From: Methylomonas sp. EFPC3
Lineage (GTDB): Bacteria; Pseudomonadota; Gammaproteobacteria; Methylococcales; Methylomonadaceae
NCBI RefSeq assembly: GCF_029643245.1
Contig: NZ_CP116398.1
Coordinates: 1,240,001 to 1,304,000 of the forward strand
Direction of reading: 5' to 3'
DNA length: 64,000 nt
Shown: positions 1 through 64,000 of the stretch, one piece after another
Position numbering within the stretch: position 1 is the first letter of the stretch
Layout: the number at the start of each line of letters is the position of its first letter
Program-made: the position numbers and the translations under genes
Notes under the pieces: generated by a model
The model's database searches: none
Seen by the model: the letters and a program-made list of their open reading frames with translations, nothing else
Told to the model about the DNA's origin: nothing

Positions 1-33
1 GCGCCGAATTATAGCAAACGCCACCCTCTGCCG

Positions 34-753
34 TCAGGCAAAAATCTCGGCCAAGAAGTTTTGCAGCGCTTGCCAGGAGCGGCGGTCGGCCACCGGTTGG
101 TAAACTGTGCCGAAGCCGGGGTTATTGGCAACCGGATTAGTAAATGCGTGCATCGTGTTGCCGTAACTATGAACTTGCCAATCGGCACCGGCCCGGGTCA
201 ACTCGGCCTGCAGCGCCTGCACCTGCGCCGGCGGCGCCATCGGATCGTCGTGGCCGTGCAGCACCAATACTTTGGCTTTGATCCGTGGCTCCGGGATATT
301 GTCCGGCGGCAGCAACAAGCCGTGAAACGATACCACGCCGCGAAGGTCGGCGCCGGAGCGGGCCAAATCCAGCGCGCATAATCCGCCGAAACAAAAGCCG
401 ATAGCGGCGATCTTGGCGTTATCGGCCCAAGGCAGCAATTTCGCGGCCGATAATGCGGCATGCAACCGTCGCTGCAATTGCGCCCGGTCGGCCATAAAAG
501 GTTGCATCAGGCCGGCATTTTCTTCCGGATTCTTGCCAAGAACACCACGACCGTATGCGTCGGCGGCAAAACCCAAATAACCCAATTCAGCCAATAGCTT
601 TGCCTTTTCGGCAACAAAACCGTCCCGTCCGCCCCACGCATGGTGAATCAGTACAACCGGGCGCGGGCCGGCGATCGCGTCGTCGCAGGCAAAAAAGCCT
701 TCCAGAGCCACGTCGCCATCCAAATAACCTACGGTATTCGACACAATCGCCAT
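34..753 (-). CDS. Dienelactone hydrolase family protein
   Basis: A 239-residue alpha/beta hydrolase of the dienelactone hydrolase family, probably cytoplasmic since no signal peptide is seen. The nucleophile elbow GFCFGG carries Cys121, the family's usual Cys in place of Ser; Asp169/Asp170 in HGHDD and His202 in TMHAF complete a likely triad. The start MAIVSNTVGY was chosen because homologues begin just before this strand; an open frame continues upstream but runs into the phosphatase gene. It follows the phosphatase by 22 nt and is probably co-transcribed. Family members hydrolyse lactones or small esters; the substrate here cannot be told from sequence, and catechol degradation genes are not nearby. 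Confidence 0.88.
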   Translation of the reverse strand: MAIVSNTVGYLDGDVALEGFFACDDAIAGPRPVVLIHHAWGGRDGFVAEKAKLLAELGYLGFAADAYGRGVLGKNPEENAGLMQPFMADRAQLQRRLHAALSAAKLLPWADNAKIAAIGFCFGGLCALDLARSGADLRGVVSFHGLLLPPDNIPEPRIKAKVLVLHGHDDPMAPPAQVQALQAELTRAGADWQVHSYGNTMHAFTNPVANNPGFGTVYQPVADRRSWQALQNFLAEIFA

Positions 754-775
754 AAGCGCTCCCCGACCAACGTCT

Positions 776-1264
776 TTAAAGTTGCAAATCGCCTTTAGCC
801 TGAAGTGCTTGCAAAAATCCCTCGGAGGCTTGTTCGACCAAATCCAAAACCCGTTCGAAACCATAGCTGCCGCCATAGTAAGGATCAGGCACATCCCTTT
901 GATTCAGGTGCGGCGCATACTCGAGAAAACGCCGAATCTTGTGAGCCTGATCTTGCGGACAAACCTCGCTCAATATCGCATGGTTATCGTCATCCATGGC
1001 CAGGATATGGTCGAAATTCTCGAAATCCTCGGCTACTACTTTACGCGCCCGGATATGCTTCAATTCGATACCGCGTTCCCGAGCCGCTTTCTGCGCCCGC
1101 AAGTCCGGCGCATCGCCAATGTGGTAAGCGTGAGTGCCGGCCGAATCGATCTGAAACCGTTCAGCTAAGTTCTTTTCGGCCACCAAGTGGGCAAAAACAC
1201 CTTCGGCCGTCGGAGATCGACAAATATTGCCCATGCATACAAACAAAACCTTTATTTTCCGCAT
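776..1264 (-). CDS. Low-molecular-weight protein-tyrosine phosphatase
   Basis: A 162-residue cytoplasmic phosphatase of the low-molecular-weight PTP family, which removes phosphate from tyrosine through a cysteinyl-phosphate intermediate. The P-loop CMGNICRS gives nucleophile Cys10 and Arg16, and the late DPYY motif gives the general acid Asp127. Length matches the family (about 150-160). The start [10 protein letters not shown] places the P-loop at the very N-terminus as is normal; the longer open frame upstream would overlap the divergent chemoreceptor promoter region. Members act on tyrosine kinases of capsule export or on other phosphoproteins; no such partner is in view. First gene of a probable two-gene unit with the dienelactone hydrolase. 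Confidence 0.92.
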
Positions 1265-1391
1265 TGTTATTAAGTTTTCAGAATTGTTGACGCTAAATTG
1301 TAAGCTATACTCAGCCCGTCTGTCTTGCGGACCCAGCCGTCTAATACGAGCTGATCTAGCTAAAAATACAACATGTTTCGGGAGCTTTAGG

Positions 1392-3143
1392 ATGTTAATG
1401 ATGAACTGGCATTCTGTGGGGGTAAAAGTGGTAGCAATTACCATGTCCGTCCTCACACTAGTCGGCATAGCGATATTGATCGTGTATTCGAGTGCCGAAA
1501 AACAAAAACTGATCGACAGTCAAATAGCCTCTTCTCGCCAGCTGTTGATCCTTTCTGAATCAGTTCGCGACAACGTGGTTAAGAAATGGGAATCCGGCGT
1601 TTATTCTCCGGAACAGTTGATGGGTTTAATTGAACAGTTCGGACAAGCCAAAGCCCGCGAATTGGTGATCGCGACGGTACCGACCGCCAACGCTTGGGAT
1701 GTGGTGGAAACCGAAGCTAAAGGCCACGGTTTTCGTTTCAAGGCGCCTAGCCTGAATCCCCGCAATCCGCGAAACGCCGCGGACGATATCGAACGCACAG
1801 CATTGGAGTATTTCAGAAACAACCCTTCGGCCAGCGATTACAGCTATGTCGACGAAGATAAAGAAGAAATACGCTACCTGCGTCCGGTAAAAATGGTCAA
1901 ACAGTGCGAACTGTGCCATGGCGATCCGAAAATGTCCCAGACCTTATGGAAAAACGATAAAGGGGTCGATTTGCTGGGTTACCCGATGGAAAACCGCCGA
2001 GCCGGAGAATTACATGGCGCATTCGAGATCATTACGCCGTTCAGCGTGGCTTTAAACGAGTTGAAACAGCACGTCTATTACGCCATCGGCTTCCTGATCA
2101 TCACCTTGATTATCATCGGCTTCACCGGATACTTCATGATGAACAAAATCATCATCGGACCGTTGACAGCTCTGGCGCTGAAGCTGCAAGACATCGGTAG
2201 CGGCGACGGCGATTTGCGCGCCCGCCTAGACGCTAGCGGCAAATCGGAGTTTGCCTGGATCGCATCCAGCTTCAATTCGTTCGTCCGTAAAATTGCCAAA
2301 ACCATCGACCAAATCAGCGTGACCAGCGAAAAGCTCGCCAGCGCTTCGCACAAATTAGCCAATATTACTCAGTCCACCCAATCGGGCGTCGAGCGGCAAT
2401 TGCACGAAACCACGCTGGTCGCCAACGCCATGAAACAAATGACTGCTACCGTGCAGGAAGTGGCCCGAAACGCAGTCCGCGCGTCGGAGGCTGCAGAAAT
2501 TGCTGATCGAGAAGCGTCCTCCGGCAAAAATATCGTCAAAGACGCCGTAAACGGCATCAATAATCTGGCCTCCGAAGTGGAAAACGCGTCCAACGTGATC
2601 CACGAGCTGGAAAACGATAGCAATAGCATCGGTGAAGTATTGGGCGTTATCCAGGGCATTGCCGAACAAACCAATCTATTGGCACTAAACGCAGCCATCG
2701 AAGCGGCTCGTGCCGGCGAACAAGGCCGCGGTTTTGCCGTCGTAGCCGACGAGGTCAGAACCTTGGCCAGCCGGACCCAAAACTCGACCTTGGAAATTCA
2801 AAAAACCATAGAACGCCTGCAAGACCGGGCAAAACAAGCGGTAAACGTGATGGAAAACGGCAGAAGCCGAGCCACATCGAGCGTTGAACAGGCCGCTTCC
2901 GCCGGCGGCTCGATTACCTCGATCAGCGAACGTATTGATACGATCAATGATATGAACAATCAGATCGCCAGCGCCGCCGAGGAGCAAACCGCGGTGGCTG
3001 AGGAAATCAACCGTAACATTACCAATATCAGCCGGGTATCGGAAGAAACCTCGATTGGGGCAAAAAACACCGCGGAAGCCTGCCACGAACTGATGGCTCT
3101 GGCCGATCAATTGCGTTCGATGGTCGGCAACTTCAAAACCTAA
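1392..3143 (+). CDS. Methyl-accepting chemotaxis protein with periplasmic c-heme sensor domain
   Basis: A 583-residue transmembrane chemoreceptor. TM1 lies at about residues 8-30, a periplasmic sensor follows, TM2 is at about 228-250, then HAMP and a full MCP signalling hairpin whose tip contains [20 protein letters not shown]. The sensor contains CELCH at residues 172-176, a c-type haem-binding motif, and looks like the DUF3365 (Tll0287-like) haem sensor family. It probably senses redox state or a diatomic gas and signals to CheA; no che genes are in this window. The start at ATG 1392 is supported by GGAG seven bases upstream; the open frame extends further but crosses the phosphatase start. 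Confidence 0.92.
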
Positions 3144-3157
3144 CATAACCCTCAAAC

Positions 3158-3196
3158 GGAAGCCGGACCGGCCGCTACGGCTGTAGTTCGGCTTCC
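3158..3196 (+). terminator. Possible terminator hairpin after the chemoreceptor gene
   Basis: An 8-bp perfect stem (GGAAGCCG paired with CGGCTTCC) starts 14 bases after the chemoreceptor stop. It is not followed by a clear T run, so it may only protect the 3' end of the mRNA. Confidence 0.35.
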
Positions 3197-3271
3197 AAAT
3201 CCCCAGTAAACCGACAACTGGCGGCTATACTTAAGGTGCACATCCACTAACGCACTTTTAGGAAATAGGAC

Positions 3272-4105
3272 ATGCCCACTTCCATTAACCAGTTGTTCGA
3301 TCAAATTCATAAGATCCCTCAAGTACCTGAGGTCGTCAGATCCATCATCAACCAACTGAACAATCCGAATGCGGACATGCTCAACATCGCCCGTGATGTT
3401 GAGAAGGAACAGGTCATCGCGCTAAAAATTTTGCGATTGGTCAATTCGGCGCATTTCGGCTTGTCGCGAAAAATTGGCTCTATCAATGAAGCGGTTGCCA
3501 TGTTGGGATTAAATCAACTGAAAACCTTGGTAATCGCGTCCGGAATGATTGGCGCCATGCCCGAGATAAAAAACTTCGATGTCAAACGAAGTTGGCAGAA
3601 CAGTTTTCGCACTGCTGCATACAGTAAATGGCTGGCGGAACAGGCGGGAGTCGCTGCCGATATCGCATACACCGCCGGCCTGCTGTCCAATCTGGGCAAC
3701 GTGTTGATTCACATTGCCTGCCCAAGCGAAGCCAATGAAATAGATCAACACGTCAAAGCCGGCGGCGCGGAGCGGCTGGACATCGAGAAAAACCGTCTTG
3801 GCTTTACCAGTCAGCAGGTTTGCGCCGAACTTTGCCGACGCTGGCGTTTCGCCGAAATCCTGATTGAGACGTTAGAACAGTCTGCAGAGCCCTGGTTATC
3901 GGAGCAGCCAAATAAATTAAGTTACGCGGTCTGCCTGGCCGGTTGGATCAGCGAAAGGCAGGACCGAGGCATGGAAACGGCGGAAATTCTGGCCAATCTT
4001 CCGGAACAAATCACCGGTCCGCTTGGATTCCCGGCAGATCTGCTGAACGAAAAGATGCCGGCGGTTTTGGTACAAAAATCCGAACTCGACGGGCTATTAG
4101 ACTGA
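3272..4105 (+). CDS. HDOD domain protein
   Basis: A 277-residue soluble protein made of one HDOD domain (HD-related output domain), recognisable from the N-terminal PQVPEVVRSIINQLNNPN segment, the LKILRLVNSAHFGL helix and the INEAVAMLGLNQLKTLVIAS helix. HDOD proteins resemble HD-GYP phosphohydrolases but usually lack a complete metal site and are thought to act as signalling adaptors in motility, c-di-GMP and stress pathways. The start has a GGAAATAGGA ribosome binding site. It sits between the haem chemoreceptor and a two-component pair encoded convergently. It is one of four HDOD proteins in this window. Confidence 0.88.
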   Translation: MPTSINQLFDQIHKIPQVPEVVRSIINQLNNPNADMLNIARDVEKEQVIALKILRLVNSAHFGLSRKIGSINEAVAMLGLNQLKTLVIASGMIGAMPEIKNFDVKRSWQNSFRTAAYSKWLAEQAGVAADIAYTAGLLSNLGNVLIHIACPSEANEIDQHVKAGGAERLDIEKNRLGFTSQQVCAELCRRWRFAEILIETLEQSAEPWLSEQPNKLSYAVCLAGWISERQDRGMETAEILANLPEQITGPLGFPADLLNEKMPAVLVQKSELDGLLD

Positions 4106-4128
4106 ATCAAACCCGGATTGGCGTTGGC

Positions 4129-4776
4129 TCAACGCAGCGTCAATCCCAAATTGACGGCAATGTGCGCTAATTCGGTCGTGGTATCCACCTGCAATTTTTT
4201 CTTGATTTGCGTAGCGTAGTTCGCCACGGTTTTATGCCCGAGGCACAGTTGGTCGGCGATTTTATGCACCGTCATGCCTTGGGCCAACAAACTGAACACA
4301 TCAAATTCCCGCGGCGAAAAACCGGCGATAGCGGCCTGATGATCGGAACGCGGCGTATCGGTTTGATTCAGGCTTTTGATCAAACCCTGTTCTACGTACT
4401 CGCCGCCATCCATGATCGCAGCAATAGCTTCGGCCAGAATGCCGGGCGCGCTGTTTTTGGTAATATAGCCTTTCGCACCGGCGTTCAGTGCCCGGCCGAC
4501 ATAAACCTGTTCGTGGTGCACGCTGAATACCAAAATCTTCGCGGCCGGATCGCGCTGCATAATTCGGCGGATGGTTTCCAACCCGCCAATACCCGGCATG
4601 GATAAATCCATCACCAACATATCCGGTTGCAGTTCCTGGTAAAGTTGAATCGCCTGTTCGCCGCGTTCGGCCTCGCCTATCACTTCGATCGCATCGCCTG
4701 CAGCCAACAGCATCTTAAATCCGGCCCGTACCACTAAGTGGTCGTCAACCAACAATATCTTGATTTTCGTTGTCAT
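4129..4776 (-). CDS. Response regulator, NarL/FixJ family
   Basis: A 215-residue response regulator: receiver domain (acidic pair Asp11-Asp12, phosphoacceptor Asp57 in VMDLSMPG, Lys in GYITK) and a C-terminal LuxR-type helix-turn-helix at about residues 149-195 (SPREFDVFSLLAQGMTVHKI). It is translated after the histidine kinase with a 4-base ATGA overlap, so the two form a cognate pair. Overall layout resembles UvrY/GacA or NarL. The target genes cannot be told. Confidence 0.93.
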   Translation of the reverse strand: MTTKIKILLVDDHLVVRAGFKMLLAAGDAIEVIGEAERGEQAIQLYQELQPDMLVMDLSMPGIGGLETIRRIMQRDPAAKILVFSVHHEQVYVGRALNAGAKGYITKNSAPGILAEAIAAIMDGGEYVEQGLIKSLNQTDTPRSDHQAAIAGFSPREFDVFSLLAQGMTVHKIADQLCLGHKTVANYATQIKKKLQVDTTTELAHIAVNLGLTLR

Positions 4777-6083
4777 AACGGAATCCTGGCATCGACAACC
4801 ATTCCTGCACCGGGACTGGAAACCACTTTCAGTTCGCCGTCCAACGATTTGATGCGCTCCTTAATCCCCAATAGCCCGAAACCGCGCTTTACCGCCTGCA
4901 AATCGCAACCCTGGCCGTCGTCCTGCACTTTAAGATGAAGACAGGCCGCAGGCGATTCCATCCGTTCCAGATCGATGGCCACACGCCCGGCCCCGGCGTG
5001 CCGCACCACATTGGTCAGACATTCCTGAATCACCCGGAATATCTGAACCGTCAGATTTTTGTCCAGGTCGTCGACTGCATCGCTGCAGCGGATATTCAAT
5101 TGCAAGCCGGCATTCCGCTCCGACCAATGGTTGACCATTTCTTCCAATGTCGCTTTCAATCCCAACTCACTGAGCACCAGCGGATGCAACTGTTGCATCA
5201 TCGAACGCACCACCGTCATCAAATGATCGCAAATTTCGCTGATCGACGCGCTGATCTTGGCCGTGTCGGCCTTCTGGTGGCCGGCTGTGACGGCCATCAC
5301 CTTAATCGCCGTCAGGGATTGGCCGAATTCGTCATGTAATTCCTGAGACAAGCGTCGGCGTTCTTCTTCCTGGATTGCCAGCGAATGCTGGGTCAGTGCT
5401 CGGTTTTCCTGGCGAGCTTTTTCCAACTCAGTGGTCATGTGATTGATTGCATTGGCAATATCGTCGAATTCTTTGGTGGAAAACGGCGGCAACTTGAGTC
5501 GGTACTGGCCGGTTTCGATAATCCGTAAAGCATCGACAATAACGGCAATCGACTGCAGCGACTTATTAAACACCAGATTGACAGCCAAAAAAGTCAACAA
5601 GGTCAGCAGCGAAATCGACGCTAAAAAACCGACGCTTTCGCCCCATACTTCGGTAATTTCGTCCAGCGGTTGCGCCTGAATGATCAGCTTCAACTCCTGT
5701 CCCTGTTCGGTTTTCAACTGATGTTCCACTTGCGGATAATCGCTTTTCACCAAGCCGATGAACCAAGCGGGGGGCATTTCCTCGGGAGAGCTAGGCAAGG
5801 TTTCGCCGGCAAAATGAATCAGTTGGCCATCCGGTTTTTGCAGTTGGATGGTCAAGTGGCGGGTCTGACGCAGCGCACTGAAGCGGGATAAATCGCTGCT
5901 TTGTTGAAACACAGGAGTGTCGGCTATACCCAGTGTAATCAGTTGCAACGCCAAATGAATCGACGCGTCGACTTCTTTTGCCACTGCCTGCCGGGCTTGC
6001 CATATTGCAATCGCCCCGCCCAACAGCAAAATGCAGAGCGACGACAACAACACACGAAGGATAATCTGGTAGCGAAGACTCAT
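4773..6083 (-). CDS. Sensor histidine kinase, NarX/HisKA_3 type
   Basis: A 436-residue membrane kinase. TM1 is at about residues 8-28, a periplasmic sensor loop of about 120 residues follows without a recognised fold, TM2 is at about 151-171, then HAMP, a coiled linker and a HisKA_3 dimerisation helix with the phosphorylated His250 in SQELHDEFGQ, and a HATPase domain (N-box ECLTNVVRHAGA, glycine motif GFGLLGIKERI). The start MSLRYQIILR places the first membrane helix directly after the N-terminus. The stop overlaps the start of its response regulator, a coupled operon. Confidence 0.9.
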   Translation of the reverse strand: MSLRYQIILRVLLSSLCILLLGGAIAIWQARQAVAKEVDASIHLALQLITLGIADTPVFQQSSDLSRFSALRQTRHLTIQLQKPDGQLIHFAGETLPSSPEEMPPAWFIGLVKSDYPQVEHQLKTEQGQELKLIIQAQPLDEITEVWGESVGFLASISLLTLLTFLAVNLVFNKSLQSIAVIVDALRIIETGQYRLKLPPFSTKEFDDIANAINHMTTELEKARQENRALTQHSLAIQEEERRRLSQELHDEFGQSLTAIKVMAVTAGHQKADTAKISASISEICDHLMTVVRSMMQQLHPLVLSELGLKATLEEMVNHWSERNAGLQLNIRCSDAVDDLDKNLTVQIFRVIQECLTNVVRHAGAGRVAIDLERMESPAACLHLKVQDDGQGCDLQAVKRGFGLLGIKERIKSLDGELKVVSSPGAGMVVDARIPL

Positions 6084-6231
6084 TGCACAGTGACACTCAA
6101 AACCGGGTATTATCCGGTGTGGTTCCAAATGCAGCCACAGGAAAAATTCACTTTCTGGGTTGTGCCTGATAGCCGGCCTATTCGCCATCGTTTACGTCGC
6201 CGACATTCGACAGCCGGAGCCAAAGTTCGAC

Positions 6232-6652
6232 ATGAAGATTCGCTCCTACCGGTACTGAGCAAGCGGCGGAGATCCAATTATCGCGGGCATGCGGTCTGCT
6301 GTGCCGCTGGAACGATCCGTATCTGGATATCCAACCCAAACTAAGTGTGCAGCCGGAATTGTTCCTGGTTGGCGTCGATGCCGACGCCAACATTATCGGC
6401 AACGCAATGGCCGGTTACGCCGGCCGCCGCGGCTGGATCAACTACCTTGCCGTGGCGCCGGACAAACGCCGGTCGGCGTTGGGGAGGCAGTTGATGCACG
6501 CCGCAGAAGCGGAACTAACCAAGCGCAGCTGCAATTTGCAAGTTCAGGTCGGCAACGACGCCGCGCTGGCGTTTTACCTAACCCTGGTTTACCTGCAGGA
6601 CGATGAGGTCAGCCTCGACAAAAGGCTCATCTCGGACCTGGACCCGAGCTGA
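6232..6652 (+). pseudogene. GNAT acetyltransferase (YpeA-like), frameshifted near its start
   Basis: The downstream frame encodes a GNAT N-acetyltransferase resembling YpeA: it has RWNDPYLDIQPKL, GWINYLAVAPDKRRSALG (the acetyl-CoA loop) and the terminal VSLDKRL signature. This homology continues upstream of the first ATG in that frame (6347), back to about 6254, but no in-frame start exists there and a stop sits at 6233-6235. A good start, ATG 6232 (MKIRSYRY), lies in the neighbouring frame and stops at 6256-6258. A single-base indel near 6250-6256 would join the two. Either the gene is broken or the read has an error; internal initiation at 6347 would lack the N-terminal part of the fold. 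Confidence 0.75.
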
Positions 6653-6673
6653 GCGCATTCTCCCCGCGAAGCC

Positions 6674-9600
6674 CTAACCGACCCAAACTCTCGCATTTCT
6701 GAACATCCGCAGCCAAGCGCCATCTTCGGCCCAGTCCACCGGATGCCAGGAGTTTTGTAATGCCCGGAAGCAGCGCTCGGGATGCGGCATCATGATAGTG
6801 AAACGGCCGTCAGCCGTGGTCAGGCCGGTAATGCCGTTCGGCGAGCCGTTCGGGTTGGCCGGGAAAGTCTCGGCGACATTGCCGTAGTTATCGACGTAGC
6901 CGACTGCCGCCAGCGCGTCGGCCGGATTCAAGCTGCCGAACTCAGCCCGGCCCTCGCCGTGCGCGACCACCACCGGCAGCAGTGAACCCGCCATGCCGGT
7001 AAAGAAAATCGACGGCGAAGCCTGAATCTTGACCATCGCCACCCGCGCTTCGAATTGCTCGGACAGATTGCGTTTGAAGGCCGGCCAATGTTCGGCGCCG
7101 GGAATGATGTCCTTCAAGCCGGACATCATCTGGCAACCGTTGCACACGCCCAGACCGAAGGTATCCGGGCGAGCAAAGAAGGCGGCGAACTCGTCACGGG
7201 CCTTGGCGTTAAACAGAATCGATTTGGCCCAGCCGCCGCCGGCGCCGAGCACGTCGCCGTAGGAAAAACCGCCGCAGGCCACCAGGCCTTTGAATTCGCT
7301 CAGGCTGACCCGGCCGCTGATGATGTCGGTCATGTGTACGTCGATGGCATCGAAGCCGGCGCGGTCGAAGGCCGCCGCCATTTCCACGTGGCCGTTGACG
7401 CCCTGCTCGCGCAGGATCGCAACTTTCGGTTTTACTTGCCCGGCAAAACCGGCGGCAATGTCGTCGTTCGGATCGAACGTCAGCTGCGCCGTCAGACCGG
7501 GGTCCGTATCGTCGGCGATACGTTCGAACTGTTGCTTGGCGCAATCCGGGTTGTCGCGCAGTGCCTGCATCCGGTAACTGACTTCCGACCAGATTTGCTG
7601 CAACTCGGCGCGCGTAGCGCTGTAGAGTTGCTGGCCGGATTTAAAAATCCGCAACTGCTGGCCCGCCACCACGCGGCCGACCACGTGGCTGCAGTCGTCC
7701 AGGCCGGCGTGATCCAGCAGACGGGCGACTTGGTTCAAGTCGCTGTTTTTGATTTGCAGCACCGCGCCCAACTCCTCGTTGAACAGCGCCGCCAGAGCGT
7801 CGCCGGACAAATCGGACAAGTCCAGATCGACTCCCTTACGGCCGGCGAACAGCATTTCCGCAACCGTGGCCAGCAACCCGCCGTCGGCGCGGTCGTGGTA
7901 GGCCAGGATCAGGCCTTGCTGGCTTAGGGTTTGGACGGCGTCGAAGAAACGTTTGAATAGGTCGGCGCTATCCAAGTCCGGCGCCTGATTGCCGAGCTGG
8001 TTGTAGACTTGCGCCAATACCGAGCCGCCGAGGCGATTTTTGCCGAGTCCCAAATCGATCAACAGCAATACGCTATCTTCGTTCTTCAGTTCCGGCGTCA
8101 GCGTGTCGCGCACGTCTTGTACCGGCGCGAAGGCGGTGATGATCAACGACAGCGGCGAGGTCATGGTTTTGTTGCCCTGATCGTCCTGCCACACGGTTTT
8201 CATCGACAATGAGTCTTTGCCGACCGGTATCGCGATGCCCAATTCCGGGCAGAGATCCATACCAACCGCTTTGACGGTATCGAACAGGGCCGCGTCTTCG
8301 CCGGGGCTGCCGCAGGCCGCCATCCAGTTGGCGGACAGCTTGACGTCGTTCAGTTGGCCGATGCAGGCAGCGGCCAAATTGGTCAAGGCTTCGCCGATAG
8401 CCATGCGACCCGATGCCGGCGCGTCGATCAAGGCCAGCGGCGTGCGCTCGCCCATCGCCATCGCTTCGCCGGTGTAGGCCTGAAAGCCGGACGCGGTGAC
8501 CGCAACGTCGGCCACCGGTACTTGCCACGGCCCGACCATCTGGTCGCGAGCGACCAGACCGGTGACGGAACGGTCGCCGATGTGGATCAGGAAGCTCTTG
8601 TCGGCAACGGCCGGAAACGCCAATACCCGTTTAATCGCTTCGGCCAGCTCGACTTGATCTAAAGCCAAATCCGGCAAGGTTTTGTGCAGCCGCTGCACGT
8701 CGCGGTGCATTTTCGGCGGCTTGCCGAACAATACCGACATAGGCAAATCAATCGGAGACGACTGCCCAAACCATTCGTCGCTCAGGGTCAAGTGTTCCTC
8801 GTCGGTGGCATGGCCGATCACCGCGTACAGGCAGTGTTCGCGCTCGCAAAAGCTTTGAAACAGTGCCAGGGATTCAGGCTTGATCGCAACCACGTAGCGC
8901 TCTTGCGCTTCGTTACACCAGATTTGCATCGGCGACATGCCCTTGTCGGCGTTTTGCACCTTGCGCAATTCGAAGCGGCCGCCGCGATCGCAATCGTGAA
9001 TGATTTCCGGCACCGCGTTGGACAAACCGCCGGCGCCGATGTCGTGAATCGACACAATCGGTGTGTTATCGCCCAGCGAGTTGCAGTGGTTGATCACTTC
9101 CTGGCAACGACGCTGCATTTCCGGGTTCTCCCGCTGCACCGAGGCGAAATCCAGCTCTGCCGCGCTGGCGCCGGAGGTTTGCGACGAGGCCGCACCGCCG
9201 CCCAGGCCGATCAGCATCGCCGGGCCGCCCAAAATCACGATCAACGCCCCGGCCGGAATCGGCTGTTTTTCGACCAGCATCGGCCGGATGTTGCCCAGGC
9301 CGCCGGCGATCATGATCGGCTTGTGGTAGCCGCGGAATTGATTGGCTTCGCCATTTTCCGCAGGTTGCTCGAAGCTGCGGAAATAGCCGGCCAGATTGGG
9401 CCGGCCGAACTCGTTGTTGAACGCCGCGCCGCCGATCGGGCCTTCCAGCATGATGTCCAGCGCCGAGGCGATGCGCTCCGGCTTGCCGTTGTCGGCTTCC
9501 CAGGGCTGCGAAAAACCGGGGATTTTCAGATGCGACACGCTGAAGCCGGTCAAACCGGCTTTGGGCGCGGAACCGCGGCCGGTGGCGCCTTCGTCGCGAA

Positions 9601-10561
9601 TCTCGCCGCCGGAACCGGTCGCGGCGCCGGGATGCGGCGAGATCGCGGTGGGATGGTTGTGAGTCTCGACCTTCATCAAAATGTGCGCGGCTTCCTCGAC
9701 GTAACCGTAGCGATGGCTATCGGCGTCGCGGATGAACACCTGTGCGGCCGGGCCTGCCAGCACCGAAGCGTTGTCCTTATATGCCGACAACACCCCTTGC
9801 GGATTTAGGTTGTGGGTATTGCGGATCATCGCGAACAACGATTTGGCCTGTTCCTCGCCGTCGATAGTCCAACTGGCGTTAAAGATTTTATGGCGGCAAT
9901 GCTCGGAATTGGCCTGAGCAAACATCATCAGTTCCACGTCGGTCGGATTGCGGCCCAACTGGCTGAAGCTATCGGTCAGATAATCGATCTCGTCGGCCGA
10001 CAAAGCCAGGCCCAGTTCGGTGTTGGCTTTTTCCAACGCGGCGCGGCCGCGCTCGATGATGGCGACGGTTTGTAAGGGCTTCGGCGCGTGGCTGACAAAC
10101 AAGTCCAATCCGTCAGTGTCGGACACAACCTGCTGAGTCATCCGGTCGTGTAACACCACCGCCAAACGCTGTTTAACCGCATCGGCCAACGGCGCGTCGG
10201 CAAAAAAACGGTACTCGATACCGCGTTCGATGCGTTTAACTGCAGTCAAGCCGCAACGCTCGGCGATTTCCGAGGCCTTGCTCGACCATGGCGAAATCGT
10301 ACCCAGACGCGGCACCACCCACAGCGTTCCGGCCGGTTCCTGGTCAACGTCGGCAGTTGGCGCGTGGTCGGCGGCATCGCCGTAGTCGAGTAAGCGCGCC
10401 AGCATGGCCTGGTCCGCCGGATTTAGTTGATCGTCGAGTTGTATGAAATGTTGAAAGCGCGCATCGAAGCCGACGATGCCGGCTTCGATAGCCTGTAAAT
10501 CGCCGAGCAATTTTTCGATACGGAAACGGGACAATGCGGAGGTGCCGGGAAGGATCAACAT
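6674..10561 (-). CDS. purL: Phosphoribosylformylglycinamidine synthase
   Basis: A 1295-residue single-chain enzyme that converts FGAR, glutamine and ATP to FGAM in step four of purine synthesis. It has the large-type gammaproteobacterial layout: N-terminal PurS-like domain, linker, two AIRS-like ATP-binding halves ([20 protein letters not shown] and a second half near GRADGG) and a C-terminal class I glutaminase with Cys in GVCNGCQMM and His in [10 protein letters not shown]. Length matches the E. coli enzyme (1295). The start [11 protein letters not shown] matches the family N-terminus. It lies 82 nt after bamC on the same strand. Confidence 0.97.
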
Positions 10562-10643
10562 AATAAATTCGAAGGTCTGTAACGCAAAAGAGATGTGCTT
10601 GCCGCGCCGGCGTAGCCGCCAAACGCGAACTTAGCGCAAACGG

Positions 10644-11369
10644 CTATTTCTCCGCCGGCGCTTCCGTGGGTTCCGCCGACATATCCTGCTTGATACCGTC
10701 GGTAATTAATCTGAGTAAAGAGGTGGCGACGTCGTTGGACAGCGTGGTGCCCGCTTCGTCTTGCACGGTGACTTCGGCCGATTGGGCATCCAACTCGTTG
10801 ACGCTTATTCTGTATTCCTGTTCACGGCTCGGATCGTCGCCGAACAGGAAATTGATTTCATCCAGAAACGATCCGTCGTCCGGCTTGATGGCGTTCGGGT
10901 CGTATTTAACGAAGAAATAGCGTTTATCGACATTGCGTTCGACGACCTCCAGTTTTTGTCGGCTCAAGGCCTTGCCTACCAGCCACCAGGCTTGTTGCGC
11001 GGATTGGTCGATTTGCAAGCTGCTGACATTGGCTGTGGCTGCCGGACGCGGCGCAGGTACCGAGGTTTCGGCAGGCCGAACCGACTCGGTCGGCGGCCTA
11101 GCCTGGGCAACCGCCTCTTCCGATTTCGTTGGAACCGGTTGCGGGGTTGCAGCGGCAACCGGTTCCGCCTTCGCCACCACCGCAGCAGCGGGCGGCGCAG
11201 CCAGGGTTTTGCGTTTGAGATCGTCCGGGATCACCAATTCGGGAATTTCGGTCGTGAATTGGTAATCGCGTTCTTTGTCGGGAAACCAGCTTTTGACATA
11301 ACTACAGGCCGGCATAAGGCTGACCAAGGCGCCGGTAAATACCAACCGTAGAAAATTCGTCGATTTCAT
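10644..11369 (-). CDS. bamC: Outer membrane assembly lipoprotein BamC (NlpB family)
   Basis: A 241-residue lipoprotein: signal peptide with lipobox LMPAC, lipidated Cys22, then an unstructured N-terminal segment, a Pro/Ala-rich linker at about residues 60-115 and a BamC helix-grip domain (QAWWLVGKALSRQKLEVVERN, DDPSREQEYRISVNELD). BamC is a non-essential part of the beta-barrel assembly machine. It is shorter than E. coli BamC (344), having apparently one grip domain. It overlaps dapA by four bases, the classical dapA-bamC arrangement, which supports the call. Confidence 0.88.
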   Translation of the reverse strand: MKSTNFLRLVFTGALVSLMPACSYVKSWFPDKERDYQFTTEIPELVIPDDLKRKTLAAPPAAAVVAKAEPVAAATPQPVPTKSEEAVAQARPPTESVRPAETSVPAPRPAATANVSSLQIDQSAQQAWWLVGKALSRQKLEVVERNVDKRYFFVKYDPNAIKPDDGSFLDEINFLFGDDPSREQEYRISVNELDAQSAEVTVQDEAGTTLSNDVATSLLRLITDGIKQDMSAEPTEAPAEK

Positions 11370-12247
11370 GAGGGCAAAACGCCGGCTTGCCGCATCGCAG
11401 CTCTCACGGTGTCGAAACATTCCGCGCTGAGCCAGGTCAGCGGCAGGCGAATACCCTTGCCGATCAAACCCATTTCCGCAACAGCCCATTTCACCGGAAT
11501 TGGATTTGACTGGATGAATAAAGCCTGGTGCAGACCGGTAAGGTGGGCGTCAATCGCTTCGGCTTCGACTCTATCGCCCCGCATTGCCGCCGCCAACATT
11601 TGGTGCACCAGCCTGGGTGCCACGTTGCCGGTCACGGTGATACTGCCGTTACCGCCGATCAGGCAAAATTCGCAGCTGGTGGCATCGTCGCCGGTGTAAA
11701 GCGCAAACGATGCGTCGGTTAAATCGCGGATTTGTTTGACACGTTCCAGTTTGCCGGTGGCTTCTTTAACGCCGACGATGTTGTCGATCTTGGCCAGCCT
11801 GCCTACCGTTTCCGGCAATAAATCGCAACCGGTGCGGCCGGGCACGTTGTACAGAATTTGCGGGATGTCCACTGCCTCGGCGATAGCCTTGTAATGCAGG
11901 TACAAACCTTCCTGAGTCGGCTTGTTGTAATACGGCGTCACCAGCAAGCAGGCGTCCGCTCCGGCTTGTCTGGCCCGCTCAGTCAAACGGATCGCTTCGC
12001 GGGTGCAATTGGCACCGGTACCGGCGATCACCGGTATCCGGCCGGCTACGCAATCAACCACGAATTTGATTACCGCGCAGTGTTCGTCTTCGTCGAGAGT
12101 TGCCGATTCGCCGGTGGTGCCGACCGCCACCAGTGCGTCGCTGCCCTGCTCTATATGAAATTCAACCAGGTTTCTTAAGCTGGCTTCATCCACCGCACCG
12201 TCTTCCATCATCGGGGTAATCAGCGCAACGATACTACCTTGAATCAT
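11366..12247 (-). CDS. dapA: 4-hydroxy-tetrahydrodipicolinate synthase
   Basis: A 293-residue class I aldolase that condenses pyruvate with aspartate semialdehyde in lysine and diaminopimelate synthesis. Catalytic residues sit where expected: Schiff-base Lys161 in VGVKEATG, Tyr133 in ILYNVPGR, and Thr44-Thr45 in GTTGES. Length equals the family norm. First gene of the dapA-bamC unit; its stop overlaps the bamC start. Aspartate semialdehyde also feeds the hom-thrC genes encoded a few kb away. Confidence 0.97.
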   Translation of the reverse strand: MIQGSIVALITPMMEDGAVDEASLRNLVEFHIEQGSDALVAVGTTGESATLDEDEHCAVIKFVVDCVAGRIPVIAGTGANCTREAIRLTERARQAGADACLLVTPYYNKPTQEGLYLHYKAIAEAVDIPQILYNVPGRTGCDLLPETVGRLAKIDNIVGVKEATGKLERVKQIRDLTDASFALYTGDDATSCEFCLIGGNGSITVTGNVAPRLVHQMLAAAMRGDRVEAEAIDAHLTGLHQALFIQSNPIPVKWAVAEMGLIGKGIRLPLTWLSAECFDTVRAAMRQAGVLPS

Positions 12248-12363
12248 GCAAATCTCTCGTTAAGGTGAACTAAAACCGACGCATTATATCAAGCCGGCCT
12301 TGAAAACTCAGCCTGTTAAATCGGCCCGGCCGGCAAACAAGTTGGCCGCGAAGGGCGCTACAG

Positions 12364-13068
12364 TCAACGCTCGGGACGTAGATGCAATTTGGCAACCCGC
12401 ACATACCAGCCGTAGTACAAGGCATAAGCCACCAGAAACACCAAGTAACCCGACCATAAAATATCGGAAACGAAATGCCCTCCCGAGGTCATTCGGGTAA
12501 AGCCCAGCGTCCAAGCCAAAGTCAGTGTCAATCCAAAATACAGCAGCTTATGGTTTTGCGATAAAAAATACAGCACGAAGAAGCTGTATCCGACCGAACA
12601 ATGGCCGCAGACGAAGGACTTATCCGGGGTATGACCGAATTTCAACGGCGGCGTATATTGATGCTCGCCGCCGAATTGGGTGACATGCACCGGCCGGGCT
12701 CGCCCCCAATGGTCTTTGAAGATCAAATTGACCACCAATCCGGGACCGATGGCAATCACCAACAGAATATATAACGCTCGCAAGCGGAACCTGCGGGTAT
12801 AGGCGTGAAAATGGCTGGCGATATAAACAATCAGCGCAATGGTGCCGGCACATACCGTGAACGGAAACGCGTAGTCGTACAAAACTTCCCACAGCCCCCA
12901 ATGCTGGTATGGCCAAACATCGCCGACGCTGTCGGGCCGGTAAAACAACCCGGCCAGACGTAGATCCAAATCACTAAACCAAAACGGCAATGTGGTGAGT
13001 CCCGCCAGTATCAGCAATATCGCCAGTTCGCGCCGGGCGCGCCTAATTGTCCGATGTAACATGGGCAT
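12364..13068 (-). CDS. PAP2-family membrane phosphatase (lipid phosphatase)
   Basis: A 234-residue membrane protein with about five or six TM helices and the PAP2 signature: KDHWGRARP (motif 1), CGHCSVGYSFF (motif 2, catalytic His) and TRMTSGGHFVSDI (motif 3). It resembles LpxE/LpxF-type lipid A phosphatases or undecaprenyl-diphosphate phosphatases; the substrate is not certain. Translation begins inside the end of the glycosyltransferase gene (ATG at 13068 or two codons later at 13062), so the two are coupled. A pairing with an ArnT-like transferase suggests lipid A or other envelope lipid modification, which is inference. Confidence 0.85.
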   Translation of the reverse strand: MPMLHRTIRRARRELAILLILAGLTTLPFWFSDLDLRLAGLFYRPDSVGDVWPYQHWGLWEVLYDYAFPFTVCAGTIALIVYIASHFHAYTRRFRLRALYILLVIAIGPGLVVNLIFKDHWGRARPVHVTQFGGEHQYTPPLKFGHTPDKSFVCGHCSVGYSFFVLYFLSQNHKLLYFGLTLTLAWTLGFTRMTSGGHFVSDILWSGYLVFLVAYALYYGWYVRVAKLHLRPER

Positions 13069-14587
13069 CCTTGTGAGTTAATCCAGGGCTGACCGGGTCC
13101 GGCCAGAATTTCAAGTTTTCGCCGAGGTACAAATAGTATTTCGCCCCCGGCCGATCCGGATTCGCTATTTCCGCCAAGAACCGAAACCGCTCAAATGCCG
13201 TCGTCAAGACCGGCGGCAACGAGTCGCGAGTTTGTTCGGCGATGACAAAACCATTTTTGCCGATGTACTCGACCGGTCCTGGCCATACCTCATATTGGCT
13301 ACTGACCTCGCCGCTGGTTTCGAAGCGGTAAGTCCGGGGATGGTCCGGCAGATAAAATGCCAGTTCGCTGGCAAGATAACGGTGGCCTAGCGCCAGCAAA
13401 AACGTGTCCTCAACACTCGGCACACTAATCAATCGCTCGAAATGGACATCGATCGCCAGTTCCCGCCAGCTTTTGAAGCGTTTGGTCGGATCCAGCGCCG
13501 TGTTTTGCAGATTGAACGCCTGCAACAGAATCGGTAAGGCGTAGGTGGTAATCACCATCAAATAACCGAAAGCCAGCGCGTATTTGAAGCTGCGCTGCCA
13601 GTAACCGGCGGCGCGTTCGCCGGCCAATAGTATCAGTCCGGTAAAATAGAACGGCATCGGCCAGTTACCCTGAGCCTTTTGCAGAAAACTCAACAGCAAC
13701 ACCCCTAATAATAAGGCCGGCCCCATCAGCAGCAGAAAGCGCTGCTCGGCACCGAGTTTGCCGAACTTGAACACGGCCCGCAGGCTGCTCAGCAGCAGCA
13801 ATACGAAAATCCCCGGAGATATCAACAGGATTTGGTACAGCAGAAAATCCCGCGCCCATTGCACGTGCTTGCCAATCGGGACCGGCTCATGATTGCCGAA
13901 GTGGCTGCGACTGTGGCCGAACATGACCCAATCGTGCTGCTGGTTCCACCACAGGATCGGCACTGCAGCGACTAAAATCGGCAATAAATACAACAGAAAT
14001 TCCCTTTTCAGCAGATGGCGGCGCTGGCTATCGGTGACCAGAAAGATCAGCAACATCGCCGGCAAGGCCAATGCCGCCTGTTTGCTGAGCAAAGCCGCTG
14101 CGCTGGCGCAGCCGGCCCATAACCAGGCCCGCGCGTGACCATCGAATAGGGCGCGGCGCAAATGGTAAATCGCGATGATCCAAAAGCAGTACAGCGGGGG
14201 ATCGATCGTCATCAAAAAATTAGCCAGCACATTGATCGGCGTCGCCAAAATCAACAACAAGGCCAAGGCCCCGCCGCGGCCGCCGTAAAAAGCACGTGCC
14301 GTCGCATAAAAAAACCAGAGAAATACCGTCCCCAACACCAAGGTCGGCATTCGCACCGCAACGGTGTAATCGCCCAGTAACCAGGTAGACAGGCCGATCA
14401 GCCAGGCCACCATCGGCGGTTTGCTGTAGTAACACCAGTCCGGCCGCCGCGACCAGTCCCAGTAATACGCTTCGTCGCCGATCAAATCCAGCCCGTTTGC
14501 CAGCAAAAATCCGGCGCGCACCGCCAAAGCCGTCAGAATTAGGGCAACCGGGTAAGTCTCGATCCAGCGCAAAACTTTTTCAGTCAT
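13043..14587 (-). CDS. Polyprenol-phosphate glycosyltransferase, ArnT/PMT (GT83/GT39) family
   Basis: A 514-residue multi-pass membrane glycosyltransferase of the C type. The first loop contains the acidic GDEAYYWDWS motif and the YYSKPPMVAWLIG segment typical of ArnT and bacterial dolichyl-phosphate-mannose-like transferases; about ten further hydrophobic helices follow, with a soluble C-terminal domain. It probably moves a sugar from undecaprenyl phosphate to lipid A or another envelope acceptor. The start MTEKVLRW lies 8 nt after the recJ stop. It overlaps the PAP2 gene start by about 26 bases. Confidence 0.85.
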   Translation of the reverse strand: MTEKVLRWIETYPVALILTALAVRAGFLLANGLDLIGDEAYYWDWSRRPDWCYYSKPPMVAWLIGLSTWLLGDYTVAVRMPTLVLGTVFLWFFYATARAFYGGRGGALALLLILATPINVLANFLMTIDPPLYCFWIIAIYHLRRALFDGHARAWLWAGCASAAALLSKQAALALPAMLLIFLVTDSQRRHLLKREFLLYLLPILVAAVPILWWNQQHDWVMFGHSRSHFGNHEPVPIGKHVQWARDFLLYQILLISPGIFVLLLLSSLRAVFKFGKLGAEQRFLLLMGPALLLGVLLLSFLQKAQGNWPMPFYFTGLILLAGERAAGYWQRSFKYALAFGYLMVITTYALPILLQAFNLQNTALDPTKRFKSWRELAIDVHFERLISVPSVEDTFLLALGHRYLASELAFYLPDHPRTYRFETSGEVSSQYEVWPGPVEYIGKNGFVIAEQTRDSLPPVLTTAFERFRFLAEIANPDRPGAKYYLYLGENLKFWPDPVSPGLTHKDAHVTSDN

Positions 14588-14595
14588 CGGCCAAC

Positions 14596-16341
14596 TCACT
14601 CCCATTTTTCCAAGTAGTGCAGTAACAGTTGCAGGCTGCGTTGACCGCGAAATTCGTTGATGTCCAATTTGTACGCCGCGTTGATTTTGCGGCAGCCGAG
14701 CCATTTTTCCGGATGATCGGCGAAAAAGGCAATCGCATCCAATAGTTGCCCGCCGAACGGTAATCGCAGCACAAATTTCAGGTGTTGCTGGCCGACGATA
14801 CGGCATTGGATCACGTCGAACACGCCATGAAATTCCGGCTCCGGGAACGCCTGCCCCCACACCGCGGCCTGGCGCAGGGTTTCGGCGAATTCCAAGCTCA
14901 GATGGCGTTCGTCGAGTTCGCCGTCGGAATAAACCTTCTGCTGCAAGTCGACGTTTGCCAGTTTGCCCGCCACCGTTTCGGCGAAGGCCAGCGCAAAATG
15001 GGGATAATCGTGCAGCTTTATGGTCAAGCCGGCCGCCATCGCGTGGCCGCCGAATTTAGTCAAAATCTGCGGATGCTTGGCGGCGATGTCGCTGAGCACG
15101 TCGCGCACGTGCACGCCGGCAATCGACCGGGCCGAGCCTTTGATATCGCCGTTCTCGGCCGGGGCGAACGCAATCACCGGCCGGTGCACGCGGTCCTTGA
15201 TCCGCGCCGCCAGAATCCCAATCACCCCCTGGTGCCAATTGGCGTCGAACAGGCAAACCCCGGCTGGAACATGCTGCTCGTCCAAAGCCTTCATCTCGGC
15301 CAATAAAGCCATGGCTTCGGTTTTCATCTGCCCTTCCACTTCCTTGCGGTCCTGGTTCAGCACATGCAATTGTTCGGCGATATCCCGTGCCAAGCCGGCG
15401 TCGTTGGTCAACAGGCACTGGATGCCCAAGGTCATGTCGTCCATCCGCCCGGCAGCGTTCAGCCGCGGCGCAACGGCAAAACCCAAATCGCTGGCGTGAA
15501 TAGCGGACAGCGACTTCCCGGCCACTTCCACCAAAGCCTTGATGCCGGGCTGGCATTGGCCGGAACGAATCCGCAACAGGCCCTGATGCACCAGAATCCG
15601 GTTAACCTGATCCAACGCCACCACGTCGGCCACAGTACCTAAAGCGGCATAATCGAGTAGTTGGGCCAGATTGGGTTCGGCAATTCGGCGTTTTTCGAAC
15701 CAATGGGTTTCCCGCAGACGAATGCGCAACGCCATCAGGATATAAAACATGACGCCGACGCCGGCGATATTGCGGCTGGGAAACTTATCGTCGGGCAGAT
15801 TCGGATTGACGATGGCGTCGGCTGCCGGCAGCTCTGCGCCGGGCAAATGGTGGTCGGTGATCAGTACCGTGAAGCCGGCGGCTTTCGCGGCTTTGACGCC
15901 GTCGATACTGGAAATGCCGTTATCGACGGTAAGAATGACATCGGGACTCTGCCGTTTTACCAGCTCAACGATTTCCGGTGTCAAACCGTAACCGTATTCG
16001 AAACGGTTGGGGACCACGAAATCCAGGTTTTCCGCCCCCAACGAGGCCAAACCCTTCAGCGCCAACGCACAACTGGTGGCGCCGTCGGCATCGAAGTCTG
16101 CCACGACAGTGATTTTGCTTTGCCGCTCCAAGGCGGCAAGCAAGTGTTCGGCCATGGCTTTCATGCCGGACAACAACCACGGCGAGGGCAAACGCGCCAA
16201 GCCGCGGTCGAGTTGTTCGGCATTTTGAATGCCACGGCTGTTGAAAATCCGTTGCAACACCGGATCCATCTCGCCGAAATGCGGATTTTTCACCTGCTCC
16301 GGGCGGGGAACGATGACTTTTTTTACGCTTTGCAGATACAT
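14596..16341 (-). CDS. recJ: Single-stranded-DNA-specific exonuclease RecJ
   Basis: A 581-residue 5'-3' exonuclease on single-stranded DNA, acting in recombination and mismatch repair. The DHH phosphoesterase motifs are present: ADFDADGATSCALA, LTVDNGI, TDHHLPG, plus the DHHA1 part (NAAGRMDDM, FGGHAMAAG) and the C-terminal OB domain. Length matches the family (about 577). ATG at 16341 (MYLQSVKKV) is chosen; an upstream TTG at 16350 is in frame but abuts the thrC terminator T run. Its own promoter must lie in or before thrC, or it depends on read-through. Confidence 0.95.
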   Translation of the reverse strand: MYLQSVKKVIVPRPEQVKNPHFGEMDPVLQRIFNSRGIQNAEQLDRGLARLPSPWLLSGMKAMAEHLLAALERQSKITVVADFDADGATSCALALKGLASLGAENLDFVVPNRFEYGYGLTPEIVELVKRQSPDVILTVDNGISSIDGVKAAKAAGFTVLITDHHLPGAELPAADAIVNPNLPDDKFPSRNIAGVGVMFYILMALRIRLRETHWFEKRRIAEPNLAQLLDYAALGTVADVVALDQVNRILVHQGLLRIRSGQCQPGIKALVEVAGKSLSAIHASDLGFAVAPRLNAAGRMDDMTLGIQCLLTNDAGLARDIAEQLHVLNQDRKEVEGQMKTEAMALLAEMKALDEQHVPAGVCLFDANWHQGVIGILAARIKDRVHRPVIAFAPAENGDIKGSARSIAGVHVRDVLSDIAAKHPQILTKFGGHAMAAGLTIKLHDYPHFALAFAETVAGKLANVDLQQKVYSDGELDERHLSLEFAETLRQAAVWGQAFPEPEFHGVFDVIQCRIVGQQHLKFVLRLPFGGQLLDAIAFFADHPEKWLGCRKINAAYKLDINEFRGQRSLQLLLHYLEKWE

Positions 16342-16353
16342 ATCAGCCAATAA

Positions 16354-16377
16354 AAAAGCCGGCTGCAGCCGGCTTTT
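16354..16377 (-). terminator. Intrinsic terminator of the alaC-hom-thrC operon
   Basis: A perfect 24-base palindrome rich in GC (AAAAGCCGGCTG and its complement) starts 18 bases past the thrC stop. On the minus strand it is followed by an uninterrupted T run, so it should end transcription of the threonine genes just before recJ. Confidence 0.8.
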
Positions 16378-16395
16378 GCGGGAACAATGCCAGGA

Positions 16396-17490
16396 TCACA
16401 TGTTATCCAGAATCGCTCTTTTCACTGCATCCAGACTGGCTTCGACCGTCACCGGCTGATCGTCCCGGCATTGGGCGATCGCAGTATCCGGGTCTTTGAT
16501 GCCATTGCCGGTCAGGGTGCAGACGATGGTGCTGCCTTCCGGAATATTGCCGTTGCCGATGTCGAACAAGGCTCCGGCCAACGAAGTCGCTGACGCCGGT
16601 TCGCAGAAGATGCCCTCATAAGCTGACAGCATTTTTTGCGCCGCCAGGATTTGTTCGTCGCTGAAAGAGGCAAACCAGCCGCCGGATTGTTTCTGTGCGG
16701 TCCAGGCGCCGTCCCAGGATTGCGGATTGCCGATCCGTATCGCCGTGGCGACGGTCTCGGGGTGTTCGATCGGGTGGCCGGCCAGAAACGGCGCGGCACC
16801 GGCGGCTTGATAACCGCACATCACCGGTCGTTTTTTGGTCACGGCTTTGTGCGTCGCACTGTCGCTAGAATATTCTTTATAACCCTTCCAGTAGGCGGTG
16901 ATGTTGCCGGCATTGCCCACCGGTAGGCAGTGAAAATCCGGCGCATCGCCCAGGGCGTCGACAATTTCGAACGCCGCGGTTTTTTGACCTTCCAGCCGAT
17001 AGGGATTGATCGAATTGACGATGGTCACCGGCGCATGGTCGGCGATTTCCTTGACTATCGCCATGCCGGCATCGAAGTTGCCTTTGATCTGAATGATCTT
17101 GGCGCCGTACATCATGGTCTGCGCCAATTTGCCCAACGCAATCTTGCCCTCCGGAATCAGCACGAAGGCGCGAATGCCGGCGCGCACGGCATAGGCCGCG
17201 GCCGCCGCCGAGGTATTGCCGGTCGAGGCGCAGATAATGGCTTGGCTGCCCTCTTCCACCGCTTTGGTCACGGCCATGGTCATGCCACGGTCCTTGAAGG
17301 AACCAGTCGGGTTCAGGCCTTCGAACTTGACGTAAATATCGACATCCTTGCCGATCAGGCGCGGGATGTTTTGCAGTTGGATCAGCGGAGTGTCGCCTTC
17401 GCAAAGACTAATGATCCGGGTATCGTCGGAGACCGGCAAACGGTCGCGGTAACGATCGATCAGGCCGGTGTAGCGTGTGGGTTTTGCCAT
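16396..17490 (-). CDS. thrC: Threonine synthase
   Basis: A 364-residue PLP enzyme that converts O-phosphohomoserine to threonine. The PLP lysine is Lys66 in [11 protein letters not shown], and the phosphate-binding loop is PVGNAGN. The compact size is the short (Bacillus/Pseudomonas-distinct) form of threonine synthase. It starts three bases after the hom stop and is the last gene of the alaC-hom-thrC unit. Confidence 0.95.
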
Positions 17491-17493
17491 TGT

Positions 17494-18804
17494 TTATCCT
17501 AAGGTTTCCAGGCGAATGCGCGCGACTTTGCCGCTGACGGTGGCCAGGGCTTCGATGTCGGCAATCGCCGCGTTCATTTCATGTTCCAGCGTCTGCTGAG
17601 TCAGCATGATGATTGGTACCGAGGTTTCGCCTGCCGGCGGCTCCTTTTGAATCAGGGCTTCGATGCTGATGTGGTGCGCCGCCAGAATGCGGCTGACGTC
17701 GGCCAACACGCCGGGTTTGTCCTCGGCGGTCAACCGCAGGTAATAGGCGGTTTTGATCGCGTCGGCCGGCAGCACCGGAATGTCGGCGATGGCGTCCGCT
17801 TGAAACGCCAGATGCGGCACCCGGTTTTCCGGGTCACTGGTCATCGCTCTGACCACATCGACCAGATCGGCGACCACCGCTGAGGCGGTCGGTTCGGCAC
17901 CGGCACCGGCGCCGTAATACAAAGTCGGGCCGACCGCGTCACCGCAAACCAGTACCGCGTTCATGACGCCGTCGACATTGGCGATCAGGCGCCGTTTCGG
18001 AATCAAGGTCGGATGCACCCGCAACTCGATACCGTCGTCGGTTTTGCGGGCGATACCCAGGTTTTTGATCCGGTAGCCCAGGGCCTCGGCATATTCCACG
18101 TCGAGCCGGGTGATCTTGGTAATGCCTTCGGTGAAGACTTTGTCGAATTGTAGCGGAATGCCGAACGCGATCGACGCCAGAATGGTCAGCTTGTGGCCGG
18201 CATCGATGCCTTCGACGTCGAAAGTCGGGTCGGCTTCGGCGTAACCCAGGGCTTGCGCCTCTTTCAGCACGTCGTCGAAATCGCGGCCTTTGTCGCGCAT
18301 TTCGGTGAGAATGTAATTGCCGGTGCCGTTGATGATGCCGGCCAGCCATTTGATCCGGTTGCCGGCCAAGCCTTCGCGGATGGCCTTGATAATGGGTATG
18401 CCACCAGCCACGGCCGCTTCGAACAACACCATCACGCCGTGTTTGCTGGCTTCGGCGAACACCTCGTTGCCGTGCAATGCGATCAGCGCCTTGTTGGCGG
18501 TGACGACGTGTTTGCCGTTGGCGATCGCGGTCAACACCAGCTGTTTCGCCAGGTCGTAACCGCCAATCAGCTCAACGACGACGTCGATCTCCGGGTCGTT
18601 GACAATTTCGAATGGATCGGTGGTCAAGGCAATGCCTTGGGTGTCGCAGATGCGGGCGCGATTCAACTCACGTGCCGACGCCCGCGTCACGACGATTTCG
18701 CGGCCGGCACGGCGGGCGATTTCTTCGGCATTGCGTTTCAACACGTTGACGGTACCGCCGCCGACGGTGCCCAGCCCCAATACTCCAACTCTAACCGGCT
18801 TCAA
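17494..18804 (-). CDS. hom: Homoserine dehydrogenase
   Basis: A 436-residue NAD(P)-dependent enzyme reducing aspartate semialdehyde to homoserine. The Rossmann motif GVLGLGTVGGG is N-terminal, the catalytic segment (FDVEGIDAGHKLTILASIAF) is central, and a C-terminal ACT domain (YYLRLTAEDKPGVLADVSRI) suggests allosteric control, typically by threonine. The start is TTG 18804: AAGGAG lies six bases before it and homologues begin KPVRVG; an upstream TTG at 18828 is in frame but without such a site. It is the monofunctional form, without a fused aspartokinase. Confidence 0.95.
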   Translation of the reverse strand: MKPVRVGVLGLGTVGGGTVNVLKRNAEEIARRAGREIVVTRASARELNRARICDTQGIALTTDPFEIVNDPEIDVVVELIGGYDLAKQLVLTAIANGKHVVTANKALIALHGNEVFAEASKHGVMVLFEAAVAGGIPIIKAIREGLAGNRIKWLAGIINGTGNYILTEMRDKGRDFDDVLKEAQALGYAEADPTFDVEGIDAGHKLTILASIAFGIPLQFDKVFTEGITKITRLDVEYAEALGYRIKNLGIARKTDDGIELRVHPTLIPKRRLIANVDGVMNAVLVCGDAVGPTLYYGAGAGAEPTASAVVADLVDVVRAMTSDPENRVPHLAFQADAIADIPVLPADAIKTAYYLRLTAEDKPGVLADVSRILAAHHISIEALIQKEPPAGETSVPIIMLTQQTLEHEMNAAIADIEALATVSGKVARIRLETLG

Positions 18805-18840
18805 ATCCGACTCCTTTTGTTTACCCAAAACGGCGGGCGA

Positions 18841-20025
18841 TTATACAACGTTGTCTTTTTTCAGCATATTACGGATGCTGCGCAAGGCTTGGCGGGTGCG
18901 TTGCTCGTTTTCGATCAGACTGAAACGGATATGGTCGTCGCCGAATTGGCCGAAGCCGATGCCGGGCGATACCGCGACTTTGGCATCAATGATCAGTTTT
19001 TTGGCAAATTCGATCGAGCCCATCTCGCGGTAGGCTTCCGGGATTTTGGCCCAGACAAACATGGTCGCCTTCGGTTTTTCGACCAGCCAGCCCATCGCGT
19101 TCAAGCCGTCGCACAACACGTCGCGGCGCGATTTGTACATGTCGCAGATTTCCTGCACGCAATCCTGCGGGCCTTCCAGCGCGGTGATCGCCGCCACCTG
19201 GATCGGCGTGAATGCGCCGTAATCCATATACGACTTGATCCGGGTCAATGCCGAGACCAAGGTCGGATTGCCGCACATGAAACCGATCCGCCAGCCCGGC
19301 ATGTTGTAGCTTTTGGATAAGGTGAAAAACTCGACGGCAATATCCTTGGCGCCCGGCACCTGCAGGATCGACGGCGCGACGTAGCCGTCGAACACAATAT
19401 CGGCATAGGCGATGTCATGCACGATCCAGATGTTATGTTCCTTGCAGATGGCGACGACTTTTTCGAAAAAGTCCAATTCCACGCATTGGCAGGTCGGGTT
19501 GCCCGGAAAATTCAGAATCAGCATCTTCGGCTTCGGCCAGCATTCGTCGATGCCTTTCTGCAATTCGGCGAAGAAATCGACGCCGGGAGTCAGCGGCACG
19601 TGGCGAATGTCGGCACCGGCGATCACCACACCGTAGGGATGGATCGGATAGGCCGGATTCGGCACCAATACCACATCGCCGGGGCCCAGGGTTGCCAATG
19701 CCAGATGCGACAAACCTTCTTTCGAGCCGATGGTGACGATGGCTTCGGTATTGGGGTCGAGATCGACGTCGAAACGCTTTTTATACCAGCCGCAAATGGC
19801 TTTGCGTAAGCGCGGAATGCCCTTCGAGACCGAATAACGGTGGGTGTCTCCGCGTTGCGCCACTTCCACCATCTTGTCCAGGATGTGCTTCGGCGTCGGT
19901 TGGTCGGGATTCCCCATACCGAAGTCGATGATATCGTCGCCCGCGGCGCGCGCTTTGGCTTTCAGTTCGTTGACGATGTTGAATACGTAAGGCGGCAGAC
20001 GGCTGATGCGGTGAAATTCTTCCAT
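18841..20025 (-). CDS. alaC: Alanine transaminase / PLP aminotransferase
   Basis: A 394-residue fold type I aminotransferase, most like AlaC (pyruvate + glutamate to alanine + 2-oxoglutarate). Signatures are the N-terminal [30 protein letters not shown], and the PLP lysine in [16 protein letters not shown]. It is often annotated in front of homoserine dehydrogenase in gammaproteobacteria, as here with a short gap, so it may have a role near threonine or methionine metabolism. First gene of the three-gene unit. Confidence 0.93.
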
Positions 20026-20136
20026 TAACGGCTCTTGTTGGTCAGATTTTGCGAACGGCTTTTTTGAGAAAGCCGGCTAAGTTACTGTTGTTGCCTGGCG
20101 ATGTCAATTCGCCGGGCAATATCCGGGATCCAGGGT

Positions 20137-20301
20137 TTATTGCGGCAGAGGTTTCGCCGCAAGTTCCGGACTAGCCGCCGCCGTTTCCGTGCGTTGCTGG
20201 TGCAGATAAGAACCGCCGACCAGAAACCCCAACACCAACAGGTAAACGATGGCGGCAATGTTTTTCACTTTTTTCTGTTCGTCTCGATCGGAGGGATGCA
20301 T
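20137..20301 (-). CDS. Small single-span membrane protein
   Basis: A 54-residue protein beginning MHPSDRDEQKKVKN, with one hydrophobic helix at about residues 14-32 (IAAIVYLLVLGFLVGG) and a short hydrophilic, Ala/Pro-rich tail. The positive residues before the helix suggest the N-terminus is cytoplasmic. The codons look like those of neighbouring genes. It sits alone upstream of alaC on the same strand (111 nt gap). No family is recognised; similar tiny proteins are common next to housekeeping genes and are often missed. Confidence 0.6.
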   Translation of the reverse strand: MHPSDRDEQKKVKNIAAIVYLLVLGFLVGGSYLHQQRTETAAASPELAAKPLPQ

Positions 20302-20378
20302 TTTGGTTTCGGTTCCGCTGGCTGAAAGTGGCGTATTTTAGCCGCTGCCGCGGCGGAAGAGAATGCGCTGCGAAATTG

Positions 20379-21500
20379 TTAGGCGCGGCCTGACACGGGT
20401 AAACCGGCTTTGACAATCACTGCGGTACGCAAACGGCTCTTGCCGAAACAGCACATCCGGTCGAAATCCTCACGCGCGATCGGAATGAATTGGCAGTCCA
20501 GCTCGCTTTGCCGGCCCTCTTCCGGATCGGGGTCGTGCATATACAAGCAGTCTTTATCGAAACCGCTCATGACCACCCAATGCGGGGTTTTCTTGCGGTC
20601 CATCGCGAAGGTGCTGATCAAAATCAACGGAATCGCTCCGGCCTCAAAGGCAGCGGTCAAATCGTTCTGGGTGATATTGGCGTAAATCACGGCGACCCCC
20701 TGCTCGGCCGCCAGGTGTTTGAAGCGGTTGTCGACCAATTCGACCACCTGTTTCTTATCCTCGCTGCGCACGCTGTCGATAAACAGCGGTCCGCTTTGGT
20801 TGATCCAAACCTCGACGGCGAATTGCCGGCGTTTTGCGGCCAACGCCAAACCCAGCGGATGGCAGCCGCCGTGGCCGGAGGTCATGAAGATCGTCGTCGC
20901 TTCGCGCCAGATTTCGATTTCCTCTTCCCGCGACGGCAAATACTGCTTGTTCAACGCGTGCAACGCCATCATCAACGAGGCCGGTCCGCAAGTAAACGGC
21001 GTGGTTTGCCGCAGCCAGTGTACCGGCCGCTGCTGCGGCTGGTCGTGGTAACGGCGAATGCGCTTTTGGTAGCGCAAGGCGTCTTTATGATCTTGATAAT
21101 AGTCGCGGTACAAGCCGAATTTTTTGTATCCCAAGGTCTCGTAAAGTCCGATTGCCGGCAAATTATCGACGCTGACTTCCAGCCGCAAATACAGGCGGCC
21201 GTCGGCTTCGGCCGCTTGCTCGCCGGCCTGCATCAAGGCCTTGGCAATACCGTTTCCGCGCAATTGCGGCGCCACGGCCAACGAATAAATCCGCGCCAGC
21301 CGGGTACCGGGATGGTAAATGATCAGGATATAGCCGGCCGCTTGACCATCGTACTCAGCCAGCAACAACGCCCGGTGCTCGCTGGCCAACCAGTGTTTGA
21401 AGCTGCGCCGGCTCAATTTATCGGTATTGAAACTGGCGTTTTCCAGAGCGACCAAGGCCGCCAGATCGGCGTTTTGCGCCGGCCGCAAGCCGATATTCAA
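20379..21500 (-). CDS. GNAT acetyltransferase fused to C39-like peptidase
   Basis: A 373-residue two-domain protein. Residues 1-145 form a GNAT (RimI-like) acetyltransferase with the acetyl-CoA loop around RGNGIAKALM (81-90). Residues 155-365 form a papain-like C39 peptidase domain with Cys171 (TPFTCGPAS), His307 (TPHWVVMSG) and Asp323 (MHDPD). The start is taken as TTG 21500, which overlaps the stop of the upstream hydrolase gene (TTGA), giving translational coupling. No ABC exporter is fused, so the peptidase is unlikely to be a bacteriocin processing one. It belongs to a divergent module with a RimK-like ligase; the substrate is unknown. Confidence 0.87.
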   Translation of the reverse strand: MNIGLRPAQNADLAALVALENASFNTDKLSRRSFKHWLASEHRALLLAEYDGQAAGYILIIYHPGTRLARIYSLAVAPQLRGNGIAKALMQAGEQAAEADGRLYLRLEVSVDNLPAIGLYETLGYKKFGLYRDYYQDHKDALRYQKRIRRYHDQPQQRPVHWLRQTTPFTCGPASLMMALHALNKQYLPSREEEIEIWREATTIFMTSGHGGCHPLGLALAAKRRQFAVEVWINQSGPLFIDSVRSEDKKQVVELVDNRFKHLAAEQGVAVIYANITQNDLTAAFEAGAIPLILISTFAMDRKKTPHWVVMSGFDKDCLYMHDPDPEEGRQSELDCQFIPIAREDFDRMCCFGKSRLRTAVIVKAGLPVSGRA

Positions 21501-22588
21501 ACCGACACTCCCGGCAAAGCCTGACCGATCACTTGGCGGATGCGGAACAACACCATTTCTCTCCAGGCCGTTGCCGCCGGGCAAAAGTGAGCCAGCATGA
21601 GCTGGGCGTGCGCCTGCCGCTCGGCGCCGTTCCCGCCCTGGGCCCAGATCAGGTGATCGCGCAGCAGGGTTTCGAACAAACGGTCGGTGCTGAAGGTGCC
21701 GAACTCCAAAGTGACATAGCAGCTTTCCGGCGTCATCGCCGCGTGCCACAGATAATCCAACAGGCCCAGCTTCGGCACCGAACTCGAGGTGCCGGCCAGC
21801 GGCAAGGTCACCGAATCGCCATACCAGCGCTTAGCTACTGCCGCTCCGGGACTGTCCGGCGCGTGGTCGCAAATGATTTCGCCGTAACCGTAAGGCCCCA
21901 GCCCGCTGTGCAAGTCGATGACCGCCAACCGCCGCTGCTGCAGCGCATATTTGCTGATCAATGCTTCGCACACCAAGCGGCCATGTGCCGGAGCCCGGCC
22001 GCCGTAGAACGGGCCTTCCGGATCGGTGTATTGGCCGCCGCTGATGCCCTGCTCCAACGCGACCCGGCCGTATTGCGCTGCATAATCGGCGAAGGCCTGG
22101 CGGCGTTGCTCGGCGTCGGGCTGAAATATGGCCTCTCGCAGCCGCTTGTAATCCGGGTTTTCCGGCAACGACGCCGAAAAGTCCACCGCGTTCCGGTTCA
22201 AATCGACGCCATCCCGGTCGCAACGCCGCAGCCAGGCGTAACCCCAGGGTGTCAATGCGTGTACCAACAAAACCGCGCTTGTCTGTGGCATGACTACCCG
22301 CCCGGCCCGCAACGAATCGAGCAAATCGATTTGGCCGGCACTACCGACAAATCCTTCGATACCGTGAGTGGCGCCCAATACCACCACGACGTTGGGGGCA
22401 TCGGCATCGCCCAACCAGAGGCTATCGGTTATCAGCGCTTCGCCGTCCGGCCCGAGGCCGGAACAGGGAAACGCCTGCAATTGCATCGGGCAATCGAGTG
22501 CGGCCACCCGTTGTAACCACTGTTGCCTGGCTTCGGCATAACTGGCAGGAAAAACGCTGGCATCGATATCGGCATAGGAATAGGACAT
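21497..22588 (-). CDS. DUF2817 M14-like zinc carboxypeptidase/amidohydrolase
   Basis: A 363-residue protein with zinc peptidase M14 signatures: His75 and Glu78 in GATHGIEGF, Asn131-Arg132 in DLNRNAVDF, His227 in DLHSGLGPYG and the late Glu295 in VTLEFGTF. These fit the succinylglutamate desuccinylase/aspartoacylase side of the family, known as DUF2817. It would hydrolyse a terminal peptide or amide bond. The start MSYSYADID follows a region facing the divergent RimK-like gene. It is translationally coupled to the GNAT-C39 gene, which suggests the pair act on the same product. Confidence 0.87.
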   Translation of the reverse strand: MSYSYADIDASVFPASYAEARQQWLQRVAALDCPMQLQAFPCSGLGPDGEALITDSLWLGDADAPNVVVVLGATHGIEGFVGSAGQIDLLDSLRAGRVVMPQTSAVLLVHALTPWGYAWLRRCDRDGVDLNRNAVDFSASLPENPDYKRLREAIFQPDAEQRRQAFADYAAQYGRVALEQGISGGQYTDPEGPFYGGRAPAHGRLVCEALISKYALQQRRLAVIDLHSGLGPYGYGEIICDHAPDSPGAAVAKRWYGDSVTLPLAGTSSSVPKLGLLDYLWHAAMTPESCYVTLEFGTFSTDRLFETLLRDHLIWAQGGNGAERQAHAQLMLAHFCPAATAWREMVLFRIRQVIGQALPGVSV

Positions 22589-22694
22589 TTCGCAGCAAGC
22601 AGCCTCGGTCGGATAAAGCAGAAATATTACTCCTTGTTTAAAAACCTGTCTGGTTTCAAAATTCAGCCTCCCCAACCCACCGAGTTTGAGCAAC

Positions 22695-24170
22695 ATGGCA
22701 AGTACGCTGCTGGTCGTCGACAATCTTTCCGACTGGAACCCTTATTATCCCAGCGAGCAGGTCGTCAGTTTCGAAACCTATCTGGCCATGGAACAGACCG
22801 ACCCCGACCAACGGGTGCGGGTTATCAATCTGTGCAGCAGCTACAGCTATCTGTCGGACGGCTACTACTGCTCGTTGCTGGCCGAAGCCCGTAATCACCA
22901 CGTGATTCCCTCGGTGAAGATCATCAACGATCTGGGCAAAAATGCGTTGTACCGACTGCAGCTGGAGGATTTGAACCAGCCCTTGGCCCGCGCCCTCAAG
23001 CACCAGCACCAGACCGGCGAATACCGGTTGTACAGTTATTTCGGCACGACGCCGGAACCGGCATTTCAGGAACTGGCCCGCTTGTTGTTCGAACGTTTCG
23101 CCTGCCCGATTCTGGAAATCACGCTGAGCCTGGAGCAACAGTGGCAAATCACCGATTTGAAAGCGGTTTCGCCCAGCCAGTTGGACGACACGATGCAAAC
23201 CCTGTTTGCCGAGGCGCTGGACCGCTTCAGCAAAAAAGTCTGGCGTAAAAGCCGGGCCCGCAAGAATGCGCGCTTCGATCTGGCGATCTTGATCAATCCG
23301 GCGGAAGCCCTGCCGCCCAGCAACCGCGGCGCGCTGAAGAAGTTCATTGCGGTGGGCCGGCAAATGGGTGTCGACGTGGAATTGATCACCCACAACCACT
23401 ACGGCCGCTTGCCCGAGTTCGACGGCCTGTTCATCCGCGAAACCACAGCAATAGACCACCATACCTACCGCTTCGCGAAAAAGGCCGAAGCGGAGGGCTT
23501 GGTGGTGATCGACGACCCGACCTCGATTCTGCGCTGCGCCAACAAGGTCTATCTGGCCGATCTATTCCGTACCCATAAAGTGCCGTCGCCGAAAACCTGG
23601 ATTCTGCATAAAGGCAACACCGAACACCTGGACAAGCTGGAAGCCATCGCCGGCTTTCCGGTCGTTATTAAAGTCCCGGACGGCTCGTTTTCGCGCGGCA
23701 TCGTCAAAGTCAATAACCGGGCCGAACTGGAAACCAAGGTCGCCGAATTGTTCGAACAATCGGCTTTATTGCTGGCACAGGAGTTTCTCTACACCGATTT
23801 CGATTGGCGGATCGGCATTTTCAACCACAAAGCGCTGTATGCCTGCCGCTATTTCATGGTGAAAAACCATTGGCAGATTTACCGCCACGGCACCAACCGC
23901 ACCGACAGCGGCAATTTCGCCACGCTGCCGACCTTCGAAGTACCGAAGCCGATGCTGGACGCGGCCTTGAAAGCCACCCAGCCGATCGGCAACGGCCTGT
24001 ACGGCGTCGACGTCAAGGAAATCAACGGCAAGGGCTATGTGATCGAAGTCAACGACAACCCCAGCATCGACAGTGGCGTCGAAGACAAATATTTGGGCGA
24101 AGAACTGTACCGAGCCATCATCGGCGAATTGTTGCGGCGGATGGAAAACCGCAGCAAAGGCCTGGATTAA
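22695..24170 (+). CDS. RimK-family ATP-grasp ligase
   Basis: A 491-residue protein: an N-terminal domain of about 190 residues (typical of the long RimK-like family, distinct from ribosomal RimK at about 300) followed by an ATP-grasp domain. Seen in the latter are DDPTSILRCANKVYLADLF, the ATP-binding lysine in FPVVIKVPDGSFSRGIVKV and the metal ligands in YVIEVNDNPSID near residue 450. ATP-grasp ligases join a carboxylate to an amine via an acyl phosphate; RimK members add glutamate. The ATG at 22695 is preferred over an upstream TTG at 22686. It is divergent from the DUF2817/GNAT-C39 genes over a 106-base spacer. Confidence 0.9.
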   Translation: MASTLLVVDNLSDWNPYYPSEQVVSFETYLAMEQTDPDQRVRVINLCSSYSYLSDGYYCSLLAEARNHHVIPSVKIINDLGKNALYRLQLEDLNQPLARALKHQHQTGEYRLYSYFGTTPEPAFQELARLLFERFACPILEITLSLEQQWQITDLKAVSPSQLDDTMQTLFAEALDRFSKKVWRKSRARKNARFDLAILINPAEALPPSNRGALKKFIAVGRQMGVDVELITHNHYGRLPEFDGLFIRETTAIDHHTYRFAKKAEAEGLVVIDDPTSILRCANKVYLADLFRTHKVPSPKTWILHKGNTEHLDKLEAIAGFPVVIKVPDGSFSRGIVKVNNRAELETKVAELFEQSALLLAQEFLYTDFDWRIGIFNHKALYACRYFMVKNHWQIYRHGTNRTDSGNFATLPTFEVPKPMLDAALKATQPIGNGLYGVDVKEINGKGYVIEVNDNPSIDSGVEDKYLGEELYRAIIGELLRRMENRSKGLD

Positions 24171-24189
24171 ACGCTAACCGCACCTGCAT

Positions 24190-25104
24190 ATGGAACCGGA
24201 CTTGATTGATTTGGATGTACTTTGCGTCGGCCATGCCAGCTACGACCTGGTGTTCAGCGTGCCGCACCATCCCGCAGCCGACGAAAAAACGGTGGCCGAC
24301 GCTTTGCTGGGCTGCGGCGGCGGCCCGGCGGCAAACGCCGCGGTCATGGTGGCGAAACTGGGTTACCGCGTAGGATTCAGCGGCTATTTGGGCAACGATG
24401 TCTACGGCGATAGCCATTTAAGCGAATTGCATCGCTTTGGGGTCGATACCCGCTGCATCGTCCGCGGCGACTCGCCGACGCCATTGTCGGCAGTACTGGT
24501 CAAGCCCGACGGGAAGCGCGCGTTGATTAATTACAAAGGCGACACCCGAGCGCTACCGGCAGACAGTGTGGACTTCGGGGTGATCCGGCCCAAAGTGGTG
24601 TTGTGCGACGGCCACGAGCCGCATATTTCAGCGCGCTTGCTGGAGCGTTGCGCCGCCGAAAAGATTCCGACCGTTCTGGATGCCGGATCGTTACATTCCG
24701 GCACCGAAGCCTTGCTGGACAAAATGGACTACTTGGTATGTTCGGAAAAATTTGCGCTTCAGCATTCCGGAGGCATTGACGCGGCGCTGTCGGGGTTGGC
24801 GGAAATTGCACCCTGGGTGGTCGTCACGCTGGGCGAACGCGGCCTGGTTTGGCGGGCCGGTCAGGAAGCAGGCCGTTTGGCCGCGCCGCCGGTCACGGCG
24901 ATCGATACCACCGGGGCCGGAGACGCGTTTCACGGCGCCTTCGCCGCCGGTTTGGCGGCCGGTTTGGCCTGGCCCGAGTTGCTGCGTTATGCCAGTGCCG
25001 CCGGCGGGTTATGTTGCACCCGCTTGGGCGCCCGTCCCGGCTTACCCGATAAGGCAGCCCACCGCGCGCTGTTGCAACGGTGGCAAGGCGAACCGATGCC
25101 TTAG
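24190..25104 (+). CDS. PfkB-family carbohydrate kinase
   Basis: A 304-residue ribokinase-fold kinase. It carries the N-terminal GGGPAANAAVMVAKLG substrate loop and the C-terminal DTTGAGDAFHGAFAAGL motif with the catalytic Asp and anion hole. The sugar is not clear; ribokinase, adenosine kinase and sulfofructose kinase subfamilies share these motifs. It starts 19 nt after the RimK-like gene and is probably co-transcribed. The stop overlaps the stop of the convergent secreted protein gene by four bases. Confidence 0.88.
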   Translation: MEPDLIDLDVLCVGHASYDLVFSVPHHPAADEKTVADALLGCGGGPAANAAVMVAKLGYRVGFSGYLGNDVYGDSHLSELHRFGVDTRCIVRGDSPTPLSAVLVKPDGKRALINYKGDTRALPADSVDFGVIRPKVVLCDGHEPHISARLLERCAAEKIPTVLDAGSLHSGTEALLDKMDYLVCSEKFALQHSGGIDAALSGLAEIAPWVVVTLGERGLVWRAGQEAGRLAAPPVTAIDTTGAGDAFHGAFAAGLAAGLAWPELLRYASAAGGLCCTRLGARPGLPDKAAHRALLQRWQGEPMP

Positions 25105-25643
25105 CGAGAACGCTTGGCCCGCTCCGGTTCCAAGTATTTGTGGCGCAAATCGACGTAATTGCCGCCTATCCATTGCCAGAAAGTCGCGGCCGCTTCCGGG
25201 TCGGTACTGAGCAATTTGACCGCAATCGCACCGTTGCCGCTGATATCGGTGATTTGGGCGTCGATATCGATCGAATTCCTGTTTTTGACGACGCGCTTGT
25301 CGGTTTCCACCCGAAACGTCACCGGTTCGCCGAGCTTGAACACAATATCGCGTTTCAAGCCGCCCAGAAATTGCAGGCGATACTCCGGCACCGACTGGAA
25401 CGGTAGTACAAACTCCGCATGCCAGCGGAAGGGCGGACAATGGATAGGTCCGCTGTGCTTCGGAAAATGCACGGTGTAGCCGTCGTCGACTTTGGCCTTG
25501 ATTTCGCCTTTGGTGTAAATGTCGCGGCAATTGGTCAGCACCGCATCGCCCGGTTCCAAATTGTATTTGGCGGCAAATGCGGTTTGGCTCAGCAGGCCGA
25601 TAGCGACGGCCAATCCGTATCGGCAAAGGTTCGATCTGTTCAT
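25101..25643 (-). CDS. Secreted protein of unknown function
   Basis: A 180-residue protein with a Sec signal peptide (charged start, hydrophobic core, cleavage after TAFA near residue 24). The mature part is mixed alpha/beta with two cysteines (CRDIYTKG and HCPPFRW) that could form a disulphide, and ends in a basic tail. No family is recognised. It lies downstream of the DUF4136 lipoprotein (29 nt gap) on the same strand, so may be the last gene of that envelope group. Confidence 0.7.
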   Translation of the reverse strand: MNRSNLCRYGLAVAIGLLSQTAFAAKYNLEPGDAVLTNCRDIYTKGEIKAKVDDGYTVHFPKHSGPIHCPPFRWHAEFVLPFQSVPEYRLQFLGGLKRDIVFKLGEPVTFRVETDKRVVKNRNSIDIDAQITDISGNGAIAVKLLSTDPEAAATFWQWIGGNYVDLRHKYLEPERAKRSR

Positions 25644-25672
25644 GGCGAGCTCCTGACTGTGATTATTGTGTT

Positions 25673-26392
25673 TTACCGCGGCGGCAGCGGTGCGGCGGCC
25701 GGGAGCGGCCCCAATAAACTGCGCGCCAACGGATCGGTTTCGTCGATATCCACCGTCACCATATGGCCGGTATTGGCGCCAATATAGCCTTGCATCGCGG
25801 CAGCCATGTAAGGAAACACCAAGCGCAAATCGTTACTGGCGCCGCTGCTCTGCACGCTGGTTTTCCACAGTTGTTTGCGTTGCTGCTGCGTCAAATAAGG
25901 CCCGGTTTCGCAGGCTTCCAAGGTCAGATAGCGGCGAAAAGTGGTGTATGTGTCGATGCGTTGGGTATATCCGGTGCCGGCAAAACCCGGATAAAACCCG
26001 CGGTAATAAAATGATCTTCGGTACGGGTAAAAGTAGCCCCAATCGTTCCACATCGGTACGTCGTAAGCGTATTGGTGCACTTCCGGCTGGCCGACGCCGT
26101 AGCCGAGAAACACCACCAGATCGCTGTCCTGAGCTGTCGCCGCTTTGACGAAGCCGCGGTTAGCCAGTACCTTTTCGATATAGCCTTTGAATTCGATGAA
26201 TTGCAAATCCTGCTCGTTACCGCCCGGATTGCCCGGCAATACCAGAAAACGGTTGCCGATCGTTGCGCCGGGCGCGGCCAAAGCATCGATTTCGGTACGG
26301 AACTGTAGCGTCGAATTAACACTACAACCACTCAACATTGCATTCAATACGCCGAATAGGACGATCAATAGCGTCGAATTAAGCCTCTCCAT
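25673..26392 (-). CDS. DUF4136-type lipoprotein
   Basis: A 239-residue lipoprotein. The lipobox is LSGC with lipidated Cys23. The mature part resembles DUF4136: an N-terminal segment on a conserved FLVLPGN, a GYIEKVLANRGFVKA helix, then DSDLVVFLGYGVGQPE. A Tyr-rich stretch lies in the middle. Function of DUF4136 is unknown; members are anchored in the outer membrane. The start overlaps the upstream coiled-coil gene by 14 bases. Confidence 0.78.
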   Translation of the reverse strand: MERLNSTLLIVLFGVLNAMLSGCSVNSTLQFRTEIDALAAPGATIGNRFLVLPGNPGGNEQDLQFIEFKGYIEKVLANRGFVKAATAQDSDLVVFLGYGVGQPEVHQYAYDVPMWNDWGYFYPYRRSFYYRGFYPGFAGTGYTQRIDTYTTFRRYLTLEACETGPYLTQQQRKQLWKTSVQSSGASNDLRLVFPYMAAAMQGYIGANTGHMVTVDIDETDPLARSLLGPLPAAAPLPPR

Positions 26393-27440
26393 GCTCGCCT
26401 CCTGTTGGCTCTGCCAAATCGTGTTCCTGCATCAAAGTTCGCGCCCGCTGCTGCATACGAAGTTCGGCCAAGACTTCTTGCTCGTGCAATCCCGCCCGGT
26501 GCGCCAATTGGTCGGTCAATTGCCGGTTCTCGGCACTACGTTGCCGGACCTGGCGTTTTTCCTGGCTGAGCAGTTCGGCTTCGAAGCGCATTTCCTGTAA
26601 CTCGGTATCGTGCCGCAGTTGTTCGGCATGCAGCCGTTTTTCGATTGCCAGTTGCTGAGTCAATTGCTCGAATTTGTCTTCAGCCAAACGCCGCTGTTTT
26701 TCGGCTTCGAGCGCCTGCATCTGTTGTTCCAGATCGATCATCCGCCGCAAATGTTCCAGTTGCTGGCGTTTTTCGTGAATTTCCTCTTCTTCGAGCAAGC
26801 GCTGTTGTCGCGACAACTCCAGATTTTTGGTCTGGTTCAATTCGAAGGTTTTTTTCAGCACGTTAACGTAAACGGCGTCGCGCCCCAACTGGGCATCGGG
26901 AAATTCGGCAAAACCGGCGTTCAACCTGCAAACCGCCAAAGACTGAATCTGCTGTTGCGCCAATAATTCGTTGATGCGTTGGGCGATGCGTTTTTCGGCA
27001 TCGGCCAGACCGGTATTGACCCAGTTGCCGTCGGCCAGAGTCTGCAACTCCAGATTGACGGCATCCTCGACCATAGCGGCGTAGACATTCCGGATATGGG
27101 CGTTGATATCCGGCAACAATTCGGCATTTTTCAGTGCGTAATCGAATGTCGCCTGAAACCGCAAATCCAGCGCCAAGTCCAGCGTGCAAAACCCTTCGAA
27201 CAGCGTTATCTGTCGGCGGTAAGGCCAGGACTCCACCGGCAGCGGATAAAGCGTGTGGTAAAAGCGCCTGATGAATTGCTTCGGCCGCAAATACAGCTTT
27301 TGATAAGGCCCCAACTTAACCAGGACTACTTGGCGGTCGGCATCGAAGCCGGCCAACCAGTAGCTGTCATCGGCACCTAAATCATCCTGCAGATCGCTGC
27401 CGGTGAGCCAGGCATCAAGTTCGGATACTGAGCTATTCAT
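26379..27440 (-). CDS. SPFH-like protein with long coiled coil
   Basis: A 353-residue soluble protein. The N-terminal 190 residues contain beta-rich and helical parts and a region that looks like the SPFH/band 7 fold (segments such as CTLDLALDLRFQATFDYAL and NAHIRNVYAAMVEDAVNLEL); this is weak recognition. Residues about 200-330 form a long charged coiled coil rich in Glu, Gln, Arg and Leu. The start ATG at 27440 overlaps the end of the upstream membrane protein gene. With that gene it likely forms a membrane scaffold; the precise role is unknown. Confidence 0.62.
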   Translation of the reverse strand: MNSSVSELDAWLTGSDLQDDLGADDSYWLAGFDADRQVVLVKLGPYQKLYLRPKQFIRRFYHTLYPLPVESWPYRRQITLFEGFCTLDLALDLRFQATFDYALKNAELLPDINAHIRNVYAAMVEDAVNLELQTLADGNWVNTGLADAEKRIAQRINELLAQQQIQSLAVCRLNAGFAEFPDAQLGRDAVYVNVLKKTFELNQTKNLELSRQQRLLEEEEIHEKRQQLEHLRRMIDLEQQMQALEAEKQRRLAEDKFEQLTQQLAIEKRLHAEQLRHDTELQEMRFEAELLSQEKRQVRQRSAENRQLTDQLAHRAGLHEQEVLAELRMQQRARTLMQEHDLAEPTGGEHGEA

Positions 27441-28680
27441 GGCCGGGCGGCGCATTGAGCGCCTTTTGTTTCAGAGCCGCGATTTTATCCGACATTTTCT
27501 CGGCAACCAACGGATACAGGTTGGGCGCGAATTCCACAGTACGGTGGTCCACTTTGCGCAAAAATCCGCGGCTAAGGAGAAGGCCGACCACAAACATCCG
27601 GGTCCAATCCGAATAGCGCCGGGCCTTTTCCAGATCGGATTTTTCGATCACCATTTCCAGCTCGTCATTCTGGTTGATGCGAAACTCGGTGAACTGGCGC
27701 AGGCATTCGAATACCAATTCTTCCTCCTGCACCGTCAATGGCCCAGGCGCGGTGAACTCCAATCGGTAAGACAGCAGCACGGTAAAAAAATCCACCATGG
27801 CCGCGCAGACGAAAGCGAACCAGGAAAATCCGCGCCACATCGCAAACGACGGTTTCACGTCCTCGACGAATTGTTTGTAGGTCATCGGCAACGGCGCATC
27901 CGGCGGACTCACGCCCATGCTGCTGGCCAATTGGTTCACGCCCAGTTGGATATCCTGGTAGTGCTTCAAAAATTGGGCGTAGGTAGCTTCGTCGCTGCTC
28001 ACATCCAGCTGATTCAAATTTATGTGTAATTGGCGGATGTGCTCGTCCAGCTCGCGGAAGGTTTGCTCCTGCTGTTGCAACGCCTGCTTTTTTTCCTGGT
28101 AAATCTGGTTGTAATGCCGCCAGAACGGGCCTTCGCCCACCTGATTCTTGTAGCCGGGACCGATCTGATTATGGGTGCCGAAATAGGCTTGGCTGGCGTC
28201 GAGCGAGGCTTTATCCAAATCCTGTTTTTGCTGTAGCGAGATTCGGCTCTTGAGCTGGATTACGGCGTCCAGATAGTCCTTGCTCTGCTGGCGCAACTGA
28301 TTCAGACGGTTGATGTGTAGAGTTTCGCGCTCGGATATTTCGTAAAACTTGAAATAAGAAAAAGTGATCGAGGCGGCGATCGCCACGGTCAACGACGCCA
28401 CCACCGAGAAATATCGAATCCGGTTGGCTGTCCAATGAATCCCGGCCATCTCCAGCGAGCAAATCACGATGATGGATTGAATGGCGACGGTGATCACCAG
28501 CGCGATCCACGGGGTGATGAAATGCGACAGACCGTAATAGGTGGTAAAACCAGAGGAAACGCTCAACATCAGAACGATGGGTATCGTCCAGATCCGCAGC
28601 ATGCTGACGAATAGAGTCTGAATCCGATTCAGAAAATAGCCGGGCCCGCCGGGGCGGTGTTTGTTGCTGGTGTCGTTCAT
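27433..28680 (-). CDS. Multi-pass membrane protein with central coiled coil
   Basis: A 415-residue protein with three membrane helices at about residues 28-48, 56-76 and 89-110, a long helical/coiled-coil segment of about 160 residues (Gln, Leu and Glu rich) between, a fourth helix near residue 290 and a soluble C-terminal part that may be a winged-helix-like domain. No family is recognised. The start MNDTSNKHRP is chosen because the first membrane helix then follows a short basic tail. It lies 41 nt after cysK and is coupled to the coiled-coil SPFH-like gene. Confidence 0.65.
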   Translation of the reverse strand: MNDTSNKHRPGGPGYFLNRIQTLFVSMLRIWTIPIVLMLSVSSGFTTYYGLSHFITPWIALVITVAIQSIIVICSLEMAGIHWTANRIRYFSVVASLTVAIAASITFSYFKFYEISERETLHINRLNQLRQQSKDYLDAVIQLKSRISLQQKQDLDKASLDASQAYFGTHNQIGPGYKNQVGEGPFWRHYNQIYQEKKQALQQQEQTFRELDEHIRQLHINLNQLDVSSDEATYAQFLKHYQDIQLGVNQLASSMGVSPPDAPLPMTYKQFVEDVKPSFAMWRGFSWFAFVCAAMVDFFTVLLSYRLEFTAPGPLTVQEEELVFECLRQFTEFRINQNDELEMVIEKSDLEKARRYSDWTRMFVVGLLLSRGFLRKVDHRTVEFAPNLYPLVAEKMSDKIAALKQKALNAPPGHE

Positions 28681-28721
28681 AATTATTGTTCTAATGACCA
28701 GCGTGAAACCCGAATTCGGGT

Positions 28722-29630
28722 TCAACTCATGCTGAGATAACGTTCGCCGGTGTCGTGGACGATAGTGACAACGGTCTTACCCGGCCCCATTTGCGCCGCC
28801 ACCCTGACTGCGCCGCAAACGCTGGCTCCGGAGGAAATGCCGACCATGATGCCTTCTTCTTCGATTAAGCGTTTGCGCATCGAAAAAGCTTGTTCGGTGC
28901 TAACCAGTTCGATGGCGTCGAGCAAATCGACTTCCAGATTCTTCGGCACGAAACCGGCGCCGATTCCCTGAATCTTGTGCGGAGAATGGCTACCGCCGGA
29001 AATGACCGGCGACTCGGCCGGTTCCACTGCAATCACTTTGAATTGCGGATTCCGGTTTTTTATAACATCAGCCACACCGGAAATAGTGCCGCCGGTACCG
29101 ACGCCGCAGACGAACGCATCGACTTGACCGTCGGTGGCTGACCAAATTTCCTGAGCGGTGGTCTGCCGATGTACCTCAGGATTGGCCGGATTTTCGAACT
29201 GGTGCGGCATAAATGCACCGGGATGGTTGGCGACGATCTCCTGCGCCTTGGCAATTGCGCCTTTCATGCCGTCCGCACCGGGCGTCAATACGATTTCCGC
29301 TCCGTAAAGCGCCAACAACTGGCGCCGCTCGACCGACATGGTCTCCGGCATTGTTAGAATGCAGCGGTAACCGCGGGCTGCAGCCACCATCGCCAACGCA
29401 ATTCCCGTATTGCCCGAGGTGGGTTCGACAATGATCCCGCCACCTCGCAGTTGACCACTTTTTTCCGCCGCCTGCACCATGGCTAAACCGATGCGATCCT
29501 TTACAGAGCCACCGGGATTTCTCGACTCAAGCTTGACCAATACCGTCGCCGAGTTTTCCTCGACGACTTTCTGCAATTTGACCAACGGCGTGTTGCCGAT
29601 CAATTGAGTTACATTACTGGCGGCAGGCAT
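28722..29630 (-). CDS. cysK: Cysteine synthase (O-acetylserine sulfhydrylase)
   Basis: A 302-residue PLP enzyme that forms cysteine from O-acetylserine and sulphide. The PLP lysine is Lys44 in [11 protein letters not shown], the substrate loop is [11 protein letters not shown], and the phosphate loop is GTGGTISG. Length and the N-terminal [14 protein letters not shown] are as in CysK/CysM; CysK is favoured because the pattern [13 protein letters not shown] is seen in both and the length is of the shorter form. It follows degP by 13 bases on the same strand but need not be regulated with it. Confidence 0.94.
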
Positions 29631-29643
29631 TGAGTCACCTCAA

Positions 29644-31047
29644 TCATTTTTCGATTTTGAAAGCCAAGAACACCGGACTGCCGTTACGTTGTACCAAAAG
29701 CGCAATAGATTTTTCAACCGGTAATTTGGCGACGATGCTGTTGAATTCAGCGGCATCGCGCACCACGGTGTTTTGAATCCGCAAAATCACATCGCCGGGC
29801 TGAATCCCGGCATCCAAGGCAATCCCTTTACCGACTTTCTGGACCAGGACCCCATTCTTTTCCACCTGCAACTGTTGGCGTTGTTCACCAGTCAGATCAG
29901 CCACCGCCAGCCCCAACCGGTTCACCGCAGTCTCCGGAGCCGCCGACGGTCCGGCAGCCGCCATGCTTTGCTGCGCCGGCAACAAGCCAATTTTTACCGT
30001 AATGTCTTGCTTGTCGCCCTGGCGAATGATTTTGACTTTAGCTTTTTCATCGACCGGCGTCATGCCTACCCGCGGCGGCAATTCGCCTGAGGTTTCGATG
30101 ACTTGGCCGTTAAATTCGACAATGATGTCGCCAATCTGGATGCCGGCTTTCTCGGCCGGACCGCCGGGAATCACTTTCGATACCAACGCGCCGTGCGGAC
30201 GGTCCATGCCAAACGACTCCGCCAATTGCCGAGTAACGTCTTGAATTTGCACGCCTAACCAACCGCGCGAAACCTTGCCCTTACTTTTGATTTGGTCGAC
30301 CACGTTCATCGCCACGTCTATCGGTATCGCAAACGACAATCCCATGTAACCGCCTGAGCGGCTATAGATCTGCGAGTTGATGCCGACCACCTTGCCCTGC
30401 ATGTTGAACAGCGGGCCGCCCGAGTTGCCGGGGTTGATCGCCACGTCGGTCTGAATGAAAGGCACATAGTTGCCGTCCGGCAAGCTGCGGCCCTTGGCAC
30501 TGACGATACCGGCGGTTACCGACTGGTCGAAACCGAACGGGGTGCCGATCGCCAAAACCCATTCGCCGACTTGCAATTGGTCCGGTGCGCCGATTTCCAC
30601 CACCGGCAGGTCTTTAGCGTCGACTTTCAATAAAGCCACATCGGTACTTTCGTCGGAACCGATCAATTTGGCGATCAATTCCCGGCGGTCTTTTAATTTG
30701 ACCACGATTTCCGATGCATTATTCACCACGTGATGGTTGGTCAGGATATAGCCGTCGCGGGAGATGACGAAGCCGGAACCCAGCGAATTGGTTTCCCGTG
30801 GCGTGTAGCCTCGGCCCGGCCCCTGGAAGAAATGGCGGAAGAACTCCTCCATCTCCGGCGGCATGTCTTGCGGCATTTGCTGAGGGTCGGCCCCGGCTTG
30901 CGAATCGGTCGCTTTCTGGGTGGTGCTGATATTCACCACGGCATCGCCGTTGGTCTTCACCATTTCGGTAAAGTCAGGCAGTTGGGCGTAACCGGAGTTG
31001 ATCGCCAAAAGCATTATAAGAAATCCATAAAACAGCTTATTAAGCAT
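29644..31047 (-). CDS. degP: Do-family periplasmic serine protease DegP/MucD
   Basis: A 467-residue protease/chaperone of the HtrA family. Signal peptide (cleavage near residue 21), trypsin-like domain with the triad His in LTNHHVVNN, Asp in STDVALLKVD and Ser in NPGNSGGPLF, and two PDZ domains. It degrades or folds damaged envelope proteins. It is the last member of the rpoE-rseA-rseB cluster, the mucABCD-like order of Pseudomonas, so likely under sigma-E control. Confidence 0.95.
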   Translation of the reverse strand: MLNKLFYGFLIMLLAINSGYAQLPDFTEMVKTNGDAVVNISTTQKATDSQAGADPQQMPQDMPPEMEEFFRHFFQGPGRGYTPRETNSLGSGFVISRDGYILTNHHVVNNASEIVVKLKDRRELIAKLIGSDESTDVALLKVDAKDLPVVEIGAPDQLQVGEWVLAIGTPFGFDQSVTAGIVSAKGRSLPDGNYVPFIQTDVAINPGNSGGPLFNMQGKVVGINSQIYSRSGGYMGLSFAIPIDVAMNVVDQIKSKGKVSRGWLGVQIQDVTRQLAESFGMDRPHGALVSKVIPGGPAEKAGIQIGDIIVEFNGQVIETSGELPPRVGMTPVDEKAKVKIIRQGDKQDITVKIGLLPAQQSMAAAGPSAAPETAVNRLGLAVADLTGEQRQQLQVEKNGVLVQKVGKGIALDAGIQPGDVILRIQNTVVRDAAEFNSIVAKLPVEKSIALLVQRNGSPVFLAFKIEK

Positions 31048-31085
31048 GTAATCTCCAAACGTACGAATGAAATATAAGAAGACGT

Positions 31086-32027
31086 TTATTGCCGAAACGC
31101 GATGCCGCCGGCAATCAGTTCGACTGTTTCCGCAGGGACTTCGCCGAGCACGGTAATCTGGGTATTGTCTATCACTTTGCTGAAAGAGTTGACAGTTCCC
31201 AAACTATGCAAACCGTTGATGCCATCGACTTCCTTAGCTTCCAGGTAAACCGAAACGGTGGAAAAGCCGTCGCTGACCAACAGATGGTCTACGGCTTTCT
31301 GCGACTGTTGGATCGAGTTGCGGATAAAAAAGACTGGCTCGAAACCCTGAGGCCAATTTTTCAAAACGAATGTAGCGCTGTCCAAAGGCTCGGCTTGTGC
31401 GCTGTGGATGTGTTTAGTGTGGAACTTATCGTCAACGTTATTGCCGTTGAGGGGTTCTGCTCCAGCCTGCGTGTTCAAGTCGGTGAACATGACTTGTTCC
31501 AGAGCATGCCCTTCCAAGCCATAAACTTCAATTTTCAACGGCAGAAAGGTTTGGGTGTTGATCCAAATTTTTCTCGGGTAACGCAGTTGGTCTTTCGGCT
31601 GCGCCGCAACGATTTGCGCCGGCAACATCGCGACGGATTCCTGACCAGCCAGTTCCAAGTTGTAGGACTTTTGTAACATCGCCGCACTACTCGGCATGTT
31701 AATGATAAAAGAACTGTCCAACGGATGGTGGTTAATCACCTTTTCGCTGGTTTCCTTGAACACACAAGTGACTTCGTTGGATTTGCGCGTCACCTCCCGC
31801 ATCGGCGAGTTCAAGGAAGATAAGCGTTCCTGCGAGACACCGTTATCGACGCTATGTCGATATTTCATGGTTTCGATCTGGCCGTTTTTCATGAAAATTA
31901 CGGTACCCTCGTAATTGAGGGTTTTCATCGCCAGATTCATTTTATCCAACCATTGCACCGCCGTAAGATTGTCGCCGGCAGCGGTTTCGGCGATCAAGCC
32001 GATCAAAACAACCAGTATTAATCTCAC
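31086..32027 (-). CDS. rseB: Sigma-E factor regulatory protein RseB/MucB
   Basis: A 313-residue periplasmic protein with an N-terminal signal peptide (RLILVVLIGLIAETAAG) and the two-domain MucB/RseB fold (lipoprotein-like N domain with LNYEGTVIFMKNGQIETMKYRH; C domain near the end). RseB binds RseA and senses outer membrane lipopolysaccharide or lipoprotein stress. The start is GTG 32027, preceded by AGGAATAAGGAC right after the rseA stop; the longer frame would overlap rseA by about 30 bases. Confidence 0.92.
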   Translation of the reverse strand: MRLILVVLIGLIAETAAGDNLTAVQWLDKMNLAMKTLNYEGTVIFMKNGQIETMKYRHSVDNGVSQERLSSLNSPMREVTRKSNEVTCVFKETSEKVINHHPLDSSFIINMPSSAAMLQKSYNLELAGQESVAMLPAQIVAAQPKDQLRYPRKIWINTQTFLPLKIEVYGLEGHALEQVMFTDLNTQAGAEPLNGNNVDDKFHTKHIHSAQAEPLDSATFVLKNWPQGFEPVFFIRNSIQQSQKAVDHLLVSDGFSTVSVYLEAKEVDGINGLHSLGTVNSFSKVIDNTQITVLGEVPAETVELIAGGIAFRQ

Positions 32028-32031
32028 GTCC

Positions 32032-32535
32032 TTATTCCTGCGAATATCCCACCACCCGCGCATAAGGTTGCGCCGCCTGCACCGTGTTTACGTAAAGCGT
32101 GTTGTCGTGAGCCTGCAAATAGTCCTTAAAACGGGCATGCATTTCAGTTGACTCCGAACCGCTATGCGCCACCACGCCGACGGCACTGAACGGATTAGCT
32201 TGCCTAGGCTCGACTTTACTGGCTAGCCAGACAACGGCGAGGACTGTAGATGCAGCGATCGCAAGCCCGGCTTTTTGCCACTTTATCGCCGCTTTCTGCC
32301 GCGGCATGAAATAAATCGGTTCATGACGTAATTGCTGATGGATTTTGTCGGCAAAATCGCTACTCACCAGCGAATACTCACTACTTTTCAACACTTGACT
32401 GGCAATTTGATAGCGCCTTAGCTTGTCTTTCAGCGCGTCGTCTTCGCTAACGGCTGTCAGCAACTCCAGCGATTGCGCGCCATCCAGTTCGTCGTCTATG
32501 AATTGCGATAGTTTTTCGTTAAGTTGTTCCTGCAT
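32032..32535 (-). CDS. rseA: Anti-sigma-E factor RseA/MucA
   Basis: A 167-residue single-span protein. The N-terminal cytoplasmic domain has the RseA signature (LSQFIDDELDGAQSLELLTAV) that clamps sigma-E; one membrane helix is at about residues 88-106; a short periplasmic part follows. Proteolysis of RseA by DegS and RseP frees the sigma factor. It is 10 nt after rpoE and overlaps nothing; rseB follows. Confidence 0.92.
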   Translation of the reverse strand: MQEQLNEKLSQFIDDELDGAQSLELLTAVSEDDALKDKLRRYQIASQVLKSSEYSLVSSDFADKIHQQLRHEPIYFMPRQKAAIKWQKAGLAIAASTVLAVVWLASKVEPRQANPFSAVGVVAHSGSESTEMHARFKDYLQAHDNTLYVNTVQAAQPYARVVGYSQE

Positions 32536-32545
32536 CGATACACCT

Positions 32546-33136
32546 TTAGTCGAGCAATGGGTTTAATTTTTGGTCAATGGCTTCGCGGGCTCTAAAAATC
32601 CGCGAACGCACGGTGCCGATAGGGCAATCCATAGCCTCGGCTATTTCTTCATAGCTCATCCCTTCGAATTCTCGGAGAGTAATTGCTATTCGCATTTCTT
32701 CCGGTAAATTTTCAATAGCCGCTCGTATTACAGCGACAATTTGCTCGTTCATCAGTTGATGCTCGGGCGTTTCTATATCTTTCAATTGCGGCGCGTTTTC
32801 CACCTGCTCCGCATCTTGAACGTCGATCTCATAATCGGAGTGGCGACGGGAGCGCGACAAAAGATAATTCTTAGCTGTATTTATCGCGATCCGGTAAAGC
32901 CAGGTGTAAAAGGCACTCTCTCCGCGGAAATCGCCCAGAGCCCGGTAGGCTTTGATAAAGGTGTCTTGTGCCACATCCTGCGCTTCACTGGGATCTTTAA
33001 CGTAACGATTCACCAAGTGGACGATCTTATGCTGATACTTTAAAACCAAAAGATCGAAGGCGGATTTATCACCTTGCTGCACCCTCCGCACCAAGCTTTG
33101 ATCGACATCTTCGGTGTTGCTAATTTGTTCGTTCAC
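32546..33136 (-). CDS. rpoE: RNA polymerase sigma-E factor (sigma-24)
   Basis: A 196-residue ECF sigma factor with region 2 (FDLLVLKYQHKIVHLVNRY, AQDVAQDTFIKAYRALGDF) and region 4 (PEEMRIAITLREFEGMSYEEIAEAM). It recognises GAACTT-type promoters of envelope stress genes. The start is GTG 33136. First gene of the operon with its own regulator genes; a candidate sigma-E promoter lies just upstream. Confidence 0.95.
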   Translation of the reverse strand: MNEQISNTEDVDQSLVRRVQQGDKSAFDLLVLKYQHKIVHLVNRYVKDPSEAQDVAQDTFIKAYRALGDFRGESAFYTWLYRIAINTAKNYLLSRSRRHSDYEIDVQDAEQVENAPQLKDIETPEHQLMNEQIVAVIRAAIENLPEEMRIAITLREFEGMSYEEIAEAMDCPIGTVRSRIFRAREAIDQKLNPLLD

Positions 33137-33155
33137 TGCTCTATTTTTCTGATGA

Positions 33156-33184
33156 GATAGACAGAATTAAACCTTATTAGTTCT
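33156..33184 (-). promoter_or_regulatory. Candidate sigma-E autoregulatory promoter of rpoE
   Basis: On the minus strand AGAACTA and TCTATC are separated by about 16 bases, close to the sigma-E consensus GAACTT-N16-TCTGA, about 20 bases before the rpoE start. The match is imperfect, so this is a candidate only. Confidence 0.35.
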
Positions 33185-33265
33185 GGCAATACAAAAAAAA
33201 TTGCCGGCCAGATAAAACAAGATATTATTCCCGGCCGGTTTGAACTTTTTCCTTCGCTGATCCAC

Positions 33266-34912
33266 TTGACGACCTTGACCCATAGCAATACCGTCCCAAA
33301 CGCAAACCTTCACTACGACGTCTTGATTGCCGGCAGCGGTGGCGCCGGACTGAGCTTGGCACTACATTTGGCGGATCGGTTTAGAGTCGCAGTACTGGCG
33401 AAATTTGCGCTGACCGAATGCAGCACTTACTACGCCCAAGGCGGGATCTCAGCGGTATTCGACGACCGTCACGACTCCATCGAATCGCATATCGAGGATA
33501 CGTTAATCGCCGGCGCCGGGCTGTGTGACCCAAACATAGTCCGCCTCACCGTCGCCCAGGGCCGGCAAAGTATAGAATGGCTTCGCTCTCAAGGCGTCAA
33601 CTTTACCGAAGAACACGGCGCCGACGGTGTAAAACAATTGCATCTTAACCGGGAAGGCGGACACTCCCACCGCCGTATCGTACACAGTGACGACGCTACC
33701 GGCAAAGCCGTATCGCTGTCTTTGATCGACCGCGCCAAAGCTCATCCCAACATCAATTTGCTGGAATACCACAATGTCGTGGAATTAATCACCGCGACCA
33801 AGCTGGGGGCTGAGCAACAGCGAATATGCGGCGCCTACGTTCTGGATAGCAAGACCGGAAAAATCAAGACCATTGCGGCCAAGATCGTGGTACTTGCCAC
33901 GGGCGGCGCCAACAAGGTCTATTTATATTCGACCAATCCGCACATTTCTACCGGCGATGGTATCGCGCTGGCTTGGCGGGCGGGCTGCAAAGTGGCAAAC
34001 ATGGAATTCATGCAGTTTCATCCGACCTGCCTCTATCATCCCACTGCCCGTTCTTTCTTGATCAGCGAGGCGGTACGCGGCGAAGGCGGTCATTTGATTT
34101 TACCGGACGGCGAACGCTTCATGCGCCGCTACGACGAACGTATGGAATTGGCGCCGCGCGACATCGTCGCCCGTGCCATAGACAGCGAAATCAAGAAGCA
34201 CGGTATCGAATGCGTGTATCTCGATATCAGCCACAAATCCCGAGAGTTCATTCAAAAGCACTTCCCGACCATCTACATGCAGTGTCTGGAATTGGATATC
34301 GACATCAGCCAGCAACCCATTCCAGTGGTTCCGGCCGCTCATTATACTTGCGGCGGCGTCGTTACCGACGCCAATGCCCGTACCGACATTCCGGGTTTAT
34401 ACGCCATCGGCGAAGTTGCCTGCACCGGCCTGCACGGTGCGAATCGAATGGCCAGCAACTCGTTATTGGAATGCCTGGTTTTCGCCGAACAAGCTAACCA
34501 GGATATCCGGCGGATTTTCAACCAACTGCCGGAGCCGATAGCATTGCCCGACTGGGATGAATCCAAAGTGAGCGACTCGGACGAGGAAGTAGTGATAGCC
34601 CACAACTGGGACGAATTACGCCGCTTCATGTGGGACTACGTGGGCATCGTCCGGACTAACAAGCGCCTGGAACGAGCAATGAATCGACTGGTGTTGCTGA
34701 AAGACGAAATCGCCGAATACTACGGCCAATTCCGTATTACCAGCGACCTCCTAGAGCTTCGCAACTTGGTAATTGTTGCCGAACTGATCATTCGCTGCGC
34801 ACAGCAACGCAAGGAAAGCCGCGGCCTGCATTACACCAAGGACTACCCGGCTCCGGACAACAGCCGCGTCCCGACTAACACGGTACTAACCCCCGAACAG
34901 ACCAACCAATAA
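33266..34912 (+). CDS. nadB: L-aspartate oxidase
   Basis: A 548-residue flavoenzyme that oxidises aspartate to iminoaspartate for NAD synthesis. FAD-binding [13 protein letters not shown] is N-terminal, the succinate-dehydrogenase-like catalytic part includes [27 protein letters not shown] and [18 protein letters not shown]. No ATG is near the N-terminus: starts are TTG 33266 or TTG 33275, so the exact start is not settled. nadB next to rpoE, divergent, is a common gammaproteobacterial arrangement. No quinolinate synthase gene (nadA) is in the window. Confidence 0.92.
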
Positions 34913-34971
34913 TCGACCAACCCTGACAAAGCCTTACCCAAGGGCAGCACGACGACGAACGCGCATAAAAA

Positions 34972-34998
34972 AAGGGCTTGAGAAAATCTCAAGCCCTT
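34972..34998 (-). terminator. Intrinsic terminator after tRNA-Met
   Basis: A 12-bp perfect stem (AAGGGCTTGAGA with its complement, 3-base loop) lies nine bases past the tRNA 3' end. On the minus strand it is followed by a run of seven T residues, so it ends tRNA transcription; on the plus strand it could also serve nadB but has only GCTTT after it. Confidence 0.8.
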
Positions 34999-35006
34999 GC
35001 TTTAAA

Positions 35007-35083
35007 TGGTGGCGACACCGGGAATCGAACCTGGAACCTCGGGGTTATGAATCCCGCGCTCTAACCGGTTGAGCTATGTCGCC
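35007..35083 (-). tRNA. tRNA-Met (CAU), elongator type
   Basis: A full cloverleaf with encoded CCA: acceptor GGCGACA pairs with TGTCGCC, D stem GCTC/GAGC, anticodon loop TTCATAA giving CAU, T loop TTCGATT. There is an A-C mismatch in the T stem as in E. coli elongator tRNA-Met, and a further A-C at the top of the anticodon stem. The acceptor starts with a paired G-C, unlike initiator tRNA. A lysidine-modified tRNA-Ile2 cannot be fully excluded but the body is more like Met. Confidence 0.88.
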
Positions 35084-35137
35084 ACAAATCTTGTTCAACG
35101 AAACAAGCGATCATTATACTGACGCGTCAAAACCTTG

Positions 35138-36229
35138 TCAAACGTTGAACCTAAAATGCATCACATCGCCGTCCTGCACTTTGTATTCCTTACCTTCCAG
35201 ACGCCATTTGCCGGCATCTTTCGCACCTTGTTCGCCTTTGTAATTGACAAAATCTTGATACGAAATTACTTCGGCTCGGATAAAGCCTTTTTCAAAATCC
35301 GAATGAATCACGCCGGCTGCTTGCGGCGCCAGCGCATTGACCGGAATCGTCCATGCTCTGACTTCTTTGACCCCTGCCGTGAAGTAGGTTGAAAGATTTA
35401 ACAACTCATAAGCCGCTCGCACCACCCGGTTCAAGCCGGGTTCCTCCAAGCCTAAATCCGCGAGAAACTCGACCTTTTCCGCGTCGTCCAACTGTACGAT
35501 TTCGGCCTCGATCGCAGCACATACCGGCACCACTTTAGAGCCTTCGCCGTCGGCAAAGCTTTTTACCTTATCCAACAACGGATTATTTTCGAAGCCATCG
35601 TCCTGCACGTTCGCCACATATAAGGTGGGCTTGATCGTGATCAAACACAATTCCTTAATTAATTTAGCTTCGTCTTCGCTCAGCCCCAAGGTGCGGACCG
35701 GTTCACCGGCGTTCAGGTGCTCCAGGACCCGTTCCAACACCTGCTTTCTGGCCAACTCGTCTTTGTTACCTGATTTGGAAGCCTTGGCCGATTTCTGTAA
35801 GGCTTTTTCCACCGAAGCCATGTCGGCCAAGGCCAATTCGGTATTGATGACTTCAATATCGTTGACCGGGTCGACCTTACCGGCAACGTGAATCACGTTA
35901 TCGTCATGAAAACAGCGCACCACATGCACGATCGCATCGGTTTCTCTGATATTGCCGAGAAACTGGTTTCCCAAACCTTCGCCCTTCGAGGCGCCAGCCA
36001 CAAGTCCGGCGATGTCGACAAACTCGATGGTTGTAGGCAATACCCGCTCCGGGTTGACGATTTCAGCCAATTTATCCATCCTCGGATCGGGTACCGGAAC
36101 CACTCCGACATTCGGATCGATGGTGCAGAAAGGATAGTTCTCGGCAGCGATGGTCGCTTTAGTCAGCGCGTTGAACAGGGTTGATTTGCCGACGTTGGGC
36201 AAGCCGACGATTCCACAATGAAGTGCCAT
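35138..36229 (-). CDS. ychF: Ribosome-binding ATPase/GTPase YchF
   Basis: A 363-residue Obg-family P-loop protein that binds 70S ribosomes and prefers ATP. Walker A is [14 protein letters not shown], switch region [20 protein letters not shown], and the C-terminal TGS-like domain ends [10 protein letters not shown]. The NxxE in place of NKxD specificity loop fits ATP preference (the segment YVANVQDD is seen). The start [12 protein letters not shown] matches homologues. Downstream of it on the minus strand is tRNA-Met. Confidence 0.96.
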
Positions 36230-36380
36230 AGCAATAATTTCGAAATTTGACAGGAATGTCCGGCACAACATGGCCGGGTTGGAGAGGCGGCGGATTATAC
36301 AGCCATTTTACGAATTGAGAACCGATACCCTCGCCTGGACAGCTGGCGCAGCAAAGGTATCGGATAGAAGCAAAAGCGTT

Positions 36381-37142
36381 TTAGAACAAACCTGAGATCG
36401 ATCTAACCAAACCGGAAGTTAAGCTTGGCGCCGCCGCCTCATATTCCAAATTGGCCTGATTGGCAGTGCTGACGATCCGCGTGCGGTACTTTTTACGGTC
36501 GCTGACTTCCGAAGATGTTTGCCGGCGCGAACCGCCGATGCCTTGCTTGGCGTCCTGTTGGCTGTCCTGCCTGACGACAACACCGCTTTTGGCCTTCTCC
36601 GCGATTTCGATGTCGGTGACCACCATGTAGGTTACGTCCTTGACTGCCGCATCGGCGATGGTTTCGATGGCGCCGCCAACCGCGACACCGGCCAAACCGC
36701 CAATACCGGCTCCCGACCAACCGCCGAGGCCGCCGCCGATTGCCGCACCGGCCGCTGCGCCCGCCAACGAACCGCCGTAGCCGGAATGCAACGCCGATTC
36801 CGCCGCGGTGGGACTGGCTTTATCGACACTGAGCACATTCGCTCTCAACCAATAATGCGACGCTTCCGGATCGGTGGAAATGATGTAACCTTTGGACTGC
36901 AGAGCTTGTTTCACCGGTAACATCACGTCGAAATTGGCTTTGTCCGAGGTATTGCGCACATCGAGAAAGATGGTGCGCTGTTCCGGCCCGACCGGATCGA
37001 GAAATATCGTGTCGCTCATCTTGGTTTGGACGTCCAGGTCCTTTTTGGCAATCGATGTGTGTACGGCGGCACACCCGCCCAACATTGCGGCCACAGCCGC
37101 CGCACCGGCAAGTTTCATGAATGTGTTTCGAGCAATAGCCAT
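36381..37142 (-). CDS. TraT-like complement resistance lipoprotein
   Basis: A 253-residue lipoprotein of the TraT family: lipobox MLGGC (Cys24), DLDVQTKMSDTIFLDP, and a glycine-rich hydrophobic stretch (GAAIGGGLGGWSGAGIGGLAGVAVGG) that crosses or inserts in the outer membrane. TraT is best known from F-like plasmids for surface exclusion and serum resistance; chromosomal copies are known in many Gram-negatives with unclear role. No tra genes are nearby. It lies 41 nt after the small YxYY protein gene on the same strand. Confidence 0.86.
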   Translation of the reverse strand: MAIARNTFMKLAGAAAVAAMLGGCAAVHTSIAKKDLDVQTKMSDTIFLDPVGPEQRTIFLDVRNTSDKANFDVMLPVKQALQSKGYIISTDPEASHYWLRANVLSVDKASPTAAESALHSGYGGSLAGAAAGAAIGGGLGGWSGAGIGGLAGVAVGGAIETIADAAVKDVTYMVVTDIEIAEKAKSGVVVRQDSQQDAKQGIGGSRRQTSSEVSDRKKYRTRIVSTANQANLEYEAAAPSLTSGLVRSISGLF

Positions 37143-37183
37143 CTATATCTCCAAATGAATTGATCCAAAAATAAAACTGCAAT

Positions 37184-37501
37184 TTAGTAAGGCCAATAAT
37201 AGCCGTAATAACGGTAGTAATAACTGCAATCCCGGTAATCGTTCCAAGAGTAACGCCGTAAATCGTTGCAGGTGTAACCGCGGCGCCAGTATTTACTGGG
37301 CTCGGACTTCGGTGGCGTACCTCTTTTCGTCGCTTCTTCGATATAACTATTCAGCTTGGCCTCATCCTCAACACTGAACGGTTTGGCCATAACCTGATCG
37401 TTGAGCATCTTTTGCATGTCGCTGGCCTGGTCGGCCCGCACCACCCAACTTGCCGCTATCAATCCCAGCAATAAAACGCACTGCGGTAACATTTGTTTCA
37501 T
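37184..37501 (-). CDS. Small secreted protein with Tyr-rich tail
   Basis: A 105-residue protein with an N-terminal signal peptide (core QCVLLLGLIAASWVV, cleavage near residue 23). The middle is polar and the C-terminus is Tyr-rich (YRDCSYYYRYYGYYWPY). Three cysteines. No family is recognised. A strong ribosome binding site (GGAGGAGATCG) precedes ATG 37501. It sits between the TraT gene and a diguanylate cyclase gene. Confidence 0.65.
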   Translation of the reverse strand: MKQMLPQCVLLLGLIAASWVVRADQASDMQKMLNDQVMAKPFSVEDEAKLNSYIEEATKRGTPPKSEPSKYWRRGYTCNDLRRYSWNDYRDCSYYYRYYGYYWPY

Positions 37502-37611
37502 TCGATCTCCTCCGATACCAAGAGAACACAACGCCGTTCTCCGTTTTGATGACAATCGCGCCGATTTTAGAATCGATAATGCCGCCGAACAACCGATTTG
37601 AGCCGACAACG

Positions 37612-38805
37612 TTAATCGCCGCGCACTATGTGGTCGTCGAATACTACTAATTGGTTGCGGCCATTGGCTTTGGCCTGGTAAAGCGCCGCATCGGCACAGT
37701 TAATCATCTCGTCGATGTCCGGCGCCAAGTTATCCGAATAGCTGTCGGCTGCCAAGCAAAACAGGCCGATACTCAGTGTCACGTTTACCTTCTGACCGCC
37801 CAATTTCCATTCCAATTTACTGATTTCCTGCCGAATCCGCTCGCCGAAAACCTTACCGCTCTCGCTCGCCGTATTGGTAAAAATCAATACAAATTCTTCG
37901 CCGCCGAAACGCACCAATATATCGGTACTGCGGACTTGGCGTTTTAATGCGGAAGCGACACCGACCAGTATCTGGTCACCGAATAAGTGGCCGAAGCGGT
38001 CGTTAACAACTTTGAAATGATCGATATCGAGCACCAACAAACACAAGCTGTTGCGATAACGCATATGCTGGGCGACAACAATTTCGACCTGATCGTAAAA
38101 AAATCGCCGATTATGCAGGCCAGTCAACTGATCGTGCATCGACATACTGGCGAAATGTTCTTTGAGCTGATTGGTTTCAGCGACCAGACTTTCCAATTCG
38201 GCCGTCCGCGACGCGATTCGTCGCTCCATTTGCCGCACCAAACGTTGGCTAGTAATCAATTGACCGAGGATATTTTTGTAGATTTCCAGCAAGCGGATGT
38301 GCCAATCGTTGAAGTAAAACGGCTGCGGATGCGACACGTTCAACACGCCGATCAGCTGCCGATTCAAGGTGAACACCGGTACGCTGATCAGCGAACCCGG
38401 CGGCGCAGCATCCGCCGTTCTTTCGAAACGCGGATCTTCCGGACAATTTCGGCAATACTGCAACTCACCGGTCGCGGCAGCCGCACCGATTATCCCCTCG
38501 CCAATTTTGAAGGTTAGCGGCGTGTCCGGTACCGACTCTACCTCCTGCAGTGACTCTTGAATGCTGGTTCCGGCTAAATTGGTCAGGCATCCCAAATCAT
38601 CCAGCATAAAAAACGAGCAGCGCTCCATATCTTGGTACTGAATCAAACCGGTGAGCGCTTGTTTTACCAGCAGGGCTTCGTCGTCGATCTGGCAGTCGAG
38701 TTCCGACAACTGCTTAATCGCCGACAAGGCGTTGAACAAATCCATCACCAAGTCATGAATGCCGCCGGCTTGACTAGGATTTGAGCCTTCGGATTGCGAA
38801 TTCAT
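37612..38805 (-). CDS. GAF-GGDEF diguanylate cyclase
   Basis: A 397-residue soluble protein: N-terminal GAF-like sensor (residues about 40-190, ERCSFFMLDDLG and the GEGIIGAAAATGE loop), a short coiled linker and a GGDEF domain with the intact catalytic site FGGEEFVLIF. RSTD lies just before as a product-inhibition I-site. It should make c-di-GMP. The start ATG overlaps the HDOD stop by four bases; it is the third gene of a YgfX-HDOD-GGDEF run. Confidence 0.93.
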   Translation of the reverse strand: MNSQSEGSNPSQAGGIHDLVMDLFNALSAIKQLSELDCQIDDEALLVKQALTGLIQYQDMERCSFFMLDDLGCLTNLAGTSIQESLQEVESVPDTPLTFKIGEGIIGAAAATGELQYCRNCPEDPRFERTADAAPPGSLISVPVFTLNRQLIGVLNVSHPQPFYFNDWHIRLLEIYKNILGQLITSQRLVRQMERRIASRTAELESLVAETNQLKEHFASMSMHDQLTGLHNRRFFYDQVEIVVAQHMRYRNSLCLLVLDIDHFKVVNDRFGHLFGDQILVGVASALKRQVRSTDILVRFGGEEFVLIFTNTASESGKVFGERIRQEISKLEWKLGGQKVNVTLSIGLFCLAADSYSDNLAPDIDEMINCADAALYQAKANGRNQLVVFDDHIVRGD

Positions 38806-39671
38806 CGCGCCCCCATCACGCCGGCCAAGCTCTCTAAAGCCTGCTTGTTTTGAGCTAGCCAATCCACCAGGTTTTCGATAGCTGGTTCCGATAATTCGAT
38901 TTCGCGACAAGCCGCATCCACCACGCCGCTATTTACCGCCGTTCCGCTATAAATGCGGGCGCTTAACTGGCGGGACAAACCGAGCAATACCAGCAAAGGC
39001 CGTTCCGGGCCGCTAAAATTCGGTTGCCGGAAGTTCGCTAGTACGGTCTGATACACCACCGGCAATTGCCATCTATTCAATAACACGTAGCCGAATTGGT
39101 AATGGCTAAGCCCAAATTCCCGGGCGATTTCGTCACCGACCGCTTCCCCGGACGTTTTGCATTTTTCCAGGATCGCGTTCAGCTGCTCCGGCAGCAAAAA
39201 TCCGAGCGCCAGCAAACCGATATTCAACAATAAACCGCTGGTATAAACCGTCGATACCGAGAAACCATGCAAATGGCGGCTGTCCGTCGCCAATTTTTGC
39301 GCCGCAATCGCAATCAATAGCGACTCGCTCCAGAAGCGCTCGCTATCGAAATGTTGGCACTTAGTGGTATCGAATTGGGCGTTGAACACAATCCCTAACG
39401 CCAACGACTTGACCAAGTCCATACCCAAAACCTGGAAAATCGCGGTACGCAAATCACTGACGACACCGCCACGGGAAAAATAGGCAGAATTGGCCAATCC
39501 CAACAGTCTGGCTACCAGCGCTGGTGACAACGCCAACACCGAGCTCAGCCTATCTATCGAAATATCCGGCGTATTCACGGCAGCAAGTATTCTGACACTG
39601 GCCTCAGGTAAGGCCGGCAGGTTTTTCAATGCACCTATTTCTAACGCGATGGTTCGAGAATTAGCGTTCAT
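38802..39671 (-). CDS. HDOD domain protein
   Basis: A 289-residue HDOD protein: LKNLPALPEASVRILAAVNTP at the N-terminus, the LVARLLGLANSAYFSRGG helix and the SDLRTAIFQVLGMDLVKSLALG helix. It probably acts as a signalling adaptor. It overlaps both neighbours: ATGA with YgfX upstream and ATGA with the diguanylate cyclase downstream, which points to a c-di-GMP signalling unit. Confidence 0.87.
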   Translation of the reverse strand: MNANSRTIALEIGALKNLPALPEASVRILAAVNTPDISIDRLSSVLALSPALVARLLGLANSAYFSRGGVVSDLRTAIFQVLGMDLVKSLALGIVFNAQFDTTKCQHFDSERFWSESLLIAIAAQKLATDSRHLHGFSVSTVYTSGLLLNIGLLALGFLLPEQLNAILEKCKTSGEAVGDEIAREFGLSHYQFGYVLLNRWQLPVVYQTVLANFRQPNFSGPERPLLVLLGLSRQLSARIYSGTAVNSGVVDAACREIELSEPAIENLVDWLAQNKQALESLAGVMGAR

Positions 39672-40102
39672 TTGGTTTGGTCAATTTGGGAAATTTTCAG
39701 GCACACTAACAACCTGCGGAACTGGTCGCGTCGCAACATATCCGGGAACACTGCAAGGGAGTTGCGGACTCCGCTCCCGTCGCGCCAATGCACCGCCACC
39801 ACCACCCGACTAACAACGGAGCTGGGCAGCAAACGAATCGGGAGAAATTCGCCTCGCCCTTCTCGTACCGACCAGCCTCGGCTCAAATGGAACCGTAACT
39901 GGATTGGTCCGACCTTTTCGGCCGCAATTGCTTTGGCCCAGCTCAAAACCACCAACGCCGCCAGACTTACCCGGCAACCCGCCGGTAACCCATTCAGCCA
40001 ACAACCGGCCAGCGCCAAGCTGTGCAAGACGCTAACACATATCCGGCGCTGTCGGGAAACGCCAAAGTTAAAATCCACGCTTTGCTCGAGATTTTTGGTC
40101 AC
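39668..40102 (-). CDS. YgfX/CptA-like membrane protein
   Basis: A 144-residue protein with two hydrophobic segments near residues 25-60 (LHSLALAGCWLNGLPAGCRVSLAALVVLSW) and a soluble C-terminal part (LRFHLSRGWSVREG, HWRDGSGVRNSLAVFPDML) with the YgfX signature. In E. coli ygfX pairs with sdhE (ygfY) and lies beside ygfZ; here ygfZ is divergent as expected, but no sdhE gene lies between. E. coli YgfX/CptA interacts with MreB and FtsZ. It is the first gene of the HDOD/GGDEF run. Confidence 0.72.
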   Translation of the reverse strand: MTKNLEQSVDFNFGVSRQRRICVSVLHSLALAGCWLNGLPAGCRVSLAALVVLSWAKAIAAEKVGPIQLRFHLSRGWSVREGRGEFLPIRLLPSSVVSRVVVAVHWRDGSGVRNSLAVFPDMLRRDQFRRLLVCLKISQIDQTK

Positions 40103-40165
40103 AAAACCTTCACCCGGCCTTACCTAAGGTAAACTAATCGAATTATTCTCGGTTTTAACAGCCTT

Positions 40166-41107
40166 ATGATTGTAGACCCTACTCCGGCCGTAGCGGCAGA
40201 ACCAGCGAAACTTCCCCAAAAACTATACGCCGACACCGGGTTGGCTGCCATCAGCGTCAACGGTGTTGATGCCGCCGGCTTTTTGCAAGGCCAACTCACC
40301 TGCAACGTGCTCGACCTGACCGAATCGCAAGCCAGCATCGCGGCATTTTGTAACGCCAAGGGCCGGGTCATTAGTACGCTGTTAGTGGTCAAAACGCCAC
40401 CAGGATTCTTATTGATTCTGCCGCTCGCGCTAAGGGACAGCGTTTACCGCAAATTACGCATGTATGTGCTGCGTGCCAAAGTGGAATTGACGATGGACGA
40501 CCGGCTGAAAATATTCGGCATCACCGGTTGCGCCAGCAACTTCAACGACCGAACGTTGCTTCAGGCCGATTTTGCAGTGTCTACCGGCCCGGAGCTCTTG
40601 CTCAAGCTACCCGGCAACGAACGGTTTTTGTGGCTGGTGCCGGAACACGAAGTCGCTAGCCAGGTGGAAAAATTAACTGGTCACCCAGGTTTTACCCACG
40701 GGAGCCCGGCGGAATGGCGCTACCAAGATATAGCATCAGGTTTACCGTGGTTCGGTCCGGAGCAGTCCGAGCAGCACATCCCGCAAATGCTCAATATCGA
40801 CCGACTCGGCGGTATTAGTTTCAACAAAGGCTGCTATACCGGCCAGGAAATTGTGGCGCGGACTCATTACCTCGGTAAAGTTAAACGCGCGTTGTTCGTG
40901 GCAGCCTGCTCAGGGGCCGGCCAACCGCAGCCTGGCGCCGCCGTTTTGGACGGCGACACACAAACGGTCGGAAGCGTCCTCAACGCCGCCACCTGGGAAA
41001 ACAGCACGCGCCTATTGCTGGTCCTGCAAATAGTTGATGGTATGCCAAAAAACCTTATACTTGACGGCGATAACCGCGCGCAACTGACGCTGATTTCGGT
41101 CCAATAA
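40166..41107 (+). CDS. ygfZ: Folate-binding Fe-S cluster assembly protein YgfZ
   Basis: A 313-residue tetrahydrofolate-binding protein needed for maturation or repair of some Fe-S enzymes. It has the signature KGCYTGQEIVARTHYLGKVKR with the essential Cys223. The start is ATG 40166. It is divergent from the ygfX-like gene; the HDOD gene follows 13 nt after. Confidence 0.93.
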   Translation: MIVDPTPAVAAEPAKLPQKLYADTGLAAISVNGVDAAGFLQGQLTCNVLDLTESQASIAAFCNAKGRVISTLLVVKTPPGFLLILPLALRDSVYRKLRMYVLRAKVELTMDDRLKIFGITGCASNFNDRTLLQADFAVSTGPELLLKLPGNERFLWLVPEHEVASQVEKLTGHPGFTHGSPAEWRYQDIASGLPWFGPEQSEQHIPQMLNIDRLGGISFNKGCYTGQEIVARTHYLGKVKRALFVAACSGAGQPQPGAAVLDGDTQTVGSVLNAATWENSTRLLLVLQIVDGMPKNLILDGDNRAQLTLISVQ

Positions 41108-41120
41108 CGGAAATTCATTC

Positions 41121-41963
41121 ATGCAATTCAAATCAGTTCAAGACTTTCTGGTCCACGTACAAGCGGAATTGGACGCCAATCGTCTGGTATTGCCGACGCT
41201 GCCGGACGTTGCCATCAAAGTCCGGGAAGCTGTTAGCAAAGGCGACGCCACCGCACAAAGCCTGGCTGAAATCATCGCCACCGACGCGGCAATTTCGGCA
41301 CGTCTGATTCAGGTTTCCAATAGCCCTTTGTACCGTGGCACCGTTGAAATCAAAAACATTCAAATGGCGGTAACCCGGCTCGGCAACAACACGATCCGGA
41401 CTCTCATCACCAGCCTGATCATGCAGCAGATGTTTACGCCTGCCAGCGCATTGTTGGAAAGCTACTTCCGTAGCACCTGGGAACAGGGCGTGAACGTCTC
41501 GGCGATCGCCCGCGCCCTGAGTTCTTTCGTTCCACACTTGAACGCCGACGAAGCCATGCTGGCGGGCCTGATCCACCAAATCGGCAAACTGCCGATACTG
41601 ACCTTGGTGGAAAAAATTCCGGAATTCCGCGACAGCCCTTCCCGACTCGACAAACTGTTGGAAAAGGCCCATCCGCACGTCGGTAAACTCATCATGAATA
41701 CCTGGAATTTTCCGGAAGAATTGAAGCGGGTGCCGTCTGAATACGTCGATTTTCAGCGGGACTCCGGTCCGCAAGCCGACTATGTGGACTTGGTACAAGT
41801 TGCCTTCTTACAAAGTATCGCCGGTACCGATCACCCCGCCTGCCGGGTCGATTGGAGTACGGTGCCGGCTTTTGCCAAATTGGGCCTGCAAGCCGATGCC
41901 GAAATTTTGGAAATCGAAGGGGTTTCCGAAGAGATCGAATTGGCCCAGTCCATGTTTTTATAA
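41121..41963 (+). CDS. HDOD domain protein
   Basis: A 280-residue HDOD protein: LPTLPDVAIKVREAVSKGDATA at the start, DAAISARLIQVSNSPLYRG and the IQMAVTRLGNNTIRTLITSLI helix, then DEAMLAGLIHQIGKLPIL. The last is near the HD-like motif, with HQIG in place of HDIG. It sits between ygfZ and ctaA, 12 nt before the latter. Confidence 0.88.
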   Translation: MQFKSVQDFLVHVQAELDANRLVLPTLPDVAIKVREAVSKGDATAQSLAEIIATDAAISARLIQVSNSPLYRGTVEIKNIQMAVTRLGNNTIRTLITSLIMQQMFTPASALLESYFRSTWEQGVNVSAIARALSSFVPHLNADEAMLAGLIHQIGKLPILTLVEKIPEFRDSPSRLDKLLEKAHPHVGKLIMNTWNFPEELKRVPSEYVDFQRDSGPQADYVDLVQVAFLQSIAGTDHPACRVDWSTVPAFAKLGLQADAEILEIEGVSEEIELAQSMFL

Positions 41964-41975
41964 CCCCGCCACACC

Positions 41976-42950
41976 ATGATAGACGATCAGGCTGCCGCCC
42001 GCTTCCGTCGCCTAGGCGCGCTGACAATATTCGCCGTGTATTTTGTGATTCTGGTGGGCGGCATCGTCCGCGCCTCCGGCGCCGGCATGGGTTGCCCCGA
42101 CTGGCCGACCTGCTTCGGCCAATGGGTCCCACCCACCGACGAATCGCAGCTTCCGGCGAATTACCACGAAATATATGCTGCGCGCGGTTACGAGAATACG
42201 GCCTTCAATCCGGTGAAGACCTGGACCGAATACACCAACCGCCTGGTCGGCGTGACGATCGGTTTCTTGATTTTCCTGACGGCCTGGTCCTCGCGCATTT
42301 ATCTGAAAGCCGACAAGACTATTTTTTATTTGGCGCTGTCGGTGTTCTTGTTGGTCGGTTTTCAAGGCTGGCTCGGTTCGGCCGTGGTAGCCAGCAACCT
42401 GAAACCGCTGATGATTACGCTGCACATGCTGCTGGCCCTGGGCATCGTCGCACTGTTGATTTATGCCATCGCCCGCTCGCAGAAACCCCTGCTCCAGGCG
42501 ATAGACACACATTGGCTGACGCCGCGTTTCGCGACGGTTTTGAAAGTAGCCATGGGCATGACCTTACTGCAAATCGCGATGGGCACCCAGGTCCGGGAAG
42601 CAGTCGATTACATCGCTCACGAACACAGTTACATTGACCGCCAATATTGGCGCGACAGTTTTCCAATCATCTTCTACGTCCACCGCTCGTTTTCATCGAT
42701 TATTCTGTTTACCAACCTGTGGCTGGTTTGGAAAATCCGCGAGCAAGCGGCCGCCGGCAACCTGTTGTTGCGGCTAGGCTATGTCCTGGCGGGCTTAATC
42801 GTGACGGCTATTCTGGCCGGTGTCACATTGGACCGTTTAGGCTTCCCGGCGTTTGCACAACCGGTGCATTTGCTGATGGCGAACCTGATTTTCGGCGCCC
42901 AATTTTTTCTGTTTATTTGCCTGAGCTATTCGGCAAACCGGGCAGCATAG
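41976..42950 (+). CDS. ctaA: Haem A synthase (COX15/CtaA family)
   Basis: A 324-residue membrane protein with eight predicted helices. The N-terminal RASGAGMGCPDWPTCFGQW and EYTNRLVG are family signatures, with conserved His in LHMLLALG and HRSFSSIIL as haem ligands. It oxidises haem O to haem A for cytochrome oxidase. No ctaB (haem O synthase) or oxidase genes are in view. Confidence 0.94.
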   Translation: MIDDQAAARFRRLGALTIFAVYFVILVGGIVRASGAGMGCPDWPTCFGQWVPPTDESQLPANYHEIYAARGYENTAFNPVKTWTEYTNRLVGVTIGFLIFLTAWSSRIYLKADKTIFYLALSVFLLVGFQGWLGSAVVASNLKPLMITLHMLLALGIVALLIYAIARSQKPLLQAIDTHWLTPRFATVLKVAMGMTLLQIAMGTQVREAVDYIAHEHSYIDRQYWRDSFPIIFYVHRSFSSIILFTNLWLVWKIREQAAAGNLLLRLGYVLAGLIVTAILAGVTLDRLGFPAFAQPVHLLMANLIFGAQFFLFICLSYSANRAA

Positions 42951-43071
42951 CGTATCGATATTTTTCTGTAATTATCAATAAGTTAAGCAAGATTCAACCG
43001 AACTGCGTTACAATGCCGGCTATGACTGTGCTCCTAGCCGGCCGATCTCTTTTCATCTACAGGTATTTTTA

Positions 43072-44802
<1,731 letters not shown>

Positions 44803-44814
44803 GCCGGCAAATGC

Positions 44815-44839
44815 AGCCGGCTGCGGGCATGCGCCGGCT
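44815..44839. terminator. Possible bidirectional hairpin between deaD and phzF
   Basis: A 7-bp inverted repeat (AGCCGGC and GCCGGCT) with an 11-base loop lies in the 50-base gap between the converging genes. There is no long T run on either side, so it is only a candidate. Confidence 0.3.
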
Positions 44840-44852
44840 GTCATACGTCGGT

Positions 44853-45770
44853 TCAATCCGACAAATCGATAGTACCTTCGGCAAATATTGCCGCCTGTCC
44901 GCCAACCCGGACCGTCAGATACTCCTGCTGCTTGTTGTCCATTTCCAACTGTATCAAACTGCGGCGACCGGCGTGGTGGCCGCGCTCGACGGCGAACACA
45001 TGGGTACCCTTACGCGTGTGTTCGAAGGAACACAGATAGCTGCAAAAAGCCGGCGTTGCACTGCCGACCGGCGGGTCTTCATGCATACCGATGTTCGGTC
45101 CCAACAAACGCAAGGTGAAATCGGCTTCCGGGTTCGGCGATTTCGGCGCGAACAGCAAAATTTCCTGAGCGGCGGTTTGCGGGGCGCTGGACTGGCTCCA
45201 CGCCGAATAATTGAATCGGGCCTTGCGCACCGATTCGTAACTCCACACCGGCACTACCAGATACGGAAATCCGCAGGAAACCAGGCGCGGCGAATATTTC
45301 TTATGGTCCAAGTCGGCGATTTGCAAACCGAGGAATTGGGCCAGCTCTTCATCGCTCGGGGCAAAACGGTCGACGACGGCACTAATGCTCCGGCTAAACT
45401 GCACCAACGTCGGCTTACCGCCGACGCTGGAGATATTGGCTTCGATCACGCCAACGTTTTGTTCCAGCAACAATGGCGTCACCGGGTCGACCAGCGCGAT
45501 ATCGCCGCAAGCAGCCATAACATAAGCCGCGGCCACAATGGACTGGCCGCCAAACTGAATCTCCCCTAACGGAGAAAAAATCCGCATTCGCCGACCGCTA
45601 CCCGCACCCTGGCCTGGAAACAAGAACACGGTTTCCGGCAGGTTCAATTCCTTGGCGATGGCAACCATCGTTTCGGTATTTAGACCGTTACTCTGCGGCA
45701 ACACCGCAATCTGGGCACCATTGAAGATTTGCCGGGTAAATACGTCGGCAATGTAATAGCGGTATTTCAT
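44853..45770 (-). CDS. PhzF-family isomerase-like protein
   Basis: A 305-residue protein of the PhzF fold (two similar halves). The catalytic Glu is present in NLPETVFLF; the N-terminal TRQIFNGAQIAV and the C-terminal GMHEDPPVGSATPAF are family segments. The usual GHPT motif is replaced by GGQSIV, which may change substrate. PhzF proteins isomerise or epimerise small acids such as the phenazine precursor. It starts four bases after the nirD stop, so it is part of the nitrite reductase transcription unit; why it lies there is unknown. Confidence 0.83.
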   Translation of the reverse strand: MKYRYYIADVFTRQIFNGAQIAVLPQSNGLNTETMVAIAKELNLPETVFLFPGQGAGSGRRMRIFSPLGEIQFGGQSIVAAAYVMAACGDIALVDPVTPLLLEQNVGVIEANISSVGGKPTLVQFSRSISAVVDRFAPSDEELAQFLGLQIADLDHKKYSPRLVSCGFPYLVVPVWSYESVRKARFNYSAWSQSSAPQTAAQEILLFAPKSPNPEADFTLRLLGPNIGMHEDPPVGSATPAFCSYLCSFEHTRKGTHVFAVERGHHAGRRSLIQLEMDNKQQEYLTVRVGGQAAIFAEGTIDLSD

Positions 45771-45774
45771 CGGT

Positions 45775-46107
45775 TTACTCCGGCAACTGCACCGCTACCC
45801 TGCCGCGATCGATTCTGACCCGGTATGCAGGCGTTGCGACGCTGGGATCTTCGAAACAGACGCCGGTATGTAAATGAAAATGCTGCTTATACATCGGCGA
45901 CGCCACCATCGGCTCACCGCCGATGTCGCCTATCATGCCACGCGACAACACATTCGCGCGACTGAACGGGTCGAAATTACCGACCGCGTAAACCGCTTGC
46001 CGCCGCGGCAGATAAAAAATCGCCACTTGTTGACCGCCGACCAGAGCGCAAATACCGGAATCCGGCTGCAAATCGTCGATACTGCAGACATCGATCCAAT
46101 TGTTCAT
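45775..46107 (-). CDS. nirD: Assimilatory nitrite reductase (NADH) small subunit
   Basis: A 110-residue Rieske-like protein without the Cys-His cluster ligands, as normal for NirD (WIDVCSIDDLQPDSGICAL, AVYAVGNFDPFSRANVLSRG). It helps NirB reduce nitrite to ammonia in the cytoplasm. It begins at the nirB stop (TAATG overlap). Confidence 0.94.
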   Translation of the reverse strand: MNNWIDVCSIDDLQPDSGICALVGGQQVAIFYLPRRQAVYAVGNFDPFSRANVLSRGMIGDIGGEPMVASPMYKQHFHLHTGVCFEDPSVATPAYRVRIDRGRVAVQLPE

Positions 46108-48647
46108 TAGGCGGCCTCCTCAACCAGTTTAAAATGTTTGCGCTCGAAATCGTTGGCCGGCCGAATCTGGCCGCGCTCCTCGACAAACACCACGTTGTCG
46201 TCGGCTTGGTCGCTGTTGACGAAATGGCGGAACCGTTTCAGGCGTTGTTCGTCCTGCAAGGTGGTTTTCCACTCGCATTGATAGGTGTCGATGACACGCT
46301 GCATCTGCTGCTCCAGATCGCCGCCAATCCCGAGCTTGTCGTCGATCACCACCGACTTCAAATAGTCCAGGCCGCCTTCCATGTTTTCCATCCAGACCGA
46401 AGTGCGTTGCAGCCGGGCCGCGGTACGCACATAAAAGATCAAAACCCGGTCGATGTATTTGATCAGAGTTTCCTTGTCCAGATTGGTGGCGAACAAATCG
46501 GCGTGGCGCGGTTTCATACCGCCGTTGCCGCAAACGTACAGATTCCAGCCGTTCTCGGTGGCGATGACGCCGATATCCTTGCCCTGGGCCTCTGCGCACT
46601 CCCGGGTGCAACCCGACACGGCGAATTTGATTTTGTGCGGCGCCCGTAAACCCTTGTAGCGATTTTCCAGTTCGATCGCCAAACCCACGCTGTCGTCGAC
46701 ACCGTAGCGGCACCAAGTACTGCCGACGCAGGACTTGACCGTGCGCAGCGACTTGCCATAGGCGTGGCCGGATTCGAAGCCGGCATCGGTCAGTTCCTGC
46801 CAGATCGCCGGCAATTGCTCCAGCCGGGCACCGAAAAAGTCGACGCGCTGGCCGCCGGTGATTTTGGTGTACAAATTGTATTTTTTGCCGACCTGTCCCA
46901 GCACGATCAACATATCCGGCGTGATTTCGCCGCCGGCGATCCGCGGCACCACCGAATAAGTGCCGTCTTTCTGCATATTGGCCAGGAAGGTGTCATTGGT
47001 ATCCTGCAGGCCGATATGCGGTTTTTCCAGGATGTAGTCGTTCCAGTAAGAGGCCAGAATCGAGCCGACGGCTTGCTTACAAACCTCGCAGCCCAAGCCC
47101 TTGCCGTGTTTGTCCAGCAATTCGTCGAAGGTCTTGATCTGGCCGACCATGATCAGGTTGTACAAATCCTGGCGGGTGTAGGCAAAGTGTTCGCACAGGT
47201 CGGTGCTAACCGCGACGCCCATCTTGCCTAATTCGCAGTCCAATACCGACTTCAACAGCGCCGAACAACCGCCGCAACCGGTGGCGGCCTTGGTCTGCGC
47301 TTTTAAATCGCCCAACGTCAGACAACCGGCTTCGATCGCGCCGCAGACCTGGCCTTTGCTGACGTCGTGGCAAGAGCAGATTTGTGCCGACGCCGGCAGC
47401 GCGTCGGGCCCCAGTCCCACCGATTGGTCGGAGCGCTGCGGCAAAATCAACGAATCCGGATTTTCCGGCAACTCGATACCGTTCAGACAGTATTGCAACA
47501 AGGTGCCGTAGCCGGCGGCATCGCCGACCAACACTGCACCGAGCAGGTGTTTTTGATCCTGGCTGACCACCAAGCGTTTGTAGATTTCGTCCGAACCGTT
47601 CTGGTAGGTGTAAACCAATGCTCCCGGCGTTCTGGCGTGAGCGTCGCCGATGCTGGCAACATCGACGCCCATCAGCTTCAGTTTGGTGCTCATGTCGGCG
47701 CCGGTAAAGCTGGCCGCGTCGTCGTTTAATGCGGCGACGACAGTTCTGGCCATGGTATAACCCGGCGCGACCAGACCGAAAATCTGGCCGTTCCACAGTG
47801 CGCATTCGCCGATCGCGTAAATGTCCGGATCGGAGGTTCGGCATTGATTGTCGATGACGATGCCGCCGCGGGGGCCGACTTCCAGCCCGCATTGGCGGGC
47901 AATTTCGTCGCGCGGCCGAATCCCGGCCGAGAACAATACGATGTCGGTTTCCAGCACTTGACCGTCGGCAAAATTCATTTTGTGCCGGCACTGCATGCCG
48001 TCGTCGATCAAGGTGGTGTTTTTGTTCAAATGAACGTTGACGCCCAGGGCTTCGATTTTGTGTTTCAGCATCGCGCCGCCGCCTTCGTCCAATTGCACCG
48101 CCATCAAGCGCGGGGCAAATTCGACGACGTGGGTTTCCAGACCTAAATCCTTCAGCGCTTTTGCCGCTTCCAAACCCAACAACCCGCCACCAACGACGGC
48201 GCCCACTTTAGACTGCGCTGCGGCGGCTTGAATCGCCTCAAGGTCTTCTATGGTACGGTATACCAGGCACTGCGGCCGCTCGTGGCCAGGCACCGGCGGC
48301 ACAAACGGGTAGGAGCCGGTCGCCAATACCAACTTGTCGTACGCTATCGTCAAGCCTTTCGCCGAGGTGACTTGCTTGGCGGCGCGATCGATCTCGACGG
48401 CTTTGTCCCCCAAATGAATTTCGATGCCGTGCTCGGCAAAAAAACCGGACTCGACCAGAGACAGGTCTGCCGCGGTTTTGCCGGCAAAATATTCCGACAA
48501 GTGCACGCGGTCGTATGCAGGACGCGGTTCTTCACAGAACGTGACTACCCGGTAGTTTGCAAGCGCCGCACTGCCCGCCAAACTACTCAAAAAATGCTGG
48601 CCAACCATGCCGTTGCCAATCACAACCAGGGTTTGTTTGTTACTCAT
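46107..48647 (-). CDS. nirB: Assimilatory nitrite reductase (NADH) large subunit
   Basis: An 846-residue multidomain enzyme: FAD/NADH-binding pyridine nucleotide-disulphide oxidoreductase domain (VIGNGMVGQHFL, GGGLLGLEAAKAL), BFD-like [2Fe-2S] domain (CSCHDVSKGQVCGAI and a Cys pair GCGGC), and C-terminal nitrite/sulphite reductase half with sirohaem-[4Fe-4S] ligands (SCVGSTWCRYGV, GCTRECAEAQGKD). It reduces nitrite to ammonium. Start MSNKQTLVVIG follows a long leader that carries regulatory RNA signals. First gene of nirB-nirD-phzF. Confidence 0.95.
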   Translation of the reverse strand: MSNKQTLVVIGNGMVGQHFLSSLAGSAALANYRVVTFCEEPRPAYDRVHLSEYFAGKTAADLSLVESGFFAEHGIEIHLGDKAVEIDRAAKQVTSAKGLTIAYDKLVLATGSYPFVPPVPGHERPQCLVYRTIEDLEAIQAAAAQSKVGAVVGGGLLGLEAAKALKDLGLETHVVEFAPRLMAVQLDEGGGAMLKHKIEALGVNVHLNKNTTLIDDGMQCRHKMNFADGQVLETDIVLFSAGIRPRDEIARQCGLEVGPRGGIVIDNQCRTSDPDIYAIGECALWNGQIFGLVAPGYTMARTVVAALNDDAASFTGADMSTKLKLMGVDVASIGDAHARTPGALVYTYQNGSDEIYKRLVVSQDQKHLLGAVLVGDAAGYGTLLQYCLNGIELPENPDSLILPQRSDQSVGLGPDALPASAQICSCHDVSKGQVCGAIEAGCLTLGDLKAQTKAATGCGGCSALLKSVLDCELGKMGVAVSTDLCEHFAYTRQDLYNLIMVGQIKTFDELLDKHGKGLGCEVCKQAVGSILASYWNDYILEKPHIGLQDTNDTFLANMQKDGTYSVVPRIAGGEITPDMLIVLGQVGKKYNLYTKITGGQRVDFFGARLEQLPAIWQELTDAGFESGHAYGKSLRTVKSCVGSTWCRYGVDDSVGLAIELENRYKGLRAPHKIKFAVSGCTRECAEAQGKDIGVIATENGWNLYVCGNGGMKPRHADLFATNLDKETLIKYIDRVLIFYVRTAARLQRTSVWMENMEGGLDYLKSVVIDDKLGIGGDLEQQMQRVIDTYQCEWKTTLQDEQRLKRFRHFVNSDQADDNVVFVEERGQIRPANDFERKHFKLVEEAA

Positions 48648-48753
48648 CTCAGGCCTCTGTCGATTCAGATTAATCCGTAGGCGCCGAGTTAACCATTCTG
48701 TGGCTACTCGGCGAAAGGGTTCGCAACTTGTCCCGGCACCCAAACTTCCGGCC

Positions 48754-48806
48754 AAAAAAAAAGGCGTCCTGACGAAACGAGTACACTCGTTCGAGCAGGA
48801 CGCCTT
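48754..48806 (-). terminator. Attenuator terminator in the nirB leader
   Basis: On the minus strand an 11-bp stem (AAGGCGTCCTG and CAGGACGCCTT), with an inner hairpin (AACGAG/CTCGTT), is followed by nine T residues. It lies about 110 bases before the nirB start, so without antitermination it should stop transcription in the leader. Confidence 0.85.
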
Positions 48807-48811
48807 TGTCC
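48798..48811 (-). promoter_or_regulatory. ANTAR-type hexaloop hairpin in the nirB leader
   Basis: The RNA GGACAAAGGCGTCC folds as a 4-bp stem with a six-base loop AAAGGC: A at loop position 1 and G at position 4, the known recognition features of ANTAR protein targets. The 3' arm and loop overlap the 5' arm of the terminator stem, so the two structures are mutually exclusive. A NasT-like ANTAR protein is encoded at 50559-51140. Confidence 0.6.
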
Positions 48812-48829
48812 AGTATTTAACACGGGGGG

Positions 48830-48852
48830 GTAAGCCTGTAGACAAGACTTGC
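48830..48852 (-). promoter_or_regulatory. Possible first hairpin of the nirB leader
   Basis: GCAAGTCT pairs with AGGCTTAC (one mismatch, one G-U) around a seven-base loop, just at the predicted RNA 5' end. ANTAR targets usually have two hexaloop hairpins; this one has seven loop bases and no A-x-x-G, so it fits imperfectly. Confidence 0.35.
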
Positions 48853-48861
48853 GAATTGGAA

Positions 48862-48877
48862 AACAAAATACATGCCA
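48862..48877 (-). promoter_or_regulatory. Candidate sigma-54 promoter of nirBD
   Basis: On the minus strand TGGCATG-TATT-TTGTT matches the -24/-12 consensus TGGCAYR-N4-TTGCW except for one base in the -12 element, with the required spacing. Transcription would begin near 48851, at the foot of the leader hairpins. Confidence 0.55.
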
Positions 48878-48970
48878 ACTCATAAAGCATTGATAAAATG
48901 GCACTACTTGATCTTATCTAGCGCAACCCCCTAAACATTGCACCCAAATAAGGCGAGCTTGGCGCGGTTT

Positions 48971-48987
48971 TGCACCAAATTGAAGCA
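48971..48987. promoter_or_regulatory. NtrC-like binding site upstream of nirB
   Basis: TGCACCA-AAT-TGAAGCA compares well with the NtrC palindrome TGCACCA-N3-TGGTGCA (one half perfect, the other five of seven). It lies about 100 bases upstream of the sigma-54 candidate, a normal enhancer distance. A half-site TGCACCC is nearby at 48939. Confidence 0.5.
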
Positions 48988-49077
48988 ATCAGCCGATCAA
49001 AACTACCGCCCCAGCTATCCGCCAGGGCTGGCATAGTAGCTGCTAACAGTTACCGAATCGACAACCCCGGAATTCGC

Positions 49078-50556
49078 ATGTCATTTACCCCGTTTAAACT
49101 GCTGAGTATGCAGGGCAAAGCTAAAGTCCTGCATATGAGTTGGATAGCTTTCTTCATCAGCTTCGTCATCTGGTTCAACCACGCCTCGCTGTTGGTCTTG
49201 ATTCAGCAAGATGTCGGGATCAGCGAGACTGAAGCCGAAATCCTGCTTTTGCTGAACGTGGCGTTGACTATTCCGGCGCGGGTCATCACCGGCATGCTGG
49301 TAGACCGGTTCGGCGCCAAAATCAGCTACAGCGTGTTATTGGCGGTATGTAGCATCCCCTGTTTCATGTTCGCTAGCGCCGAGAATTTCGCCGAATTGGC
49401 TTGGTCGCGTTTCCTGCTTGGTTTCATCGGCGCCGGTTTTGTGGTTGGGGTGCGGATCATCGGCGACTGGTTCCCGGCCAGCCAGGTCGGTACCGCAGAA
49501 GGAATTTACGCCGGCTGGGGTAATTTTGGCTCGGCGTTCGCCGCGATCTTCCTGCCCGGACTGGCATTTTACTTCGGCGCCGACCACGGCTGGCGCACGG
49601 CGATTGCTTTAACCGGCGGCATCGCCCTGGTCTATTCGGTTATTTACTACTTTAGCGTCGAAAACTTCCCGCCCGAAATCGCAGCCTTGAAAACCCGGCG
49701 CTCGGCAACAATGGAAGTCACCAGCATTCGCGATTTGTTTTTGTACATGTTAAGTCTGGCGCCGCTGTACACCACAATGTCGCTGCTGGCCTGGAAGCTA
49801 TCGACGCCGGAAATCGCCGTCATCAGCCCCGGTTACACCTTGATTTTACATAGCGTGGTTTGGCTGCTGTTCCTGATTCACTGCTACCAATTGGTCAACA
49901 ACAACGCCGACCGTCTTAGCCAGCCGATCGCCAGTATCCACCATTACCGCTACAAACAGGTCTTCATTCTAGCCATTGCCTATTTGGTGACCTTCGGTTC
50001 CAAGCTGGCGGTACTGTCGATGCTGCCGATATTTTTTTACAAAACCTTCAACCAAACCCAAGGCCTGGGCATGCTGGATGCCGGCCTGCTGGCTTCCAGT
50101 TTCGTCGTGACCAACGTGATTGCCCGCCCCGCAGGCGGCTGGCTTAGCGACAAGATCGGCCGTAAATTATCGTTAACGCTATTTTCAGCCGGCTTGGCCG
50201 GCGGCTACCTCCTGATGGCCTTCATTTCGCCGCAATGGTCGATTGCCGTTACCGTGGTCGTCACCTTGGTGTGTTCGATCTTCATGCAAGCGGCCGAAGG
50301 CGCAATTTTTGCCTTTGTGCCCTTGGTCAAACGCGCGATCACCGGTGAGGTGGCGGGCATCGTCGGCGCTTACGGCAATGCCGGCGCCATCGTGTTCTTG
50401 ATTTTGCTGACCTTCGTCTCGGCGACCGCCTTCTTCCTGATTCTTAGCGCTTGCTGCCTGTTACTACTCGGTCTGATCTACTACCTGGAAGAACCGAAAA
50501 ACTACATTACCGAAATCATGCCTGACGGCTCGTTGCTGAAAATCGCATTGGATTAA
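49078..50556 (+). CDS. NarK/NasA-family nitrate/nitrite transporter (MFS)
   Basis: A 492-residue major facilitator protein with twelve helices. NarK signatures are seen: the GFVVGVRIIGDWFP and GTAEGIYAGWGNFGSA regions (nitrate signature), and AEGAIFAFVPLVKRAITGEVAGIVGAYGNAGA in the second half. It imports nitrate or nitrite for assimilation. The start ATG 49078 is chosen since the first 36 codons upstream lack membrane sequence and overlap regulatory DNA. The nasT gene follows after two bases. Confidence 0.92.
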   Translation: MSFTPFKLLSMQGKAKVLHMSWIAFFISFVIWFNHASLLVLIQQDVGISETEAEILLLLNVALTIPARVITGMLVDRFGAKISYSVLLAVCSIPCFMFASAENFAELAWSRFLLGFIGAGFVVGVRIIGDWFPASQVGTAEGIYAGWGNFGSAFAAIFLPGLAFYFGADHGWRTAIALTGGIALVYSVIYYFSVENFPPEIAALKTRRSATMEVTSIRDLFLYMLSLAPLYTTMSLLAWKLSTPEIAVISPGYTLILHSVVWLLFLIHCYQLVNNNADRLSQPIASIHHYRYKQVFILAIAYLVTFGSKLAVLSMLPIFFYKTFNQTQGLGMLDAGLLASSFVVTNVIARPAGGWLSDKIGRKLSLTLFSAGLAGGYLLMAFISPQWSIAVTVVVTLVCSIFMQAAEGAIFAFVPLVKRAITGEVAGIVGAYGNAGAIVFLILLTFVSATAFFLILSACCLLLLGLIYYLEEPKNYITEIMPDGSLLKIALD

Positions 50557-50558
50557 CC

Positions 50559-51140
50559 ATGGCCGGATTGAACGTTTTAGTCGTCGACGAATTCGATAGC
50601 GAGCGCCTGCTGGAAGCGGCGTTACGCCAACACGGCTGCGAGGTGGTCACGCTCCGGCTGAAAGAGCTGAACATGCTGCAGATCGTGCAAACCTTGCATC
50701 CCGACGTGGTGGTATTAAACCTGTATACCCCAACCGATGAGGTCCTGCAGACCATCGTCGAAATCAACCAGAGTTTTTCGTTACCGGTGGTGATGTTCGC
50801 CGAAGACCAGCAAACCGACACCATCAACAAAGTCATCAAAGCCGGCGTCAGCGCCTACATCGTCGATGGCCTGGAGCCGAAACGGATCAAGGCCATCGTC
50901 GATATCGCCATCGCCCGCTTCAAGGAGCAGCATGCCTTGAAAGAAGAACTGAAAAAAACCAAAACCCAGCTCGAAGACCGCAAATTGCTGGACCGGGCCA
51001 AAGCCATTTTGATCAAATCGCAAGGCTATACCGAAGACCAGGCCTACCACGCCCTGCGCAAGCTGGCGATGGACCGCAACATGCCGATCGGCGAAATGGC
51101 CAAGAATGTGATTTCGATGGCTGAGTTGTTTGGTAAATAG
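50559..51140 (+). CDS. nasT: NasT-like ANTAR antiterminator response regulator
   Basis: A 193-residue protein with a receiver-like N-terminal domain (LNVLVVDEFDSERLLEAALRQ; the usual phosphoacceptor region reads VVVLNLYTP, so the Asp is replaced by Asn) and a C-terminal ANTAR RNA-binding domain (LLDRAKAILIKSQGYTEDQA, ALRKLAMDRNMP). NasT antiterminates nitrate/nitrite assimilation transcripts; its partner NasS is not in this window. It lies two bases after narK and its likely target is the nirB leader on the other side. Confidence 0.88.
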   Translation: MAGLNVLVVDEFDSERLLEAALRQHGCEVVTLRLKELNMLQIVQTLHPDVVVLNLYTPTDEVLQTIVEINQSFSLPVVMFAEDQQTDTINKVIKAGVSAYIVDGLEPKRIKAIVDIAIARFKEQHALKEELKKTKTQLEDRKLLDRAKAILIKSQGYTEDQAYHALRKLAMDRNMPIGEMAKNVISMAELFGK

Positions 51141-51242
51141 CGGCTATTCGTGATTGTTTGAGGGCACGAAATAGGTCGTTTTCGGCCAAATGAGAACGAC
51201 CCTCTGGATCTTTGATCGTCCGGTAAATTACTTTTAGCAGAT

Positions 51243-51307
51243 GTAGGGTGGGCAAATTTGCCCACCGTTTCGACCCGCGTGGGCACAAAAGGCCGTGCCC
51301 ACCCTAC
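51243..51307. repeat. Inverted-repeat intergenic element
   Basis: A 65-base stretch bounded by GTAGGGTGGGCA and TGCCCACCCTAC, with inner copies of GGGCA/TGCCC. This structure is common as a dispersed intergenic repeat in many proteobacteria and likely folds as a hairpin in RNA or DNA. It marks the edge of the AT-rich island. Confidence 0.6.
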
Positions 51308-51311
51308 CGGG

Positions 51312-52019
51312 CTAAAGCTTTTTACAGGTAAAAACGCAGTAACGGGGAGATTCCCACCTAGCGCCATATTTAGCTTGTATATCATCATCAGGATAAATTT
51401 CATCAAATCCGTCAATTGCAAATCCTGACGCCACCAGCTTATTGAAATATTCAGACAAAGGGTGGTGATGATAGGGAACGTCACTGATGAGGTTTTTTGA
51501 GTCTTTGGTAATAGTGAATGACACATTTTTTGTCATTGGCGTCATATAGTTGTACTCATCCCCAAAGAAATTCTTGTATTCGTTATAAAAGCAAGGGTGT
51601 GGAATAGTAAAAATAAAGTGGCCGTTGCACTCTAAATGTTGGCCAACCGACTTAAAGAAGCCTGTTAAGTCATCTACGACGTGAGCGACTAGGTGTGAAA
51701 AAGCAATATCGTATGTCTTATCTTTTTCCAATTCGAATGAAGTGCAATTAATCAACCTAACATCTGTATAGGACAACACGTCCCGTGCTACTTCGTACAT
51801 ACCTAAAGATGGCTCGATAGCAGTTATGGTCAGCCCTAAGTTAAATAGTTCCTTGGAAAGGTGACCCGTACCTGCACCAACCTCAAGAACATTTTTCGGA
51901 GATAAGCTTCTAATACGATTAATAATAAGAGGCCGAAAAACCTCATTAAACGTCAAGTCTGAACCGGACTCTATTTGCTCTCTACGTATCTTCGCAGAGT
52001 TGCACCATCTATGAGGCAT
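51312..52019 (-). CDS. SAM-dependent class I methyltransferase
   Basis: A 235-residue soluble methyltransferase with motif I NVLEVGAGTGHLSKEL (about residues 43-58), the acidic IEPSLGMYEVARD and a later FSHLVAHVVDD. The target is not clear. It is much more AT-rich than its neighbours and looks acquired. The start overlaps the stop of the two-TM gene by 11 bases, so they are translated together. Confidence 0.8.
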   Translation of the reverse strand: MPHRWCNSAKIRREQIESGSDLTFNEVFRPLIINRIRSLSPKNVLEVGAGTGHLSKELFNLGLTITAIEPSLGMYEVARDVLSYTDVRLINCTSFELEKDKTYDIAFSHLVAHVVDDLTGFFKSVGQHLECNGHFIFTIPHPCFYNEYKNFFGDEYNYMTPMTKNVSFTITKDSKNLISDVPYHHHPLSEYFNKLVASGFAIDGFDEIYPDDDIQAKYGARWESPRYCVFTCKKL

Positions 52020-52647
52020 TTGCTAGTTCCTTTGATTTCCTAATAATATCCTTTGCCATTGCAATTATTTGAGGGCCAGAATTATTGTCAAATATGGTTA
52101 TCTCATGATCAGGATGAACGCCTCGCGCGATGGCAAGTTTTTCTGCACCACTACGATCACCATTGACTAAAGTAAACCTTGCTTCTGGTGAGGCACTTTC
52201 TTTCGTGACGATAAAAGAAGCGCCTTTAAGATTTGTCTTTAGTACTTCAGAAACTTCATTGGGGGTAATAATTTCGATACGAGTTCCTTTCTCAATCTTG
52301 GATTGAAGAATAGAAATCAGCTTATCGTTTCCTGCCAGCCATGAAACTCTATTACTTACAACTGTCGCACTTGTTCCAGCAGAAATGAAATCTTCCATGA
52401 ACTTGAGCGTGTCTTTTGGTTCCTTATCAGTTTGTGTATCAGGAAGATATTTTATTCCTTTTTTTGCAAGCATCAGGATTACGGCAATTACTTCAATAAT
52501 GACAGAGCTAATTAGTAGTTCTAAATACTGGAGTTCTTTGGATTCTGAAAAAAACCAAGCATAGCCAATTCCTGCCAGGGTCATGACTGCGGTTAATCCA
52601 GTAATCGATAAAAATAGGTATAGTGTATGTTTTACTAAATTCTGCAT
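52009..52647 (-). CDS. Two-TM membrane protein with cytoplasmic domain of unknown function
   Basis: A 212-residue protein with two membrane helices at about residues 8-31 and 41-60 and a soluble C-terminal domain of about 140 residues. The pattern of that domain (GNDKLISILQSKIEKGTRIEIITPN, ARFTLVNGDRSG, HEITIFDNNSGP) recalls half of a phospholipase-D-like fold but no HxKxxxxD motif is seen, so this is weak. AT-rich, as its neighbours. It is coupled with the methyltransferase gene. Similar membrane plus effector layouts occur in defence genes, which is inference. Confidence 0.6.
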   Translation of the reverse strand: MQNLVKHTLYLFLSITGLTAVMTLAGIGYAWFFSESKELQYLELLISSVIIEVIAVILMLAKKGIKYLPDTQTDKEPKDTLKFMEDFISAGTSATVVSNRVSWLAGNDKLISILQSKIEKGTRIEIITPNEVSEVLKTNLKGASFIVTKESASPEARFTLVNGDRSGAEKLAIARGVHPDHEITIFDNNSGPQIIAMAKDIIRKSKELANAS

Positions 52648-52683
52648 TTACATCCTTTGATGATATTGGTAACCGACGCTGCT

Positions 52684-52747
52684 TAAACTCTATCGCGAAG
52701 TTCAGCGGCGAAGCGTTAGTGGAATCCGCTGGAGCATTGGGTTAGCC
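52684..52747 (-). repeat. attC-like imperfect palindrome
   Basis: On the minus strand GGCTAAC is followed by CCAGCGG, a spacer, CCGCTG and then GATAGAG, in the order expected for an integron attC site (R'' L'' ... L' R'), but the right core differs from GTTRRRY and the arms pair only in part. It lies directly at the 3' end of the 5'-nucleotidase gene. No integrase gene is in the window. Confidence 0.35.
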
Positions 52748-53719
52748 ATCCTTTTTTGCAATTATTTGTTTTAATGGGGAATTGCTCGGATACAACACCT
52801 TGGCACAAGGTATATCCGACGATGCTGGATCCAAGTGCGAGTCTTGATCATCAAAAAATATGTGTGGCTTAAAAGACTTTAGAAATCTACTTTTTTGCAA
52901 TCCACCAAGAAAGAATGCCATATCAACGTAAACATCCCATTCTCTAAGGGTTTTAACGACTCGCATTTCAGCAGGGCTGTTTCTTGCAGTAATAATTGCA
53001 AGCTTAACTGGGGAATACTCTTTTCTTCCTGGCAACCTTTCCTTCATTTTTGAAAGTTTTTTAAGTAATTTGGCATGAGGCCCTTCTGGTAAAGGAGTAT
53101 CTTGTTCTAAATCTTCATTTTCATGAAATGCGGACAATCCCTTTGTCTGATTTACAATCTCGCTTGCCTCACTAAATATTACAGCATCAGCGTCAAAAGC
53201 AAATCTCACTTGCTCTTGATCGTCTGGTAAATGTTCATCTGTTGTAGGTGGGGCTTTTACAATGGCAGCAGCGCATACTCCACTATCAATAACACGCTGA
53301 GCATCTGCCTCGCTTGTAGTTAAAAACAAATCCACATAAAAACTTTCTAAGTAATCTACATTTGATTCGCCAGCAGTAAATGCCAACCTAGATATTTTCA
53401 ATCCTCTGTTCCGTATCTCTCGAAGTACCCTGAAACCTGTTTCCGGGCTATTCCTTGACATCACAACTACCTCAACAATTGGTGGCTCCCCATCTTTTTT
53501 GTACTTGTTCAAATTTAACAGAGCCTTTACAAGCGGCATTCCTGTGCCGTCGCTAAGAGCGGTCGACTCATTTTGGAGCATGTAGCTTCTATATTCTTCC
53601 ATTGCCGTATCTGGATCATGGTCAATTTTCTCCCTAAAAATTCTATCGGCCTCAGAAAGATCAAATAGAGCTGTAGCAGAAATTCCAATCACCAATGATT
53701 CAGATAAGTCTATGGGCAT
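52742..53719 (-). CDS. Cytosolic 5'-nucleotidase (cN-I family)
   Basis: A 325-residue soluble protein of the 5'-nucleotidase type I family. N-terminal LVIGISATALFDLSEADRIF and the metal-binding FAFDADAVIFS (Asp176 and Asp178) are family features, with a later VYVDMAFFLGGLQKS and HIFFDDQDSHL. It should dephosphorylate nucleoside monophosphates such as AMP or IMP. The start MPIDLSESL matches homologues better than the upstream ATG at 53752. It is AT-rich and bounded downstream by the attC-like palindrome, so may be a mobile cassette gene. Confidence 0.85.
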   Translation of the reverse strand: MPIDLSESLVIGISATALFDLSEADRIFREKIDHDPDTAMEEYRSYMLQNESTALSDGTGMPLVKALLNLNKYKKDGEPPIVEVVVMSRNSPETGFRVLREIRNRGLKISRLAFTAGESNVDYLESFYVDLFLTTSEADAQRVIDSGVCAAAIVKAPPTTDEHLPDDQEQVRFAFDADAVIFSEASEIVNQTKGLSAFHENEDLEQDTPLPEGPHAKLLKKLSKMKERLPGRKEYSPVKLAIITARNSPAEMRVVKTLREWDVYVDMAFFLGGLQKSRFLKSFKPHIFFDDQDSHLDPASSDIPCAKVLYPSNSPLKQIIAKKDG

Positions 53720-54099
53720 ATAGTAACTCTTAGTGGCTAATAGAGAAGTCAATAGTTTTTTTATATTATCGAAACAAAGTATATAAGACTAGGAAACATC
53801 AAATTGCGGTCATTGAATCAGAATGAACGATAGACCGCAATGGGTCGAAAACGTCAATCACCTCAGCCGCCATCAGCACAACACGGGGTTACATTCTCAC
53901 CAACGCCCCTAACCCGCATCCACGCCAACTGGTCAGCCTTTGGTCTTTGCCGCCATCCCGATTTCCTTGATGCTGCCATCGGAGTTAACATATCCGGCTT
54001 ATTTGCTGGCGAGCCGTATCGTTCAGCGACGGGTTGATCCGACAGACAGTCGGGTGCCCTATTCCAACGGTTTCTTTTTTCCATCGATCCGACAACAGT
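53720..54099. other. Intergenic region with a 9-bp inverted repeat
   Basis: About 380 bases between the divergent 5'-nucleotidase and gpmI genes. It holds an inverted repeat ATTGCGGTC (53803-53811) and GACCGCAAT (53833-53841), followed by GGGTCGAAAAC; similar strings occur as intergenic repeats in proteobacteria. An AT-rich start near 53750-53790 may hold the nucleotidase promoter. No other gene was supported. Confidence 0.5.
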
Positions 54100-55743
54100 A
54101 TGAAACTAGCAAAATCTTCCCGCTTCTCCCCTTGCCAAGGCCCGGTCGTTACGATCGTTCTGGACGGCGTCGGCATTTCGCCCCGCGACGACGGCGATGC
54201 CGTCAAAGCCGCGCGGACGCCGATGCTGGACCAACTGATGGCCAACTTTCCGATGACCAAATTGCTGGCGCACGGCAAGGCTGTCGGCATGCCCAGCGAC
54301 GAGGACATGGGCAATAGCGAGGTCGGCCATAATGCCATCGGCGCCGGCCGGGTGTTCGCCCAAGGCGCCAAACTGGTGGCCGAGTCGATCGCCAGCGGCC
54401 ACCTGTGGCAAGGCCACGCCTGGCACGAAGTGGTTGCCGCCGCCAAGCAAGGCGGCACCCTGCACTTTTTGGGCTTGTTTTCCGACGGCAACGTACACTC
54501 GCATATCGACCATCTGAAAGCGATGATCGATCGCGCCAAACAGGAAGGCGTGTCTAAAGTGCGGCTGCACATTCTGCTCGACGGCCGCGACGTCGGCGAA
54601 ACCTCTGCGCTGGATTACGTCGATCCGTTCGAAGCTTACCTTGACGGCTTGCGCGGCGCCGATTTCGACGTGGCCATCGCCTCCGGCGGCGGCCGCATGA
54701 AAATCACGATGGACCGCTACGAAGCCGACTGGAGCATGGTGCAACGCGGCTGGGACATCCACGTCAAAGGCGAAGGCCGCCAGTTTGCCAGCGCCCATGA
54801 AGCGATCGAAACCTATCGCAACGAACTGAAAGTCATCGACCAGGACTTGCCGGGTTTCGTGATTGCCAAAGACGGCCAGCCGCTGGGCAAAATCGTCGAC
54901 GGTGATGCCGTGGTGTTTTATAACTTCCGCGGCGACCGCGCCATCGAGATTTCCCGCGCCTTCACCGAAGAAAACTTCGCGCCGTTCCAGCGCGGCCCGC
55001 TGCCGAAAGTGACCTATGCCGGCATGATGCAATACGACGGCGACACCAAATTGCCGCCGCGCTTTTTGGTCGAGCCGCCGGCCATCGATAGAACCATGGG
55101 CGAATACCTGGCCAAAAACGGCGTGTCTCAATACGCGATCAGCGAGACGCAAAAATACGGCCACGTCACCTATTTCTGGAACGGCAACCGCTCCGGCAAG
55201 TTCGACGATGCGCTGGAAACTTACGTCGAAATCCTCAGCGACGTAGTGCCGTTCGAGCAACGTCCCTGGATGAAATGTGCGGAGATTACCGATGCGCTGA
55301 TCGAAGCCATTCAAGGCGGCCAGTACAAATACCTGCGCGTCAATTATGCCAACGGCGACATGGTCGGCCACACCGGCAACTTCGAAGCAGCGGTGACCGC
55401 GATGCAAGGCCTGGATCTGCAACTGGCGCGCTTGATTCCGGTAATTCTGCAGGCCGGCGGCGTAGCATTGATTACTGCCGACCATGGCAACGCCGACGAA
55501 ATGTACGAACTGGACAAGAAAGGCAACGTCACCCGCGACGCCGAAGGCCGCACCAAGGCCAAAACTTCGCACACGCTGAACCCGGTACCGTTCGTACTGG
55601 TCTCCGGCGAAGCCGATCCGGCCTACAAGCTACGCGACGACTTGGCGGCGCCGGGCCTGTCCAATATCGCCGCGACGGTATTGAATCTGCTGGGCTACGA
55701 AGCCCCGGAAGATTACGATCCGAGTTTGATTACCCCGGTTTAA
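54100..55743 (+). CDS. gpmI: 2,3-bisphosphoglycerate-independent phosphoglycerate mutase
   Basis: A 547-residue manganese enzyme of the alkaline phosphatase superfamily that interconverts 3- and 2-phosphoglycerate. The nucleophile Ser73 is in MGNSEVGHN, metal ligands are in TIVLDGVG and [10 protein letters not shown]. Length is slightly over the family norm (about 510-515), with extra residues in a few loops and the N-terminus. Start ATG 54100 is used as the sequence upstream does not look coding. Confidence 0.95.
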
Positions 55744-55887
55744 GTTCCTCGTTCCGACGCAGGGTGTGGCAGTAGGAGTGATGTGAATTCGGCGGGCACT
55801 TTTTGTTTTCGCAGTTTAGACAACTCCAATCGACCAACAAATGTCCGGCGGAGTTTGGCCAACGTATCGACCAAACTCCCCGACAAT

Positions 55888-56994
55888 CTAAATCACAGTC
55901 AACTTTAAATTCGTGCCATCGTTGTCGAGGCGCCATTGCCGATTGGCAGGTAATTTTGGCAGACGCAGATTGGATTGGTTAAAGTCGTCGGTACCCAGGT
56001 AATTGGCCGTTACGATAACAAAACTGTTTCCGACACTCGGCATAAAACCGTTTTTTAATTTTACATTTATTACGGCGCTACCTACGATATACGCCTCACC
56101 TAATATTCGAATCTTACTATTGCTATTGGTAGAGCCGATTTCAAAGTCGAGGGAGCCCTCGCCAAAAACGAAATAGCCGGATTCCGGTACCAATGTTAGT
56201 TGGTTATAAGGGGCTTTGGAGTTACCCGGAGAAATCGTAAATCCGGGATTCCACAGTTGCTCCGGAAATCTGACGACCTTGCCGGAACCGGTCAATACTC
56301 CCCCTTGAAAATCGAGTATATGCGCGCCGAACTCGCCATTTACTCTAGTTTCTCCTGCAGTCTGAACATAAGTTGCCTTCAAATACTGGGTTTTAGTATG
56401 CAAACCGAAGTCGCATTTACTGCCGCTGCCGACCTCGAAGAACCCATCGTTTCGAAACGTTAATATTCTGCTGGCTTGCTCGCAGACATTGCCTCCGCCA
56501 TAACTTTGTGGGTTGTTCACTCGTTTAATAAGAAAACTCCCAGCATTATGAATTAATCCCTGATACATATAGGTAAAAGGCGTCCAGCTACCGGATGTGG
56601 AACCGGAGTCATTTCCCACGGCATTCGCTACAACGATGGTCCCTACGTTTTCTATATTGGTTGTCTGATATCCGTCAATATAATCGGTAAAAACTATTAG
56701 GCCTGAAGCGGAATTATTTATATTCAGCCCTCCGGCGGTTATACCACCCTCAAAAAACACATTGCCGCTGTTATTCAATGTCACATTACCTTGCAGAACA
56801 CTGTACTCGGCTTTGATCAGTCCCTGATTATTGATAGTTGCTCTACCAACATGAATAGCGCCGATTGCGGTGTCGTCTGGATGTATATCAACACTTCCAC
56901 TAATACCTTGTATAACTTGAGCGTTTACCACTTTAAAAAACAATATAAGTCCGACTGAAACCAAAATACGGGCGCGCTTATTGAAACTTGTCAT
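55888..56994 (-). CDS. Secreted beta-rich protein of unknown function
   Basis: A 368-residue protein with a Sec signal peptide (cleavage near residue 25, KVVNAQ). The mature part is rich in Asn, Gly, Ser and Thr with short beta-strand repeats (NNQGLIKAE, NNSGNVFFEGG), typical of beta-helix secreted or surface proteins. TISPGNSKAP and WRLDNDGTNLKL near the end resemble autotransporter-associated or PEP-CTERM-associated repeats, but no transmembrane barrel or sorting helix is seen. Probably exported; role unknown. Confidence 0.65.
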   Translation of the reverse strand: MTSFNKRARILVSVGLILFFKVVNAQVIQGISGSVDIHPDDTAIGAIHVGRATINNQGLIKAEYSVLQGNVTLNNSGNVFFEGGITAGGLNINNSASGLIVFTDYIDGYQTTNIENVGTIVVANAVGNDSGSTSGSWTPFTYMYQGLIHNAGSFLIKRVNNPQSYGGGNVCEQASRILTFRNDGFFEVGSGSKCDFGLHTKTQYLKATYVQTAGETRVNGEFGAHILDFQGGVLTGSGKVVRFPEQLWNPGFTISPGNSKAPYNQLTLVPESGYFVFGEGSLDFEIGSTNSNSKIRILGEAYIVGSAVINVKLKNGFMPSVGNSFVIVTANYLGTDDFNQSNLRLPKLPANRQWRLDNDGTNLKLTVI

Positions 56995-57571
56995 GTTGTT
57001 TCCTTAGTAATTTGTTGACGATGCGAAGGTCTTAGTCGAAGTTTCCCTGCTACCAAACACTTCACTAGCGCGAGGATAAACGGCGACCTTCAGCACCAAT
57101 CGAGCAAGTAACACGCCAAGCTATCTAACGGGCAAAAATAGCTGCCAAACAACCATTTAAGCGGAGACAAACAACGCAACTTAATTGAACTATGTTATGT
57201 ATTTGAATTGACTACTCGCCGGTGATGGATTTAGCGCGCCTATCAAAAGCAAATGACTTTAGAAACCCGAATTGAAGCCGAATCGAGACAATTATGAATC
57301 GTGCTGAGATGACAAGGCCAAAATGTGGAAAGGGCAATATTCGACTCGAAAACGAGTTGATGACCAACCCTTGATGCAATCCTTAGAAATTGGCGGGAAT
57401 GCGCATCGAAGCCACCGTAAGTGACTGCAAGGACCAGCTTACTGTGGCTGGACCGTCAATGCCGGCTTCGTTGTGCTGAGTTTCTTCTGCAACGCATCGG
57501 ACTCAGTCCAACCCAATGGAATCGCCTTACGGTCTTCCTCCCGATTCCATTTTGACCTTTTTCCGGCAACA
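56995..57571. other. Long intergenic region without a supported gene
   Basis: About 580 bases between the secreted protein gene and the next terminator. Open frames here are short and lack recognisable protein features. No RNA gene, repeat or strong promoter was recognised. The part next to 56995 is likely to hold the promoter of the secreted protein gene. Confidence 0.5.
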
Positions 57572-57599
57572 AAAAAGGGCCGGAATTCCGGCCCTTTTT
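57572..57599 (-). terminator. Intrinsic terminator of the 57.6 kb membrane protein gene
   Basis: A perfect palindrome (AAAAAGGGCCGG and its complement around AATT) with A and T runs on each side, five bases past the stop of the membrane protein gene. It should work in both directions. Confidence 0.8.
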
Positions 57600-57604
57600 G
57601 CTGA

Positions 57605-59134
57605 TTAGTCGCTTGCCGTCTTGAATCGGGTCGCAGCGCCCAGCAAGCCGGTGACGAAGAAGGCTGTGCCGACCAAGGTAAAGCGCAGATTCAGTTTTTC
57701 CAACGCCAGATCGTCGGTCGCATAGAGCATGAAGATCACGGCAATACCGCCCCAGGCCAGAAAGCGCAATCCGGCAGCTATGGCGGCTTGACTCAAGGTT
57801 TCGGCGTCGCTGGCCGGCGCATCCATCCGGTAGGCGACGAAGCCGCTGATCAACGCCGGCATGATCCCCCACCGGGCATGGTCGAGGAAACTGTCCAGGA
57901 AATTGAAGTCACCGCGATGGTAGAAAGTCAGCTCCAGGATGAAAGTGGATATCGAGGTGCTGACCACGAAGCCGACGAACATCATCGCCATATAAAAGCC
58001 GTAGTAGCGGTCGGCCGGCTCCTGCTGGTGGCGAAAAGCAACGCTGCGCAATACGAACACCAGGGCGATCGGCAGCACGTAAATCGCAATCGAATAGGCA
58101 ATCCAGCGCAACGTGGTGTAACTGAAGTGCGACAGCGGCTTGTCCGGAAACAAAAACACGTTGTGCAACGCTACCGAGACTTCGCGCCCCAAAATCACGC
58201 CGAAAGTGGTCGCGGCTGCAAAAATCAGCAGGTATTTATAGGTATGCTTCAGCCGCGCCTCATGGACGTTACCGCCCAGTTCCTTCACGGTGGCCCAGAT
58301 TTCGTTCTCATTGGCGCTGCCGAACACAACCAGCGCCGCCAGCAACCGGCACAGCAGCCCACTGAGCCGGTCCAGTTCCTTCAGTAGATTGACAGTCTTG
58401 GTGTAGTGCGGCTCGGCCTCCTTCCATACCGCGACCTTTTCCGACATCGCGTTATAGGAAATGCAGATTTCGCCCCATTTCAGCGACGGTTCGCTGAACA
58501 GCCGCCGGTAAGACGATTGGTCGGCATAATGCTGAATTCGGTCGAACAACAGGCTGTTATGGGCCCATTTGTACTCGACCGTGGCGCCGGCTTTGTCGAA
58601 ATCGCCGGCGTCGATGCTTTGCACCAACAGGCGGTCGGCAATCTGGCCTTTGATTTTGTCGTCCACCGCCGACAGGCGGGATTTGATCAAGGCGTTGTAG
58701 ACCTCGACCGCTTTGGTCGGGATCGCGAACGCATCGTGTATGCTATCGCGCAAAATCAGCAGCGGATTGAACGCGCTTTCCCAACCGATCAAAAACAGCA
58801 CGACACCGGCGGCGATCAGCGGCAGCAACTTGTTGCCGTCCAAACCGTACAACAGCTCGACCAGGCTGCCGGCCCGCAGGTGGCTGACGACCAAGGTCAC
58901 CAACGGCTCCAGCGGCAGCCATTGCCAGGTCAACAAACAAAACAACGCCGCCATCAAGGCACAGTACAAACCGATTCCGGTCCAGTAGGTGCTGCGGCGA
59001 ATGAAGTATTGCGGCAGAGTCGGTTCCGCGCCAAGCTGGATCCGGCGCTTTTGAAACGAACGGTAGGCCAGCACCGCGGCTGCCGCGGCGCCCAGCAACT
59101 GAATCGCAAAATTAATCAGAAATTCGATGGTCAT
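57605..59134 (-). CDS. Large multi-pass membrane protein of unknown function
   Basis: A 509-residue protein. Hydrophobic helices are at about residues 5-22, 46-72, 95-115, and several in the second half (roughly 310-500), with a central soluble part of about 170 residues (DSIHDAFAIPTKAVEVYNAL and following). No family is recognised. The start MTIEFLINF is preferred over the upstream frame since it begins in a membrane helix. It has a strong terminator and follows the HDOD gene on the same strand. Confidence 0.68.
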   Translation of the reverse strand: MTIEFLINFAIQLLGAAAAAVLAYRSFQKRRIQLGAEPTLPQYFIRRSTYWTGIGLYCALMAALFCLLTWQWLPLEPLVTLVVSHLRAGSLVELLYGLDGNKLLPLIAAGVVLFLIGWESAFNPLLILRDSIHDAFAIPTKAVEVYNALIKSRLSAVDDKIKGQIADRLLVQSIDAGDFDKAGATVEYKWAHNSLLFDRIQHYADQSSYRRLFSEPSLKWGEICISYNAMSEKVAVWKEAEPHYTKTVNLLKELDRLSGLLCRLLAALVVFGSANENEIWATVKELGGNVHEARLKHTYKYLLIFAAATTFGVILGREVSVALHNVFLFPDKPLSHFSYTTLRWIAYSIAIYVLPIALVFVLRSVAFRHQQEPADRYYGFYMAMMFVGFVVSTSISTFILELTFYHRGDFNFLDSFLDHARWGIMPALISGFVAYRMDAPASDAETLSQAAIAAGLRFLAWGGIAVIFMLYATDDLALEKLNLRFTLVGTAFFVTGLLGAATRFKTASD

Positions 59135-59235
59135 TGTTCCTACGGGTTGGTAGAGAAAGGAAGTCCGCGCCCAAGCACGCGGCCTGTCGCGCATTCTAAT
59201 GCAAAGCCGCCGCAATTAGCGACCGTATCGACAGC

Positions 59236-60072
59236 TCAGGCCGACAAGGCCAACGAATCTTCCAAAGCAATTTCCAGCTCGGCCAGTGCGATTTCGGACA
59301 AACCGAGCCGGGCCGCTTCTTCGCTGCTGGAGACCACCAAGTCCGGTTGGGGTTGGGAGGCAATACCCAGCTTGTACGCCACCATGTCGGCTACCCGCAC
59401 CACCAATTCGACGGTACCGGTATCCTCGGTAACCGGCCGATGATGGGACTCGGCGACGTTACAATAGGTTTCGGGCAGATTCCAGGACCGCAGCAGCCAG
59501 GCGCCTCTGGCTTCGTGCTGGCGAATCAGCAATTCGAGCTGCAAATCCTCCGGCAAATTCAGTTTGGGATCCTGAGCCCGCAAATCATCCAGGCAGCGCA
59601 ATAGCAGCAATTCGCCGATGTCGTGAAACAGGCCGGCCATGAAGGCCTCTTCGGCGATCGCATGGAAGGACAGCCGTTTCGCCAACCATTCCGCGCCCAA
59701 CGCCACCGCCACGCTATGCTGCCACAGCTTGGCCATGTATTTTTCAGTCGCAGAGTCCCGCGCGCTGAACATGCCCTTTTGCATTACCAGGGTGGCAATC
59801 TGGACGATACGCGGCAAGCCCAGACGCACGACTGCGTCTTTGACGGTGTTTACCGAACTCAGGCCGGCATAAAACGACGAATTCGCTACCCGCAGGATCT
59901 GGCTGGCCAAGCTGGCGTCCATCGCCAGTTGTTTGGCGATGTTATCCAGCGAACGGTTTTCGTCTTGCAAGGCCTGCCGCAATTCCGTTACCGCGCGCGG
60001 GAACACCGGCAGCGCACCGGCGCCGCTGGCGATGGATTCATCGATCATATCCGTTAATGATTTTTCGCTCAT
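59236..60072 (-). CDS. HDOD domain protein
   Basis: A 278-residue HDOD protein: LPVFPRAVTELRQALQDENRSL, DASLASQILRVANSSFYAG and the VKDAVVRLGLPRIVQIATLVM helix; then a near-intact HD-type motif in GLFHDIGELLLLRC. It starts 18 bases after the GspE-like ATPase gene, suggesting they act together, for instance in c-di-GMP-linked pilus or secretion control. Confidence 0.88.
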   Translation of the reverse strand: MSEKSLTDMIDESIASGAGALPVFPRAVTELRQALQDENRSLDNIAKQLAMDASLASQILRVANSSFYAGLSSVNTVKDAVVRLGLPRIVQIATLVMQKGMFSARDSATEKYMAKLWQHSVAVALGAEWLAKRLSFHAIAEEAFMAGLFHDIGELLLLRCLDDLRAQDPKLNLPEDLQLELLIRQHEARGAWLLRSWNLPETYCNVAESHHRPVTEDTGTVELVVRVADMVAYKLGIASQPQPDLVVSSSEEAARLGLSEIALAELEIALEDSLALSA

Positions 60073-60090
60073 GTTAGTTAGTTGATTAAA

Positions 60091-61989
60091 TCAGCGACTG
60101 CCCAGCAAACGGCGCAGCTCGTAAAGGGGACGGGGCTTGCCGAAGCGCGGCAGGTTGCGGATCACTTCTTGCAGTGAAGTAATTCCGGCCGCGGCCTTGA
60201 CCAGCCCGTCTTCGACTAAAGTCACCAAACCGGCGGTCTCCAGACTGACGCGGCGGATTTCGTAGGATGTCTTGCGTTGTAAGATCGCATCCTTGACCGA
60301 CTCATTCATCGACAACAACTCGAACACGCAAACCCGCCCGGAGTAACCGGTAAAACGGCATTTATCGCAGCCCTTGCCCAACAGAAAATGGGCGCCGATC
60401 ACGTCGTCCGCCGTCAAATTCAGCCGTCGGAGCAGGGCCGGATCGGGCTGGAACGGTTCTGCGCAATGCTTACAGACTCGGCGCAACAAACGCTGGGCAA
60501 CCACCGAGACCACGGTCGACGAGATCAGAAACGCCTCGATCTCCATGTTCAACAGACGCAACAGGCCGCCGATACTGTCCTCGGTATGGAAGGTAGTCAA
60601 TACCTTGTGGCCGGTCAGCGCGGCCTGAATTGCCGTATCGGCCGAGAATCGGTCGCGGATCTCGCCGAGTACGATGATATCCGGATCCTGGCGCACGATA
60701 TGGCGCAGGGTTTCTTCGTAGGTCAAATTGATTTTCGGGTTGATCGAGCACTGGGCAACGCCATCGATCACGTATTCCACCGGGTCTTCGGCCGAAACGA
60801 TACTGACTTCCGGACCGTTCAAATAGTCGACCGCACTGTATAGGGTCGTGGTTTTGCCCGAACCGGTCGGCCCGGTAATGATAATCACGCCGGTCGGGAC
60901 ATCCAGCGAATCCAGCAGGAACCGCTCCAACATCAGCGGCGCCATCCCCACTTCATGAATATCCAGCAATTCGGTTTTGCGGTTCAACAAGCGCAGTACG
61001 ATCTTCTCGCCGTTGATGGTACTGAAAAACGACGCCCGCATGTCGATCACATGATGGGTGGCGACCTGCTCGAACAATACCCGGCCGTCCTGATGCCGGC
61101 GCTTTTCGGCGATATCGGCGCCGGCCATGACCTTGATCCGGCTGATCATGGCCTGGGCCATTGCGACCGGGAAATCCCGATAGTGCACCATCAGGCCGTC
61201 GATCCGAAAACGGACGCGCAACTTATGCTCCAACGGCTCGATATGGATATCGCTGGCCGCTTGGCGGATTGCATCCTCGAAAATTTCATTGACCGAGGCA
61301 ACGGCAGACTGCTCTCCGAAGGCGGCTTTCTCCTCCCGGGCATTACGTTCGTAATTCAGCAAAAAACGCATGATCTGGGAATAACGGCCCACTGCCGGAA
61401 TCACCTCGGCACCAAGTACGTGTCGTGCCGTTGCGATCGCGGTTTGATCCATGGGGTCGCCGAACGCGACCAACACGCCGTCGACTTGTTTTTCGATCGG
61501 CAGAAAGCAGTGCTTGTTCGCCGACTTCAGCATCTGTTTGGTCATCAGACTCTGATCGACGTTGGCGAGGCTGAGGTCGATCACGGATATGCCCATCAAA
61601 TCCGCCAACACTTCCAGCATCTTGGCTTCGGAAATCAGATTGCGCTCGACCAGGATTTCGCCCAGGCGTTTGCCTCCGCCTGCCTGCTGTTGCTGGGCCA
61701 AAGCCAGTTGCAAATCGCTATCGCTGATAAAACCGAATTCGACCAGAAACAAGCCCAATTTGACTTTTAACGGATGACTGCGGAACACCTCGACCAACTG
61801 CGCATGGGTGACGTAACCCAAATCGCACAACACCACCAGAATCGGCTTGGGCGATTCCAGCTTGCCCTGCACGCGTTGCGCATATTTCAATTTGGCGCCG
61901 TCAAGCACGTCCTGCTCGACTAAAAGTTGGAGGAAGGAATCGATGAATTGAGTGCCGGAATCGGCAGAGCTAACGTCGCGGGATTTCAT
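60091..61989 (-). CDS. GspE/MshE-like secretion or pilus ATPase with MshEN domains
   Basis: A 632-residue type II secretion/type IV pilus assembly ATPase. Its N-terminal part has MshEN-type segments that bind c-di-GMP (VKLGLFLVEFGFIS and RLGEILVERNLISEAKML). The ATPase has Walker A GPTGSGKTTTLYS, Asp box, Walker B DIIVLGEIRD and His box TFHTEDS; the zinc site is CKHC and CDKC. The start is taken at the second ATG (61989), the first being 61995. No other pilus or secretion genes lie in the window. Confidence 0.9.
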   Translation of the reverse strand: MKSRDVSSADSGTQFIDSFLQLLVEQDVLDGAKLKYAQRVQGKLESPKPILVVLCDLGYVTHAQLVEVFRSHPLKVKLGLFLVEFGFISDSDLQLALAQQQQAGGGKRLGEILVERNLISEAKMLEVLADLMGISVIDLSLANVDQSLMTKQMLKSANKHCFLPIEKQVDGVLVAFGDPMDQTAIATARHVLGAEVIPAVGRYSQIMRFLLNYERNAREEKAAFGEQSAVASVNEIFEDAIRQAASDIHIEPLEHKLRVRFRIDGLMVHYRDFPVAMAQAMISRIKVMAGADIAEKRRHQDGRVLFEQVATHHVIDMRASFFSTINGEKIVLRLLNRKTELLDIHEVGMAPLMLERFLLDSLDVPTGVIIITGPTGSGKTTTLYSAVDYLNGPEVSIVSAEDPVEYVIDGVAQCSINPKINLTYEETLRHIVRQDPDIIVLGEIRDRFSADTAIQAALTGHKVLTTFHTEDSIGGLLRLLNMEIEAFLISSTVVSVVAQRLLRRVCKHCAEPFQPDPALLRRLNLTADDVIGAHFLLGKGCDKCRFTGYSGRVCVFELLSMNESVKDAILQRKTSYEIRRVSLETAGLVTLVEDGLVKAAAGITSLQEVIRNLPRFGKPRPLYELRRLLGSR

Positions 61990-61995
61990 TCTCAC

Positions 61996-62352
61996 CTTGA
62001 ACTGAAGACCGATCGGAGTCCGTGCGCAATAGACACGGGACAGATTCCGCTTTCCATGAATACTAAGTTACTAGATTTTGACGGTCCAATACAGCGTTAT
62101 ATTGTTACAAACCCGCGTAAATTTTACGACCGCCAAGCGCTTGCCGTTGAGCCCGGCACCGTCCCATTCGAAAACAACAGTTTACGCGCCCTAGAGGGCA
62201 GTTTTGGCTCTAGCTTATAAGCCCGGCCGCCAGGAACACCGCGACACCAGTAACTCGCTGTCTTTATAATTGATTAGGCAATATTCTGCCACTCCAGTCC
62301 GCCAACGGCGGACTCCAGCACAAACCCGCTTTCGCCAGAGGAGGTCGTCATC
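61996..62352. other. Intergenic region before the hybrid kinase
   Basis: About 350 bases between the divergent ATPase and kinase genes. No gene or known regulatory element was recognised. The end, AGAGGAGG just before 62353, is the kinase ribosome binding site. Confidence 0.5.
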
Positions 62353-64000
62353 ATGCAAAGCATTGCCGAATTTTTCGGGACCAAGGATTTCATGCCACAC
62401 GGATATTGCTTGGCCTGGAGTCCGGGCCTGCTCTGGCTGATGGTGACTTCCGATGCGATTATGGCTTTGGCCTACTTTACCTATCCGATCGGCATCGCCT
62501 ACTTCGTTTGGAAACGGAAAGACTTGTCCTACCGCTGGCTGTACCTCGGCTTTTTTATCACCTTCATTCTGACCTGCGCCGCCACCCATCTGTTATCGGT
62601 GGTGACGGTCTGGATTCCGCTTTACTGGCTGGATGCCTATGTCAAAGCCGTATCCGCCCTGGTGGGCATCGCCACCTCTTTCGCGATCTGGTGGGTCATA
62701 CCGCGCGCGCTGAAATTGCCAAGCCCGGCGGAATTGCAGCGCGCCCGCGATCAGGCCGAAGCCGCCAACAAAGCCAAAAGCGTGTTTTTGGCTAACATGA
62801 GCCACGAACTGCGCACACCGCTGAATGCCATTCTCGGTTTTTCCAGCCTGATGCAAAAAGATCCGCAGCTTCCGGCCAGCCAACACCACAATCTGGCCAT
62901 CATCAACCGCAGCGGCGAACATTTGTTGAGCTTGATCAATAATGTACTGGAAATGGCAAAAATCGAGTCCGGCCGGCTGCAATTGGAACGTAGCCGCTTC
63001 GATCTCGGCGCCATGATCCGCGACGTCAGCGACATGATGTCGATGCGGGCGCGGGACAAGGGTTTGCAATTGTTAATCGACCAAACCTCGGAATTTCCGC
63101 GCTTCGTTTGCGGCGACGAGGCGCGTCTGCGCCAAGTGTTGATCAATCTGCTCGGTAACGCCTTGAAATTTACCCAGCAAGGCGGCGTCACACTGCGTCT
63201 GGGCACGCAACAAAACAACCACAGCCATCTAAGGATCGAAGTGGAAGATACCGGTCCCGGTATCGCCGACAGTGAGCGGGAGCACATCTTCGAGCCCTTC
63301 GTGCAACTCGGTGACCAGGGCGACAGTAAAGGTACCGGCTTGGGCTTGACCATTACCCGCCAGTTCGTGCAACTCATGGGCGGACAGCTGACGCTGGAAA
63401 GTAGCGTCGGCAAGGGTTCGTTGTTCCGTATCGATTTACCGCTGCCGGAGTTGGCGGAGCCGGAGGTCCGTGCCAGCGCAGCGGATAGCCTCGGCGAAGT
63501 GACCGGTCTGGCCCCTGGCCAGCCGCAATTCCGGATTTTGATCGTCGAGGATCAACTGGAAAATCAGCTGCTACTCGGCCGGCTGATGACCGATATCGGC
63601 ATGCAAATCCAGTTAGCCAAAGACGGCGCGCAAGGCGTGGCCCTGTTCGAATCCTGGCAACCGCACCTGATCTGGATGGACCGGCGCATGCCGCACATGG
63701 ACGGCATGCAAGCCACCCAAGCCATCCGGCAGTTGCCAGGCGGCGATCGGGTCAAGATTGTCGCGGTCACCGCCTCCGCGTTTATGGAGCAGCGCGAGGA
63801 AATACTGCAAGCCGGTATGGACGACTTCATCCGCAAACCCTACCGGGCCGAAGAAATTTACGCCTGTCTGGCCAAACACCTCGGCGTCGAATTCGTTTAC
63901 CGGACGGAAATCGCCGCTGCCCAGGACGCAAGCTTGGATCCGGCGATGATTGCCGCCCTGCCGGAACCATTGCGGAAAGACTTGAAAACGGCACTGGAAA
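62353..64000 (+). CDS. Hybrid histidine kinase with ethylene-receptor-like membrane domain (partial)
   Basis: At least 549 residues, cut by the window end. Residues 20-115 hold three membrane helices homologous to plant ethylene receptors: [13 protein letters not shown] with Asp34 and Tyr41, and [10 protein letters not shown] with Cys75 and His79, matching ETR1 Asp25, Tyr32, Cys65 and His69 that bind Cu(I). Then coiled linker, HisKA with His151 ([11 protein letters not shown]), HATPase (N-box [10 protein letters not shown]-boxes DTGPGIA, GTGLGL) and a receiver with Asp443 in LIWMDRRMP. Start ATG 62353 has AGAGGAGG. It is likely to sense ethylene or a copper-bound small molecule. Confidence 0.87.

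Follow-up and report, generated by a model that had tools for sequence, protein, structure and literature searches.

The window analysed here is a 64,000-nucleotide stretch of the Methylomonas sp. EFPC3 genome (contig NZ_CP116398.1, forward-strand positions 1,240,001 to 1,304,000), which ends within a gene encoding a 590-residue hybrid histidine kinase (Table 1). The open frame proposed for this gene on the forward strand in a preliminary description of the window was confirmed, with a GGAGG sequence preceding the ATG. A response regulator gene begins 23 bases past the kinase stop codon, and the divergent neighbours upstream encode a secretion-type ATPase and an adjoining HDOD-domain protein. 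Further along the same strand as these neighbours, positions 57605-59215 (-) encode a 536-residue protein that shows hydrophobic stretches on inspection and matched no Pfam profile at E 0.001.

Table 1 Features at the kinase locus, in window numbering; L003 is the locus extract reaching beyond the window.
Feature	Position (strand)	Basis	Remark
HDOD-domain protein	59236..60072 (-)	Pfam	adjoins the ATPase gene
Type II/IV secretion-type ATPase with MshEN domain	60091..61995 (-)	Pfam	divergent neighbour of the kinase gene
GGAGG, likely ribosome-binding site	62340..62344 (+)	read from sequence	ahead of the ATG
Hybrid histidine kinase gene, 590 aa	62353..64000 (+) within the window		continues to window-equivalent 64125 (L003:8353-10125), 125 bases past the window end
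ETR1_N (PF25487) three-helix sensor domain	62428..62718 (+)	Pfam, predicted model	residues 26-122
Asp34 codon	62452..62454 (+)	alignment	ETR1 Asp25
Met37 codon	62461..62463 (+)	alignment	ETR1 Ile28; Met in 21/21 of the clade
Tyr41 codon	62473..62475 (+)	alignment	ETR1 Tyr32
Tyr44 codon	62482..62484 (+)	alignment	in place of ETR1 Ile35
Cys75 codon	62575..62577 (+)	alignment	ETR1 Cys65, copper ligand
His79 codon	62587..62589 (+)	alignment	ETR1 His69, copper ligand
Gly105 codon	62665..62667 (+)	alignment	in place of ETR1 Ser98
HisKA domain	62776..62973 (+)	Pfam, sequence	residues 142-207; HELRTP box (His151)
HATPase_c domain	63112..63447 (+)	Pfam, sequence	residues 254-365; N, G1, G2 boxes
Receiver domain (Response_reg)	63535..63864 (+)	Pfam, sequence	residues 395-504; phospho-acceptor Asp
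Response regulator gene, receiver + HD-GYP	64149-65147, outside the window (L003:10149-11147)	Pfam, sequence	

The N-terminal region of the kinase matched the Pfam ETR1_N profile (96.5 bits, 1.1e-27; curated cut-off 27), bearing out the proposed ETR1-type sensor domain. A chance match of four residues was ruled out by this score, which lies far above the cut-off. In a structure predicted for residues 1-137 (mean pLDDT 84.7), long helices span residues 24-54, 61-84 and 91-120; with the profile cut-off passed, the three predicted N-terminal helices support membership of the ETR1_N family. All four kinase boxes (H, N, G1, G2) were found, as was the receiver aspartate, identifying the protein as a hybrid histidine kinase. 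The layout given earlier, of three helices followed by kinase and receiver domains, agrees with the model helices and with the Pfam matches to HisKA, HATPase_c and Response_reg. No Pfam match to a PAS or GAF domain was found between the sensor and kinase domains, and searches of the PDB returned no relative by sequence up to E = 1 and none by fold at E <= 0.001.

Alignment with AtETR1, for which we used a reference sequence that we take to be correct, matched Asp34, Tyr41, Cys75 and His79 to ETR1 Asp25, Tyr32, Cys65 and His69, as had been proposed, so that the copper-site residues Asp25, Cys65 and His69 all have equivalents in the kinase. The spacing, described as the same, is indeed shared for the Asp-Tyr (7) and Cys-His (4) pairs, but from Tyr to Cys the kinase counts 34, against 33 for ETR1. 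The equivalent of ETR1 Ile35, Tyr44, had been left out of that residue comparison. The seven residues that we take to be those needed for ethylene binding are Asp25, Tyr32, Ile35, Pro36, Ile62, Cys65 and His69; the kinase has six of these, the exception being Ile35. Excerpts of PMC6586836 count Ile35, Pro36, Ile62, Cys65 and His69 among the residues essential for ethylene binding, and excerpts of PMC11819568 give the requirement for Asp25. The excerpts of PMC6586836 also label I28, T94 and S98 at copper-proximal ethylene sites, and report a moderate effect on binding for S98 and a signalling effect only for T94, I28 being untried there. Pocket positions were mapped through the computational ETR1 model of that study, which is not a solved structure.

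Among 73 distinct domains sampled, a set that leaves out AtETR1 and one fragment, the position equivalent to Ile35 was Tyr in 21 and Ile in 52. The Tyr35 domains formed one clade, with support of 100/99 in a tree whose bootstrap had not settled and an SH-aLRT of 80 in a quick tree from which the trait columns had been removed. Across the 237 genomes of the family, every listed match reaching 67% identity falls within the set of 21, a single match in each of 18 genomes; Methylomonas koyamae SM2 carries an identical (100%) sensor domain. The next matches listed had at most 54% identity, and the 12 of these that were examined (L057-L068) were of the Ile type. As the first Ile-type sample was skewed to high scorers, 16 further genomes, low scorers included, were searched. 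Tyr occurred there only in two rows already known, and Ile in all 21 other readable rows (two of them representing one stretch), even with the copper ligands lost.

The Tyr35 clade keeps the equivalents of Cys65, His69, Pro36 and Ile62 in 21/21 domains, and those of Asp25 and Tyr32 in 20/21. Around these the pocket differs at several nearly fixed positions: Ile28 is replaced by Met in all 21 (Ile in 48/52 others), Thr94 by Ser or Ala in all 21 (Thr in 49/52) and Gly66 by Ala or Thr in all 21 (Gly in 50/52), while Ser98 is replaced by Ala or Gly in 19/21 (Ser in 52/52) and Ala102 by Val or Ser in 19/21 (Ala in 50/52). In view of these changes and of the missing Ile35, the label of ethylene receptor attached earlier to the kinase was not retained; the observation behind it largely holds, and its interpretation is supported in part. 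In the first sample, the 34-residue Tyr-Cys spacing occurred in 21/21 domains of the clade versus 0/53 others, the presumed AtETR1 sequence included. As an exclusive mark of the clade, the extra helix-2 residue was rejected: L116, outside the clade, also counts 34 (in a looser alignment), so only Tyr35 serves as the clade marker. In one genome (G268; L053 and L100), sensor-domain matches of the Tyr-type gene lie in two frames, and this gene may therefore be frameshifted or misassembled. Other ETR1_N matches (L126, L135, L138) have altered copper-site residues or are too short for a full reading; apparently decayed or repurposed copies of the domain exist in Methylococcales.

The host was surmised to be a methanotroph, and this is borne out by the genome (Methylomonas, M. 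koyamae group; 4.44 Mb, one contig), which contains two PF02461 monooxygenase genes alongside two ETR1_N matches. ETR1_N was found in about half of the Methylococcales genomes (160/311, 156 of them over the cut-off; raw counts, uncorrected for relatedness), and in 16 of 369 genomes of a class sample (12 over the cut-off; raw counts). Subtracting from the latter the four Methylococcales genomes among those listed, three of them with ETR1_N, left 13 of about 365 (at most 365) genomes outside the order, 9 of them over the cut-off. The ETR1_N carriers among the matches listed all belong to families f1 and f4, while ETR1_N was absent from the PF02461-positive members of f2 (12 rows) and of f5 (7 rows); the domain is not universal in methanotrophs.

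The Tyr35 clade also reaches two Gallionella MAGs, one Nitrosomonadales MAG and one unplaced Proteobacteria MAG. PF02461 was not found in these four MAGs; the control genomes were silent too, yet the same profile was found in 240/311 Methylococcales genomes. The clade is therefore probably not strictly tied to methane oxidation, unless the MAGs are incomplete or mis-binned. A search for soluble methane monooxygenase (PF02332) gave no match, in the control genomes likewise.

The statement that ethylene is a substrate or inhibitor of methane monooxygenase finds support in the literature. According to excerpts of PMC11507031, ethylene is co-oxidised by methane monooxygenase to toxic epoxyethane and inhibits methanotrophs, suppressing the oxidation of methane both in soil and in pure culture; growth of Methylohalobius was inhibited completely above 0.5% ethylene and partially at 0.125% and below. 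In the limited literature searched, no description of an ethylene sensor in methanotrophs was found: the word 'receptor' is absent from the text of PMC11507031 covered, PMC5863443 mentions methanotrophs in its reference list only, the excerpts of PMC12857756 contain neither an ethylene-receptor nor a methanotroph term, and among the papers listed for genus names and c-di-GMP, an ethylene receptor was absent or appeared in reference lists only.

The regulator encoded after the kinase consists of a receiver and an HD_5 domain (Pfam), and carries the motifs HDIGK and HHERLDGSGYP, the latter conforming to HHExxDGxGYP, identifying it as an HD-GYP protein. We compared 18 named Tyr35-clade loci (L086-L103), 17 of them assessable since L103 is cut by a contig end. 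A c-di-GMP regulator follows the kinase in 8/17, and in 7/17 (L086, L087, L088, L089, L092, L095, L097) it is an HD-GYP protein. The kinase and regulator frames overlap by one base in L088 and by four in L092, and the regulators of both have HHERLDxSGYP rather than HHExxDGxGYP; that of L095 is 46% identical to the regulator at the window. In L097 the kinase architecture differs and a small receiver gene sits between the two genes, the output being HD-GYP again. In the Nitrosomonadales MAG, the regulator (L102:2101-3405) shares 76% identity with its Methylomonas counterpart over the receiver region, which is joined to PAS-GGDEF with no HD-GYP domain, so that the predicted output shifts from breaking to making c-di-GMP. 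The kinase-regulator pair is often kept outside Methylomonas despite differing surroundings.

The HD-GYP regulator of L101 lies two genes upstream of the kinase. A search for HD-GYP relatives at E 1e-10 found none in L090, L091, L093, L094, L096, L098, L099 and L100 (8/17), and no c-di-GMP enzyme appeared among the Pfam-scanned downstream neighbours of L090, L091, L093, L094, L099 and L100. At full length, the kinases of L093, L094, L096 and L098-L101 share only 47-53% identity with the window kinase, and may therefore signal elsewhere. In both Gallionella MAG loci, a gene of the sodium/hydrogen-exchanger family (PF00999; L090:9023-10234 and L091:9668-10879) lies downstream of the Tyr-type kinase.

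In two loci from the window's genus, L069 (= L086) and L070, the MshEN-type ATPase gene is likewise a neighbour of the kinase; MshEN domains bind c-di-GMP in other bacteria. Among the scanned neighbours, no gene of epoxide or ethylene metabolism was recognised beside the kinase bar one glutathione S-transferase-like gene, which we judged a weak candidate. It lies about 2.3 kb downstream of the kinase on the other strand (L003:12463-13134 (-)), and stays beside the kinase only in the same two loci, L069 and L070. Some glutathione S-transferases act on epoxides.

Compared with Arabidopsis ETR1, in the sequence that we take to be correct, the window kinase shares Asp25, Cys65 and His69 and the order of sensor, kinase and receiver, but lacks a GAF domain and has the equivalents of Ile35, Ile28, Thr94, Ser98, Ala102 and Gly66 replaced. 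Bacterial ethylene receptors are known in cyanobacteria and proteobacteria, and AzoEtr1 of Azospirillum brasilense binds ethylene and alters biofilm formation (excerpts of PMC11819568). The ETR1_N gene of the Sp7 record (L109), which we took to be AzoEtr1, the record being without gene names, has the canonical signature. Its sensor domain is 40% identical to that of the window kinase, and the two have the Asp, Tyr, Pro, Ile62, Cys and His equivalents in common; AzoEtr1 has Ile35 and canonical spacing, whereas the window kinase has Tyr35 and one extra helix-2 residue. Both combine an ETR1-type three-helix domain with a kinase and a response regulator encoded directly downstream, but the excerpts of PMC11819568 describe AzoEtr1 with a PAS domain and mention no receiver, its regulator being 135 residues long and lacking an output domain, in contrast to the in-chain receiver and HD-GYP partner of the window kinase.

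The explanation that we favour, with slightly more belief than doubt, is that the kinase acts in the membrane as a copper-loaded sensor of some small ligand and controls c-di-GMP through the HD-GYP regulator. The domains, the residues, the clade and the recurrence of the gene pair were observed directly, and from them we infer copper binding, a ligand, phosphotransfer to the regulator and a physiological output as follows. Cu(I) is most likely bound in the ETR1-type three-helix domain by Cys75 and His79, with Asp34. A small ligand binding on the copper or beside it, such as ethylene or a related small gas or an alkene, or else altered copper loading, would change autophosphorylation of His151, and the phosphate would be relayed via the in-chain receiver to the response regulator whose gene lies just downstream. 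This regulator, with its complete HD-GYP motif, would degrade c-di-GMP, giving a shift between attached and motile states. The kinase is probably wired in this manner to c-di-GMP, the second messenger of the switch between swimming and sticking. As the copper site is kept and the pocket rebuilt in the Tyr35 clade, the ligand or the affinity probably differs from those of canonical receptors; ethylene is ecologically reasonable as a ligand, and a possible one for the clade.

A tentative proposal, in which our doubt outweighs our belief, takes the Tyr35 clade for a distinct class of copper-containing membrane sensor, descended from ethylene receptors with the metal kept and the pocket rebuilt, reading a non-ethylene signal and setting c-di-GMP in methanotrophs, with relatives in Gallionella-type iron oxidisers. 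Candidate signals under this proposal are copper status, carbon monoxide, acetylene or another small gas and, most boldly, methane. We regard it as rather unlikely that the kinase is an ordinary ethylene receptor, with Tyr35 and the extra helix-2 residue as neutral drift and ethylene signalling a toxic co-substrate. Such a receptor would be consistent with the retained copper ligands, Pro36, Ile62 and Tyr32, with the enrichment of ETR1_N in Methylococcales, with ethylene binding by AzoEtr1, which has the canonical seven residues (excerpts of PMC11819568), and with the inhibition of methanotrophs by ethylene (excerpts of PMC11507031). However, Ile35 is reported as essential for binding (excerpts of PMC6586836), and is present in 52/52 other domains; the additional rows from outside the clade that could be read, 21 in number with two representing one stretch, have it too, low scorers included. 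Several pocket positions have, moreover, changed together within one clade, and close relatives occur in the two Gallionella MAGs and the Nitrosomonadales MAG, where no PF02461 was found (the control genomes being silent).

Conservation of the copper ligands while the surrounding gas pocket changed would also suit a direct sensor of Cu(I) or copper status, in which the bulky Tyr fills the pocket and occupancy of the copper site is the signal. The biology of methane monooxygenase in methanotrophs is under copper control, which favours such a sensor, but Gallionella is not known to have a comparable copper demand, and the scanned neighbours contained no recognisable copper-handling gene. While excerpts of PMC12643061 report that Cu(I) loading alone stiffens ETR1, we consider this alternative distinctly unlikely. 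That the sensor domain is degenerate and now serves only to tether the kinase to the membrane is very improbable: degenerate ETR1_N copies do exist in the order, such as L135, with changed Cys and His positions, but in the Tyr35 clade Cys and His are kept in 21/21 domains and Asp in 20/21, and most of the replaced positions are nearly fixed.

The second ETR1_N protein of the Methylomonas genome, encoded outside the window (L004:9442-11637 (+), corresponding to G000:C1:2505441-2507636), has the architecture ETR1_N-PAS-GGDEF-EAL. It shares the sensor family and a c-di-GMP output with the window kinase, but has all seven ETR1 residues with canonical spacing, and carries its output enzyme in its own chain. 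Judged by these residues, this paralog is the better ethylene-receptor candidate, and the window kinase the less likely ethylene receptor of the two. Among 42 Ile-type Methylococcales frames, the paralog included and many of them cut by locus ends, a third (14) contained GGDEF, 3 EAL and 6 HisKA. At least two ETR1_N matches were found in 17/18 genomes with a Tyr-type gene, the exception being G284, as expected if a canonical copy is kept and a second is put to other use. Canonical and pocket-altered copies within one Methylomonas genome offer a direct route to what fixes ligand choice at the copper site.
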